This document shows positions 1 through 43,989 of a DNA stretch of 43,989 nt, in pieces. The position numbers were made by a program, and so were the translations under genes. Under the pieces are notes generated by a model. The model was given only the letters and a program-made list of their open reading frames with translations. It was not told the DNA's origin and did no database searches. Within the stretch, counting starts at the first letter, position 1. The number at the start of each line of letters is the position of its first letter. The DNA comes from Sedimenticola sp. (GTDB lineage: Bacteria; Pseudomonadota; Gammaproteobacteria; Chromatiales; Chromatiaceae): contig JALVTT010000046.1 of NCBI GenBank assembly GCA_027024025.1, positions 1-43,989 on the forward strand, written 5' to 3'.

Positions 1-604
1 CCGTCGCCTGGCCAGCCTCCTCGACCACTTCGGCGTGCCCGTGTACTGCCTGCCTGGCAATCACGACGCGCCCCAGACCATGCGCGACCACCTGCACGGC
101 GAGTTCGTCTCCTGTCCGCAGGTGGTGGATCACAAGGGCTGGCGTCTGGTGCTGCTCAACTCGGTGGTCGAGGGCGACGTGGGCGGCCATCTGCCCGAGT
201 CCGAGCTACGGCTCCTGGAACAGGCCATCGAAAGCAGCCGCCACCCACTGCTGGTGGCCCTGCACCACCAGCCGGTGGCGGTCGGCAGCGCCTGGATCGA
301 CGCCATGGGCCTGGATAACCCCGAGGCCCTGCGGGCGCGGATCCGCGGCAGCGCACAGGTCAAGGGGCTGCTCTGGGGCCATGTGCACCAGCAGTACGAC
401 GGCCAGCTCGACGGGGTGCGCCTAATGGGCAGTCCCTCCACCTGCATCCAGTTCGCGCCAGGCTCGGATGAATTTACGGTGGATCCGCAACAGCCCGGCT
501 TCCGCCTCCTGGCCCTGATGCCGGACGGTCGCATCCTCAGCGAGGTGATGCGCACTCGCCAGGTTCCGCTGGGCCTGGAGGTGGCCTCCAGCGGCTACGA
601 GTAG
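1..604 (+). CDS. cpdA: 3',5'-cyclic-AMP phosphodiesterase CpdA (5' partial)
   Basis: C-terminal ~200 residues of a calcineurin-like metallophosphoesterase of the CpdA/Icc family, which hydrolyses cAMP to AMP in the cytosol and so damps CRP-cAMP signalling. The frame is open from base 2, so the true start and the first metal motifs (D-x-H and GD) lie outside the window; the GTG at 35 is internal. Visible metal-binding motifs are GNHD (bases 56-67), the ALHHQP histidines and GHVHQQ. The family is usually about 270 residues, so roughly a quarter is missing. It runs convergently into the adaptor gene. Family assignment is firm; cAMP as substrate follows from the family and was not separately proven here. 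Confidence 0.88.
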   Translation, partial: RRLASLLDHFGVPVYCLPGNHDAPQTMRDHLHGEFVSCPQVVDHKGWRLVLLNSVVEGDVGGHLPESELRLLEQAIESSRHPLLVALHHQPVAVGSAWIDAMGLDNPEALRARIRGSAQVKGLLWGHVHQQYDGQLDGVRLMGSPSTCIQFAPGSDEFTVDPQQPGFRLLALMPDGRILSEVMRTRQVPLGLEVASSGYE

Positions 605-617
605 TCCCAGCCTGCCT

Positions 618-645
618 TCCGGCCGGCGGAACGCCCCTGGCCGGA
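618..645. terminator. Stem-loop between convergent cpdA and adaptor genes
   Basis: An 11-base left arm (618-628) pairs with 632-635 plus 639-645, leaving a GAA loop and a three-base bulge. It lies 14 bases after the cpdA stop in a 99-bp convergent gap, the expected place for a shared transcription stop. No T-run follows on either strand, so intrinsic termination is uncertain. Confidence 0.35.
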
Positions 646-703
646 GCGATGATCTAGAACCCTCGGGGAGCCCTCGAAAAGTTCGCGGGATCTCCGTTGT
701 TGC

Positions 704-1486
704 TCAGTAAACGATTTTTCCGGCCTGGCCGGCCAGCACCGGCAGGTCCGCCGGGCGCGGGAAGCCGGCCGCGACCGCGTAGCGCGCCACGCCCTGTTCG
801 TCCATCCGCGCCTCCCGCCCCAGGCGCAGGGCGGTCACCTCGATTTCCTTGCCGTTCAGCCGTACCCGCGGCTTTTTCGCCCCGCGCAGGGCGGCCAGGG
901 TGGCCGCGTCGACCCGGGCGCGCAGCCACAGCCGGCTGTCATCGGCCAGCACCAGCAGTCCGGGCACCCGCAGGGCGCCGGTGACCGCCTGTCCGGGCTG
1001 CGCCCGGACATCCAGCACCACCCCGTCGAAGGGTGCCCGCAGCCGCCGGTAGTCCAGCTGACGCCGCGCCTCGGCGAGTGCCGCCTGCGCCTCGGCGGAG
1101 CGGGCCTGGGCCTCGCGCAAGCCGATCTCGGCCACCTGCAGATCATGGTCGGAGAGCACGGTGCGGTCGTACAGCTCGCGCGCGCGGTCGTACTCGCGCC
1201 GGGCCTCGTCGAGCAGGTCCCTGGCATGCCGCGCCCCGGCCTGGGCCGCGTTCACGGCGGCGCGCGCCGCGCCGCTGTCCAGCTCCAGCAGCAGTTGTCC
1301 GGCCTCGACCCGCTGCCCGGGGCGCACCGCCACCCGCTTCACCACGCCTGTGGCGGGCGTGCCCAGGACCAGCCGCCGGCCCCAGTCCAGACGGGCGTCC
1401 AGGGCGCCGGCCAGGGCCGGGAGACAGGCCGCCAACAGCAAGGTCAGCAGCAGCGTTTTTGCGGAACCGTGTACGGTGTGCATCAT
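704..1486 (-). CDS. Short HlyD/RND-type periplasmic adaptor protein
   Basis: 260-residue membrane-fusion (adaptor) protein. Residues 1-27 are an export signal; LAAC at 18-21 is a plausible lipobox, so it may be a lipoprotein. A lipoyl half-motif (GVVKRVAVRPGQRVEAG) is followed by an alpha-helical hairpin rich in Ala, Glu and Arg (about 72-145), the second lipoyl half (LRAPFDGVVLDVRAQPGQ) and a beta-barrel region. At 260 residues it is shorter than usual RND adaptors (350-400) and seems to lack the membrane-proximal domain. It starts with tandem ATG codons; ATGA overlaps the tolC-like stop, and GGAGG precedes it, so it is translationally coupled. Such adaptors bridge an inner-membrane pump to a TolC channel, but no pump gene is adjacent, so the substrate is unknown. 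Confidence 0.8.
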   Translation of the reverse strand: MMHTVHGSAKTLLLTLLLAACLPALAGALDARLDWGRRLVLGTPATGVVKRVAVRPGQRVEAGQLLLELDSGAARAAVNAAQAGARHARDLLDEARREYDRARELYDRTVLSDHDLQVAEIGLREAQARSAEAQAALAEARRQLDYRRLRAPFDGVVLDVRAQPGQAVTGALRVPGLLVLADDSRLWLRARVDAATLAALRGAKKPRVRLNGKEIEVTALRLGREARMDEQGVARYAVAAGFPRPADLPVLAGQAGKIVY

Positions 1487-2769
1487 TCATCCTCCAGCAG
1501 GGTGCCCGTCAGGGCCTTGATCCGCGCTTCGTTCATGGCCCAGTCGAACAGCAGGCGGGCGTGCTCCAGGCGCACCTGCGAGGTGCGCACCATGGCGTCG
1601 CCCAGGTCGGTCTTGACCTCCAGCTCGTACAAGGCCCGGCTGCGGTCCAGGTACAGCTCACGATAGTCCCCTTCCACCCGCACCGCCTCGAGGTCGGTGC
1701 GCAGACGCGCGCGCGTCAGCCACAGCTCCAGGGCCTGCTGGCGCAGCGTCTGGCGCGCCTCCAGCAGGTCGGCGCGCGCCTGTTCCAGGCGTGCCCGGGC
1801 GTCCGCCATCGCGGCCTGACGGCGACCGCCGCTGTACAGGGGCATCTCCAGCACCAGACCGGCGCCCAGGGGGTGGGTCGCGCCGGTATTGCGGTTGTAA
1901 ACGGAGGCTTGGACCTCGGCGCTGATCACCGCCGATTCGCTGGCGCGCGCCGCCGCCAGCCGGGCGCGGGCTGCCTCCAGCGCGCCCGCCAGCCGCCGCA
2001 GACGGGGATTCTGCTGCTGCACGCGCGACCAGAAGGCCTCGAAATCGGCGACCGGAGGCGTGCCGTCCACCCGGATCTCCGGGCGTTCCAGTTCCGAGGC
2101 CAGTTCGCCGGGGCGTCCCATGGCGATCGCCAGGCGCGAGCGCGCGAGACGCTGCGCCTGGGCGCTGGCCACCTGGCGGCGGCGGGTCTTTTCGTAGTCG
2201 TTCCGGATGCGCAGCAGATCCACGTCGGACAGCTTGCCCAGGCGATTGCGGTCGCGCGCCCGGTCCAGCGAGACGAAGGCCACGGACATGGCCTCGTTAT
2301 CCCGGGCAAAGCGGAGATCGGCGAGGATCACGTCGAAAAAGGCGCGCATGATGCGCAGCACCTGCTGCTGGCGCGCCTCGCGCACGCCCAGGATTCCCGC
2401 CTCGCGGCCCTTGCGCGCCGCGTCGCGCAGGGCCTCGCTGTAGCCGAAGTCGTACAGGCGCTTGCGCGCGCGCAGGCGGGCGCGTGAATCGTTGTGCTCT
2501 CGGTCGCTGGCGCGATGGGCCGGCCGGATGGCCCACAGCCGGGCGTCCAGGTTCAGTTGCAAGCCGTCCAGGGCCCGCGCCGACAGGGCCTCGCCCTCGG
2601 CCGCCTGCAGACCGGCCCGGGCGCGCACCAGGTCCGGGTCGAGATCGCGCCGCAGCGCCAGGGCCTGTTCAAGGCTGAGGGGATCCGGCAGGGCGGAAGG
2701 CGCGGCCTCTTTCGCCAGCACCGTGACGCTGGCCAGACAGGCCAGCAGGCATGCCACCAGGGTTCTCAA
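1483..2769 (-). CDS. TolC-family outer-membrane efflux protein
   Basis: About 428 residues; N-terminal signal peptide (hydrophobic run ending near VLAKEA) followed by long Ala/Arg/Leu/Glu-rich helices in two structural repeats, typical of the TolC trimeric channel-tunnel. The short strand-like segment VISAEVQASVYNR and the PLYSGGRRQA motif (the family's conserved P-x-F/Y-x-G-G) support the call. The best start is TTG at 2769: it overlaps the upstream thioredoxin stop in TTGA and has GAGGAA about nine bases upstream. The open frame extends further upstream but would overlap the thioredoxin gene. It is the third gene of a four-gene operon with TlpA, a SoxW-like protein and the adaptor. The exported substrate cannot be read from sequence. 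Confidence 0.85.
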   Translation of the reverse strand: MRTLVACLLACLASVTVLAKEAAPSALPDPLSLEQALALRRDLDPDLVRARAGLQAAEGEALSARALDGLQLNLDARLWAIRPAHRASDREHNDSRARLRARKRLYDFGYSEALRDAARKGREAGILGVREARQQQVLRIMRAFFDVILADLRFARDNEAMSVAFVSLDRARDRNRLGKLSDVDLLRIRNDYEKTRRRQVASAQAQRLARSRLAIAMGRPGELASELERPEIRVDGTPPVADFEAFWSRVQQQNPRLRRLAGALEAARARLAAARASESAVISAEVQASVYNRNTGATHPLGAGLVLEMPLYSGGRRQAAMADARARLEQARADLLEARQTLRQQALELWLTRARLRTDLEAVRVEGDYRELYLDRSRALYELEVKTDLGDAMVRTSQVRLEHARLLFDWAMNEARIKALTGTLLEDE

Positions 2770-3314
2770 GGCAACTGTTTCCTCATGCGTCGCTTGTAGC
2801 GCGCGAAGGGTTCCTTGAGGTAGGCCCGCTCCACCACATAGCGCCCGAGCAGCATGAATTCCTGCTTGTCGCGGGTGGCGCCGGTGAAGCGGGCGCGGCG
2901 GATGTAGTGGCCGTCGGCATCGAAAAAGGCGAACACCGGGGTGGCGCGCACCCGGTATTCCTTGAAGGCGAAATCCTTCATGGTGACATCGCGGCCCTTG
3001 AAGTCGACCATCTCCACATCGCCCTCGATATCGACCGGCAAGATGATGAAGTGCTTGCGGAAATAGTCCTGCACCTCCGGCTGGTTGAGCACATTGCGCT
3101 TCATCCAGTGACAGAAGGGACACTCGTCCATCTCGAACATAATGAGGATGCCCTGCTTGCCCTGATCGCGGACGTTCTGCAGCTCCTCGGTCAGATCGAA
3201 GAAGGATTCATCGAAGAAATACTTCTCCGGATCGCGGGTCTGACCGGCCTGCGCCGCCGTCAACAGCAATAACAGCACCGGAAAAACCAGAAACAGTCGT
3301 CTCATGCCCCTCAT
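2766..3314 (-). CDS. SoxW-like periplasmic thioredoxin-fold protein
   Basis: 182 residues with an N-terminal signal (hydrophobic residues 7-20, AQA cleavage site). A thioredoxin fold carries the redox pair C65-P-F-C68 in the context DECPFCHW, and a cis-proline in RATPVFAF. It resembles the SoxW/thioredoxin_2-like group that keeps periplasmic proteins or sulfur-carrier partners reduced. ATG at 3314 overlaps the TlpA stop (ATGA); a second ATG at 3305 has GAGGGG just upstream and may be the real start. It sits between TlpA and a TolC-like gene, so it probably takes electrons in the same periplasmic thiol system. The partner is unknown; no sox genes are in the window. Confidence 0.8.
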   Translation of the reverse strand: MRGMRRLFLVFPVLLLLLTAAQAGQTRDPEKYFFDESFFDLTEELQNVRDQGKQGILIMFEMDECPFCHWMKRNVLNQPEVQDYFRKHFIILPVDIEGDVEMVDFKGRDVTMKDFAFKEYRVRATPVFAFFDADGHYIRRARFTGATRDKQEFMLLGRYVVERAYLKEPFARYKRRMRKQLP

Positions 3315-3808
3315 CCCGTCTTATGACTCTTCTCGTATTGCTTGATGAAGCGACGGATCGCGTCCGCGGTCAGCGGCCCCACCTGACGCGCCACCACCTT
3401 GCCGTCCGGCGAGACCAGATAGGAGGTGGGCAGGCCGGTGATCCGTCCCAGACGTTGGTCGGGGCCCGGGCTCGCGCCCGCCATCAGGATGGGATAGGAG
3501 AGAAACTGCTCCTTGACAAAGGCGGCCAGGCTATCGTGATCGATGTCCTCCATGTTGACCCCCAAGACCACCGCCTTACCGTCAGACCCGCTGTGAAACA
3601 GCTCCAGCTCCGGCAGCTCGGCCCGGCACGGCGGGCACCAGGTGGCCCAGTAATTGACCAGGACCCACTTGCCACGATAATCGGACAGATGGCGCTGCAC
3701 CCCGCTCAGATCCGGCAAGGAAAAATCGACCAGCGGCTCCGCCAGGACCTGCAAGGACATCAACAGCCCCACGAGGGCCAGAAGCCAAGAGGGAAATATC
3801 TTAAACAT
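3311..3808 (-). CDS. TlpA-family thiol:disulfide oxidoreductase
   Basis: 165-residue periplasmic thioredoxin-like protein of the TlpA/ResA family. Signal anchor at residues 5-23, then a redoxin domain with W57-C-P-P-C61 and the cis-proline segment GLPTSYLV. Such proteins reduce disulfides in apocytochromes, Sco or other periplasmic clients, usually fed by DsbD/CcdA. The ATG at 3808 is preferred because the signal begins there and GAAAA lies upstream; the open frame runs on to 3892 without signal-like character. It is the first gene of the operon TlpA - SoxW-like - TolC-like - adaptor. Two different thioredoxin folds heading an efflux-type operon is unusual. Confidence 0.85.
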   Translation of the reverse strand: MFKIFPSWLLALVGLLMSLQVLAEPLVDFSLPDLSGVQRHLSDYRGKWVLVNYWATWCPPCRAELPELELFHSGSDGKAVVLGVNMEDIDHDSLAAFVKEQFLSYPILMAGASPGPDQRLGRITGLPTSYLVSPDGKVVARQVGPLTADAIRRFIKQYEKSHKTG

Positions 3809-4119
3809 GGCGTTTTCCTGAAAATCCAGTCCGTGAGACACCCAAACGAAAAAAATATTCCCCTGCACCGGCCTGCCGAGGGGCCAGCACATCCATTATG
3901 ACCGCCTGGTCTCGCCCCAGGCCATGTACTCACTACAAGTTTGTAAATACCTGGTCAAACAAGAACTTCCTAGCAAGAATGGTATAATTACCCTACACTC
4001 AAAGGTGAGAATGAGGTTGGTGGAATTCGCGAAATATCCCTCGCGCTTCCGCCACCATAAAGATAAAGGGGCCCCTCGCCGGTCCAAGGGCGCCCGGATG
4101 ATAGACAGGGATTCCAGGG
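3809..4119. other. Divergent intergenic region, tlpA operon / PilZ gene
   Basis: 311 bp without a convincing gene. It should hold the promoters of both flanking units. On the plus strand there is a perfect TATAAT at 3983. On the minus strand CATAAT (3900-3895) is a weak -10 candidate for the tlpA operon, without a clear -35. Small ORFs here have no ribosome-binding site or family resemblance. AGGGAT occurs twice just before the PilZ start. Confidence 0.5.
3983..3988 (+). promoter_or_regulatory. Candidate -10 element for PilZ gene
   Basis: Perfect TATAAT about 130 bases upstream of the PilZ-protein ATG, in a locally AT-richer stretch. The hexamer 17 bases upstream (3960-3965, CAAGAA) does not match TTGACA, so either an activator is needed or the match is by chance. 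Confidence 0.4.
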
Positions 4120-5625
4120 ATGTCTTATTTCACCACCGGGCTGGCCGATGAAATGGCATTAAATGTGCCCGAACCGGCCGTTGCCCGTCATCCGGATCTG
4201 ATCACCCGTCCACGCGAGCTGCGCCAATGGTTGGCGGACCTGCCCCTATTTGATCCGGAGCAACTGGTCCGCCAGCTATGTCATCAACTGTCGCTGCTGA
4301 TCACCGACCCGGAACCCGACAGCCAGTATTCCAAGCTCCTGCAGGCCTACCACCCGGTGATCACCGAACTGCTACAGCAGGCCGAGCCGCTCAGGAGTTC
4401 CCCGATCGAGTCGCGGGGACACGCCCAGGCAGGGCTACTGCGCGGCCTGCCCCACCTGCTGCGGCACCTGGCGGACGGCCACGCGCGCGCGGTCTCACTA
4501 TGCATGGAACGTGGCAAGCCGCCCCAGGTCAGCGATCTGTTCGAGGCCCTGCTGCTCAATCACCGGCTGCTGTACGACAGGCTGTGCGACTACCGCCCAG
4601 TACCGGAATACAGCTGGCAACAGAGCGTGCAACTGTACAACATCGCCACCCTCTACAGCCTGCAGGGCAAGACGGTGGACAGTGCGTTGCGCCAGGCACA
4701 GGATCCGAATAATGTGCACGACCTGTTTTTGCTCGATCTGACCCTGTTGCTGACCGACCCCTACCGCTTACCAATCCGCTGTATCGGACAGCTGCGCCAA
4801 CGCCTGCCACTGCTGGTGTCCCATCTAGCAATCCAACCCTATGCTGCCCCCCGCGAGGCCCTGCCCCTGGACCTCAGCGGTCAGCATCTGCCGTTGCATT
4901 TCGCGCGCCGCCCCGACCCAACCCTGCCCACCCACTATCTGCCAGTGGACGCGCTGCTGCAACAACTGCAGGCCGAGGCGGGCGAAGACGACGACTGCTA
5001 CATCGAATTCTGGTTGCAACACGGCCTAAGCACCCTGCAGGCCAGACAGCAGGAACGCCGGCACCCGCGCCAGCCGCGCCAGGCCAACTACTATTTCATC
5101 ACCGGCCTGGCGGTAGTCCACCGGCGCCTGCGCGCCCTGCAGCCCGGACAGGAACACCTGCGCGAAGGCGATGACTGCGATCCAGCCGTGTGCGGCACCC
5201 CCTGCACCCAACTGGACATCTCCGCGTCCGGCGCCAGCTTTGCCCTGGCGCGCAACCAGCGTCTGCCCGAGCCCGGTGAATGGGCTCTGTTCGAGCTCGA
5301 TGCGTCCGGCGGCCCCGGCATGGTCTCCGGCTTCGTGGGCCAGATCCGGCGCTGCCGGCGCGATGCCGACGACGATCTGCATATCGGCGTGGAACGCGCT
5401 CCGGGCGCCATCATCCCAGTGAATCTCGGCCCGCTGGACCGACCGGCCCTGCTCAACGCCGATCAGAAGCAGGGCCTGTACCGCCTGATCGCGCCGTCCG
5501 AACACTTCGAGGTCGGCCGCGAGGACAGGCTGCACGGCACCCGCAAGGACTACCGGGTGCGGCATTTGCGGCTGCTGTCCCGCGACCGGCACTGTGACCT
5601 GATCGAGATCGGGCTGCTGCCATAG
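4120..5625 (+). CDS. PilZ-domain protein with large uncharacterised N-terminal region
   Basis: 501-residue soluble protein with no signal peptide or membrane segment. Residues ~1-300 are helical and Leu/Gln-rich and match no domain I recognise. From ~310 a PilZ domain follows, with both c-di-GMP contacts: R313-x-x-x-R317 and D366-x-S-x-x-G371, then a strand ending IGVER. A C-terminal segment of ~85 residues continues past the PilZ core. Binding of cyclic di-GMP is therefore likely; the output is unknown. It appears monocistronic: 311 bp separate it from the divergent tlpA operon, and a hairpin plus 86 bp separate it from arsC. The ribosome-binding site is weak (AGGG about ten bases upstream). 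Confidence 0.78.
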   Translation: MSYFTTGLADEMALNVPEPAVARHPDLITRPRELRQWLADLPLFDPEQLVRQLCHQLSLLITDPEPDSQYSKLLQAYHPVITELLQQAEPLRSSPIESRGHAQAGLLRGLPHLLRHLADGHARAVSLCMERGKPPQVSDLFEALLLNHRLLYDRLCDYRPVPEYSWQQSVQLYNIATLYSLQGKTVDSALRQAQDPNNVHDLFLLDLTLLLTDPYRLPIRCIGQLRQRLPLLVSHLAIQPYAAPREALPLDLSGQHLPLHFARRPDPTLPTHYLPVDALLQQLQAEAGEDDDCYIEFWLQHGLSTLQARQQERRHPRQPRQANYYFITGLAVVHRRLRALQPGQEHLREGDDCDPAVCGTPCTQLDISASGASFALARNQRLPEPGEWALFELDASGGPGMVSGFVGQIRRCRRDADDDLHIGVERAPGAIIPVNLGPLDRPALLNADQKQGLYRLIAPSEHFEVGREDRLHGTRKDYRVRHLRLLSRDRHCDLIEIGLLP

Positions 5626-5639
5626 ACAGAGCGCCCAAC

Positions 5640-5674
5640 ATCACCGCCGGCTTTTTCCCGCCGGCCGCGGTGAT
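5640..5674 (+). terminator. Stem-loop after PilZ gene
   Basis: Arms 5640-5651 and 5660-5674 form a 12-bp stem with a three-base bulge and a TTTTTCCC loop, 15 bases after the stop codon. No T-run follows, so a strong intrinsic terminator is not certain. TACCAT (5675-5680) just after it could be a -10 for arsC. Confidence 0.35.
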
Positions 5675-5711
5675 ACCATAGCGGTCCCGATCCACGGCAC
5701 AGGGCCAGCCC

Positions 5712-6998
<1,287 letters not shown>

Positions 6999-7002
<4 letters not shown>

Positions 7003-7700
7003 ACCCGCAGCTACCGCTGCGTCTGGAACTGCCGGCCACCAGCCGCCTGGCGGACTTCATCGCCGGCCCCAACGCCCAGGTGCTCGACCTGCTGGCGCAA
7101 CAGCGCGCCCGGCAGGGCGAGCGCCTGCTCTACATCAGCGGGGAATCGCAGTCGGGACGCAGCCACCTGCTGCTGGGTCAGTGCAACGCCCTGCGCGAGG
7201 CGGGTGACAACCCGCTCTATCTGCCCTGCCGCGAGATCGTGGCCCTCTCACCCGGGCTGTTCGAGGGCCTGGAACAGTATGCCCTGATCGCCTTCGACGA
7301 CGTAGACTGCCTGGCCGGCCGGGACGACTGGGAACAGGCCCTGTTCCACCTGTTCAACCGCGCCGCGCCGCGCGGCACGCGCCTGCTGTTCAGCGCGGGC
7401 GCAGCCGCCACCCGGGCCGGATTCCGCCTCCCGGACCTGCGCTCGCGCCTGGCCTGGGGCATCACCTACCGGCTGCGCCCCCTGGACGACGAACAACGTC
7501 AGACCCTGCTGCGCACCCTGGCCGCGCGCCGCGGCCTGGAGATGCCGCCCGAGGTGGCCCGCTACCTGCTGGAGCGTCATTCACGCGCCATCGGCGAACT
7601 GGAACGGCTGGTGGCCCGCCTGGACCGGGCCTCGCTCAGGGCGCAGCGGCGCCTGACCATCCCCTTCGTGCGCCAGCTGCTGGACGGACTGGAGGACTGA
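6999..7700 (+). CDS. hda: DnaA regulatory inactivator Hda
   Basis: 233-residue AAA+ protein homologous to DnaA domain III. Hda binds the DNA-loaded sliding clamp and stimulates ATP hydrolysis on DnaA after initiation. The N-terminal QLPLRL resembles the clamp-binding motif of E. coli Hda. The nucleotide loop reads GESQSGRSHLL, with Arg-Ser in place of the usual Lys-Thr, as in other Hda proteins; Walker B is ALIAFDDVDCL. The ATG at 6999 overlaps the DUF2069 stop and gives the expected length. It ends 15 bp from the convergent AI-2E gene. Confidence 0.92.
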
Positions 7701-7715
7701 ACGCCGGTCCGGCGC

Positions 7716-8774
7716 TCAGTCCAGGCGCTGGTAGGCGTGGCTGGCGCGGTAGCTGGCCAGCACATGGCGCAGCAGGACCATCGCCACCGCGGCCACCGGC
7801 AGCGCCAGCAGCACGCCGAAGAAGCCGTATAGCTGACCGCCGGCCATGACCGCGAAGATCACCGCCACCGGATGCAGTCCGATGCGCTCGCCCACCAGGC
7901 GCGGGGTCAGCACCGTGCCCTCGAGCATCTGCCCGATCACAAACACCAGGACCACCCAGTGCAGCTCGCCCGGTCCCTGGAACTGCAGGATGGAGGCAAT
8001 GCCGGCCACCAGAATGCCCACGATCAGGCCCAGATAGGGGACGAAGCTGACCAGGCCGGCGAACATCCCGATCAGCAGGGCGAAGTCCAGCCCCACCACC
8101 CAGAGCCCGGTGGTGTAGATCACGCCCAGGGCGAACATCACCAGCAACTGGCCACGCAGAAAGGCCCCCAGCACCTCGTCGGATTCGCTCGCCAGGCGCA
8201 CCCACAGGGCCTCGGAGCGGCGTGGCAGCAGGGCCCGCACCGCGGCCACCAGATCGTCCCAGTCGCGCAGCAGATAGAAGGTGAGCACCGGGATCAGCAT
8301 CAGGTTCATCAGCCAGGCCAGGAGCGCCGCGCCGGAGCTGCTGAGCGAGTGCCACAGCCCGCTGAGCAGGCCGCCGGCGCCCTGCCAGTGACGGGCCAGG
8401 GCCCGGCCCAGGGCCTGCAGACCGCTCTGCCCTTCCTCCACCGGCAGCCAGCCGGCCAGATGCGGCAGCAGATGGGCCTGCAGCCAGGCCTGGTACTGCG
8501 GCAGCCGCTGCGCCAGATGGCCGAGCTGGGCCTCCAGGCGCGGCACCAACAGCAGCAACAGGAGCAGCAGGCCGCCCAGGATCACCAGGAACACCAGGGT
8601 CACGGCCAGGGTGCGGGGGAGCCGCCAGGTCTCCAGCCGGTCCACCAGCGGGTCGCCCAGATAGGCCAGCAGGGCGGCCACGATGAACGGGGTCAGGATG
8701 GGCGAGAGCAGATACAGCAGGCCGCCGCCCAGCAGCAGCCACAGCGGCGTCCAGGACGATCTACCTTGAAGCAT
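7716..8774 (-). CDS. AI-2E family transporter (PerM-like permease)
   Basis: 352-residue polytopic membrane protein with about eight helices: two pairs at the N terminus, an amphipathic central stretch, then a hydrophobic C-terminal half with the signatures VPYLGLIVGILVAG and GERIGLHPVAVIFAVMAGG. Members include TqsA and PerM; substrates vary and some are Na+/H+ antiporters, so AI-2 export is not implied. The ATG at 8774 has GGGGGAC upstream and overlaps the preceding phosphatidyltransferase gene by 14 bases. In other gammaproteobacteria this gene also sits beside hda and the purM cluster, which supports the call. Confidence 0.85.
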   Translation of the reverse strand: MLQGRSSWTPLWLLLGGGLLYLLSPILTPFIVAALLAYLGDPLVDRLETWRLPRTLAVTLVFLVILGGLLLLLLLLVPRLEAQLGHLAQRLPQYQAWLQAHLLPHLAGWLPVEEGQSGLQALGRALARHWQGAGGLLSGLWHSLSSSGAALLAWLMNLMLIPVLTFYLLRDWDDLVAAVRALLPRRSEALWVRLASESDEVLGAFLRGQLLVMFALGVIYTTGLWVVGLDFALLIGMFAGLVSFVPYLGLIVGILVAGIASILQFQGPGELHWVVLVFVIGQMLEGTVLTPRLVGERIGLHPVAVIFAVMAGGQLYGFFGVLLALPVAAVAMVLLRHVLASYRASHAYQRLD

Positions 8775-9324
8775 GGGTCCCCCCGGCCGCGGCGCGCCGG
8801 CTCCATTCGCGCACATAGCCCGCGCCGCTGAAGAACACGGTCAGCACCACCGAGCCCATCAGCCCCTGCAGTATCCAGCCGGGCACCGGCATGATGCCCA
8901 GGTGCACCACGCCCAGGGCCGCCAGCACGATCTGCAGAAAGGTGTTGAGCTTGCTCACCAGGCTGGGCTCGGGATTGAACTTTTCGATGCGCGAGTTGTA
9001 GACCAGGCCGCCGCCGATGATCAGCAGATCACGCGCCAGGATCCACAGCACCAGCCAGCCGGGAAAGACCCCCAGCCACCACAGCGCAACGAAGGTGGAG
9101 ACCAGCAGAAACTTGTCGGCCAGCGCGTCCAGGATGCCGCCCACGCGGCTGCTCCAGCCGAAGCGCTTGGCCAGAAAGCCGTCCACCGCATCCGAGACCC
9201 CGGCCAGGACGAACAGCCCGATGGCCAGGGTGAAACGCTGCCCCAGCAGGGCCCACAGGATGGGGCCCACCAGAAGGATGCGCAACCCGCTGATCAGATT
9301 GGGCAGATAACGCAGCCAGCTCAC
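8761..9324 (-). CDS. CDP-alcohol phosphatidyltransferase family protein
   Basis: 187-residue integral membrane enzyme. The family motif is present as D45-x-x-D48-G-x-x-A52-K, then G62-x3-D66-x3-D70. Lys replaces the usual Arg after the conserved Ala. It resembles PgsA/Cls-like enzymes that transfer a phosphatidyl group from CDP-diacylglycerol to an alcohol such as glycerol-3-phosphate. About five membrane helices are visible. Whether it is the main phosphatidylglycerophosphate synthase or a paralogue cannot be told from this window. It lies between DUF2066 and the AI-2E gene in one operon. Confidence 0.83.
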   Translation of the reverse strand: MSWLRYLPNLISGLRILLVGPILWALLGQRFTLAIGLFVLAGVSDAVDGFLAKRFGWSSRVGGILDALADKFLLVSTFVALWWLGVFPGWLVLWILARDLLIIGGGLVYNSRIEKFNPEPSLVSKLNTFLQIVLAALGVVHLGIMPVPGWILQGLMGSVVLTVFFSGAGYVREWSRRAAAGGTHASR

Positions 9325-9327
9325 GGA

Positions 9328-10416
9328 TCACTGACCGGGCCCGGCGGGCAGCAGGGTGTAGTACAGATCGGCCTGCGGGGCGCTGTCGGGCGCCGGCTCG
9401 CCCTGCGGCCTGGAGGGCGCCGGCAGGGCGCTCAGGCCGGGCTGGTCGCGCAGGGCGGCGTCCACGGCGGCGCGTCCGCCCGGGGCCAGCAGGGCCAGGA
9501 GCAGGCCGTCGCGGCCGCTCTCGCGCAACAGCACCCCGCGCACCCCGGGCAGGGTCCGCAGCAGCCCCATCAGACGGCTGTAGCCGGTCAGGGAATCGAC
9601 CCCCTCCACCCACAGGCGCACCGCGTCCCGGTCCGAGACCGCCTGCACCGCCAGACGCCGCGCCAGCAGATCCTGCGCCGCGTCGATACCGGCGGCCAGC
9701 ACCTGGGCCAGGTTCTGGCCCCGGGTGTCGAAGTTCTGGTTGCCGCTGTCGCGCCACAGGGTCCAGTCCGCCGCGTATTGGCCGCCGGCCTGTTCACGCA
9801 CCCGCGCGGTCAGCACCAGGTCGTGCGGATAGCGGGCCGAGGCCTTGCGGATGGCGACGTCATAATCGGCCCAGATGTCGGCCACGTTCAGGGCCGCCTG
9901 GTCCTCCAGATCCATCAGCGGAAGCTGCAGCGGCATGCCGCGCGCGCGCGCGCGTTCCAGCAGGGCCGTCTGCACCCCGGGGTTGTCGCCCGGGTTGAGC
10001 AGGCGCCGGTTGGCCCCCTGCTCCAGGGCCGCCCACAGCAGCACCCGCGGCCGGGGACCGTTCCACAGCGGCAGCCCCTCGGCGCTCATCAGGCGCCGCA
10101 GCGCGGCACCGTCGAAACGCACCTGCAGCCGCTTTTGCGGCGCGCCGTCGGCGGCGGGCGCGTTGCGGTAGCGGAACTGCTGCACCAGATCGGGGGCGTG
10201 GGCCAGCACTTTGGCCGCCGCGGGACTGGAGAGCACCTCGCGCTGGCCGCTGAGACGCACCATGACCTGGCCCAGCAGGGTCTGCAGCGCGGCATTGCGC
10301 GCCTCGGGGCTCTCGTCGGCCACCGGCGCGCTGCCGCTGAGCAGATCGGGCGCGGCCCGGGCCGCCAGCGGCAGGCACAGGAGCAGTGAGAAGATCAATC
10401 CGGTCAGTGTTTTCAT
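9328..10416 (-). CDS. DUF2066 secreted/periplasmic protein
   Basis: 362 residues with a clear signal peptide (MKTLTGLIFSLLLCLPLAARA). The rest is soluble with alternating Ala-rich helices and strands, and ends in a Pro-rich tail. Length and position between purM and hda match DUF2066, a family of unknown function in gammaproteobacteria. ATG at 10416 begins the signal peptide. The same frame stays open far upstream to 11568, but that part is antisense to purM and is not coding. It is the first gene of a minus-strand operon and shares a 108-bp divergent gap with purM. Confidence 0.8.
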   Translation of the reverse strand: MKTLTGLIFSLLLCLPLAARAAPDLLSGSAPVADESPEARNAALQTLLGQVMVRLSGQREVLSSPAAAKVLAHAPDLVQQFRYRNAPAADGAPQKRLQVRFDGAALRRLMSAEGLPLWNGPRPRVLLWAALEQGANRRLLNPGDNPGVQTALLERARARGMPLQLPLMDLEDQAALNVADIWADYDVAIRKASARYPHDLVLTARVREQAGGQYAADWTLWRDSGNQNFDTRGQNLAQVLAAGIDAAQDLLARRLAVQAVSDRDAVRLWVEGVDSLTGYSRLMGLLRTLPGVRGVLLRESGRDGLLLALLAPGGRAAVDAALRDQPGLSALPAPSRPQGEPAPDSAPQADLYYTLLPAGPGQ

Positions 10417-10524
10417 GGGCGGGAATTCTACCAGCCCCCCCGGCCACGGCACAGCGGATACCCCCGGGGCTTCGATCGCGTGTAAAATCCACCAACTTCC
10501 GCAGTGACTTCCCTGGAGCGCGCC

Positions 10525-11583
10525 TTGAGCGACAGCAATCCCGAAAACGGTCCGGCCACCGGCCTCAGCTATGCCCAGGCCGGTGTCGACATCGATGCCG
10601 GCAACACCCTGGTCGAACGTATCAAGCCCATCGTCAAGGGCACCTTCCGCCCCGGCGTCCTGACCGGGCTGGGCGGCTTCGGCGCCCTGTTCGAGATCCC
10701 CTCCGGCTACCAGCGGCCGGTGCTGGTCTCCGGCACCGACGGGGTCGGCACCAAGCTCAAGCTCGCCATGCAGATGGGGCGCCACGACAGCATCGGCATC
10801 GACCTGGTGGCGATGTGCGTCAACGACATCGTGGTCACCGGGGCCGAGCCGCTGTTTTTCCTCGACTACTACGCCACCGGCCGCCTGGACCTGGACACCG
10901 CCACCGATGTGGTGCGCGGCATCGCGCGCGGTTGCGAGCTGGCCGGCTGCGCCCTGACCGGCGGCGAGACCGCCGAGATGCCCGGCATGTACGAGGGCGG
11001 CGACTATGACCTGGCCGGCTTCGCCGTGGGCATCGTGGAAAAGGAACGCATCCTGCAGCCCGAGTCGGTCCAGATCGGTGACGTGCTGCTGGGCCTGGCC
11101 TCCTCCGGCCCGCACTCCAACGGCTATTCCCTGATCCGCAAGGTGATCGAGGTCAGCGGCGCCGACCTGGGCGCCGATCTGGACGGCCGCCCCCTGGGCG
11201 AGGCCCTGCTGGCGCCGACCCGGATCTATGTCAAGCCGCTGCTGCGGCTGCTCGACGAGGTCGAGGTGCATGCCCTGGCGCACATCACCGGCGGCGGCCT
11301 GACCGAGAACCTGCCGCGGGTGCTGCCGCCCGGCAGCCAGGCCGTGATCGACACCTCGGCCTGGACCCTGCCGCCGGTGTTCGAGTGGCTGCAGGCCCAG
11401 GGCAATATCGCGCGCGAGGAGATGCTGCGCACCTTCAACTGCGGCATCGGCATGGTGGTGTGCCTGCCCGCCAGCGCCGCGGATGCCGCCATCGGGCTGC
11501 TGCGGGACCAGGGTGAGCAGGTGGTGCGGCTGGGCGAGATCGCGCCCTCCGAACAGGCCGCGGCGCACGTCAGCTACCGATGA
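10525..11583 (+). CDS. purM: Phosphoribosylformylglycinamidine cyclo-ligase (AIR synthetase)
   Basis: Catalyses the fifth purine step: ATP-dependent ring closure of FGAM to AIR. Typical motifs: [13 protein letters not shown] at the start, [23 protein letters not shown], and [14 protein letters not shown] at 10525 is preferred because GGAG lies six bases upstream and the protein (352 residues) then matches the family's length; a GTG at 10504 would add seven residues. The stop overlaps the purN ATG (ATGA). TAAAAT at 10483-10488 may be the -10. A closely coupled purMN pair is standard in gammaproteobacteria. Confidence 0.95.
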
Positions 11584-12272
11584 GCCGCCCCGAGAAACTC
11601 CGCATCGTGGTGCTGATCTCCGGGAGTGGCAGCAACCTGCAGGCCATCATGGACGCCTGCGCCGACGGCGGTATCGACGGTGAGGTGGTGGCGGTGATCA
11701 GCAACCAGGCCGATGCCTTTGGCCTGGAGCGGGCAAGGCGCGCCGGGATCCCCGCCGAGGTGCTGGACCACCGGGCTTTCGACAGCCGCGAGGCCTTCGA
11801 CCGGGCCCTGGCCGAGCGCATCGACCGCTACCGGCCGGAGCTGGTGGCCCTGGCCGGATTCATGCGCATCCTCACACCGGATTTCGTGCGCCACTATGCC
11901 GGGCGCATGCTCAACATCCACCCCTCGCTGCTGCCGCACTTCCAGGGCCTGCACACCCACCGGCGCGCCCTGGAGGCCGGGCACGCGGTGCATGGCGCCA
12001 GCATCCACTTCGTGACCGAGGAGCTGGACGGCGGACCGGTGGTGCTGCAGGCCGAGGTGCCGGTGCTGCCCGGCGACGACGAACAGACCCTGGCGGCGCG
12101 GGTACTGGAACAGGAGCACCGCATCTACCCCACCGTGATCCAGTGGTTCGCCGAGGGCCGGCTGCGCCTGGACCCGGAGCGGGGCGTGATGCTGGACCAC
12201 GAGCCTCTGCCCGAGCCGGTCCGCTGGCCGGCGCGCCCGGAGACAAGCCCGAATATTTCACCCGGTCGCTGA
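11580..12272 (+). CDS. purN: Phosphoribosylglycinamide formyltransferase (GAR transformylase)
   Basis: 230 residues; transfers the formyl group of 10-formyl-tetrahydrofolate to GAR, the third step of purine synthesis. It shows the phosphate-binding loop [10 protein letters not shown], the catalytic Asn/His region [16 protein letters not shown] and the Asp in [11 protein letters not shown]. The C terminus carries about 18 residues beyond the usual end, rich in Pro and Glu. It is translationally coupled to purM. The downstream gap is convergent with dcd. Confidence 0.95.
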
Positions 12273-12491
12273 ATAAATGCCCCAACCCATTGGATTTCCT
12301 AGAAAATCCTGAAATATTAGTAAAGTGCAAGATGTCACCGGGTCTCGCTGAACGCGCCCTCGCGCCGGTCTCGTCGCCCATCCGCGGTATTTGCTCAATC
12401 ATCAATAGCTTGGGCTATTGATTCAATCGCAAATCCGCACCTGAGCGTCGATCCCGGCACGATCATCGCGTTCCCGGGCGAAATTTTCGGG
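12273..12491. other. Convergent purN/dcd gap with two hairpins
   Basis: 219 bp with no convincing gene. It contains a local AT-rich patch (8 of 30 bases G+C at 12301-12330) in an otherwise GC-rich region. One hairpin lies at 12292-12309 (arms GGATTTC and GAAAATCC, one-base bulge), a possible purN terminator although no T-run follows. A second, perfect palindrome is listed separately. Confidence 0.5.
12401..12422. terminator. Perfect 9-bp inverted repeat in purN/dcd gap
   Basis: Arms ATCAATAGC and GCTATTGAT with a TTGG loop. It lies about 70 bp beyond the dcd stop and 130 bp beyond the purN stop, so it could end transcription from either side. No run of T or A adjoins it; an operator-like role is also possible. 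Confidence 0.35.
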
Positions 12492-13073
12492 CTAGTCCTC
12501 GCTGATACGGCTCGCGACCGGCCCGGACTGGTCGCGGTACTTGGCGTCGCTGCGCTTGGTGTAGGGGCGCTCGGCCGGGCCGCTCATGCGCTCGAAACTC
12601 ATGGCGCCGATGGACATGCCCGGCTGCAGGGCCAGGGGCAGCTTTCCGGAGTTGAAGAACTCCAGCACGATATTGCCGCTCCAGCCCGGGTCGATCCGGT
12701 GCGCGGTCACATGCACCATCAGTCCCAGGCGCGCCAGACTGGAACGCCCGTCCAGCCAGCCGACCAGATCGTCCGGCAGGGTGATGGATTCCAGCGTGAT
12801 CCCCAGGGCCAGCTCGCCGGGGTGGAGCACGAAACGCTCCTCCCGCGCGATCACGATCTCGTCGCTCATCACGCGCTCCACCGCCCGGTTGACCGCCTCG
12901 CGCGAGCCGGAGAGATCGATATAGGGCGTCTGATGGGAGGAAAAGACACGAAAGCGGTCGCCCAGGCGCAGATCCACGCTCACGCCGCTGATCTTTTCCC
13001 TGTCCGGGGACGGACTGATGACGATTTTTCCCTCATCCAGGGCCTGGATGATGTCGCGGTCACACAATCTCAT
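12492..13073 (-). CDS. dcd: dCTP deaminase
   Basis: 193 residues, the exact length of E. coli Dcd. Deaminates dCTP to dUTP in the cytosol, feeding dTTP synthesis. It shows MRLCDRDI at the start, the [13 protein letters not shown] strand, the [16 protein letters not shown] segment with conserved Arg-Ser-Ser, and the catalytic Glu in [13 protein letters not shown] at 13073 fits the family start; the frame is open further upstream without similarity. It is monocistronic here. The 371-bp upstream region holds the five-hairpin array. Confidence 0.95.
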
Positions 13074-13444
13074 GGCGGGAATCACTGCTTTCGATAGGGC
13101 CTCCAGTTTACCGCCGGCGCCCACGGGCGTCATCCGCCGCGCGCCAGGCGGCGCCCTCCATCGCGTTCGGAGGGAGGTTCTCGAGGCACCGCTAAGGAAG
13201 ATCTGAAAAATTCGGATCTTCCTCCGGCACAAGGATGTGCCGACAAAATCGATCGCTGTAAGCGATTGATTTTGGAGCAAGCCGCAAACCGCGTTTGCGG
13301 CGCAGCGTGCCCTGATAAAGCCAGGGATGGCTTTTATCAGGGCCTCCCTAAAGACTTCTTCCGCCCTGCCGTTAAGCATTGCATTCGTATCCCGCCCGGG
13401 TGCTGGTAGGATGCGAACCCAATTCCCCAGCGAGGAGCCACGAA
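13074..13444. other. Divergent dcd/nhaD intergenic region
   Basis: 371 bp without a gene. It must hold the promoters of dcd and nhaD. Its centre is taken up by five consecutive hairpins (13195-13342, listed separately). The nhaD ribosome-binding site (GAGGAG, ten bases before the ATG at 13445) closes the region. I see no convincing -35/-10 pair. Confidence 0.6.
13195..13342. repeat. Composite array of five tandem hairpins
   Basis: Five stem-loops follow one another in 148 bp. (1) 13195-13207 with 13211-13223, one G-T pair, AAA loop. (2) CGGCACA/TGTGCCG at 13225-13242, AGGA loop. (3) 13245-13257 with 13261-13273, one G-T pair, GTA loop. (4) GCCGCAAAC/GTTTGCGGC at 13281-13301, CGC loop. (5) 13310-13322 with 13329-13342, one bulged T, AGGGAT loop. 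The loop of hairpin 5 is shared with repeats near 24000 and 31560. This looks like a composite REP/BIME-type element or a small non-autonomous mobile unit. No ORF with a start and ribosome-binding site lies inside. Confidence 0.75.
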
Positions 13445-14944
13445 ATGACGAAACGGAATCTGCCAACCCTCGGAAAGACCCTGGCCGGCGGGCTGATGCT
13501 GGCCCTGATGCCGGGCCTGGCCCTGGCCTCGGGCGAAGCCCAGATGGACTTTACCGACACCTGGATGGGCTATCTGAGCGTGGCCCTGTTCGTGCTTGCC
13601 TATGCCCTGGTGATCGGCGAGGAGGCGCTGCATCTGCGCAAGTCCAAGCCGGTGATCGTGGCCGCGGGCGTCATCTGGGCCCTGGTGGCCATTGTCTATA
13701 TGCAACACGGCGACACCACCACCGCCGAGGAGGCGGTGCGTCACAACATCCTGGAGTTCGGCGAGCTGTTCCTGTTCCTGCTGGCGGCGATGACCTATAT
13801 CAACACGATGGAAGAGCGCGGGGTGTTCGACAGCCTGCGCATCTGGCTGGTCTCGCGCGGTTTTTCATTGCGCACCATCTACTGGCTGACCGGTCTGCTG
13901 GCCTTCTTCATCTCGCCGGTGGCCGACAACCTGACCACCGCCCTGCTGATGGCCACGGTGGCCATGGCGGTGGGCGGCGACAACCGCCGCTTCGTGGTGG
14001 TGGCCTGCATCAATATCGTGGTCGCGGCCAATGCCGGCGGGGCCTTCTCGCCCTTCGGCGACATCACCACCCTGATGGTCTGGCAAAAGGGGGTGATCGC
14101 CTTCCACGAGTTCTTCGACCTGTTCGTGCCCTCGGTGATCAACTGGCTGGTGCCGGCGGTGATCATGTCCTTCGTGGTGTCCGGCGAGAAGCCCGACCCC
14201 ATCGAGGAAGGCGAGCCGCCGCTCAAGCACGGCGCCCTGGCGGTGGTCGGGCTGTTCATCCTGACCATCGTGATGGCGGTCTCGGCGCACAACTTCCTGC
14301 ACATGCCGCCGGTGCTGGGCATGATGACCGGCCTGGGCCTGCTCAAGTTCTACGGCTATTACCTCAAACGGCGCGGCGGCACCATCGAGGACCGCGAGCA
14401 CCTGGGCGAACAGGGCATCTCGGTGGAGGGCGAGATCGCGGCCGCGGCCCCGCACGGCGCGGGCGATGCCCATTTCAACATCTTCAAGTCCATGGAACGC
14501 GCCGAATGGGACACCCTGATGTTCTTCTACGGCATCATCCTGTGCGTGGGCGGCCTGGGCACCCTGGGCTATCTGACCCTGGTCTCCGAGCTGATGTACA
14601 CCGACCTGGGCCCGACCAATGCCAACATCCTGGTCGGCGTGCTCTCGTCCATCGTGGACAACATCCCGGTGATGTTCGCGGTGCTGTCCATGTACCCGGA
14701 GATGTCGCACGGCCAGTGGATGCTGGTCACCATGACCGCGGGCGTGGGCGGCTCGCTGCTGTCCATCGGCTCGGCGGCCGGGGTGGCGGTGATGGGCCAG
14801 GCGCGCGGCGTCTATACCTTCTTCGCCCATCTGAAATGGACCTGGGCCATCGCCCTGGGCTACGCCGCCAGCATCTGGGCGCACTTCCTGATCAACGAGC
14901 CGCTGTTCCATATCGCCGCGGGCGCGGCGGGCGGGCATGGCTGA
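13445..14944 (+). CDS. nhaD: Na+/H+ antiporter NhaD
   Basis: 499-residue polytopic membrane protein of the NhaD branch of the ArsB/NhaD ion-transporter superfamily, with about 12 helices. It exports Na+ (and Li+) in exchange for H+ and is typical of marine, halophilic or alkaliphilic bacteria. Supporting segments are [40 protein letters not shown] and [19 protein letters not shown], with the acidic and polar membrane residues of the family. The N terminus looks like a signal peptide (ends ALASGEA). ATG at 13445 has GAGGAG ten bases upstream; an ATG at 13379 is open but lacks a binding site. Monocistronic; convergent with the radical SAM gene five bp downstream. Confidence 0.93.
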
Positions 14945-14949
14945 CGGGT

Positions 14950-16047
14950 TCAGCTCGACATGTGTACCACCTGCCGGCGCGGTCCCCAGCCCCCGGGATG
15001 GGCCTCGAACACCCCGGCGATGGGATGCCCGCAGTGGGCGCAGCGGCCCCGGGCATCCAGTCGCCATTCACCCAGCTGATACCAGTCGCGTTCGATGACC
15101 CGGCCGCCGCAGCCCGGACACCAGGTGCTCTGCCCCGCCGGATCGTGGACATTGCCGGTATAGGCGTAATGCACGCCGTTGCGCAGGGCGATTTCGCGCG
15201 CCCGCGCCAGGGTCCCGGGCGGGGTGGCGGGATGGTCCAGCATCTTCCAGTCGGGATGGAAGGCGGTGAAGTGCATGGGCACGTCCGGGCCCAGGTGCTC
15301 CACCACCCAGCGGGTCATGGCGTCCAGTTCCTCCTCGCTGTCGTTCTCTCCGGGGATCAGCAGGGTGGTCAGCTCGAACCAGACATCGGTCTCGTGCCTG
15401 AGATACAGCAGGGTGTCGAGCACCGGCTGCAGATGGCCGCCGCAGATCTTGTGATAGAAGCGGTCGCTGAAGGCCTTGAGGTCCACATTGGCGGCATCCA
15501 TGTGGGCGAAGAAGTGCTCGCGCGCGCCGGGCGAGATGTAGCCCGCGGTCACCGCGACGGTGCGGATGTCCCGGGCATGGCAGGCCCTGGCCACGTCCAC
15601 CGCGTATTCGAGGAAGATCACCGGATCGTTGTAGGTGAAGGCCACGCTGCGGCTGCCGCTCTCCTGCGCGGCCCGGGCGATGGCCTCGGGCGAGGCCGCG
15701 TCGGCCAGGGTGTCCATCTCGCGTGACTTGCTCATGTCCCAGTTCTGGCAGAAACGGCAGGACAGGTTGCAGCCCGCGGTGCCGAAGGAAAACACCGGCG
15801 TGCCGGGCAGAAAATGGTTGAGCGGCTTCTTCTCTATGGGGTCGATGACAAAGCCGCTGGAACGCCCATAGGTGGTCAGCACCACCTTGTCGTCGAGGCG
15901 CCCGCGCACGAAGCACAGCCCGCGCTGCCCCTCGTGCAGCCGGCACGCCCGCGGGCAGACGTCGCATTGCACCCGACCGTCGTCCAGACGGTGCCAGAAG
16001 CGCGTCTCGACCACGCTGTCATCGCGCTGGATCGGGAAATCACTCAT
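14950..16047 (-). CDS. amrS: AmmeMemoRadiSam system radical SAM enzyme (AmrS)
   Basis: 365 residues. The radical SAM cluster motif is C93-N-L-S-C97-R-F-C100. Upstream lies an N-terminal Cys set (C28, C31, C35, C45), and the C terminus carries a zinc-ribbon-like pair (C310-x2-C313 and C336-x2-C339). Order and length match the pyruvate formate-lyase-activating-like AmrS family that co-occurs with Memo- and AMMECR1-like proteins. The reaction is not established. ATG at 16047 is chosen because similarity begins there; the frame extends to 16116. It is divergent from the Memo-like gene across 62 bp, so the two probably share a control region. Confidence 0.92.
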   Translation of the reverse strand: MSDFPIQRDDSVVETRFWHRLDDGRVQCDVCPRACRLHEGQRGLCFVRGRLDDKVVLTTYGRSSGFVIDPIEKKPLNHFLPGTPVFSFGTAGCNLSCRFCQNWDMSKSREMDTLADAASPEAIARAAQESGSRSVAFTYNDPVIFLEYAVDVARACHARDIRTVAVTAGYISPGAREHFFAHMDAANVDLKAFSDRFYHKICGGHLQPVLDTLLYLRHETDVWFELTTLLIPGENDSEEELDAMTRWVVEHLGPDVPMHFTAFHPDWKMLDHPATPPGTLARAREIALRNGVHYAYTGNVHDPAGQSTWCPGCGGRVIERDWYQLGEWRLDARGRCAHCGHPIAGVFEAHPGGWGPRRQVVHMSS

Positions 16048-16109
16048 GATTGAAACCTGCCAAAAAGAACCTATGTTCCTTTTATGGATGCCATTTGGAG
16101 GATTACAAG

Positions 16110-16895
16110 ATGGCACAGGTACAGATGCCCAATGTCGCCGGCACCTTCTATCCGGCCGATCCCGGGGCCCTGGGCGCGGAGGTGGACGGCTTTCTGGCGC
16201 AGGCCCGGCCCTATCCCGGACCGCCGCCCAAGGCCGTAATCGCGCCGCACGCCGGCTATGTCTATTCCGGGCCCGTGGCGGCCAATGCCTATGCGGCCCT
16301 GCGTGACGCGACCGACCGGATCGAGCGGGTGGTGGTGCTGGCGCCTTCGCACCGGGTCGCCTTCCGCGGCATCGCCGCCTCCAGCGCGGAACGCTTCCGC
16401 ACCCCGTTGGGCGACATCCCGGTGGATACCGGCGCGGTCGAGCAGGCGACGCGCCTGCCCCAGGTCGGCTATCTGGATCAGGCCTTCCAGGGCGAGCACG
16501 CGCTGGAGGTGCAACTGCCCTTTCTGCAACGGGTACTGCCGCGCTTCCGCCTGGTGCCCTTCGTGGTCGGCGAGACCAAGCCCGGCGAGGTCGCCCAGCT
16601 GATCGACCTGCTGTGGGGCGGCGAGGAGACCCTGTTCGTGATCAGCTCGGATCTCAGCCACTATCACGACTATGCCACGGCGGTGCAGCGCGACCGCGAC
16701 ACCAGCCGCCACATCGAGGCCCTGGACATCCGCCTGGACCACGGCGACGCCTGCGGGCGCAATCCCATCCAGGGCCTGCTGGTGGCCGCGCGCGAACATG
16801 GCCTGCGGGCCGAGACGCGCGACCTGCGCAACTCCGGCGACACCGCCGGTCCCAAGGATCGTGTCGTGGGGTACGGGGCCTATGTCTTCCACTGA
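16110..16895 (+). CDS. amrB: AmmeMemoRadiSam system protein B (Memo-like)
   Basis: 261-residue homologue of the Memo family, related to extradiol dioxygenases. The candidate metal ligands H47 (APHAGYVYSG), H81 (APSHR) and C215 (DACGRNPIQG) are all in place, matching the two His and one Cys of human MEMO1. The SSDLSHYHDY segment is also typical. ATG at 16110 has GGAGG eight bases upstream, deciding against the in-frame ATG at 16050. It overlaps the AMMECR1-like gene by 14 bases. Metal binding is likely; a catalytic activity is not proven for the family. Confidence 0.92.
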   Translation: MAQVQMPNVAGTFYPADPGALGAEVDGFLAQARPYPGPPPKAVIAPHAGYVYSGPVAANAYAALRDATDRIERVVVLAPSHRVAFRGIAASSAERFRTPLGDIPVDTGAVEQATRLPQVGYLDQAFQGEHALEVQLPFLQRVLPRFRLVPFVVGETKPGEVAQLIDLLWGGEETLFVISSDLSHYHDYATAVQRDRDTSRHIEALDIRLDHGDACGRNPIQGLLVAAREHGLRAETRDLRNSGDTAGPKDRVVGYGAYVFH

Positions 16896-17460
16896 GTACG
16901 ACCGCGAGGAACGGACGCTGATGCTGGATGTGGCGCGGCGCGCCATCGCTCACGGCCTGCGCCGCGGCGCGCCGCCGGCGCTGGACCCCGCTGACTATCC
17001 CGAACATCTGCGCGCACAGCGCGCCTGCTTCGTCACCCTCAACCGCGACGGGCGGCTGCGTGGCTGCATCGGCCACCTCGAGCCGGTCCAGCCGCTGATC
17101 GCCGACGTGTCCGAAAACGCCTTCGCCGCCGCCTTCCGCGATCCGCGCTTTCCGCCCCTGGGCGAGTCCGAGTCCGCCGGGCTGGAGATCCACATCTCGG
17201 TGCTGAGCGAGCCCGAGCCCCTGCCCTTCCGGGACGAACAGGACCTGCTGGCCAGGCTGCATCCCGGCGAGGACGGCCTGATCCTGCAGGGCCCCGGCGG
17301 CCGGCGCGGCACCTTCCTGCCCTCGGTCTGGGAACAGCTGCCGCAACCGCGTGAATTCCTGGCCCAGCTGCGCCTGAAGGCCGGCCTGCCCGCCGACTTT
17401 CCCCTGAGCCAGATCCGGATCTGGCGCTACACCACCGAGTCCTTTGCCGGCGATTACTGA
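16882..17460 (+). CDS. amrA: AmmeMemoRadiSam system protein A (AMMECR1-like)
   Basis: 192-residue AMMECR1-domain protein. The hallmark LRGCIGHL motif is at 59-66, preceded by ACFVTLNRDG and followed by AAFRDPRFPPL, ISVLSEPEPL and GRRGTFLPSVWEQL. The conserved Cys in LRGCIG suggests a catalytic or modified thiol, but no reaction is known. The start at 16882 lies within the end of the Memo-like gene, implying coupled translation. Its 3' end overlaps the end of lpxB by seven bases (17454-17460) on the opposite strand. Confidence 0.9.
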   Translation: MSSTEYDREERTLMLDVARRAIAHGLRRGAPPALDPADYPEHLRAQRACFVTLNRDGRLRGCIGHLEPVQPLIADVSENAFAAAFRDPRFPPLGESESAGLEIHISVLSEPEPLPFRDEQDLLARLHPGEDGLILQGPGGRRGTFLPSVWEQLPQPREFLAQLRLKAGLPADFPLSQIRIWRYTTESFAGDY

Positions 17461-18593
17461 GGCAGCAGTTCCAGAACCGCCTCCGCGGCGAGGCGGTCGC
17501 TGTCCACCGCCAGCGCCTCGTGCACCTGGCGATAGCGCGACTGTATGGCCTCCACCCGGGCGCTGTCATGGAAGAAGTCGAGCACGGCCGGGACCAGCCG
17601 CTGCGGCTTGCAGGCCCCCTGGATGAACTCCGGCGCCAGGCCCTCGCCCGCCAGCAGATTGGCCATGGCCACATGCTCCAGGCGCACCAGGCGCAGGCCG
17701 CGGGCCAGCCAGTAGGTCAGCGGGCTGAGCCGGTAGCCCACCACCATGGGACGCTTGCTGAGCAGGGCCTCCAGGGTCGCGGTGCCGGAGGCGGTCAGGA
17801 CCACATCGGCCGCCGCCAGCATGCGCCGGCTCTCGCCCACCCCCTCGACGATCTCCAGCTCCGGGGCGTGACGCCGGCGCAGTTCCCCCCACAACGCCTG
17901 CTGTGCCGGGCTGGCCAGAGGGGTGAGCAGACGCAGTCCGGGGATCTCGGCGCGGCAACGCCGGGCGGTCTCCAGGAAGGGGGCGGCCAGGCGTTCCAGC
18001 TCGCTGCGGCGGCTGCCCGGCAGGAGCGCCAGCACAGGCGCCTCCGCACCGATGCCCAGGGCCTCGCGGGCCCCGGCGCGATCGGGCTCCAGCGGCATCT
18101 CCCGCGCCAGACGGTGCCCCACATAGGCCGCGTGCACGCCCCGTTGTTCCAGGAAGTCCACCTCGAAGGGAAAGATGCTGAGCAGCAGATCGGTGGATGC
18201 GCGGATCGTCCTGACCCGGCCTTCGCGCCAGGCCCAGACGGTCGGGCTGACATAGTGCGCGGTCGGCACGCCGGCGTCGCGCAGGCGGCGTTCCAGGGCG
18301 AAATTGAAGTCCGGCGCGTCCACGCCGATGAACAGGTCAGGCGGCTCGCGCAGCCAGTGGTCACGCAGGCGCCGGCGCAACCTCAGCAGGCCCGGCAGAT
18401 GGCGCAGGACCTCCACCAGACCCATCACCGAAAGCGCGTCCATGGGCTCGAGCAGGCGCATGCCGACCGCCTGCATGCGCGGGCCGCCCACCCCCTCGAA
18501 GCGGATGTCCGGCCGGCGCGCCCGCAATGCCTGCATCAGGCCCGCGCCCAGCAGGTCGCCGGAGGCCTCGGCCGCGACGATGGCCACCCGCAT
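17454..18593 (-). CDS. lpxB: Lipid-A-disaccharide synthase
   Basis: 379 residues, GT-B fold family 19 glycosyltransferase. Condenses UDP-2,3-diacylglucosamine with lipid X to give the lipid A disaccharide at the inner membrane's cytosolic face. Motifs: AAEASGDLLGAGL at the N terminus, VDAPDFNFALE, HYVSPTVWAWR, LALLPGSRRSEL and ASGTATLEALL. ATG at 18593 fits the family start; the frame opens slightly earlier at a TTG overlapping the lpxA stop. It is the last gene of the rpsB-lpxB run; rnhB and dnaE, which follow it in E. coli, are absent here. Confidence 0.95.
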   Translation of the reverse strand: MRVAIVAAEASGDLLGAGLMQALRARRPDIRFEGVGGPRMQAVGMRLLEPMDALSVMGLVEVLRHLPGLLRLRRRLRDHWLREPPDLFIGVDAPDFNFALERRLRDAGVPTAHYVSPTVWAWREGRVRTIRASTDLLLSIFPFEVDFLEQRGVHAAYVGHRLAREMPLEPDRAGAREALGIGAEAPVLALLPGSRRSELERLAAPFLETARRCRAEIPGLRLLTPLASPAQQALWGELRRRHAPELEIVEGVGESRRMLAAADVVLTASGTATLEALLSKRPMVVGYRLSPLTYWLARGLRLVRLEHVAMANLLAGEGLAPEFIQGACKPQRLVPAVLDFFHDSARVEAIQSRYRQVHEALAVDSDRLAAEAVLELLPQ

Positions 18594-18607
18594 GGCGCGG
18601 TCCCGTG

Positions 18608-19378
18608 TCAACGCACGAAGCTGCGCTCGCTGGCCCGCAGGAACTGGACCAGCGGCTGCAGCTCGGCGCAGTCAGCACACTCCGCCTCGATCTCGGAGAT
18701 GGCGTCGCGTACCAGGAGATCCTTGCTGTACAGCTTGCGATAGGCCTTCTTGATGCGTGAGATCTGCTCGCTGCCGAACTGCCGCCGCCGCAGGCCCTCG
18801 CTGTTGATGCCGCGCGCCCGCGCCGGGTGCCCGGCGACCATGACATAGGGCGGCACGCCCTTGCTGATCACGCTGCCCATGGCCGCGAAGCTGTGCGCGC
18901 CGATACGGCAGAACTGGTGCACGATGGAAAAGCCGCCCAGAATGGCCCAGTCGTCCACCCGCACATGGCCGCCGAGCGAGGCCGCGTTGGCCATGATGAC
19001 ATGGCTGCCGATCTGGCAGTCATGGGCCACATGGGTGTAGGCCATGAACAGATTGTCGTCGCCGATCCGGGTCACGCCGCCATCCTGCACGGTGCCGCGA
19101 TGCAGGGTCACGAACTCACGGATCTGGTTGCGGTCGCCGATCTCCAGGCGGGTGGCCTCGCCGTTGTATTTCTTGTCCTGGGGATCCTCGCCGATGGAGG
19201 CGAACTGGAAGATCCGGTTGTCGTGCCCGATGCGCGTCTCGCCGCGGATCACCACATGCGGCCCGATCTCGGTCCCCGAGGCGATCCGCACGCCCGCGCC
19301 GATGATGGAGAAGGGCCCGACCCGGACGCCCTCGTCCAGCTCCGCCGCGGGGTCGATGACGGCGCGGGCGTCGATCAT
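18608..19378 (-). CDS. lpxA: UDP-N-acetylglucosamine acyltransferase
   Basis: 256-residue left-handed beta-helix enzyme that puts the first hydroxyacyl chain on UDP-GlcNAc from acyl-ACP, the first step of lipid A synthesis. Hexapeptide repeats fill residues ~1-190; the catalytic His is H119 in the THVAHDCQIG segment, equivalent to E. coli H125. A helical C-terminal domain follows. ATG at 19378 lies one base after the fabZ stop; the open frame upstream belongs to fabZ sequence in another frame. Confidence 0.95.
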   Translation of the reverse strand: MIDARAVIDPAAELDEGVRVGPFSIIGAGVRIASGTEIGPHVVIRGETRIGHDNRIFQFASIGEDPQDKKYNGEATRLEIGDRNQIREFVTLHRGTVQDGGVTRIGDDNLFMAYTHVAHDCQIGSHVIMANAASLGGHVRVDDWAILGGFSIVHQFCRIGAHSFAAMGSVISKGVPPYVMVAGHPARARGINSEGLRRRQFGSEQISRIKKAYRKLYSKDLLVRDAISEIEAECADCAELQPLVQFLRASERSFVR

Positions 19379-19379
19379 C

Positions 19380-19808
19380 TCAGAGATCCCGCGCGGTGCA
19401 CATGATCTCGGCCGAGGCGCACACCGCGCCATCCACCGTGGCCTGTCCGGAGAAGCTCCAGATACCGCGCCGCTGCTTGATCACCTCGACCTCCAGGCGC
19501 AGCTGGTCGCCCGGCACCACCGGCCGCTTGAAACGGGCCTTGTCCACGCCCACCAGGTAATAGATGGCCGCGCCCACGACCTCCTCGCTGTCCATCGCCA
19601 GCAGGCCGGTGGCCTGTGCCAGGGCCTCGATGATCAACACGCCCGGCATGACCAGCTTCTCGGGGAAATGCCCCTGGAAGAAGGGTTCGTTGCAGGTCAC
19701 GTTCTTGATCGCGACCAGGCGCTTGCCTGCCTCGACCTCCAGGACCCGGTCCACCAGCAGGAACGGGTACCTGTGCGGCAGGTAGTTCTGGATTTTCTGG
19801 ATATCCAT
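19380..19808 (-). CDS. fabZ: 3-hydroxyacyl-ACP dehydratase FabZ
   Basis: 142-residue hot-dog fold enzyme that dehydrates 3-hydroxyacyl-ACP in fatty acid elongation and competes with LpxA/LpxD for hydroxyacyl-ACP. Catalytic residues are H47 (QGHFPEK) and E61 ([10 protein letters not shown]); the N-terminal [13 protein letters not shown] is typical. It lies between lpxD and lpxA as in E. coli, but a 133-bp gap separates it from lpxD. GGGAGAA eight bases upstream of the ATG is a good binding site. Confidence 0.96.
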
Positions 19809-19838
19809 GAAAGTTCTCCCAGGAAGCTTGAATGGCGT

Positions 19839-19929
19839 CGCTGGTATCTCCAGCGGCGTGCCTGTAATCGCAGCCCCGCCCGCGCGGACGGCGGCTGTCC
19901 GTTTTTCATGTCCGGCACCGGAATGCCGG
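19839..19929. repeat. Cluster of three hairpins in the lpxD-fabZ gap
   Basis: Three short stem-loops occupy an unusually long gap: CGCTGG/CCAGCG at 19839-19855, CGGAC/GTCCG at 19885-19901 (TTTTTC follows on the plus strand), and CCGGCA/TGCCGG at 19912-19929. None has a T-run in the direction of the operon. They may attenuate or process the transcript between lpxD and fabZ, or be a degraded intergenic repeat. Confidence 0.4.
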
Positions 19930-19941
19930 CCGTTGTTGTTG

Positions 19942-20988
19942 TCAGTCCGGCTCCTTGGCGTCCGCCTCGGCCAGCGCCTTTTCCAGGGCCTTGACCCGGC
20001 GGAACAGCTCGTCGAGCTGCTTGATGCGCGCGAAATTGCGTCCCCAGACCGCGTGCGGCACGGCCGGCACGGTGCTGGTATAGACGCCGGGTTCCTTGAT
20101 CGAGCGCGTGACCGCGGTCAGGCCCGAGATATGCACCCCGTCGGCCAGCTCGAGGTGGCCCGCCAGGCCCGCGGCGCCGGCCAGGGTGCAGTGCGCCCCG
20201 ATGCGGGTGGAGCCCGAGACGCCCACCCCCGAGGCCATGGCGGTGTGCGCGCCCACCTCCACGTTGTGCCCGATCTGGATCTGGTTGTCGAGCTTGACCC
20301 CGTCGTGCAGCACCGTGTCCTTGAGCGCGCCCCGGTCGATGGTGGTGCAGGCCCCGACCTCCACATCGTCGCCCAGCACCACGCGCCCGAGCTGCGGGAT
20401 CTTGACCCAGCGCCCCTGATCGTTGGCCAGGCCGAAGCCGTCCGCGCCCAGCACGGCCCCGGGATGGATCAGGCAGCGCCGGCCCAGGCGGGTACCGCGG
20501 CCCAGTGTAACACTGGCCACCAGGCGCGAATCCTCGCCCAGTTCGCAATCGTCCGCGATCACGCAGTTGGGGCCGATCCAGACCCCGGCCGCGATACGCA
20601 CCCCGGCACCGATGGTGCAATGCGCCTCGATCCGCGCGCCGGGATCGATCTCGGCATCCGGGTCCACCACCGCGCTGGGATGCACCCCCGGGGCCGGCAT
20701 GGGCTCGGGGCACAGGCGGGCGGCGATCAGGGCATAGGCCAGCGAGGGGTTGTCATGCACCAGGGCGTTGCAGGGACAGGCGTCCACGAACTGCGGCGCC
20801 AGGATCACCGCCGAGGCGCGGGTGTCGGCCAGATAGGGCCTGAATCGGCGCGAGGCCAGAAAGCTGATCTGCCCGGGCCGGGCCTCGTCCAGGGAACCCA
20901 CGCCCTCGATGAGGCAATCGGGATCGCCGTGCAGCCGGGCGCCGCTGAGTTCGGCCAGTTCGGCCAGGGTCCAGGCCTTGTCGGGCAT
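19942..20988 (-). CDS. lpxD: UDP-3-O-(3-hydroxyacyl)glucosamine N-acyltransferase
   Basis: 348 residues. Adds the N-linked hydroxyacyl chain in lipid A synthesis, at the third step, from acyl-ACP. It has an N-terminal uridine-binding domain ([16 protein letters not shown]...), a left-handed beta-helix of hexapeptide repeats (~100-300) and a C-terminal helix ([16 protein letters not shown]). H241 in IQIGHN corresponds to the catalytic His of E. coli LpxD. The ATG at 20988 lies two bases beyond the skp stop, so it is part of the bamA-skp-lpxD unit. Confidence 0.95.
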
Positions 20989-20990
20989 GC

Positions 20991-21512
20991 TCAGTTACCC
21001 TGCTCCTGCATGCCCTGCAGTCTCTGCAGCACCTTGCCGGTCAGGTCGATGCGCGGCGAGACCCACAGCACATTGCCCTGCAGCACCAGATCCAGTTTCT
21101 CGTCCTGGGCCAGCTGCTGGATCACCTCGCGGATCACGCGCGAGAACTTCTCCTCCTCCTCGCTGAACCGCAGCTGCTTGTCCTGATCCAGCTCGTCCCG
21201 CATGTGCTTGTACTTGAGCTTGCGGGCACTGATGTCGTTCTGCAGGCGGTGCTTGTCCTCGTCGCTCATCTGCGTATCGGCCGAATTCAGGCGCTCATTG
21301 AGCAGGCCGATCTGCTTCTGCATCTCGGCCAGGCGCTGGTCGCGCGCCTGGAACTCCTCGCGGATCCGCTGTTTGATCAGCTCGATCTGCGGCGCTTCCT
21401 TGAGCAGACGCGCCGAGTCCACATAGGCCACGGCCACCTCGGCCTGGACGGTGGCGGCCAGGCCCAGCAGCAGGGCCATGCCGAAAAGAATCCTGATAAA
21501 ACGCATTCGCAC
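20991..21512 (-). CDS. skp: Periplasmic chaperone Skp/OmpH
   Basis: 173 residues with a signal peptide (cleavage after TVQA) and a mature part beginning EVAVAYVDSARLL, followed by a long charged coiled-coil (~45-140), as in the tentacles of the Skp trimer. Skp holds unfolded outer-membrane proteins for delivery to the BamA complex, whose gene lies just upstream. GTG at 21512 has AGGAG nine bases upstream and is preferred; an ATG at 21506 is an alternative. Confidence 0.92.
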   Translation of the reverse strand: MRMRFIRILFGMALLLGLAATVQAEVAVAYVDSARLLKEAPQIELIKQRIREEFQARDQRLAEMQKQIGLLNERLNSADTQMSDEDKHRLQNDISARKLKYKHMRDELDQDKQLRFSEEEEKFSRVIREVIQQLAQDEKLDLVLQGNVLWVSPRIDLTGKVLQRLQGMQEQGN

Positions 21513-21524
21513 CGCTAACGGCTC

Positions 21525-23822
21525 CTAGAAGGTGGTGCCAAAGGTGAACTGGAATCGCTCCGGCTCATCCTGGCTGTCTCTTTTCAAGGGCTTGGCGTAG
21601 CTCATTGATAGCGCACCAACAGGCGACAACCAGGCCACGCCCACCCCGGTGGAATAGCGGAACTCACGAGTATTCAGGCGCTTGCCATTCTGGGTATCGA
21701 ACACTGAACCAGCATCGAAGAACGCCAGAAAACGCATGGTGTCAGTAAACACGGGAGATGGAAAATACAACTCGGCATTACCCGTAATCATCGTATTGCC
21801 GCCAATCGGCGCGCCTCCATTCGCTCCAGTGCCACGCGGCCCAAGTGACAGTGACTTGTAGCCGCGTACAGAGGTCGGCCCCCCCGCGAAATAGTTCTCG
21901 AACACTGGCAGCTGCGAGGTGCCGCCATAGGCCGCGCCATACGCCATATCGCCATTTAGAGAAAACACCAAATCACGGAACAATGGCCAGTATCGGCGAT
22001 GCTTGTACTCGACCTTATAGTATTTTAGGTCGCTACCCGGCACAGTAACCTGGGCAGAGAGGCGCTGCAAAGAGCCCTCCTTGGGGAACAAGGCATTGTC
22101 GCGAGAATCGTGCGTCCAGCCGATGCTCAGTTCCAGATCGGTGTATTTGGATCCCTCGGCGTTCTGCCAATTGATGATCTCGTTGGGCGCCGTGCCGCCC
22201 TTCCTAAAGTTAATGAAGTGAAACTGGCCCCCAAAGGTAAAGCGATTGAACTCGCTCAGCGGAATTCCAAAATTCATGCCAATCACGCCATCATCAGTCG
22301 CATAATCTGCCGTTGACAACTGACTAAAGTCAGTAGTCCGATAACTTAGTGTGAAACCACGGCTGATGCCGTCCACCGTGTAATACGGATTGGTATAGGA
22401 CAACTCATAGGCCTTGTTTGCGCTACTGGTCTTAAGTGCAAATGACACCTTCTTACCAGTCCCAAGGAAGTTCTCCTGATTGACGCTGGCATTGAATACC
22501 AAACCATCGACCTGAGAAAAGCCAATGCCAGCCAAAATTTCCCCTGAAGGCTTTTCCTCAACCTTGACATTCACATCCACCTGGTCGGTGGTGCCGGGCA
22601 CCGCCGGAGTCTCCACATTCACCTTCTTGAAATAGCCGGTGCGCTGTACCCGCTCGCGCGAGAGCTTGAGCTTCTCACCGGAGAACCACGCCGCCTCCAT
22701 CTGCCGAAATTCGCGGCGGATGACCTCGTCCCGGGTGCGCGAGTTGCCGCGGATATTCAGCCGCCGCACATAGACCCGCTTGCCGGGATCCACGAAATAA
22801 GTGATGGCGACGGTCTTCTTCTCGTTGTCGATCTCCGGTACCGCGTTGACGTTGGCAAAGGCGTAACCCTCGTCCGACAGCTTTGCCGAGATCCGGTCGC
22901 TGCTCTCGACTACCGCCTTGCGGTTGAAGGGCTCGCCACGGCGCAGGTGGATCAGCGGGAAATAGTCCTCCGCCTTGCCCACGTAATTTCCGGCCAGCTG
23001 TATGTCCGACAGCGTGAAGACATCGCCCTCGTGGATGTTGATCGTGATGTAGATATCCTTCTTGTCCGGGGTGATGGTCACCTGGGTGGAATCGATCTTG
23101 AAGTTCACATAGCCGTGGTCCAGGTAGAAGGAACGCAGCTTCTGCAGGTCGCCGGCCAGCTTCTGCTTGGAGTACTGGTCATTTTTGGTAAATCTGGAAA
23201 ACCAGCCGCCGGCACTGAGCGAAAACTGATCCAGCAAATCACTATCACTGAAAGCTTGATTACCAACGATATTGATCTGCTTGATACGCGCGGTCTCGCC
23301 CTCGATGATGTCGATATCGATGGCCACCCGGTTACGTTCCAGGGGCGTGACCGTGGTCTTGATCTTGACCCCGTACTTGCCCTGGTTGAAGAACTGGCGC
23401 TCCAGCTCGCGCTCGATGCTGTCGAGTACCGAACGGTCGAAGGTCCGGCCCTCGGCCAGGCCGGCGTCCTTGAGGCCCTCCTTGAGCGCCTCGTCGTCGA
23501 TGGACTTGTTGCCCTTGAAATTGATCTCGGCGATGGCCGGACGCTCGCTGACCACCACCACCAGCACATCGCCGTCGCGCTCCAGGCGCACGTCCTTGAA
23601 GAAACCCGTCTTGAACAGGGCCCGGATCACCTCGGCGCTCTGGCGGTCGGTCAGCACGTCGCCGGGCTTGACCGGCAGATAGTTGAACACGGTGCCCGCG
23701 GTGATCCGCTGCAGGCCCTCGACCCGGATATCCTTGACCTTGAAGCCGGCGCCCCAGGCCACCTGGGCGAGCAGAAGCAGCAGTGGAAGAACAAGCCTTG
23801 TGGGACGCCTCATCAATTCCAT
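21525..23822 (-). CDS. bamA: Outer-membrane protein assembly factor BamA
   Basis: 765 residues. Signal peptide, five POTRA domains (~25-420) and a 16-stranded barrel (~421-765) ending in Phe (FQFTFGTTF), as needed for its own insertion. BamA folds and inserts outer-membrane beta-barrels. ATG at 23813 with AAGG about nine bases upstream may be the real start instead of 23822. Base composition changes sharply: hand counts give 45-50% G+C in barrel rows (22201-22380) against 68% at 22681-22740, with the change near 22560 at the POTRA/barrel junction. A second AT-rich patch lies at 23221-23280 (38%), near the POTRA3 start. The frame is intact. Confidence 0.96.
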   Translation of the reverse strand: MELMRRPTRLVLPLLLLLAQVAWGAGFKVKDIRVEGLQRITAGTVFNYLPVKPGDVLTDRQSAEVIRALFKTGFFKDVRLERDGDVLVVVVSERPAIAEINFKGNKSIDDEALKEGLKDAGLAEGRTFDRSVLDSIERELERQFFNQGKYGVKIKTTVTPLERNRVAIDIDIIEGETARIKQINIVGNQAFSDSDLLDQFSLSAGGWFSRFTKNDQYSKQKLAGDLQKLRSFYLDHGYVNFKIDSTQVTITPDKKDIYITINIHEGDVFTLSDIQLAGNYVGKAEDYFPLIHLRRGEPFNRKAVVESSDRISAKLSDEGYAFANVNAVPEIDNEKKTVAITYFVDPGKRVYVRRLNIRGNSRTRDEVIRREFRQMEAAWFSGEKLKLSRERVQRTGYFKKVNVETPAVPGTTDQVDVNVKVEEKPSGEILAGIGFSQVDGLVFNASVNQENFLGTGKKVSFALKTSSANKAYELSYTNPYYTVDGISRGFTLSYRTTDFSQLSTADYATDDGVIGMNFGIPLSEFNRFTFGGQFHFINFRKGGTAPNEIINWQNAEGSKYTDLELSIGWTHDSRDNALFPKEGSLQRLSAQVTVPGSDLKYYKVEYKHRRYWPLFRDLVFSLNGDMAYGAAYGGTSQLPVFENYFAGGPTSVRGYKSLSLGPRGTGANGGAPIGGNTMITGNAELYFPSPVFTDTMRFLAFFDAGSVFDTQNGKRLNTREFRYSTGVGVAWLSPVGALSMSYAKPLKRDSQDEPERFQFTFGTTF

Positions 23823-23891
23823 CCTTAAACCGCCCGGGGGCGTACTCGTTATTGCTTATGTGGCCGCATGGCCGGCCGATACAGGCCGGTC

Positions 23892-23897
23892 ATTATA
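23892..23897 (-). promoter_or_regulatory. Candidate -10 element upstream of bamA
   Basis: Perfect TATAAT on the minus strand about 70 bases before the bamA ATG. No good -35 lies 16-18 bases upstream. It could give bamA-skp-lpxD-fabZ-lpxAB transcription independent of rseP; no clear sigma-E site was seen. Confidence 0.45.
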
Positions 23898-23981
23898 CTA
23901 AGGCGGGCGACCACAAAGCCACCGGCCCGCTGTCGGGCCACGGAACCAGGCCATTCAAGCGCCCGATATGACTGCACCGGC

Positions 23982-24065
23982 GGGGTGGCAACCTCGGCGG
24001 CAGGGATGCCGCCGTGGAGCCGGCATGGATGCATTGACGGCGTTTTTCCGGGCAGATACCACCCC
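23982..24065. repeat. Palindromic intergenic repeat, copy A (AGGGAT type)
   Basis: Between rseP and bamA. Core hairpin CGGCGGC/GCCGCCG with AGGGAT loop at 23995-24014, followed by a second GC-A/T hairpin (GCAT/ATGC) and CGTTTTTCCGG. Outer arms GGGGTGG (23982-23988) and CCACCCC (24059-24065) are complementary. The core and the CGTTTTT tail match copy B near 31560 in the same order and spacing. Confidence 0.7.
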
Positions 24066-24076
24066 GGGCCCGGCAT

Positions 24077-25444
24077 TCAGCCGAAATAGCGCGAGATATC
24101 GACGTAGAAGGCCAGGCCCATCAGGGCCGCCAGCAGGATGATGCCGATGCGCTGGCCCTGCTCCATCCAGCTGTCCGGCACCGGGCTGCCGCGCACCGCC
24201 TCGATCAGGAAATACACCAGATGGCCGCCATCGAGCACCGGCACCGGCAGCAGATTGAGCACCCCCAGGCTGATACTCACCACCGCCAGGAATTTGAGAA
24301 AGTACACCAGCCCGTAGCTGGCCGTGCGGCCGGCCGCGTCGGCGATCGACAGCGGCCCGCTGAGATTGTGCACCGAGGCCCGGCCGCTGAGGATGCGGCC
24401 GATGACCTTGAGGGTCAGCCAGGAATAGTCCGCCGTGCGCGTCACCGCGCTGCCCAGGGCGGCCAGCGGCCCCAGGCGGTAATCGACCCGGTAGCGGGCC
24501 GTCTCGGACTCGGGGAGCGGCCGGTTGACCGCGCCGATGCGCCCGATGGTGCGCTCGCCCAGGCGGCGCGTGGCCGGGATCAGCTCGATCTTCCGGAACG
24601 CGCCGTCACGCGCGATCAGCAGATGGATGGGCTGTCCCGGATGGGACTGCACATAGGCGACCCAGTCGCCCCAGTCGGTCATGGGCTGCCCGTCGGCGGA
24701 CACGATGCGGTCGCCGGGACGCAGCCCGGCCTGGGCCGCCGGCTCGCCCGGCAGCACCTCGCCGAACACCGGCGGCACCCGGGGCCGGTTGGGCGTGATG
24801 CCGATCCGCTTGAGCACGTCGGGCTGCTCGCTCATATCGCCCAGGGCCCCCGCGGGCAGGACGTGCTCGACCGGAGCGCCGTCGGCGCCCCGTACCCTGA
24901 CCCGCACCGGCCCGCCCGAGACCGAGGCCTCGGCCAGCGCCTGCATCACCATGCCCCAGATGGGCGCGGGCTCGCCGTTGACCGCCTCGATCTCCTCGCC
25001 GGGGCGGAATCCCGCCTCGGCCGCCACACTGCCCGGCGCCACCTGGCCCACCAGGGGGCGCACCCCGGTCTCGCCCAGCATGAACACCGCCCACAGCGCC
25101 AGCACGGCGAACAGCAGATTGAACAGCGGCCCGGCCACCACCACCGCCGAGCGCACCCACAGCGACTGCCGGTTGAAGGCGCGATGGGCCTCGGCCGGGT
25201 CCACCTCGCCCTCGCGCTCGTCCAGCATCTTGACGTATCCGCCCAGGGGGATGGCGGCGAGCACGTATTCCGGCTCATCGGGCGCGCGCTGGCGCCGCCA
25301 CAGGGCGCGACCGAAGCCGATGGAGAAACGCAGCACCCGGATCCCGAGGCGGCGGGCCACCCAGAAGTGGCCGAACTCGTGCACGCTGACCAGGATCCCG
25401 ATCGCGACCGCAAAGGCGAGCAGTTTGATGATGAAGGCTTCCAT
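24077..25444 (-). CDS. rseP: Site-2 protease RseP
   Basis: 455-residue inner-membrane zinc metalloprotease. HEFGH at residues 22-26 in the first membrane helix binds zinc; the third ligand is in LLPVPVLDGGHLVYF near residue 400. Two PDZ domains lie in the periplasmic loop (around VAPGSVAAEAGFRPGEEIEAV and VLPGEPAAQAGLRPGDRIVSA). RseP cuts RseA in the membrane to release sigma-E under envelope stress and clears leftover signal peptides. It lies eight bp after dxr. Confidence 0.95.
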   Translation of the reverse strand: MEAFIIKLLAFAVAIGILVSVHEFGHFWVARRLGIRVLRFSIGFGRALWRRQRAPDEPEYVLAAIPLGGYVKMLDEREGEVDPAEAHRAFNRQSLWVRSAVVVAGPLFNLLFAVLALWAVFMLGETGVRPLVGQVAPGSVAAEAGFRPGEEIEAVNGEPAPIWGMVMQALAEASVSGGPVRVRVRGADGAPVEHVLPAGALGDMSEQPDVLKRIGITPNRPRVPPVFGEVLPGEPAAQAGLRPGDRIVSADGQPMTDWGDWVAYVQSHPGQPIHLLIARDGAFRKIELIPATRRLGERTIGRIGAVNRPLPESETARYRVDYRLGPLAALGSAVTRTADYSWLTLKVIGRILSGRASVHNLSGPLSIADAAGRTASYGLVYFLKFLAVVSISLGVLNLLPVPVLDGGHLVYFLIEAVRGSPVPDSWMEQGQRIGIILLAALMGLAFYVDISRYFG

Positions 25445-25452
25445 GAAAACGA

Positions 25453-26631
25453 CTAGACCATCCCGTCGGCGATTCGTTCCGCCACCCGGCGGGCCTCGGC
25501 GTCCACCGCCATCAGCCCCTCCAGGGACGCGGCATCCCCGGGCGCGACCGCGTGCAGGGTCTGCTCGATCAGGCGCGGGATGTCGGTGAAGCGCAGCCGG
25601 TGATCCAGGAAACGCGCCACCGCCACCTCGTTGGCCGCGTTCAGCACCGCGGGCGCGGTGCCGCCGGACTCGATCGCCTCGAAGGCCAGGCGCAGACAGG
25701 GGAAGCGCCGCGGGTCCGGCGGCTCGAAATCCAGGCGCGCCACCTGGAACAGGTCCAGCGGCGCCACCCCGGAGGCGTGCCGCTCCGGCCAGGCCATGGC
25801 GTGTGCGATGGGGGTGCGCATATCGGGATTGCCCAGCTGCGCCAGCACCGAGCCGTCGGCGTATTCGACCATGGAATGGATCACGCTCTGCGGATGCACC
25901 ACCACCTGGATCTGGTCCGGGCGGGCGTCGAACAGCCAGCGCGCCTCGATCAGCTCCAGGCCCTTGTTCATCATGGTGGCCGAGTCCACCGAGATCTTGC
26001 GGCCCATGTCCCAGTTGGGATGGGCGCAGGCCTCCTCCGGGGTCACCGCGTCCAGGCTGGCGGGATCGCGGGTGCGGAAGGGCCCGCCGGAGGCGGTGAG
26101 CAGGATGCGGGTCACCCCCACCCGGTCCAGGCCGCGCCGGAAATCACCCGGCATGCACTGGAAGATGGCGTTGTGCTCGCTGTCGATGGGCAGCACCTCG
26201 GCGCCGTGCCGGGCCACCTCCTGCATGAACAGGGCCCCGGCCACCACCAGGGCCTCCTTGTTGGCCAGCAGGATGCGCCGCCCGGCGCGTACCGCCGCCA
26301 GGGCCGGCACCAGCCCGGCCGCGCCCACGATGGCGGCCATCACCTGATCCGCCCCGGGGTGGGTGGCCGCGGCCACCAGCCCCTCCTCGCCGCCCAGCAC
26401 CCGGATCTCCGGCGCCTGATCCGCCAGGCGGCGGGCCAGCGCCTCGGCACAGGCCGGATCGGCCATGGCCGCCAGTTCGGGACGGTGGCTGAGGCACAGC
26501 CGGGCCAGCCCCTCGACATCGGTATTGGCGGACAGCGCCACCACCCGGTAGCGCCCGGGATTGCGCGCCACCACGTCCAGGGTGCTGAGCCCGATCGAGC
26601 CGGTGGCGCCCAGGACCGAAACGCCGATCAC
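25453..26631 (-). CDS. dxr: 1-deoxy-D-xylulose-5-phosphate reductoisomerase
   Basis: 392 residues. Converts DXP to MEP with NADPH, the committed step of the MEP isoprenoid pathway. Motifs: [15 protein letters not shown] for [29 protein letters not shown] with metal ligands, and [10 protein letters not shown]. The start is GTG at 26631, overlapping the cdsA stop in GTGA with GGGG just upstream. The frame is open to 27813, but upstream of the GTG it is a shadow of cdsA/uppS. Confidence 0.96.
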
Positions 26632-27449
26632 AGCCCCTGCTCCAGCAGGTGCAGGCCCAGCACGAACACCGGCGCGGCCGCGATCAGGCTGTCGATACGG
26701 TCCAGCACCCCGCCGTGCCCGGGCAGCAGGGTGCCGCTGTCCTTGAGCCCGGCTTGGCGCTTGAGCAGGCTCTCCCAGAGATCGCCGCCGATGGAGACCC
26801 CCAGGGTCAGCACGCACAGGCCCAGCACCCCGGGCGCCGCGGCCTGACTCAGCCCCAGCCGCCACAGCGCCAGGCCCGCCAGCAGACTGCCGGCCAGGGC
26901 GCCGGCCGCGCCCTCCCAGGTCTTGCCCGGGCTGACCCGGGGCGAGAGCTTGTGTCGCCCCCAGGCCCGCCCGGCGAAATAGGCCGCGGAATCGGCCACC
27001 CAGATCAGGACCAGCAGAAACAGCACCAGCGCCGGCCCCTGGGGATGGTCGCGGTGCAGATTGATCAGCGACAGCCAGGCGATCAGCAGCTGCGCCATGC
27101 CCAGCAGCAGGATGCCGGGGCGCACGCCCTCGCGCGGCGCCAGCGGACGCCGGCGCGCCAGCAGATGGAGGGTCGCCGGGATCCAGAAGGCCGCGGCGGC
27201 CAGCTGCAGCCAGGGCTCCCAGCCCCAGGGCAGAAAGTAGTACAGCCACAGGATGGCGCCGCCCAGCAGCGCGGCGTACAGCCATTGCAGGGCCAGTGGG
27301 CGGAGCCCGCCCAGACGCGCCATCTCGCGCCCGCCCAGGAGCATGAACAGGCCGAAGGCCAGCGCCAGGGTCTCGTTGCGCGCCAGCAGCACGCCCGCCA
27401 CCACCAGCGGAACCAGAACCAGGGCGGTGAGTACGCGCGCCAGCAGCAT
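26628..27449 (-). CDS. cdsA: Phosphatidate cytidylyltransferase
   Basis: 273-residue inner-membrane enzyme making CDP-diacylglycerol from phosphatidate and CTP, precursor of all phospholipids. About seven hydrophobic segments; the C-terminal signature includes [29 protein letters not shown] and [19 protein letters not shown] with the conserved acidic residues. ATG at 27449 overlaps the uppS stop by one base; the open frame upstream belongs to uppS in another frame. Confidence 0.95.
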
Positions 27450-28213
27450 CAGCCCGCCAGATCCACCTGTTCGCTGGTGCGGCCGAAGCGGCGCTCGCGC
27501 CGGGCGTAGTCCCGCAGGGCCTCGATGAACTCGGCGCGACCGAAGTCGGGCCACAGCACGGGGGTGAAATACAGCTCGGAATAGGCGCACTGCCAGAGCA
27601 GGAAGTTGCTGATGCGCAACTCGCCCCCGGTACGGATGAACAGATCGGGGTCGGGCACCCCGGCAAAGGCCGTGGCCTCGGCGAAGCGTTCCTCGTCGAT
27701 CTGCTCCGGTTGCAGACGCCCGGCGGCCACCGCCTCGGCCAGGCGGCGCGCGGCGCGCGCGATGTCCCAGCGGCCGCCGTAGTTGGCGGCGATCTGCAGC
27801 AGCAGGCCGTCATTGGAGGCGGTCAGCTGCTCGGCCTCGCGGATGCGCTGCTGGAGTTTCTCGGGGAAGGCGGTGGTCTCGCCGATCACGCGCAGGCGCA
27901 CATTGTTGCGCTGCAGTTTGCGCGCCTCGCGTCCCAGGGCCATCATGAACAGCTCCATGAGCAGATTGACCTCGGTGCGGGGACGTTGCCAGTTCTCGCT
28001 GCTGAAGGCGAACAGGGTCAGGATCTCGACACCCTGCTCCCCGCAGACCTCGATCACCCGCCGGACCGATTCCACCCCGGCGCGATGCCCGGCGTGCCGG
28101 GGCTGGTTGCGTTGACGGGCCCAGCGCCCGTTGCCGTCCATGATGATGGCCACATGCCGGGGAACGCTGTCGCGCGCCTCGCCGGGCAGTCCACTTGCAT
28201 CCGCTCCCGTCAC
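27449..28213 (-). CDS. uppS: Undecaprenyl diphosphate synthase
   Basis: 254-residue cis-prenyltransferase that extends farnesyl diphosphate with eight IPP units to C55-PP, the carrier for peptidoglycan and O-antigen. The catalytic Asp is D26 in [10 protein letters not shown], the same number as in E. coli; [11 protein letters not shown] and [19 protein letters not shown] are hallmarks. GTG at 28213 has AGAGG seven bases upstream. Confidence 0.96.
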
Positions 28214-28225
28214 GCCGGCCTCTGC

Positions 28226-28783
28226 TCAGACCGACATCAGGTCGGCTTCTTTCTTGGCCATCAACTCGTCGATCTCCTTGACGTGCTGGTCCGTGAGCTT
28301 CTGGATGATCTCCTGGCCGCGCCGCTCGTCGTCCTCGGAGATCAGCTTCTCCTTGACCAGCTCCTTGAGACTGCTGTTGGCGTCGCGGCGGATGTTGCGC
28401 ACCGCCACCCGGGCCTGCTCCGCCTCGTGGCGCACGATGCGGGTCATGTCCTTGCGCCGCTCCTCGGTCAGTGGCGGGATGGGCAGGCGGATCATGGTCC
28501 CCGCGGTGTTGGGGGTCACACCGAGATTGGATTCCAGGATGGCCTTCTCCACGGCCGAGACCATGGACTGCTCATAGGGCTGCACGGTCAGGGTGCGGGC
28601 GTCCTCCACCCCCACGTTGGCCACCTGGCGCAGCGGGGTCTCGGCGCCGTAGTAGCTGACCGTGACATGGTCGAGCATGCTGGGATGCGCCCGCCCGGTG
28701 CGCACCTTGGCCAGGTTGTCCACCAGCGCCTCCACGCTCTTCGCCATGCGGCTCGCCGCATCCTGCTTGATGTCATCGATCAT
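28226..28783 (-). CDS. frr: Ribosome recycling factor
   Basis: 185 residues, the standard length. Splits post-termination ribosomes together with EF-G. N-terminal helix [20 protein letters not shown], then [15 protein letters not shown] and the Arg/Lys/Glu-rich helices of the three-helix bundle. ATG at 28783 overlaps the pyrH stop (ATGA). The open frame upstream is a shadow of pyrH. Confidence 0.97.
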
Positions 28784-29508
28784 GAATCGTCTCCACTCAC
28801 CAGGGTCCCCACGGGTTCGCCCTCGACCAGGCGCCGCAACGCGCCCGGTTCGTTGATGTTCATAACGCGCAACGGCATGCCGTTCTCCCTGCACAAGACA
28901 ACGGCCGTGGCATCCATCACGGCCAGGCCCTCGGCCAGGACCCGATCATAACTGAGCGCGGGATAAAACTCAGCGTCCGGATCCTTCATCGGATCCGCCG
29001 AATAGACCCCGTTCACCTTGGTCGCCTTGATCATCAGGTCCGCCCCGATCTCGATGGCGCGCAGGCTGGCCGCCGAATCGGTGGTGAAATAGGGGTTGCC
29101 GGTACCGCCGGAGAGGATCACCACGCGCCCGGCCTCCAGGTGACGCACCGCCCGGTCGCGGCTGTAGTATTCGCACACCTGGTCGATACGGAAGGCCGAG
29201 AGGGTGCGCGCATCCACGCCGATGCGCCCCAGATGGTCCTGCAGCGCCAGCGAGTTCATCACCGTGGCCAGCATGCCGATGTGGTCGCCGCGCACCCGGT
29301 CGAAGCCACCGCCGGCCAGGCCCGCGCCGCGAAAGATATTGCCACCACCGATGACCACGCCCACCTGCACGCCCATGCCGGCGATCTCGGCCACATCGGC
29401 GGCCACGCGGGACAGCACATCGGGGTCGATGCCGAAGTCGCCCGCGCCCATCAGGGCCTCGCCGCTGAGTTTCAGGAGGAGGCGTCTGGGTGAGGGACTG
29501 TCGGACAT
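28780..29508 (-). CDS. pyrH: UMP kinase
   Basis: 242-residue amino-acid-kinase-fold enzyme phosphorylating UMP to UDP, usually activated by GTP and inhibited by UTP. Motifs: [33 protein letters not shown] and [15 protein letters not shown] at 29508 has AAGGAG eight bases upstream; the frame extends to 29571 across the tsf terminator hairpin without similarity. It overlaps frr downstream. Confidence 0.96.
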
Positions 29509-29532
29509 GTTCGGTGGCTCCTTGACGGATGG

Positions 29533-29560
29533 AAAAGGGCCCGCACCAGGGTGCGGGCCC
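29533..29560 (-). terminator. Terminator-like hairpin between tsf and pyrH
   Basis: Perfect 10-bp stem, GGGCCCGCAC/GTGCGGGCCC at 29537-29560 with a CAGG loop, followed on the minus strand by TTTT (29536-29533). It is seven bases past the tsf stop. It should end a share of rpsB-tsf transcripts, so that ribosomal genes are expressed more than pyrH and later genes. Confidence 0.7.
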
Positions 29561-29567
29561 GCAGGAC

Positions 29568-30458
<891 letters not shown>

Positions 30459-30500
30459 GGTTTCACCTCAAAAAAATTCGTTAACAGCCTGTTGAATGCG

Positions 30501-30530
30501 GCCCGCCCGGGCCTTGCGGCCGGCGCGGGC
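30501..30530 (-). promoter_or_regulatory. GC-rich stem-loop between rpsB and tsf
   Basis: Arms 30501-30513 and 30518-30530 pair at 11 of 13 positions with a four-base loop. It lies 20 bases after the rpsB stop. No T-run directly follows, so it is more likely a partial attenuator or an mRNA-stabilising structure than a full terminator. Confidence 0.4.
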
Positions 30531-30550
30531 CGGGTCCGCGGAGGGACCGC

Positions 30551-31300
30551 TCAGCCTTCGGCCGCGCTCTCGGCGGTCTCCTCGGCCGCGTCCTCGCCCA
30601 CCACGGCGCGCGCCGCGGCGGCGCGGCCCTCGAGCACGGCGGCGGCGGCGCCCTGTACATAGAGCTGGACGGCGCGGATCGCGTCATCGTTGCCCGGGAT
30701 GATGTAGTCCACATCCTTGGGCGAGTTGTTGGTATCGACCACGGCCACCACCGGAATGCCCAGCTTGCGGGCCTCGGCCACCGCGATGTCCTCGTGACCG
30801 TTGTCGATCACGAACAGGGCGTCCGGCAGACCCTGCATGTCCTTGATGCCGCCCAGGCTGCGCTCCAGCTTTTCCTTTTCGCGGCGCAGGGTCAGCTGCT
30901 CTTTCTTGTTGAAACGCGCCTCCATGGAGCCGTCCGCCTCCATGGCCTCGAGTTCCTTGAGCCGCTTGATGGACTGCTTGATGGTCTTGAAGTTGGTCAG
31001 CATCCCGCCCAGCCAGCGATGGTTGACATAGGGCATGCCGCAACGCCTGGCCTCTTCGGCGATCGCGTTGCGCGCGGCGCGCTTGGTGCCGACGAACAGG
31101 ATCTTGCCCCCGTTGGACGCCAGCTTGCCGATGAAATTCATCGCCTCGTTGAACAGCGGCAGGGTCTTTTCCAGGTTGATGATGTGGATTTTGTTGCGCT
31201 GGCCGAAGATGTACGGCGCCATCTGCGGGTTCCAGTAGCGGGTCTGGTGACCAAAGTGCACGCCAGCTTCCAACATCTGGCGCATCGTGATGTTGCTCAT
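30551..31300 (-). CDS. rpsB: 30S ribosomal protein S2
   Basis: 249 residues. N-terminal [20 protein letters not shown], then [26 protein letters not shown] and the [14 protein letters not shown] segment are all diagnostic of bacterial S2. The C-terminal ~20 residues are Ala/Glu-rich and acidic. First gene of the minus-strand translation/envelope operon; in E. coli S2 represses its own mRNA through the leader, and a 130-140-base leader here would allow the same. Confidence 0.97.
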
Positions 31301-31439
31301 GTGTTTCTCCAGTTCGGGTTAAGCCTCCACGCACCCCCCTGGCCCACCCGTTTCGGGCACCCAGACCAGGCAGTTGCGGTACGTGTGTGTATTTCGCTCC
31401 GATCGAAAGTCAAGGCGGCATTGCCGCGGAGCGGCGCGT

Positions 31440-31469
31440 TTTATACCATGAACGGCTGATACAACTCAA
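31440..31469 (-). promoter_or_regulatory. rpsB: Probable sigma-70 promoter of rpsB
   Basis: TTGAGT (31469-31464) and TATAAA (31445-31440) on the minus strand, 18 bases apart. The bases after the -10 are GC-rich (ACGCGCCGC), the discriminator type linked to ppGpp control of ribosomal genes. It would give a leader of about 130 bases before rpsB. Confidence 0.6.
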
Positions 31470-31531
31470 TCGGAACGGCCACAGCATCAGGACCACGTCA
31501 TTGAACGACGCAGACGGTTGACAACGCAGGT

Positions 31532-31621
31532 CGACAGGGGATTCCGAAAACGTCGGCGGCAGGGATGCCGCCGTCGGGCGTACAGGGATGTATTCAAAGC
31601 GTTTTTCGGAACCCCCTGTCG
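31532..31621. repeat. Palindromic intergenic repeat, copy B (AGGGAT type)
   Basis: About 90 bp with imperfect terminal inverted repeats: CGACAGGGG-ATTCCGAAAA-CG (31532-31552) against its near-complement at 31600-31621. Inside are CGGCGGC/GCCGCCG with an AGGGAT loop (31554-31573) and TACA/TGTA with a GGGA loop (31581-31592). Copy A near 24000 shares the core hairpin and tail. The layout suggests a small non-autonomous mobile or REP-like element; no transposase ORF. Confidence 0.72.
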
Positions 31622-31699
31622 GCATGCGGCGCTTCAGATGACGTCGCACTGGCCACAGCATCCAGCCCATTCCGCGATCACCACCCGGCCGAGGCCCCC

Positions 31700-32464
31700 A
31701 TGTCAGTCACCATCAAGACCCCCGAAGAAATAGAAAAAATGCGTATCGCCGGCCGCCTCGCGGCTGATGTCCTGGACATGATCGGCCCGTATGTGAAGCC
31801 CGGGGTCACCACCGAGGAGCTGGACCGCATCTGCCACGACTACATCGTCAACGAGCAGCAGGCCATCCCCGCCCCGCTCAACTACCACGGTTTCCCCAAG
31901 TCGATCTGCACCTCGGTCAACCAGCAGGTCTGCCACGGCATCCCGGGCGACAAAAAGCTCAAGAAGGGCGACATCGTCAATATCGACATCACCGTGATCA
32001 AGGACGGCTATCACGGCGACACCAGCAAGATGTTCTTCGTCGGCGAGCCCTCGCCCTTCGCCCGCCGCCTGGTGGATGTGACCTACAAGGCCCTGTGGAA
32101 GGGCATCCGACTGGTGCGCCCCGGGACCACCCTGGGCGACATCGGACACGCCATCCAGCAGTATGTGGAGAGCGAGCATTTCAGCGTGGTACGCGAGTAC
32201 TGCGGCCACGGGATCGGGCGCAAGTTCCACGAGGATCCGCAGGTCCTGCACTACGGCACCCCCGGCGCCGGCATGGCGCTGCGCGAGGGCATGACCTTCA
32301 CCATCGAACCCATGGTCAACGCCGGCAAGCGCAATGTAAAGGTGCTGCCGGACGGCTGGACCGTGGTGACCAAGGACCGCAAGCTGTCCGCGCAGTGGGA
32401 GCACACCATCCTCTGCACCGCCGACGGCTACGAGGTGCTGACCCTGCGCGACGAAGAGAAATGA
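31700..32464 (+). CDS. map: Methionine aminopeptidase, type I
   Basis: 254 residues; removes the initiator Met from nascent proteins. The two-metal site is complete: Asp pair in VNIDITVIKDGYHGDTS, His in CGHGIGRKFHEDP, Glu in FTIEPM and Glu in QWEHTILC. ATG at 31700 (GAGG five bases upstream) gives the family start MSVTIKTPEEIEKMR; the open frame further upstream crosses the intergenic repeat. It overlaps glnD by four bases (ATGA). Divergent rpsB / map-glnD is a conserved gammaproteobacterial order. Confidence 0.97.
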   Translation: MSVTIKTPEEIEKMRIAGRLAADVLDMIGPYVKPGVTTEELDRICHDYIVNEQQAIPAPLNYHGFPKSICTSVNQQVCHGIPGDKKLKKGDIVNIDITVIKDGYHGDTSKMFFVGEPSPFARRLVDVTYKALWKGIRLVRPGTTLGDIGHAIQQYVESEHFSVVREYCGHGIGRKFHEDPQVLHYGTPGAGMALREGMTFTIEPMVNAGKRNVKVLPDGWTVVTKDRKLSAQWEHTILCTADGYEVLTLRDEEK

Positions 32465-35100
32465 TCGCCCCCGCCTTCGACCGCATCCTGCAACAGCTCG
32501 ACGGGGCCTGCGACACCCGCCCCCCGCCGCCGGCCCCGTACCGCGCCGCGCTCAAGGCCGCCGCGGACTGCCTGGCCGAGCAGTTCCACGCCGGCACCGA
32601 CGTGGTCGAGCTGGTGCATGCCCGCGCCCGCTTCGTGGACGCGATCATGGCGCGCGCCTGGGCCGCGCATCTGCCGGCCGACGCCGATGCCGCCCTGGTC
32701 GCGGTCGGCGGCTATGGCCGTGGCGAGCTGCACCCGGCCTCGGACGTGGACGTGCTGATCCTGACCGCCGAGGATCCGCAGGCCCTGGCCGCGCATCTCG
32801 AGCCGCTGGTCATGTTCCTGTGGGACATCGGCCTGGAGATCGGCCACAGCGTGCGCAGCCTGCGGCAGTGCGTGAACGAGGCGCGCGAGGATCTGACCAT
32901 CGCCACCAACATCATGGAATCACGTCTGCTCGCCGGCGAAAACCGCCTGTTCGAGGAGATGCTGGCGCTGACCGGGCCCGCACACATCTGGCCCAGCGAC
33001 CGCTTCTTCGAGGCCAAGCTCGAGGAGCAGGAAAAACGTCACCTCAAGGCCAATGACAGCAGCCAGGACCTGGAGCCCAACATCAAGAACAACCCCGGCG
33101 GGCTGCGCGACATCCAGATGATCGGCTGGGTGGCCAAGCGTCACTTCGGCGCCACCCGCCTGTCGCATCTCAAGACCCACGGCTTCCTCACCGAGCAGGA
33201 ATACGACGCCCTCAAGGCGGGCGAGCACTTTCTGTGGGAGGTGCGCTTCGCCCTGCACCTGGTTACCGGCCGGCGCGAGGACCGCCTGCAGTTCGAGCAC
33301 CAGCGCACCCTGGCCGGGTTGTTCGGCTATGGCGAGGGCAACCCCGCGGTCGAGGCCTTCATGCAGCGCTATTACCGCACCACCATCGAGCTGCAGCGCC
33401 TCAACGAGATGCTGCTGCAGCTGTTCCGCGAGGCCATCCTGCAGGGCAACCGCCTGGGCGAGCCGCGCCCGATCAACCGCCGCTTCCAGGAACGCGGCGG
33501 TTATCTGGAGGTGATCAATCCCGCGACCTTCGCGCGCTCGCCGCTGGCCCTGCTGGAGGTCTTTCTGCTGCTGCAGCAGCACCCGGAACTGAAGGGCGTG
33601 CGCGCCACCACCATCCGCGCCATCCGCGCCCACCGCCATCTGGTGGACGAACGCCTGCGCGGCGACATCCGCGCGCGCAGCCTGTTCATGGAGATCCTGC
33701 GCCAGCCTTCCGGCATCACCCACGAGCTGCGGCGCATGCACCGCTACGGCATCCTCGCCCGCTACATCCCGGCCTTCCGCAAGATCACCGGCCTGATGCA
33801 GTTCGACCTGTTCCACCTCTACACCGTGGACGAGCACATCCTCATGGTGGTGCGCAATCTGCGCCGCTTCACCCTGCCCGAACACGCGGATGAATGCCGT
33901 TTGTGCCATGAGCTGTCACAGCGCATCCCCAAGCCCGAACTGCTGTACCTGGCCGGTCTGTTCCACGACATCGCCAAGGGCCGGGGGGGCAACCATTCCG
34001 AGCTGGGCACCGTGGACGCGCGCGAATTCTGCCAGGCGCACGGGCTGTCGGAATACGACACGGCGCTGGTGGTGTGGCTGGTGGCCGAGCACCTGCTGAT
34101 GTCCACCACCGCGCAGCGCAGGGACATCGACGACCCCGAGGTGATCCACGAATTCGCGCACGCGGTGGGCAGCGTCGGGCGCCTGGACTATCTCTACCTG
34201 CTCACCGTAGCGGACATGCGCGGCACCAACCCCAACATCTGGAATGCCTGGAAGGGCGCCCTGCTCGCCACCCTGTACCAGCGCACCCGGGAGTTCATCG
34301 AGCAGGGACGGCAACAGGCCCAGAACGAGGACAGCCGCATCCAGGCGGTCCAGGAGACGGCCCGCCGCACCCTGCTGGAGGAAGGCTTCGACGAGCGCGA
34401 CATCCACCTGTGCTGGATGAATCTCAGCGCCGAGTATTTCCTGCAGACCCCAGCCGAGGCCATCGCCTGGCACACCCGCCTGCTGCTGCAGACCCCGGAT
34501 CTCCACCAGCAGGCCCATGTGTACCTGCGCGAGGACCGCGAACGCGGCTGCACCGAGCTGTTCAGCTTCGGCCCCGACCGCGACGGCCTGTTCGCCGACA
34601 CCACTGCCCTGCTCGACCAGATGCGGGTCGATATCCTGGGCGCGCGCATCGACACCACCAGCGACGAGGTCTCGATCAACAGCTATTTCATCCTCGAGGA
34701 GGACGGCAGCTCGCTGTCCCAGGAGCGCAAGCGAGAGATCGCGGCCCATGTGATGCACGGCCTGCGGGAACCGGGCGCGCGCGCCGCCGGCGGCCGCAAG
34801 ATCCCGCGCCGTCTGCGCGCCTTCAGCTGCGAGACCGAGATCGAATTCATCCAGAACCAGGCCCACGGCCTGACCGAGCTGCACCTGGTGACCCAGGACA
34901 GACCCGGCCTGCTGTCGCTGATCGGCTCCGTGCTGGCCGCCCAGCGGCTGCGCCTGCACAGCGCGCGCGTGCTCACCGAGGGCGCCATCGCCCGCGACCG
35001 CTTCACCCTCACCGACCGCGAGGGACGCCCCATCCTGGAACCGGCGCGCCTGCAGGCCATCCGCGAGGCCCTCACGGAACAGCTCAGCTGCGCCGCCTGA
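32461..35100 (+). CDS. glnD: [Protein-PII] uridylyltransferase / uridylyl-removing enzyme
   Basis: 879 residues; senses glutamine and adds or removes UMP on PII proteins, setting nitrogen control. Domains in order: nucleotidyltransferase with GGYGRGELHPASDVDVLIL (~82-101), helical region, HD hydrolase domain with LAGLFHDIAKGRGGNHSELG (~497), and two ACT domains starting near 699 and 804 that bind glutamine. All key motifs are intact. Start at 32461 overlaps the map stop. The in-frame extension back to 32095 is a shadow of map. Confidence 0.97.
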   Translation: MIAPAFDRILQQLDGACDTRPPPPAPYRAALKAAADCLAEQFHAGTDVVELVHARARFVDAIMARAWAAHLPADADAALVAVGGYGRGELHPASDVDVLILTAEDPQALAAHLEPLVMFLWDIGLEIGHSVRSLRQCVNEAREDLTIATNIMESRLLAGENRLFEEMLALTGPAHIWPSDRFFEAKLEEQEKRHLKANDSSQDLEPNIKNNPGGLRDIQMIGWVAKRHFGATRLSHLKTHGFLTEQEYDALKAGEHFLWEVRFALHLVTGRREDRLQFEHQRTLAGLFGYGEGNPAVEAFMQRYYRTTIELQRLNEMLLQLFREAILQGNRLGEPRPINRRFQERGGYLEVINPATFARSPLALLEVFLLLQQHPELKGVRATTIRAIRAHRHLVDERLRGDIRARSLFMEILRQPSGITHELRRMHRYGILARYIPAFRKITGLMQFDLFHLYTVDEHILMVVRNLRRFTLPEHADECRLCHELSQRIPKPELLYLAGLFHDIAKGRGGNHSELGTVDAREFCQAHGLSEYDTALVVWLVAEHLLMSTTAQRRDIDDPEVIHEFAHAVGSVGRLDYLYLLTVADMRGTNPNIWNAWKGALLATLYQRTREFIEQGRQQAQNEDSRIQAVQETARRTLLEEGFDERDIHLCWMNLSAEYFLQTPAEAIAWHTRLLLQTPDLHQQAHVYLREDRERGCTELFSFGPDRDGLFADTTALLDQMRVDILGARIDTTSDEVSINSYFILEEDGSSLSQERKREIAAHVMHGLREPGARAAGGRKIPRRLRAFSCETEIEFIQNQAHGLTELHLVTQDRPGLLSLIGSVLAAQRLRLHSARVLTEGAIARDRFTLTDREGRPILEPARLQAIREALTEQLSCAA

Positions 35101-35109
35101 GCCGCCGCC

Positions 35110-35475
35110 TCAGCGCTCGATCAGCTCGCAGGCGTTGCCGTCGGGGTCGCGGCAGAACAGGGCCCGGCGTCCGCTGCGGCTCAGGGTGTAGGGGATGTCC
35201 GCCCTTTCCAGCCGCTGGCGGTAGCGGTCCAGATCATCGACCAGAAAGGCCAGATGCCGGTCGCGCCCGCCGTGCGTGGGACGCCCGACCACCGGGTCGG
35301 GGCTGGGCAGTTCCAGAAGGTGGATCTGGCGTTCGCCGACCCGCAGCCAGGCCCCGGGAAAGCCCAGGTCCGGCCGCTGCGGGTCCGGCTCCAGGCCCAG
35401 GATGCCGCAATAGAAGGCCAGCGCGTTGTCCGTATCCCGGACCAGCAGGCTGGCATGGTGCAATTCGATCGTCAT
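35110..35475 (-). CDS. VOC-family (glyoxalase/dioxygenase-fold) protein
   Basis: 121 residues in two beta-alpha-beta-beta-beta modules. Candidate metal ligands are H6 (ELHHASLLV), the His in RDRHLAFLVDD and the Glu near the end (DPDGNACELIE). The family includes glyoxalase I, FosA-type resistance enzymes and many of unknown substrate; length alone does not choose. ATG at 35475 begins the fold. It lies 46 bp after the EamA transporter on the same strand and is convergent with glnD. Confidence 0.82.
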   Translation of the reverse strand: MTIELHHASLLVRDTDNALAFYCGILGLEPDPQRPDLGFPGAWLRVGERQIHLLELPSPDPVVGRPTHGGRDRHLAFLVDDLDRYRQRLERADIPYTLSRSGRRALFCRDPDGNACELIER

Positions 35476-35521
35476 GGTTCGTGGTTCCGGAGAGTCCCCT
35501 CGGTTGCGCGACAGACCCCTC

Positions 35522-36412
35522 TTATGACGACGCGGCCGCGGGCTTATTCCCATGCAGGGTGGCGATGAGACCAGCGGCGATGATCAGACCGCCGCCCAGC
35601 CACTCGCGCCATTCGATGGACTCGCCGGCCAGCAGCCAGGCGCTGATCGCCCCCACCACGATCTCGAACAGCATGATGATGGATGAACGCTGCACCGGCA
35701 TGCGGCTCACCGCGTACACCACCGCCAGGGTGGAGAAGAAGAATCCGAACACCCCCAGGGCCACCGCCCCCAGCCAGCCCGCGGGCGGCGCATCCGGCAC
35801 GGGCGCGCCCCCGGCCAGCAGCCACAGCACCGAGACCAGAACCACGCCCATCCAGGCCCACTGGGTCTTGAGGCGGTCGTCCAGGCCCCGCAGGCGGCGG
35901 GTCATCACGTTGGTCAGGGCAAAACTGAACCCGGCGCTCAGGGCCAGGCCGTCGGAGGCGCTCAGCGGCGTGCTCAGGGCCCGGGGCTGCCACAGCATCA
36001 CCACCGCCCCGGCCAGGCCCAGCAGCAGCATGGCGCCGGTGTGCCAGCCGATGGCCTCGCCCAGCAGCCAGCGTCCCAGCACGGTGGCCCACAGGGGCGA
36101 GAGATAGAACAGGATCAGCACCCGGACCACCTCGCCGTCCAGCACCGCCAGCAGAAAGGCCACATTGGTCCAGCCCGAGGCCAGCGCCAGCCAGGCCAGG
36201 TCACGCAGGCGACCGCGGATGCCGCGCAGGGGCAGGCGGCGCTGCAACAGCACCATCAGCAGCAGGGCGCTGCCATAGCTGAGCAGGGTCTGCCAGAGGC
36301 CGGCCACGCCCAGGCCCTCCAGCAGGCGCGCCGGATACCAGACAAACCCCCAGAAACTGGCCGCGTACAGCAGGGCCAGCAGCGGCCCCAGGCCCCGCAG
36401 ATGGCTCTTCAT
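35522..36412 (-). CDS. DMT-family EamA permease
   Basis: 296 residues, ten predicted membrane helices in two EamA repeats (YAASFWGFVWYPARLL... and SDGLALSAGFSFALTNVMTRR...). Such proteins export metabolites or amino acids; the substrate is unknown. ATG at 36412 starts just before helix 1; the frame is open to 36538, but that part is antisense to dapC. No good ribosome-binding site precedes it. The gap to divergent dapC is only 36 bp. Confidence 0.85.
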   Translation of the reverse strand: MKSHLRGLGPLLALLYAASFWGFVWYPARLLEGLGVAGLWQTLLSYGSALLLMVLLQRRLPLRGIRGRLRDLAWLALASGWTNVAFLLAVLDGEVVRVLILFYLSPLWATVLGRWLLGEAIGWHTGAMLLLGLAGAVVMLWQPRALSTPLSASDGLALSAGFSFALTNVMTRRLRGLDDRLKTQWAWMGVVLVSVLWLLAGGAPVPDAPPAGWLGAVALGVFGFFFSTLAVVYAVSRMPVQRSSIIMLFEIVVGAISAWLLAGESIEWREWLGGGLIIAAGLIATLHGNKPAAASS

Positions 36413-36413
36413 A

Positions 36414-36419
36414 TATAAT
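36414..36419 (+). promoter_or_regulatory. Candidate -10 element for dapC
   Basis: TATAAT two bases upstream of the divergent eamA ATG, 29 bases before the dapC ATG. The -35 would fall in eamA coding sequence and shows no match (GGCCCC), so this is supported by the -10 only. Confidence 0.4.
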
Positions 36420-36448
36420 GCGCGCTTTGCGCCGCTCCCCTGTAGCCG

Positions 36449-37671
36449 ATGAACCCCGATCTGGAAAAACTTCAGCCCTATCCCTTCGAGAAGCTGCGCC
36501 GGCTGTTCGCCGGGGCGCAGCCCGTCGCGCTGCCGCATATCGCGCTCTCAATCGGTGAGCCCAAGCATGCCACACCCGGGCTGATCACCGATAGCCTGCA
36601 GCGGCACCTGGACGGGCTGAGCCGCTACCCGCTGACCCGGGGCATGCCGGAACTGCGCCAGGCCATCGCCGACTGGCTGGTGCGGCGCTTTCAGCTTGCG
36701 GAGACCGGCATCGACCCCGAGACCCAGGTGCTGCCGGTCAACGGCACCCGCGAGGCCCTGTTCGCCTTCGCCCAGGCGGTGATCGACCGGACAGGCGCGC
36801 CGCTGGTGCTCTCGCCCAACCCCTTCTATCAGATCTATGAGGGGGCCGCCCTGCTGGCCGGCGCCGAGCCACGCTTCCTGGCCTGCACGGCCGACTCGGG
36901 CTATCTGCCCGATTTCGACAGCGTCACGCCGGAGACCTGGGACCGCTGCCAGCTGCTCTATCTGTGTTCGCCGGGCAACCCGACCGGCGCCGTGATCCCG
37001 CTGCAGACCCTGCAGCAGCTGATCCGGCTCGCCGAGCGGCACGACTTCGTGATCGCCTCGGACGAGTGCTATTCGGAACTCTATTTCGACGAGGCGGCCC
37101 CGCCGGTGGGCCTGCTGCAGGCCGCCGCGGCGATGGGCAACACCGCCTACCGCCGCTGCGTGGTCTTTCACAGCCTGTCCAAGCGTTCCAACGCGCCCGG
37201 GCTGCGCTCGGGCTTCGTCGCCGGCGACGCCGCCATCCTGGCGCGCTTTCTGGCCTATCGCACCTACCACGGCTGCGCCATGCCGGTGCAGCACCAGCAC
37301 GCCAGCATCGCCGCCTGGCGCGACGAGGCCCACGTACGCACCAACCGCGAGCTGTACCGGGAGAAATTCGCCGCGGTTCTGGATATCCTGCGACCGGTCA
37401 TGGCGGTCGAGCGGCCCGAGGCCGGCTTCTACCTGTGGGCGCGCACCCCGGGCAGCGACGAGGCCTTCGCGCGCGAACTGTTCGAGCAACAGCACGTCAC
37501 GGTGCTGCCGGGCAGCTATCTCTCGCGCGAGGTGGACGGACTCAACCCCGGCAGCGGGCATGTGCGCATGGCCCTGGTGGCCACGCCGGAGGAATGCGTC
37601 GAGGCCGCGCGGCGCATCCGCAATTTCATCGAAACCCGAGCGAATTCAGAACATACCGACGAGAGGACGAC

Positions 37672-37675
<4 letters not shown>
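36449..37675 (+). CDS. dapC: Succinyldiaminopimelate transaminase
   Basis: 408-residue class I/II PLP aminotransferase. N-terminal [19 protein letters not shown] and IGEPKHATP are typical of DapC, which makes N-succinyl-LL-2,6-diaminopimelate for lysine and peptidoglycan. The PLP lysine is K245 in [12 protein letters not shown]; the SPGNPTGAV and [13 protein letters not shown] motifs place the cofactor. It overlaps dapD (ATGA), which fixes the assignment over other aminotransferases. Confidence 0.93.
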
Positions 37676-38493
<818 letters not shown>

Positions 38494-38498
38494 GGAAA

Positions 38499-38598
38499 AC
38501 CACAAAGGACACGAAGAACACAAAGCTTGTCCGGGCATGGACATGTACCCGCAGGGAGTAACCCCTGTATTCTTCGTGTTCTTTGTGCTCTTCGTGGT
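38499..38598. repeat. Inverted repeat of iterated 9-mers, copy 1
   Basis: Left arm 38499-38525 consists of three 9-mers (ACCACAAAG, GACACGAAG, AACACAAAG). The right arm 38572-38598 is its imperfect inverse, matching at 22 of 27 positions, with all differences purine or pyrimidine transitions. About 46 bp lie between. It fills the dapD to spx-like gap. A related copy follows at 38955. Confidence 0.75.
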
Positions 38599-38607
38599 GG
38601 CAAGACC

Positions 38608-38954
38608 ATGATCAGACTCTATGGCATTCCCAACTGCGACACCATGAAGAAGGCCCGCGCCTGGCTGGCCGATCATGGTGTCGAATACCAGTTTCACGAC
38701 TACAAGAAGGAAGGCATCGACGAGGCCACCCTGCGCGGCTGGGCCGACCAGGTCGGCTGGGAGACCCTGCTCAACCGGCGTGGCATGATGTGGCGCAGGC
38801 TGCCGCAGGAAACCCGCGACAGCATGAACGGACAAAAGGCCCTCGAGGTGATGCTGGAGACACCGAGTATCATCAAGCGCCCGGTGCTGGAGATGGGCGG
38901 AAAGATCCATGTCGGCTTCAGCCCCGAACAATACGAGGCCCTGTTCGCTCGATG

Positions 38955-38955
<1 letters not shown>
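38608..38955 (+). CDS. ArsC/Spx-family reductase (YffB-like)
   Basis: 115 residues. The N-terminal YGIPNCDTMKKARAWL has a single redox Cys at the ArsC/Spx position; Arg-Pro in IIKRPVLEMGG and the closing SPEQYEALF are typical of YffB. The family is thioredoxin-like and binds glutathione weakly; arsenate reduction is not established. Start ATG at 38608; the upstream frame crosses a repeat. It lies between dapD and dapE, an order seen in other gammaproteobacteria. Repeats flank it on both sides, one overlapping its stop codon. Confidence 0.88.
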
Positions 38956-40233
<1,278 letters not shown>

Positions 40234-40245
40234 TTCGACGCCTCC

Positions 40246-40944
40246 TCAGCAAGGTGCGCGGCTGAACAACCGCTCCGCATCCAGGATATCGATGTCCCGC
40301 CCCTGGACCCCGATCACCCCGTCGTGCTCCAGCTGATGCAGGACGCGCGAGAAGGTCTCGGGTGTGAGATTGAGCAGGGAGGCCGTGGTCGACTTGGTGG
40401 CGGGAAGCCGGATCCTGGACCCGCGCCCCAGGTGCTGTTGCTCCCTCACCTGCTGGGCCAGAAAGCCCACCACCCGCTCCCGCGCATTATGGATGCAGAA
40501 ATTCTCCATATCGCTGATCAGGCCATGCAGGCGCCGGCTGAGATTGGCAATCATGCGATACGCCACGCGCGGGTCATGCTCGATCATATCCAGCAAGCGA
40601 TCACGCGGAATCGCGAGCACATTGGATGCCTCTATGGCCTCGGCAAACACCGGGTAAGGCGCCCCCAGAAAGACCACCGCCTCACCGAAGGTGCGCCCGG
40701 GCCCGATAATCTCCAGAACCTTCTCGTGCCCCTGTTCGGAAGAGAAGAAGAGCCGTATCCGGCCAGTGGCGACACAGTACATCCAGTCCGAGGCGTCGCC
40801 CTTGGAAAACAGCCGCTCACCACGCCGCAACTCGCGCAACCGTGTCTTGCGCAGCAGGTTCTCCATGACCGCATCGCCCTGCCCCTGGAAGATCGGCAGA
40901 CGCGACAAAAAGGCCAGATAAGGCTGCAAATGGGATGGCACCAT
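40246..40944 (-). CDS. Crp/Fnr-family transcriptional regulator
   Basis: 232 residues. Cyclic-nucleotide-binding fold at ~14-130 (RRGERLFSKGDASDWMYCV, GRTFGEAVVFLG), a dimerisation helix (~130-155) and a C-terminal winged helix with TTASLLNLTPETFSRVLHQL as recognition helix. The N-terminal Cys cluster of FNR is absent, so it is not an iron-sulfur FNR; it resembles Dnr/NnrR-like or orphan Crp/Fnr proteins. It is codirectional with and downstream of napAB-TPR, suggesting but not proving control of nitrate respiration. Confidence 0.85.
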   Translation of the reverse strand: MVPSHLQPYLAFLSRLPIFQGQGDAVMENLLRKTRLRELRRGERLFSKGDASDWMYCVATGRIRLFFSSEQGHEKVLEIIGPGRTFGEAVVFLGAPYPVFAEAIEASNVLAIPRDRLLDMIEHDPRVAYRMIANLSRRLHGLISDMENFCIHNARERVVGFLAQQVREQQHLGRGSRIRLPATKSTTASLLNLTPETFSRVLHQLEHDGVIGVQGRDIDILDAERLFSRAPC

Positions 40945-41009
40945 CCGACTTGTTTCCGGACCAATGGAAAACTCAGTCTAGATGATAGACCGCGCACATC
41001 CAAGGCGGC

Positions 41010-41032
41010 ATCCGGCCCGGATATGGCCGGAT
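41010..41032. repeat. 8-bp inverted repeat upstream of the Crp/Fnr gene
   Basis: ATCCGGCC (41010-41017) and GGCCGGAT (41025-41032), seven-base loop. It lies about 70 bp upstream of the regulator's ATG and could be an operator. On the minus strand TATCAT (40987-40982) lies just downstream of it and is a weak -10. Confidence 0.4.
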
Positions 41033-41042
41033 CGGCATGAAT

Positions 41043-41069
41043 CTGCACAACCTGGATCAGGTTGTGCAG
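41043..41069 (-). terminator. Perfect 12-bp hairpin after the TPR gene
   Basis: CTGCACAACCTG and CAGGTTGTGCAG with a three-base loop start one base beyond the TPR gene's stop codon. It probably ends the nap transcript or protects its 3' end. The bases that follow on the minus strand (ATTCATG) lack a T-run. An operator role for the Crp/Fnr gene downstream is also possible. Confidence 0.5.
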
Positions 41070-41070
41070 C

Positions 41071-41550
41071 CTATTTCGGCGGCGCGGGATCCGCCGCTCC
41101 GGAAGCGGCATGGGCGCGCGCCAGCATCCGCTTGCGGGCACGCACGTACTCGCCGAGCTTCTGGGCGTTGGCGAGCGAGGGATCGAGTTCCAGCGCCCGC
41201 TCGACCATGGCCTGCGCCATGCCATAGTGCTGCTTGTGCAGATAGGCGATGGCGATACCGACAAACAGTTTCGGATTCTTCGGCTCCAGCAGGATGGCCT
41301 CCTGGTAGTGCGCGATGGCATCGTCCGCACGCTGGCGGCTCAGGTAGAAGGCCGCCAGGCGCGCGTGGATGCGGGCCGAGGACGGCTCCGCGGCCAGCGC
41401 CGCCTTGAAGGCCTGCTCGGCCTGCTCGAACCGGCCCTGCTGCCAGAGCCGGCCGGCACGCGAGACCGGATCCCCGGCGTCCTTCGCGGCCAACGCCCCG
41501 GCCGCGCTCGTCAGCAGGATCAAGGACAGAATGATCAGTCTGTAAAACAT
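41071..41550 (-). CDS. Periplasmic tetratricopeptide-repeat protein
   Basis: 159 residues: signal peptide (YRLIILSLILLTSAAGALA), then about three TPR motifs (LWQQGRFEQAEQAFKAALAA; ARLAAFYLSRQRADDAIAHY; GIAIAYLHKQHYGMAQAMVE) and a basic helix with a Pro tail. ATG at 41550 with GGGAGA nearby begins the signal peptide. It lies 37 bp after napB on the same strand, so it is probably a partner or assembly factor for the Nap complex or cytochrome c maturation; that is inference. Confidence 0.78.
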   Translation of the reverse strand: MFYRLIILSLILLTSAAGALAAKDAGDPVSRAGRLWQQGRFEQAEQAFKAALAAEPSSARIHARLAAFYLSRQRADDAIAHYQEAILLEPKNPKLFVGIAIAYLHKQHYGMAQAMVERALELDPSLANAQKLGEYVRARKRMLARAHAASGAADPAPPK

Positions 41551-41587
41551 GGAATCTCCCGGTCTGCCTGGCTGTTTCCGCGACACC

Positions 41588-42022
41588 TCAACGCCCCGCG
41601 TCGAAGACATTCTGAACCAACGGGGTCTTGTCCACCTGGGGCGCGTGACACTGGGTACAGAAATAATAGCGGGTGGACACATGCCCCAGACGCTCGCCCT
41701 TGCGGTTGACGAAATGGGTCTTGCTCACCATGGGGGCATTGATCTCCTCATGCTCCAGATCGCCGTGGCACTTCAGACACTGGTTCTTCTTGAGACTGAT
41801 CCGTGTCTTGTCCACCTTGTGCGGGATCATGGGCGGGTGGGTACGGTATGACTTCTTGAACTCGCCGTTCTCCGGCAGAATCACATCCGCCCGGGCCGGA
41901 CGCTTGGACCCGGCATCCAGCGGGCGGTCCCCGCGCAGTGAACGCAGGTCCACCGCGCCGGCCGAGAGGCTCCACAACAGCCCCCCGCTCAGGATGATGA
42001 TGACAAGATATCTCCTGTTCAT
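41588..42022 (-). CDS. napB: Periplasmic nitrate reductase, diheme cytochrome c subunit
   Basis: 144 residues with signal peptide (cleaved near AGA-VDL) and two c-type heme motifs, CLKCH and CTQCH, with the spacing of NapB. HPPMIPHKVD is also typical. It passes electrons to NapA in the periplasm. ATG at 42022 has GGGGGACC upstream; eight bp separate it from napA. Confidence 0.95.
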   Translation of the reverse strand: MNRRYLVIIILSGGLLWSLSAGAVDLRSLRGDRPLDAGSKRPARADVILPENGEFKKSYRTHPPMIPHKVDKTRISLKKNQCLKCHGDLEHEEINAPMVSKTHFVNRKGERLGHVSTRYYFCTQCHAPQVDKTPLVQNVFDAGR

Positions 42023-42030
42023 GGTCCCCC

Positions 42031-43989
42031 CTATGCCTTGACGACCTTGACCGCGCATTTCTTGTAATCCGTCTCCTTGGATAGCGGGTCGGTCGCGTCC
42101 AGGGTCAGCTTGTTGACGATACGACCGGCATCGAACCAGGGGATGAAGATCAGGCCCTTCGGCGGCCTGTTACGCCCCCGGGTCTCGACCCGCGCCAGGA
42201 TCTCGCCGCGCCGGCTGATCACCCGCGCCAGCTTCCCGCGGCGCAGACGCCGCCTGAGCGCATCCTCGTGGTTCATGTAGATCACGGCATCCGGGAAGGC
42301 CCGGTACAACTCGGGCACCCGCCGGGTCATGGAGCCGGAATGCCAGTGCTCCAGCACCCGTCCGGTACACAGCCACAGATCGTATTCCTGGTCCGGGCTC
42401 TCGGCCGGCGGCTCATAGGGCGCGGTGATGATGTTGGCCCGGCCATCAGGCTTGCCATAGAAATAGACATCCCCCCGGGCCACCTTGTCGTTCACCCTGG
42501 TGACGAAGGGATCGAAACCCTCGCGATAACGCCACAGGGTCTCCTTGCCATCGACCACGGGCCAACGCAACCCCCGGGCCTTGTGATAGGCCTCGAAGGG
42601 CGCCTGGTCGTGCCCCTTCTTCACACCCTCGTGCTGGAAGCGGCGGTACTCCTCGAACAGCCCCTTCTGCACGTAATAACCGAAGTGCTCGCTCTCGTGG
42701 TTGCCATAATGGTTGCCACGGTCATCACTTATGTGGCCATGAAAGGGATACCTGTTGACCTGGCCGTTCTCGAACAACACCTCGTACAGCGTCTTGCCGC
42801 GATACTCGGGCGCCTTGGCCAGCAGCTCCTCGGGCCAGACCTCCTCGGTCCTGAAGCGCTTGGAGAACTCCATGATCTGCCACAGGTCGGATCTGGCCTC
42901 GCCCGGGGCCCGTTTCTGCTCGCGCCAGAACTGGGTGCGCCGCTCGGCGTTGCCGTAGGCGCCTTCCTTTTCCACCCACATGGCGGTGGGCAGGATGAGA
43001 TCGGCCGCCTGTGCCGTAATGGTCGGATAGGGATCGGAGACCACGATGAAGTTGTCCGGATTGCGATAGCCCGGAAAGGTCTCCTCGTTCATGTTGGCCG
43101 CCGCCTGCATGTTGTTGTTGCACATCACCCAGTAGGCGTTGAGCTTGCCGTCCTTCAACATGCGGTTCTGCAGCACCGCGTGATAACCCACCTTGCCGGG
43201 GATGGTGCCCTCGGGCAGCTTCCAGATCTTCTCGGCGAAGTCGCGGTGCGCCTTCTTCTTGACCACATAGTCCGCCGGCAGGCGGTGGGCGAAGGTTCCG
43301 ACCTCGCGCGCGGTGCCGCAGGCCGAGGGCTGGCCGGTCAGCGAGAACGGGCCATTGCCCGGCTCGGAGATCTTGCCGGTCAGCAGGTGCACGTTGTACA
43401 TCAGGCCGTTCACCCACACGCCGCGGGTATGCTGGTTGAAGCCCATGGTCCAATACGACACGATCTTCTTTTTGGGATCGGCATAAAGCCTGGCCAACCG
43501 CTCCAGGCGCTCGGCCGGCACCCCCGAGAGCCGTGACACATATTCCAGGGTATAGGGCTCGACCGACTTGGCGTATTCCTCGAAGCCAATCTTGCTCAGC
43601 TTGCCCTTGGCCCGGTTCCTGGCCTTCTTCTCGCGTGGATCCCCGGGCCGCAGGCCATAGCCGATATCGGTCGGCGTCTTGGTGAAATTGACGTGCTTGT
43701 CGATGAAGTCCTGGTCGTAGGCCTTGTTCTGAATGATGTAGTTGGCGATGTAGTTGAGGATCGCCAGGTCGGTCTGCGGGGTGAACACCATGCCGTTGTC
43801 GGCCAGCTCGAAGCAGCGGTGCTCATAGGTGGACAGCACATGCACCTCGCAGCCTTCATGCGTCAGACGCCGATCGGTCAGACGCGACCACAGGATGGGG
43901 TGCATCTCGGCCATGTTGGAGCCCCACAGCACGAAGGCGTCGGCGTGCTCCAGGTCGTCATAACAACCCATGGGCTCGTCCGCGCCGAA
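42031..43989 (-). CDS. napA: Periplasmic nitrate reductase catalytic subunit (5' partial)
   Basis: C-terminal ~652 residues of NapA, a bis-MGD molybdoenzyme that reduces nitrate to nitrite in the periplasm. The frame is open to the window's end; the first visible residues [19 protein letters not shown] lie just after the Mo-ligand Cys, so that residue, the 4Fe-4S motif and the Tat signal are outside. Visible: [62 protein letters not shown], and the C-terminal domain with [20 protein letters not shown]. The ATG at 43971 is internal. Followed by napB and the TPR gene. Confidence 0.96.

Follow-up and report, generated by a model that had tools for sequence, protein, structure and literature searches.

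In the bacteria that we sampled, the genes for a radical SAM enzyme (amrS, or rS), a Memo-like protein (amrB, or B) and an AMMECR1-like protein (amrA, or A) behave as one unit in their retention, loss, fusion and duplication, and exceptions are few. This history of gain, loss, fusion and duplication as a set strongly supports a role for the three proteins in one process. An intact member of this AmmeMemoRadiSam system lies in the window, by which we mean the whole 43,989-nucleotide stretch of DNA analysed here. Taken as a whole, our best explanation, to which we assign a probability of about 0.45, is that the trio serves a single process in which amrS would use PflA-type radical chemistry to act on a protein or membrane lipid bound by A and B.

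Gene layout in the window

As the initial annotation had claimed, all three genes are present and intact, and each protein scores above its NCBIfam cut-off: 658.8 bits against TIGR04337 for amrS (cut-off 220), 248.4 bits against TIGR04336 for amrB (cut-off 26) and 200.1 bits against TIGR04335 for amrA (cut-off 99). AmmeMemoRadiSam is already named and curated by NCBI, and the window copy is an ordinary example of this widespread three-gene bacterial system, with a short divergent gap and a small B/A overlap and no essential difference from the known form. A figure legend in the accessible part of a paper on Acidihalobacter genomes (PMC9062700) mentions the trio by name, and the annotation of Ideonella dechloratans includes amrB and amrS. 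The accessible parts of the mainly non-subscription literature that we searched report no biochemical function for the three genes.

amrB and amrA overlap by 14 bases (16882-16895), and the divergent gap upstream of amrB, earlier described as a promoter, does measure 62 bp (Table 1). rS and B diverge in 82 of the 85 loci that show both genes, the window's own included. Inspection by eye of 80 such gaps revealed no shared motif, and an imperfect palindrome around TATG in the window's gap was discarded as a regulatory candidate, being lost even in an 85%-identical relative (L032). The description of the locus as a clean minimal unit lacking other local genes does not hold: nhaD and lpxB abut the trio, both convergently, with nhaD stopping at 14944, 5 bp away from where amrS ends, and lpxB overlapping the end of amrA by 7 bp (17454-17460). 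Neither looks functionally linked to the trio, because, across 80 related loci, no cluster of non-trio genes and no extra neighbor is shared by more than 8. Rfam gave a single match in the whole window, t44 (31318-31407), well away from the trio, and no tRNA was found in the window.

Table 1 Features of the amrS-amrB-amrA locus, in window coordinates
Feature	Position	Strand	Remarks
amrS (rS), AmmeMemoRadiSam radical SAM enzyme	14950..16047	-	365 aa, ATG at 16047; TIGR04337
amrS C-terminal CPxC...CxxC ribbon, C310/C313/C336/C339	15031..15120	-	invariant, 41/41
amrS radical SAM CxxxCxxC, C93/C97/C100	15748..15771	-	invariant, 41/41
amrS N-terminal four-Cys knuckle, C28/C31/C35/C45	15913..15966	-	invariant; 41 aligned relatives, 96-row alignment
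amrS/amrB divergent intergenic region	16048..16109	.	62 bp
amrB (B), Memo-like protein	16110..16895	+	261 aa; TIGR04336, PF01875
B His47 codon	16248..16250	+	equivalent of MEMO1 His49, iron ligand (PMC11081632)
B His81 codon	16350..16352	+	equivalent of MEMO1 His81, iron ligand (PMC11081632)
B Cys215 codon	16752..16754	+	probable equivalent of MEMO1 Cys244, iron ligand (PMC11081632)
amrA (A), AMMECR1-like protein	16882..17460	+	192 aa; TIGR04335, PF01871
amrA LRGCIG motif, residues 59-64	17056..17073	+	L59, G61, C62, G64 invariant, 37/37

The three proteins

amrS is a member of the radical SAM superfamily, with CxxxCxxC in a radical SAM fold and 69.3 bits against PF04055 (cut-off 29.5). Its sequence bears out the C93-x3-C97-x2-C100 motif and the additional cysteine sets at both ends that had been pointed out. 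The N-terminal knuckle is a probable metal or auxiliary cluster site, and the C-terminal ribbon falls outside the aligned part in most rS paralogues of ~35% identity (profile positions ~2-287). When the AlphaFold model (pLDDT 87.5) was searched as a whole, rather than the knuckle by itself, radical SAM enzymes headed its best 50 structural matches. The closest solved fold is pyruvate formate-lyase activating enzyme bound to its peptide substrate (3cb8; Z 24.0, rmsd 2.3, 224 residues aligned). The two enzymes have a common radical SAM core, to which amrS alone adds the four-cysteine knuckle and the four-cysteine ribbon.

amrB belongs to the Memo family (169.9 bits against PF01875, cut-off 27). 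With a score of 149.8 against PRK00782 (cut-off 295), it does not reach the level of the 'MEMO1 family protein' equivalog. A phmmer alignment pairs residues 9-188 with human MEMO1 (7kq8; E 1.7e-24). The previously noted H47, H81 and C215, the last being the only cysteine of amrB, are indeed there and are conserved without exception in the 33 B proteins aligned. Because the phmmer alignment ends before Cys215, we take this residue to be the counterpart of MEMO1 Cys244 from the CGRxPI context of the human sequence. amrB keeps His/His/Cys at the iron-ligand positions of human MEMO1, from which it differs in being bacterial and encoded beside amrS, and it lacks the His-His-Glu set of LigB-type extradiol dioxygenases, as all 33 B proteins carry Cys215 at the presumed Cys244 position. 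MEMO1 is reported to bind Fe(II) via H49/H81/C244 and to resemble LigB-type enzymes in fold and iron site, with Cys rather than Glu as the third ligand; in the accessible part of the same study, it showed no dioxygenase activity on the substrates tried (PMC11081632).

amrA carries the LRGCIG motif ascribed to it, at residues 59-64, and scores 163.6 bits against PF01871 (cut-off 25), placing it in the AMMECR1 family. Its predicted model (pLDDT 95.2) matches PH0010 most closely (1vaj; Z 23.7, rmsd 1.8, 186 aligned), followed by MM0484 (1zq7; Z 20.0, rmsd 3.6, 185 aligned) and ST0229 (1wsc; Z 19.1, rmsd 4.5, 191 aligned). The fold is common to all of these AMMECR1-family proteins over nearly the full length, and the three structures were deposited as hypothetical or function-unknown proteins. 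Past them, the best match (Z 5.7, 62 residues) is not evidence of kinship with another fold. AMMECR1 homologues occur in archaea, bacteria and eukaryotes. Memo likewise has homologues in all three of these groups (PMC7694686).

Co-occurrence, linkage and fusion

Co-occurrence profiling had been set beforehand as the refuting test, and it reveals an association far beyond chance in two bacterial samples. With membership assigned by hand, 185 Gammaproteobacteria genomes comprise 89 with all three genes, 90 with none and 6 with part of the set (pairwise Fisher p from 5e-45 to 3e-53), and 119 genomes of a second phylum comprise 75, 34 and 10 (3e-20 to 9e-25). Archaea enter these data as named control genomes only. 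The gammaproteobacterial counts exclude the rS of G056, G088 and G116, which is above the NCBI cut-off but paralogous or divergent; with it, they become 90 all, 88 none and 7 partial. The second-phylum counts exclude G233, G248, G259, G261, G271, G283, G294, G295 and G305, where the best B is weak, though above the low NCBI cut-off; including these nine gives 78, 28 and 13. Fragments of rS in G299 and of B in G260 were taken as present, as was the intein-split rS of G219, G247 and G274, and the rS fragment of G028 and the below-cut-off A of G252 were taken as absent.

There are exceptions to this coupling. G098 and G008 (75% complete) have A and B but no rS; together with A and B, G028 has just a fragment of rS and G116 just a divergent rS homologue. 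G167 has rS and B but no A. The 10 second-phylum partials consist of five with rS and B lacking A over the cut-off, four with rS and A lacking a strong B, and one with rS alone. In the control lists, Haloferax volcanii has A and not B, Thermus composti has B and not A, and Methanosarcina acetivorans and Sulfolobus acidocaldarius have both.

Linkage is not needed for co-occurrence. In 20 of 20 related loci without a nearby B, the gene lies elsewhere in the genome. A search of 24 genomes (these 20 plus four with B near rS) found B in all 24 and A above the cut-off in 20, with a sub-cut-off fragment in one and none in three. B and A form one reading frame in 7 of the 185 Gammaproteobacteria (G028, G042, G057, G091, G119, G133 and G183) and in at least 43 of the 119 second-phylum genomes. 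The earlier suggestion that the proteins probably form one pathway gains support from co-occurrence, from these fusions and from what looks like a second, exported version of the complete set; such a pathway could be one of modification or redox chemistry.

A paralogous set predicted to be exported

In the second phylum, a paralogous rS encoded beside a B–A fusion carries a twin-arginine (Tat) signal in 23 of 26 scored cases. None of the 131 window-type copies, defined by an identity of 60% or more, has such a signal; some of these were counted twice, such as L037 and L144, so that 131 is not the number of distinct genes. Window rS starts MSDFPIQ and has no twin-arginine or hydrophobic segment; judged from its sequence, the window copy is of the cytosolic kind. 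A signal-like segment precedes the B–A fusion in 22 of 25 exported-type loci, against a high shuffled expectation of 6.2 of 25, and is found in 0 of 8 window-type fusions, 1 of 85 unfused window-type B proteins and 0 of 37 other unfused B proteins. These calls come from our own regular-expression and hydropathy tests, not from SignalP, and predict that the paralogous set is exported as a whole. We found no paper on an exported radical SAM enzyme in the accessible parts of the mainly non-subscription literature.

Selection of rows bears on these counts. Loci L170-L189 were chosen for long or split reading frames and are biased toward N-terminal extensions, L220-L232 were chosen solely as adjoining a B–A fusion, and L233-L259 as rS away from the fusion. 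Among L220-L232, 11 were scored: 10 pass the strict Tat test, and the eleventh (L226) was accepted on visual inspection. The rS of L231 and L232 is truncated and went unscored for Tat. Scoring kept only rS reading CxxxCxxC[QDE]N, so L187-L189, whose rS have intein-like inserts, and L241 drop out. The Tat signals of L138 and L226 fail the strict window, and these loci were added by eye for the B–A signal, residue-conservation and tree analyses only.

The putative exported proteins retain the catalytic residues. All 11 cysteines are kept in 37 of 37 exported-type rS rows (C93/C97/C100 were also part of the selection rule), H47 and H81 in 27 of 27 and C215 in 26 of 27 B rows, and C62 in 27 of 27 A rows. 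One clade of exported-type rS also has a CXXCH haem motif in all 11 members. The motif is present in 11 of 26 rows beside the fusion and in none of the 131 window-type rows or the 48 low-identity rows lacking a fusion; its absence from all non-fusion rows, and the fact that the 11 carriers are exactly one clade, speak against a chance occurrence. Cytochrome c assembly family PF01578 is found in 35 of 36 genomes, all 11 haem-motif genomes among them, and so has no discriminating value for this clade. Genes for DUF362 or membrane spermidine-synthase-like proteins occur in 27 of 40 exported-type loci (L261-L300), and in 11 of the 40 the B–A fusion stands alone; these loci are not independent, because they largely repeat operons of L138, L161-L186 and L220-L232. 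Flanks in the neighbor-gene control loci were ~1.5 kb or less (L190-L219, L233-L259) or up to 8 kb (L032-L111).

We reject the idea that the Tat signal is a mere by-product of divergence, because non-Tat rS at 36-43% identity coexist with the Tat kind and the split follows partner type and tree. Both kinds occur together in at least 21 genomes. The export signal may have had a single origin or several; the rS tree requires three changes of export label, at least two of them forced by starred branches. L139 combines an exported-looking B–A fusion with an rS that has no Tat signal. A TatC match is present in 35 of 36 genomes; the exception is G185, in which the exported form was first noticed. 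Its contig may be misplaced, and the case for export rests on the other genomes.

Discussion

In the process that we propose, amrS, as a predicted PflA-type radical SAM enzyme, would generate a 5'-deoxyadenosyl radical to activate a carbon atom in its substrate, a protein or membrane lipid bound by a complex of A and B. A could contribute the RGCIG cleft, and the His2Cys Fe(II) site of B could complete or control a redox step. We consider nucleic acid a less likely substrate than a protein or the membrane, given that the paralogous set shares these catalytic residues, is predicted to be exported as a whole and often adjoins a membrane protein or a DUF362 protein.

A further, tentative proposal, which we hold at somewhat less than an even chance, is that AmmeMemoRadiSam operates in two compartments, with the exported set running radical SAM chemistry outside the cytoplasm and the window trio being the interior version, acting on a protein or membrane substrate. 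The exported unit would consist of a Tat-signal radical SAM enzyme and a signal-peptide Memo–AMMECR1 fusion, with a DUF362 protein or a spermidine-synthase-like polytopic membrane protein as a frequent neighbor. In one clade, a c-type haem at the CXXCH motif, just before the N-terminal cysteine knuckle, could provide electron entry, and SAM might be carried inside the folded protein or handled by the membrane protein. We know of no SAM pool outside the cytoplasm, so the exported enzyme may lack ordinary radical SAM catalysis there or use a different substrate.

An unlikely alternative is a metal and oxidative-stress system in which B would hold or supply Fe(II) or Cu(I), with A and rS involved in the repair or sensing of metal centers. 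MEMO1 is reported to bind both ions and to affect iron homeostasis (PMC11081632, PMC11918410), but these iron data come from human cells. A separate rS paralogue adjoins yggX (PF04362, Fe(2+) trafficking) in L114, by profile scan, and yggX-like and mutY-like genes, named by eye, in L115, L118 and L119. This paralogue, however, aligns without the C-terminal ribbon and is found in genomes without A and B (G056, G088), and is therefore not evidence for the trio.

Modification of a nucleic-acid base or nucleotide, for instance within tRNA, with A binding the nucleotide, seems distinctly improbable to us. Burroughs et al. 2019 reportedly suggested that Memo is tied to the modification of nucleotide bases and of isoprenoids. 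The best 50 structural matches of amrS include two radical SAM enzymes that act on RNA, RlmN (Z up to 17.1) and TYW1 (Z up to 15.8). The archaeal AMMECR1 family has also been linked to arCOG04290, PIN and Zn-ribbon domains (PMC6393860). The paralogous set argues against such a substrate, as tRNA is not expected where that set is predicted to reside, and no non-trio gene cluster is shared by more than 8 of the 80 window-type loci.

It is very unlikely that amrS is an activase placing a glycyl radical on G61 or G64 of the RGCIG segment of A, which would turn A into a very small glycyl-radical enzyme whose thiyl site is C62. By fold and secondary profile matches, amrS is nearest to glycyl-radical activases, and G61, C62 and G64 are invariant among the aligned A proteins. 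Yet amrS is well short of the PFLA family cut-off (56.7 vs 231.75 bits), the model of A shows residues 58-64 as a strand rather than an exposed loop, the G61 position is Cys in 1 of 27 exported A rows, and A is listed without B for Haloferax volcanii, an aerobe. Chance adjacency of three functionally unrelated genes, to which the part-sets of some genomes might point, has a negligible probability and is refuted at the level of co-occurrence, which persists where the genes are unlinked, as well as by fusions and duplication as a set.

Under the preferred reading, one process acting on a protein or membrane substrate, the exported sister set restricts the substrate range and narrows the possible roles of the system. 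It also offers a handle absent from the cytosolic copies, making study away from the cytoplasm possible, and adds two candidate partners, the DUF362 protein and the membrane spermidine-synthase-like protein. If a radical SAM enzyme does work outside the cytoplasm, the supply of SAM and the source of electrons would pose a new problem in enzymology.

The amrS–amrB–amrA locus

The contig carries a complete AmmeMemoRadiSam trio, encoding a radical SAM enzyme (amrS), a Memo-like protein (amrB) and an AMMECR1-like protein (amrA), exactly where the initial annotation had placed it. The residues noted there are all present: C93/C97/C100 and two further four-cysteine sets in AmrS, H47/H81/C215 in AmrB and the LRGCIG motif in AmrA. 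In the window, amrS and amrB diverge across a 62-bp gap, and amrB overlaps amrA by 14 bp. The view that the trio stands without other local genes has to be abandoned: a 5-bp gap separates the end of nhaD from amrS, and lpxB and amrA share 7 bp, each neighbour being convergent with the outer gene that it meets. This genome yields a single amrS match. The locus is a complete and unexceptional example of a system that is known but uncharacterised. A t44 RNA, a family usually found upstream of rpsB, also lies in the window.

Features of the window with profile scores
Feature	Positions	Strand	Profile	Score (bits)	Cut-off (bits)
amrS	14950-16047	minus	NCBIfam	658.8	220
amrB	16110-16895	plus	NCBIfam	248.4	26
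amrA	16882-17460	plus	NCBIfam	200.1	99
t44 RNA	31318-31407	minus	Rfam	63.7	

The eleven cluster cysteines of AmrS do not vary across 41 aligned rows; H47, H81 and C215 of AmrB, together with H130, D181 and H184, are invariant in 33 rows, as are L59, G61, C62 and G64 of AmrA in 37. In human MEMO1, H49, H81 and C244 form an Fe(II) site (PMC11081632). AmrB H47/H81/C215 match these ligands; the phmmer alignment spans both histidines but stops before the cysteine. The closest structural match of the AmrS model (pLDDT 87.5) is 3cb8, pyruvate formate-lyase activating enzyme (Z 24.0, rmsd 2.3 over 224 aligned residues), and NifB, RlmN, QueE and viperin follow (Z 16-18); the AmrA model (pLDDT 95.2) has good matches only to three solved AMMECR1-family structures (Z 19-24), the next scoring 5.7. 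As far as these two models go, their fold matches point to no substrate.

Co-occurrence and gene order

The proposed co-occurrence of the three families is confirmed in two phyla. Among 185 genomes sampled evenly across the Gammaproteobacteria, with the identical set searched for each family, amrB occurs in 94, amrA in 93 and window-type amrS in 91; the trio is complete in 89, absent from 90 and partial in 6. The partial sets comprise amrB and amrA in G008 (75% complete), G028 (whose amrS match is a fragment), G098 and G116, amrS alone in G123 (again a fragment), and amrS with amrB in G167; reported completeness is 99% for G098 and G167. In the phylum of ‘Acidobacteria bacterium isolate M0029’ (G185, the genome behind locus L037), 75 of 119 genomes hold the complete trio, 34 none and 10 a partial set. 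NCBI cut-offs alone give complete/absent/partial counts of 90/88/7 and 78/28/13, respectively. For 20 loci from named genome records in which amrS had no amrB within the fetched stretch, amrB was found elsewhere in the genome in every case; it was also present in four further searched genomes, where it lies near amrS, and amrA exceeded its cut-off in 20 of these 24 genomes, with one additional fragment. Of the 85 loci in which both amrS and amrB were seen, 82, the window among them, have the two genes in divergent orientation. Across 80 loci, each up to 17 kb long, any further gene cluster recurs in 8 at most. That the trio is one functional unit is strongly supported.

A cytosolic amrS paralogue (~35% identical) adjoins yggX-like genes in L114, L115, L118 and L119, with mutY-like genes beside it in three of the four; its alignment ends at profile position ~287, and it therefore lacks the C-terminal ribbon. 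The same paralogue is also present in genomes that lack amrA and amrB (G056, G088). A divergent homologue (34% identity) in L121 and L122 clusters with genes that by eye resemble those for indolepyruvate oxidoreductase and cystathionine synthase, and amrS-family genes in L187, L188 and L189 carry intein-like inserts ending directly before the third cysteine of CxxxCxxC. Memo paralogues of ~413-464 residues (L132, L133, L134, L136, L137) have an additional N-terminal domain of ~90 residues that looks PqqD/RRE-like by eye; PMC12710340 mentions RRE-Memo fusions. In L128 (G046:C2), amrB is followed by two tandem amrA-like genes (154.3 and 68.2 bits). On an Ideonella dechloratans plasmid (L260; NZ_CP088082.1), amrB and amrS lie ~2 kb from arsenic-resistance genes, and this amrB, at 464 residues, is long enough for a B-A fusion.

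A predicted exported sister set

As second copies of the system, related genomes hold a new variant, absent from the window, in which AmrB and AmrA are joined in a single protein whose N-terminal segment is hydrophobic, while AmrS opens with a twin-arginine signal. Predicted exported sets occur at L138, L161-L186, L220-L232 and L261-L300. Scored as a twin-arginine pattern with a hydrophobic stretch after it, in fetched loci selected in part for long reading frames, the signal is found in 23 of 26 low-identity AmrS proteins beside a B-A fusion (shuffled expectation 1.0), in 12 of 48 with no fusion within the fetched stretch (0.3) and in none of 131 at least 60% identical to the window’s (0.8). 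In L220-L230, 11 scored loci chosen solely for an adjoining fusion, 10 are positive, and the eleventh is positive by eye. A signal-like segment is present in 22 of 25 fusions beside Tat-type AmrS (shuffled expectation 6.2); among window-type proteins it is absent from all 8 fusions and present in 1 of 85 unfused AmrB proteins, and none of 37 other unfused AmrB proteins has it. Of 36 genomes examined for TatC, 35 have it, and Tat-type and non-Tat AmrS coexist in at least 21 genomes. In a tree of 96 AmrS sequences, 34 of 37 exported rows fall in one supported clade (99/92) and window-type rows in another (98/90); the other three exported rows lie outside the main clade, and the export label requires three changes on the tree.

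The catalytic residues are retained in the predicted exported proteins: all eleven AmrS cysteines in 37 of 37 (the three of CxxxCxxC also served to select the rows), H47 and H81 of AmrB in 27 of 27, C215 in 26 of 27 and C62 of AmrA in 27 of 27. Eleven exported AmrS proteins, constituting exactly one clade (100/100), have, after the Tat signal and ahead of the N-terminal cysteine knuckle, CXXCH and a later histidine, an arrangement like that of c-type haem sites. Among 40 exported loci, 18 encode a DUF362 protein (PF04015; X), which in 11 of the 18 opens with a twin-arginine sequence as judged by eye, and 19 encode a polytopic spermidine-synthase-domain protein (PF01564; Y); one or both occur in 27, in orders that include BA-X-rS (7), X-rS-Y (7) and rS-BA-Y (6), where BA is the fusion and rS is amrS. 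Neither neighbour appears in control loci (0/27, 0/30 and 0/80), of which the same-phylum controls have short flanks.

Implications for the substrate

In the portions of the literature surveyed, the trio is named and no function was found. Burroughs et al. (2019) reportedly described Memo-AMMECR1-radical SAM contexts and suggested nucleotide or isoprenoid links. That study is cited in PMC7694686 and PMC7159879. A predicted exported AmrS may have its SAM carried across inside the folded protein; alternatively, it may act a single time. We assume that paralogues sharing their catalytic residues perform related chemistry. On that assumption, because the paralogous set is predicted to be exported, a nucleic-acid substrate becomes less likely, and a protein or membrane-associated one is favoured. 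It is in this exported sister set that the lasting value of the analysis lies.
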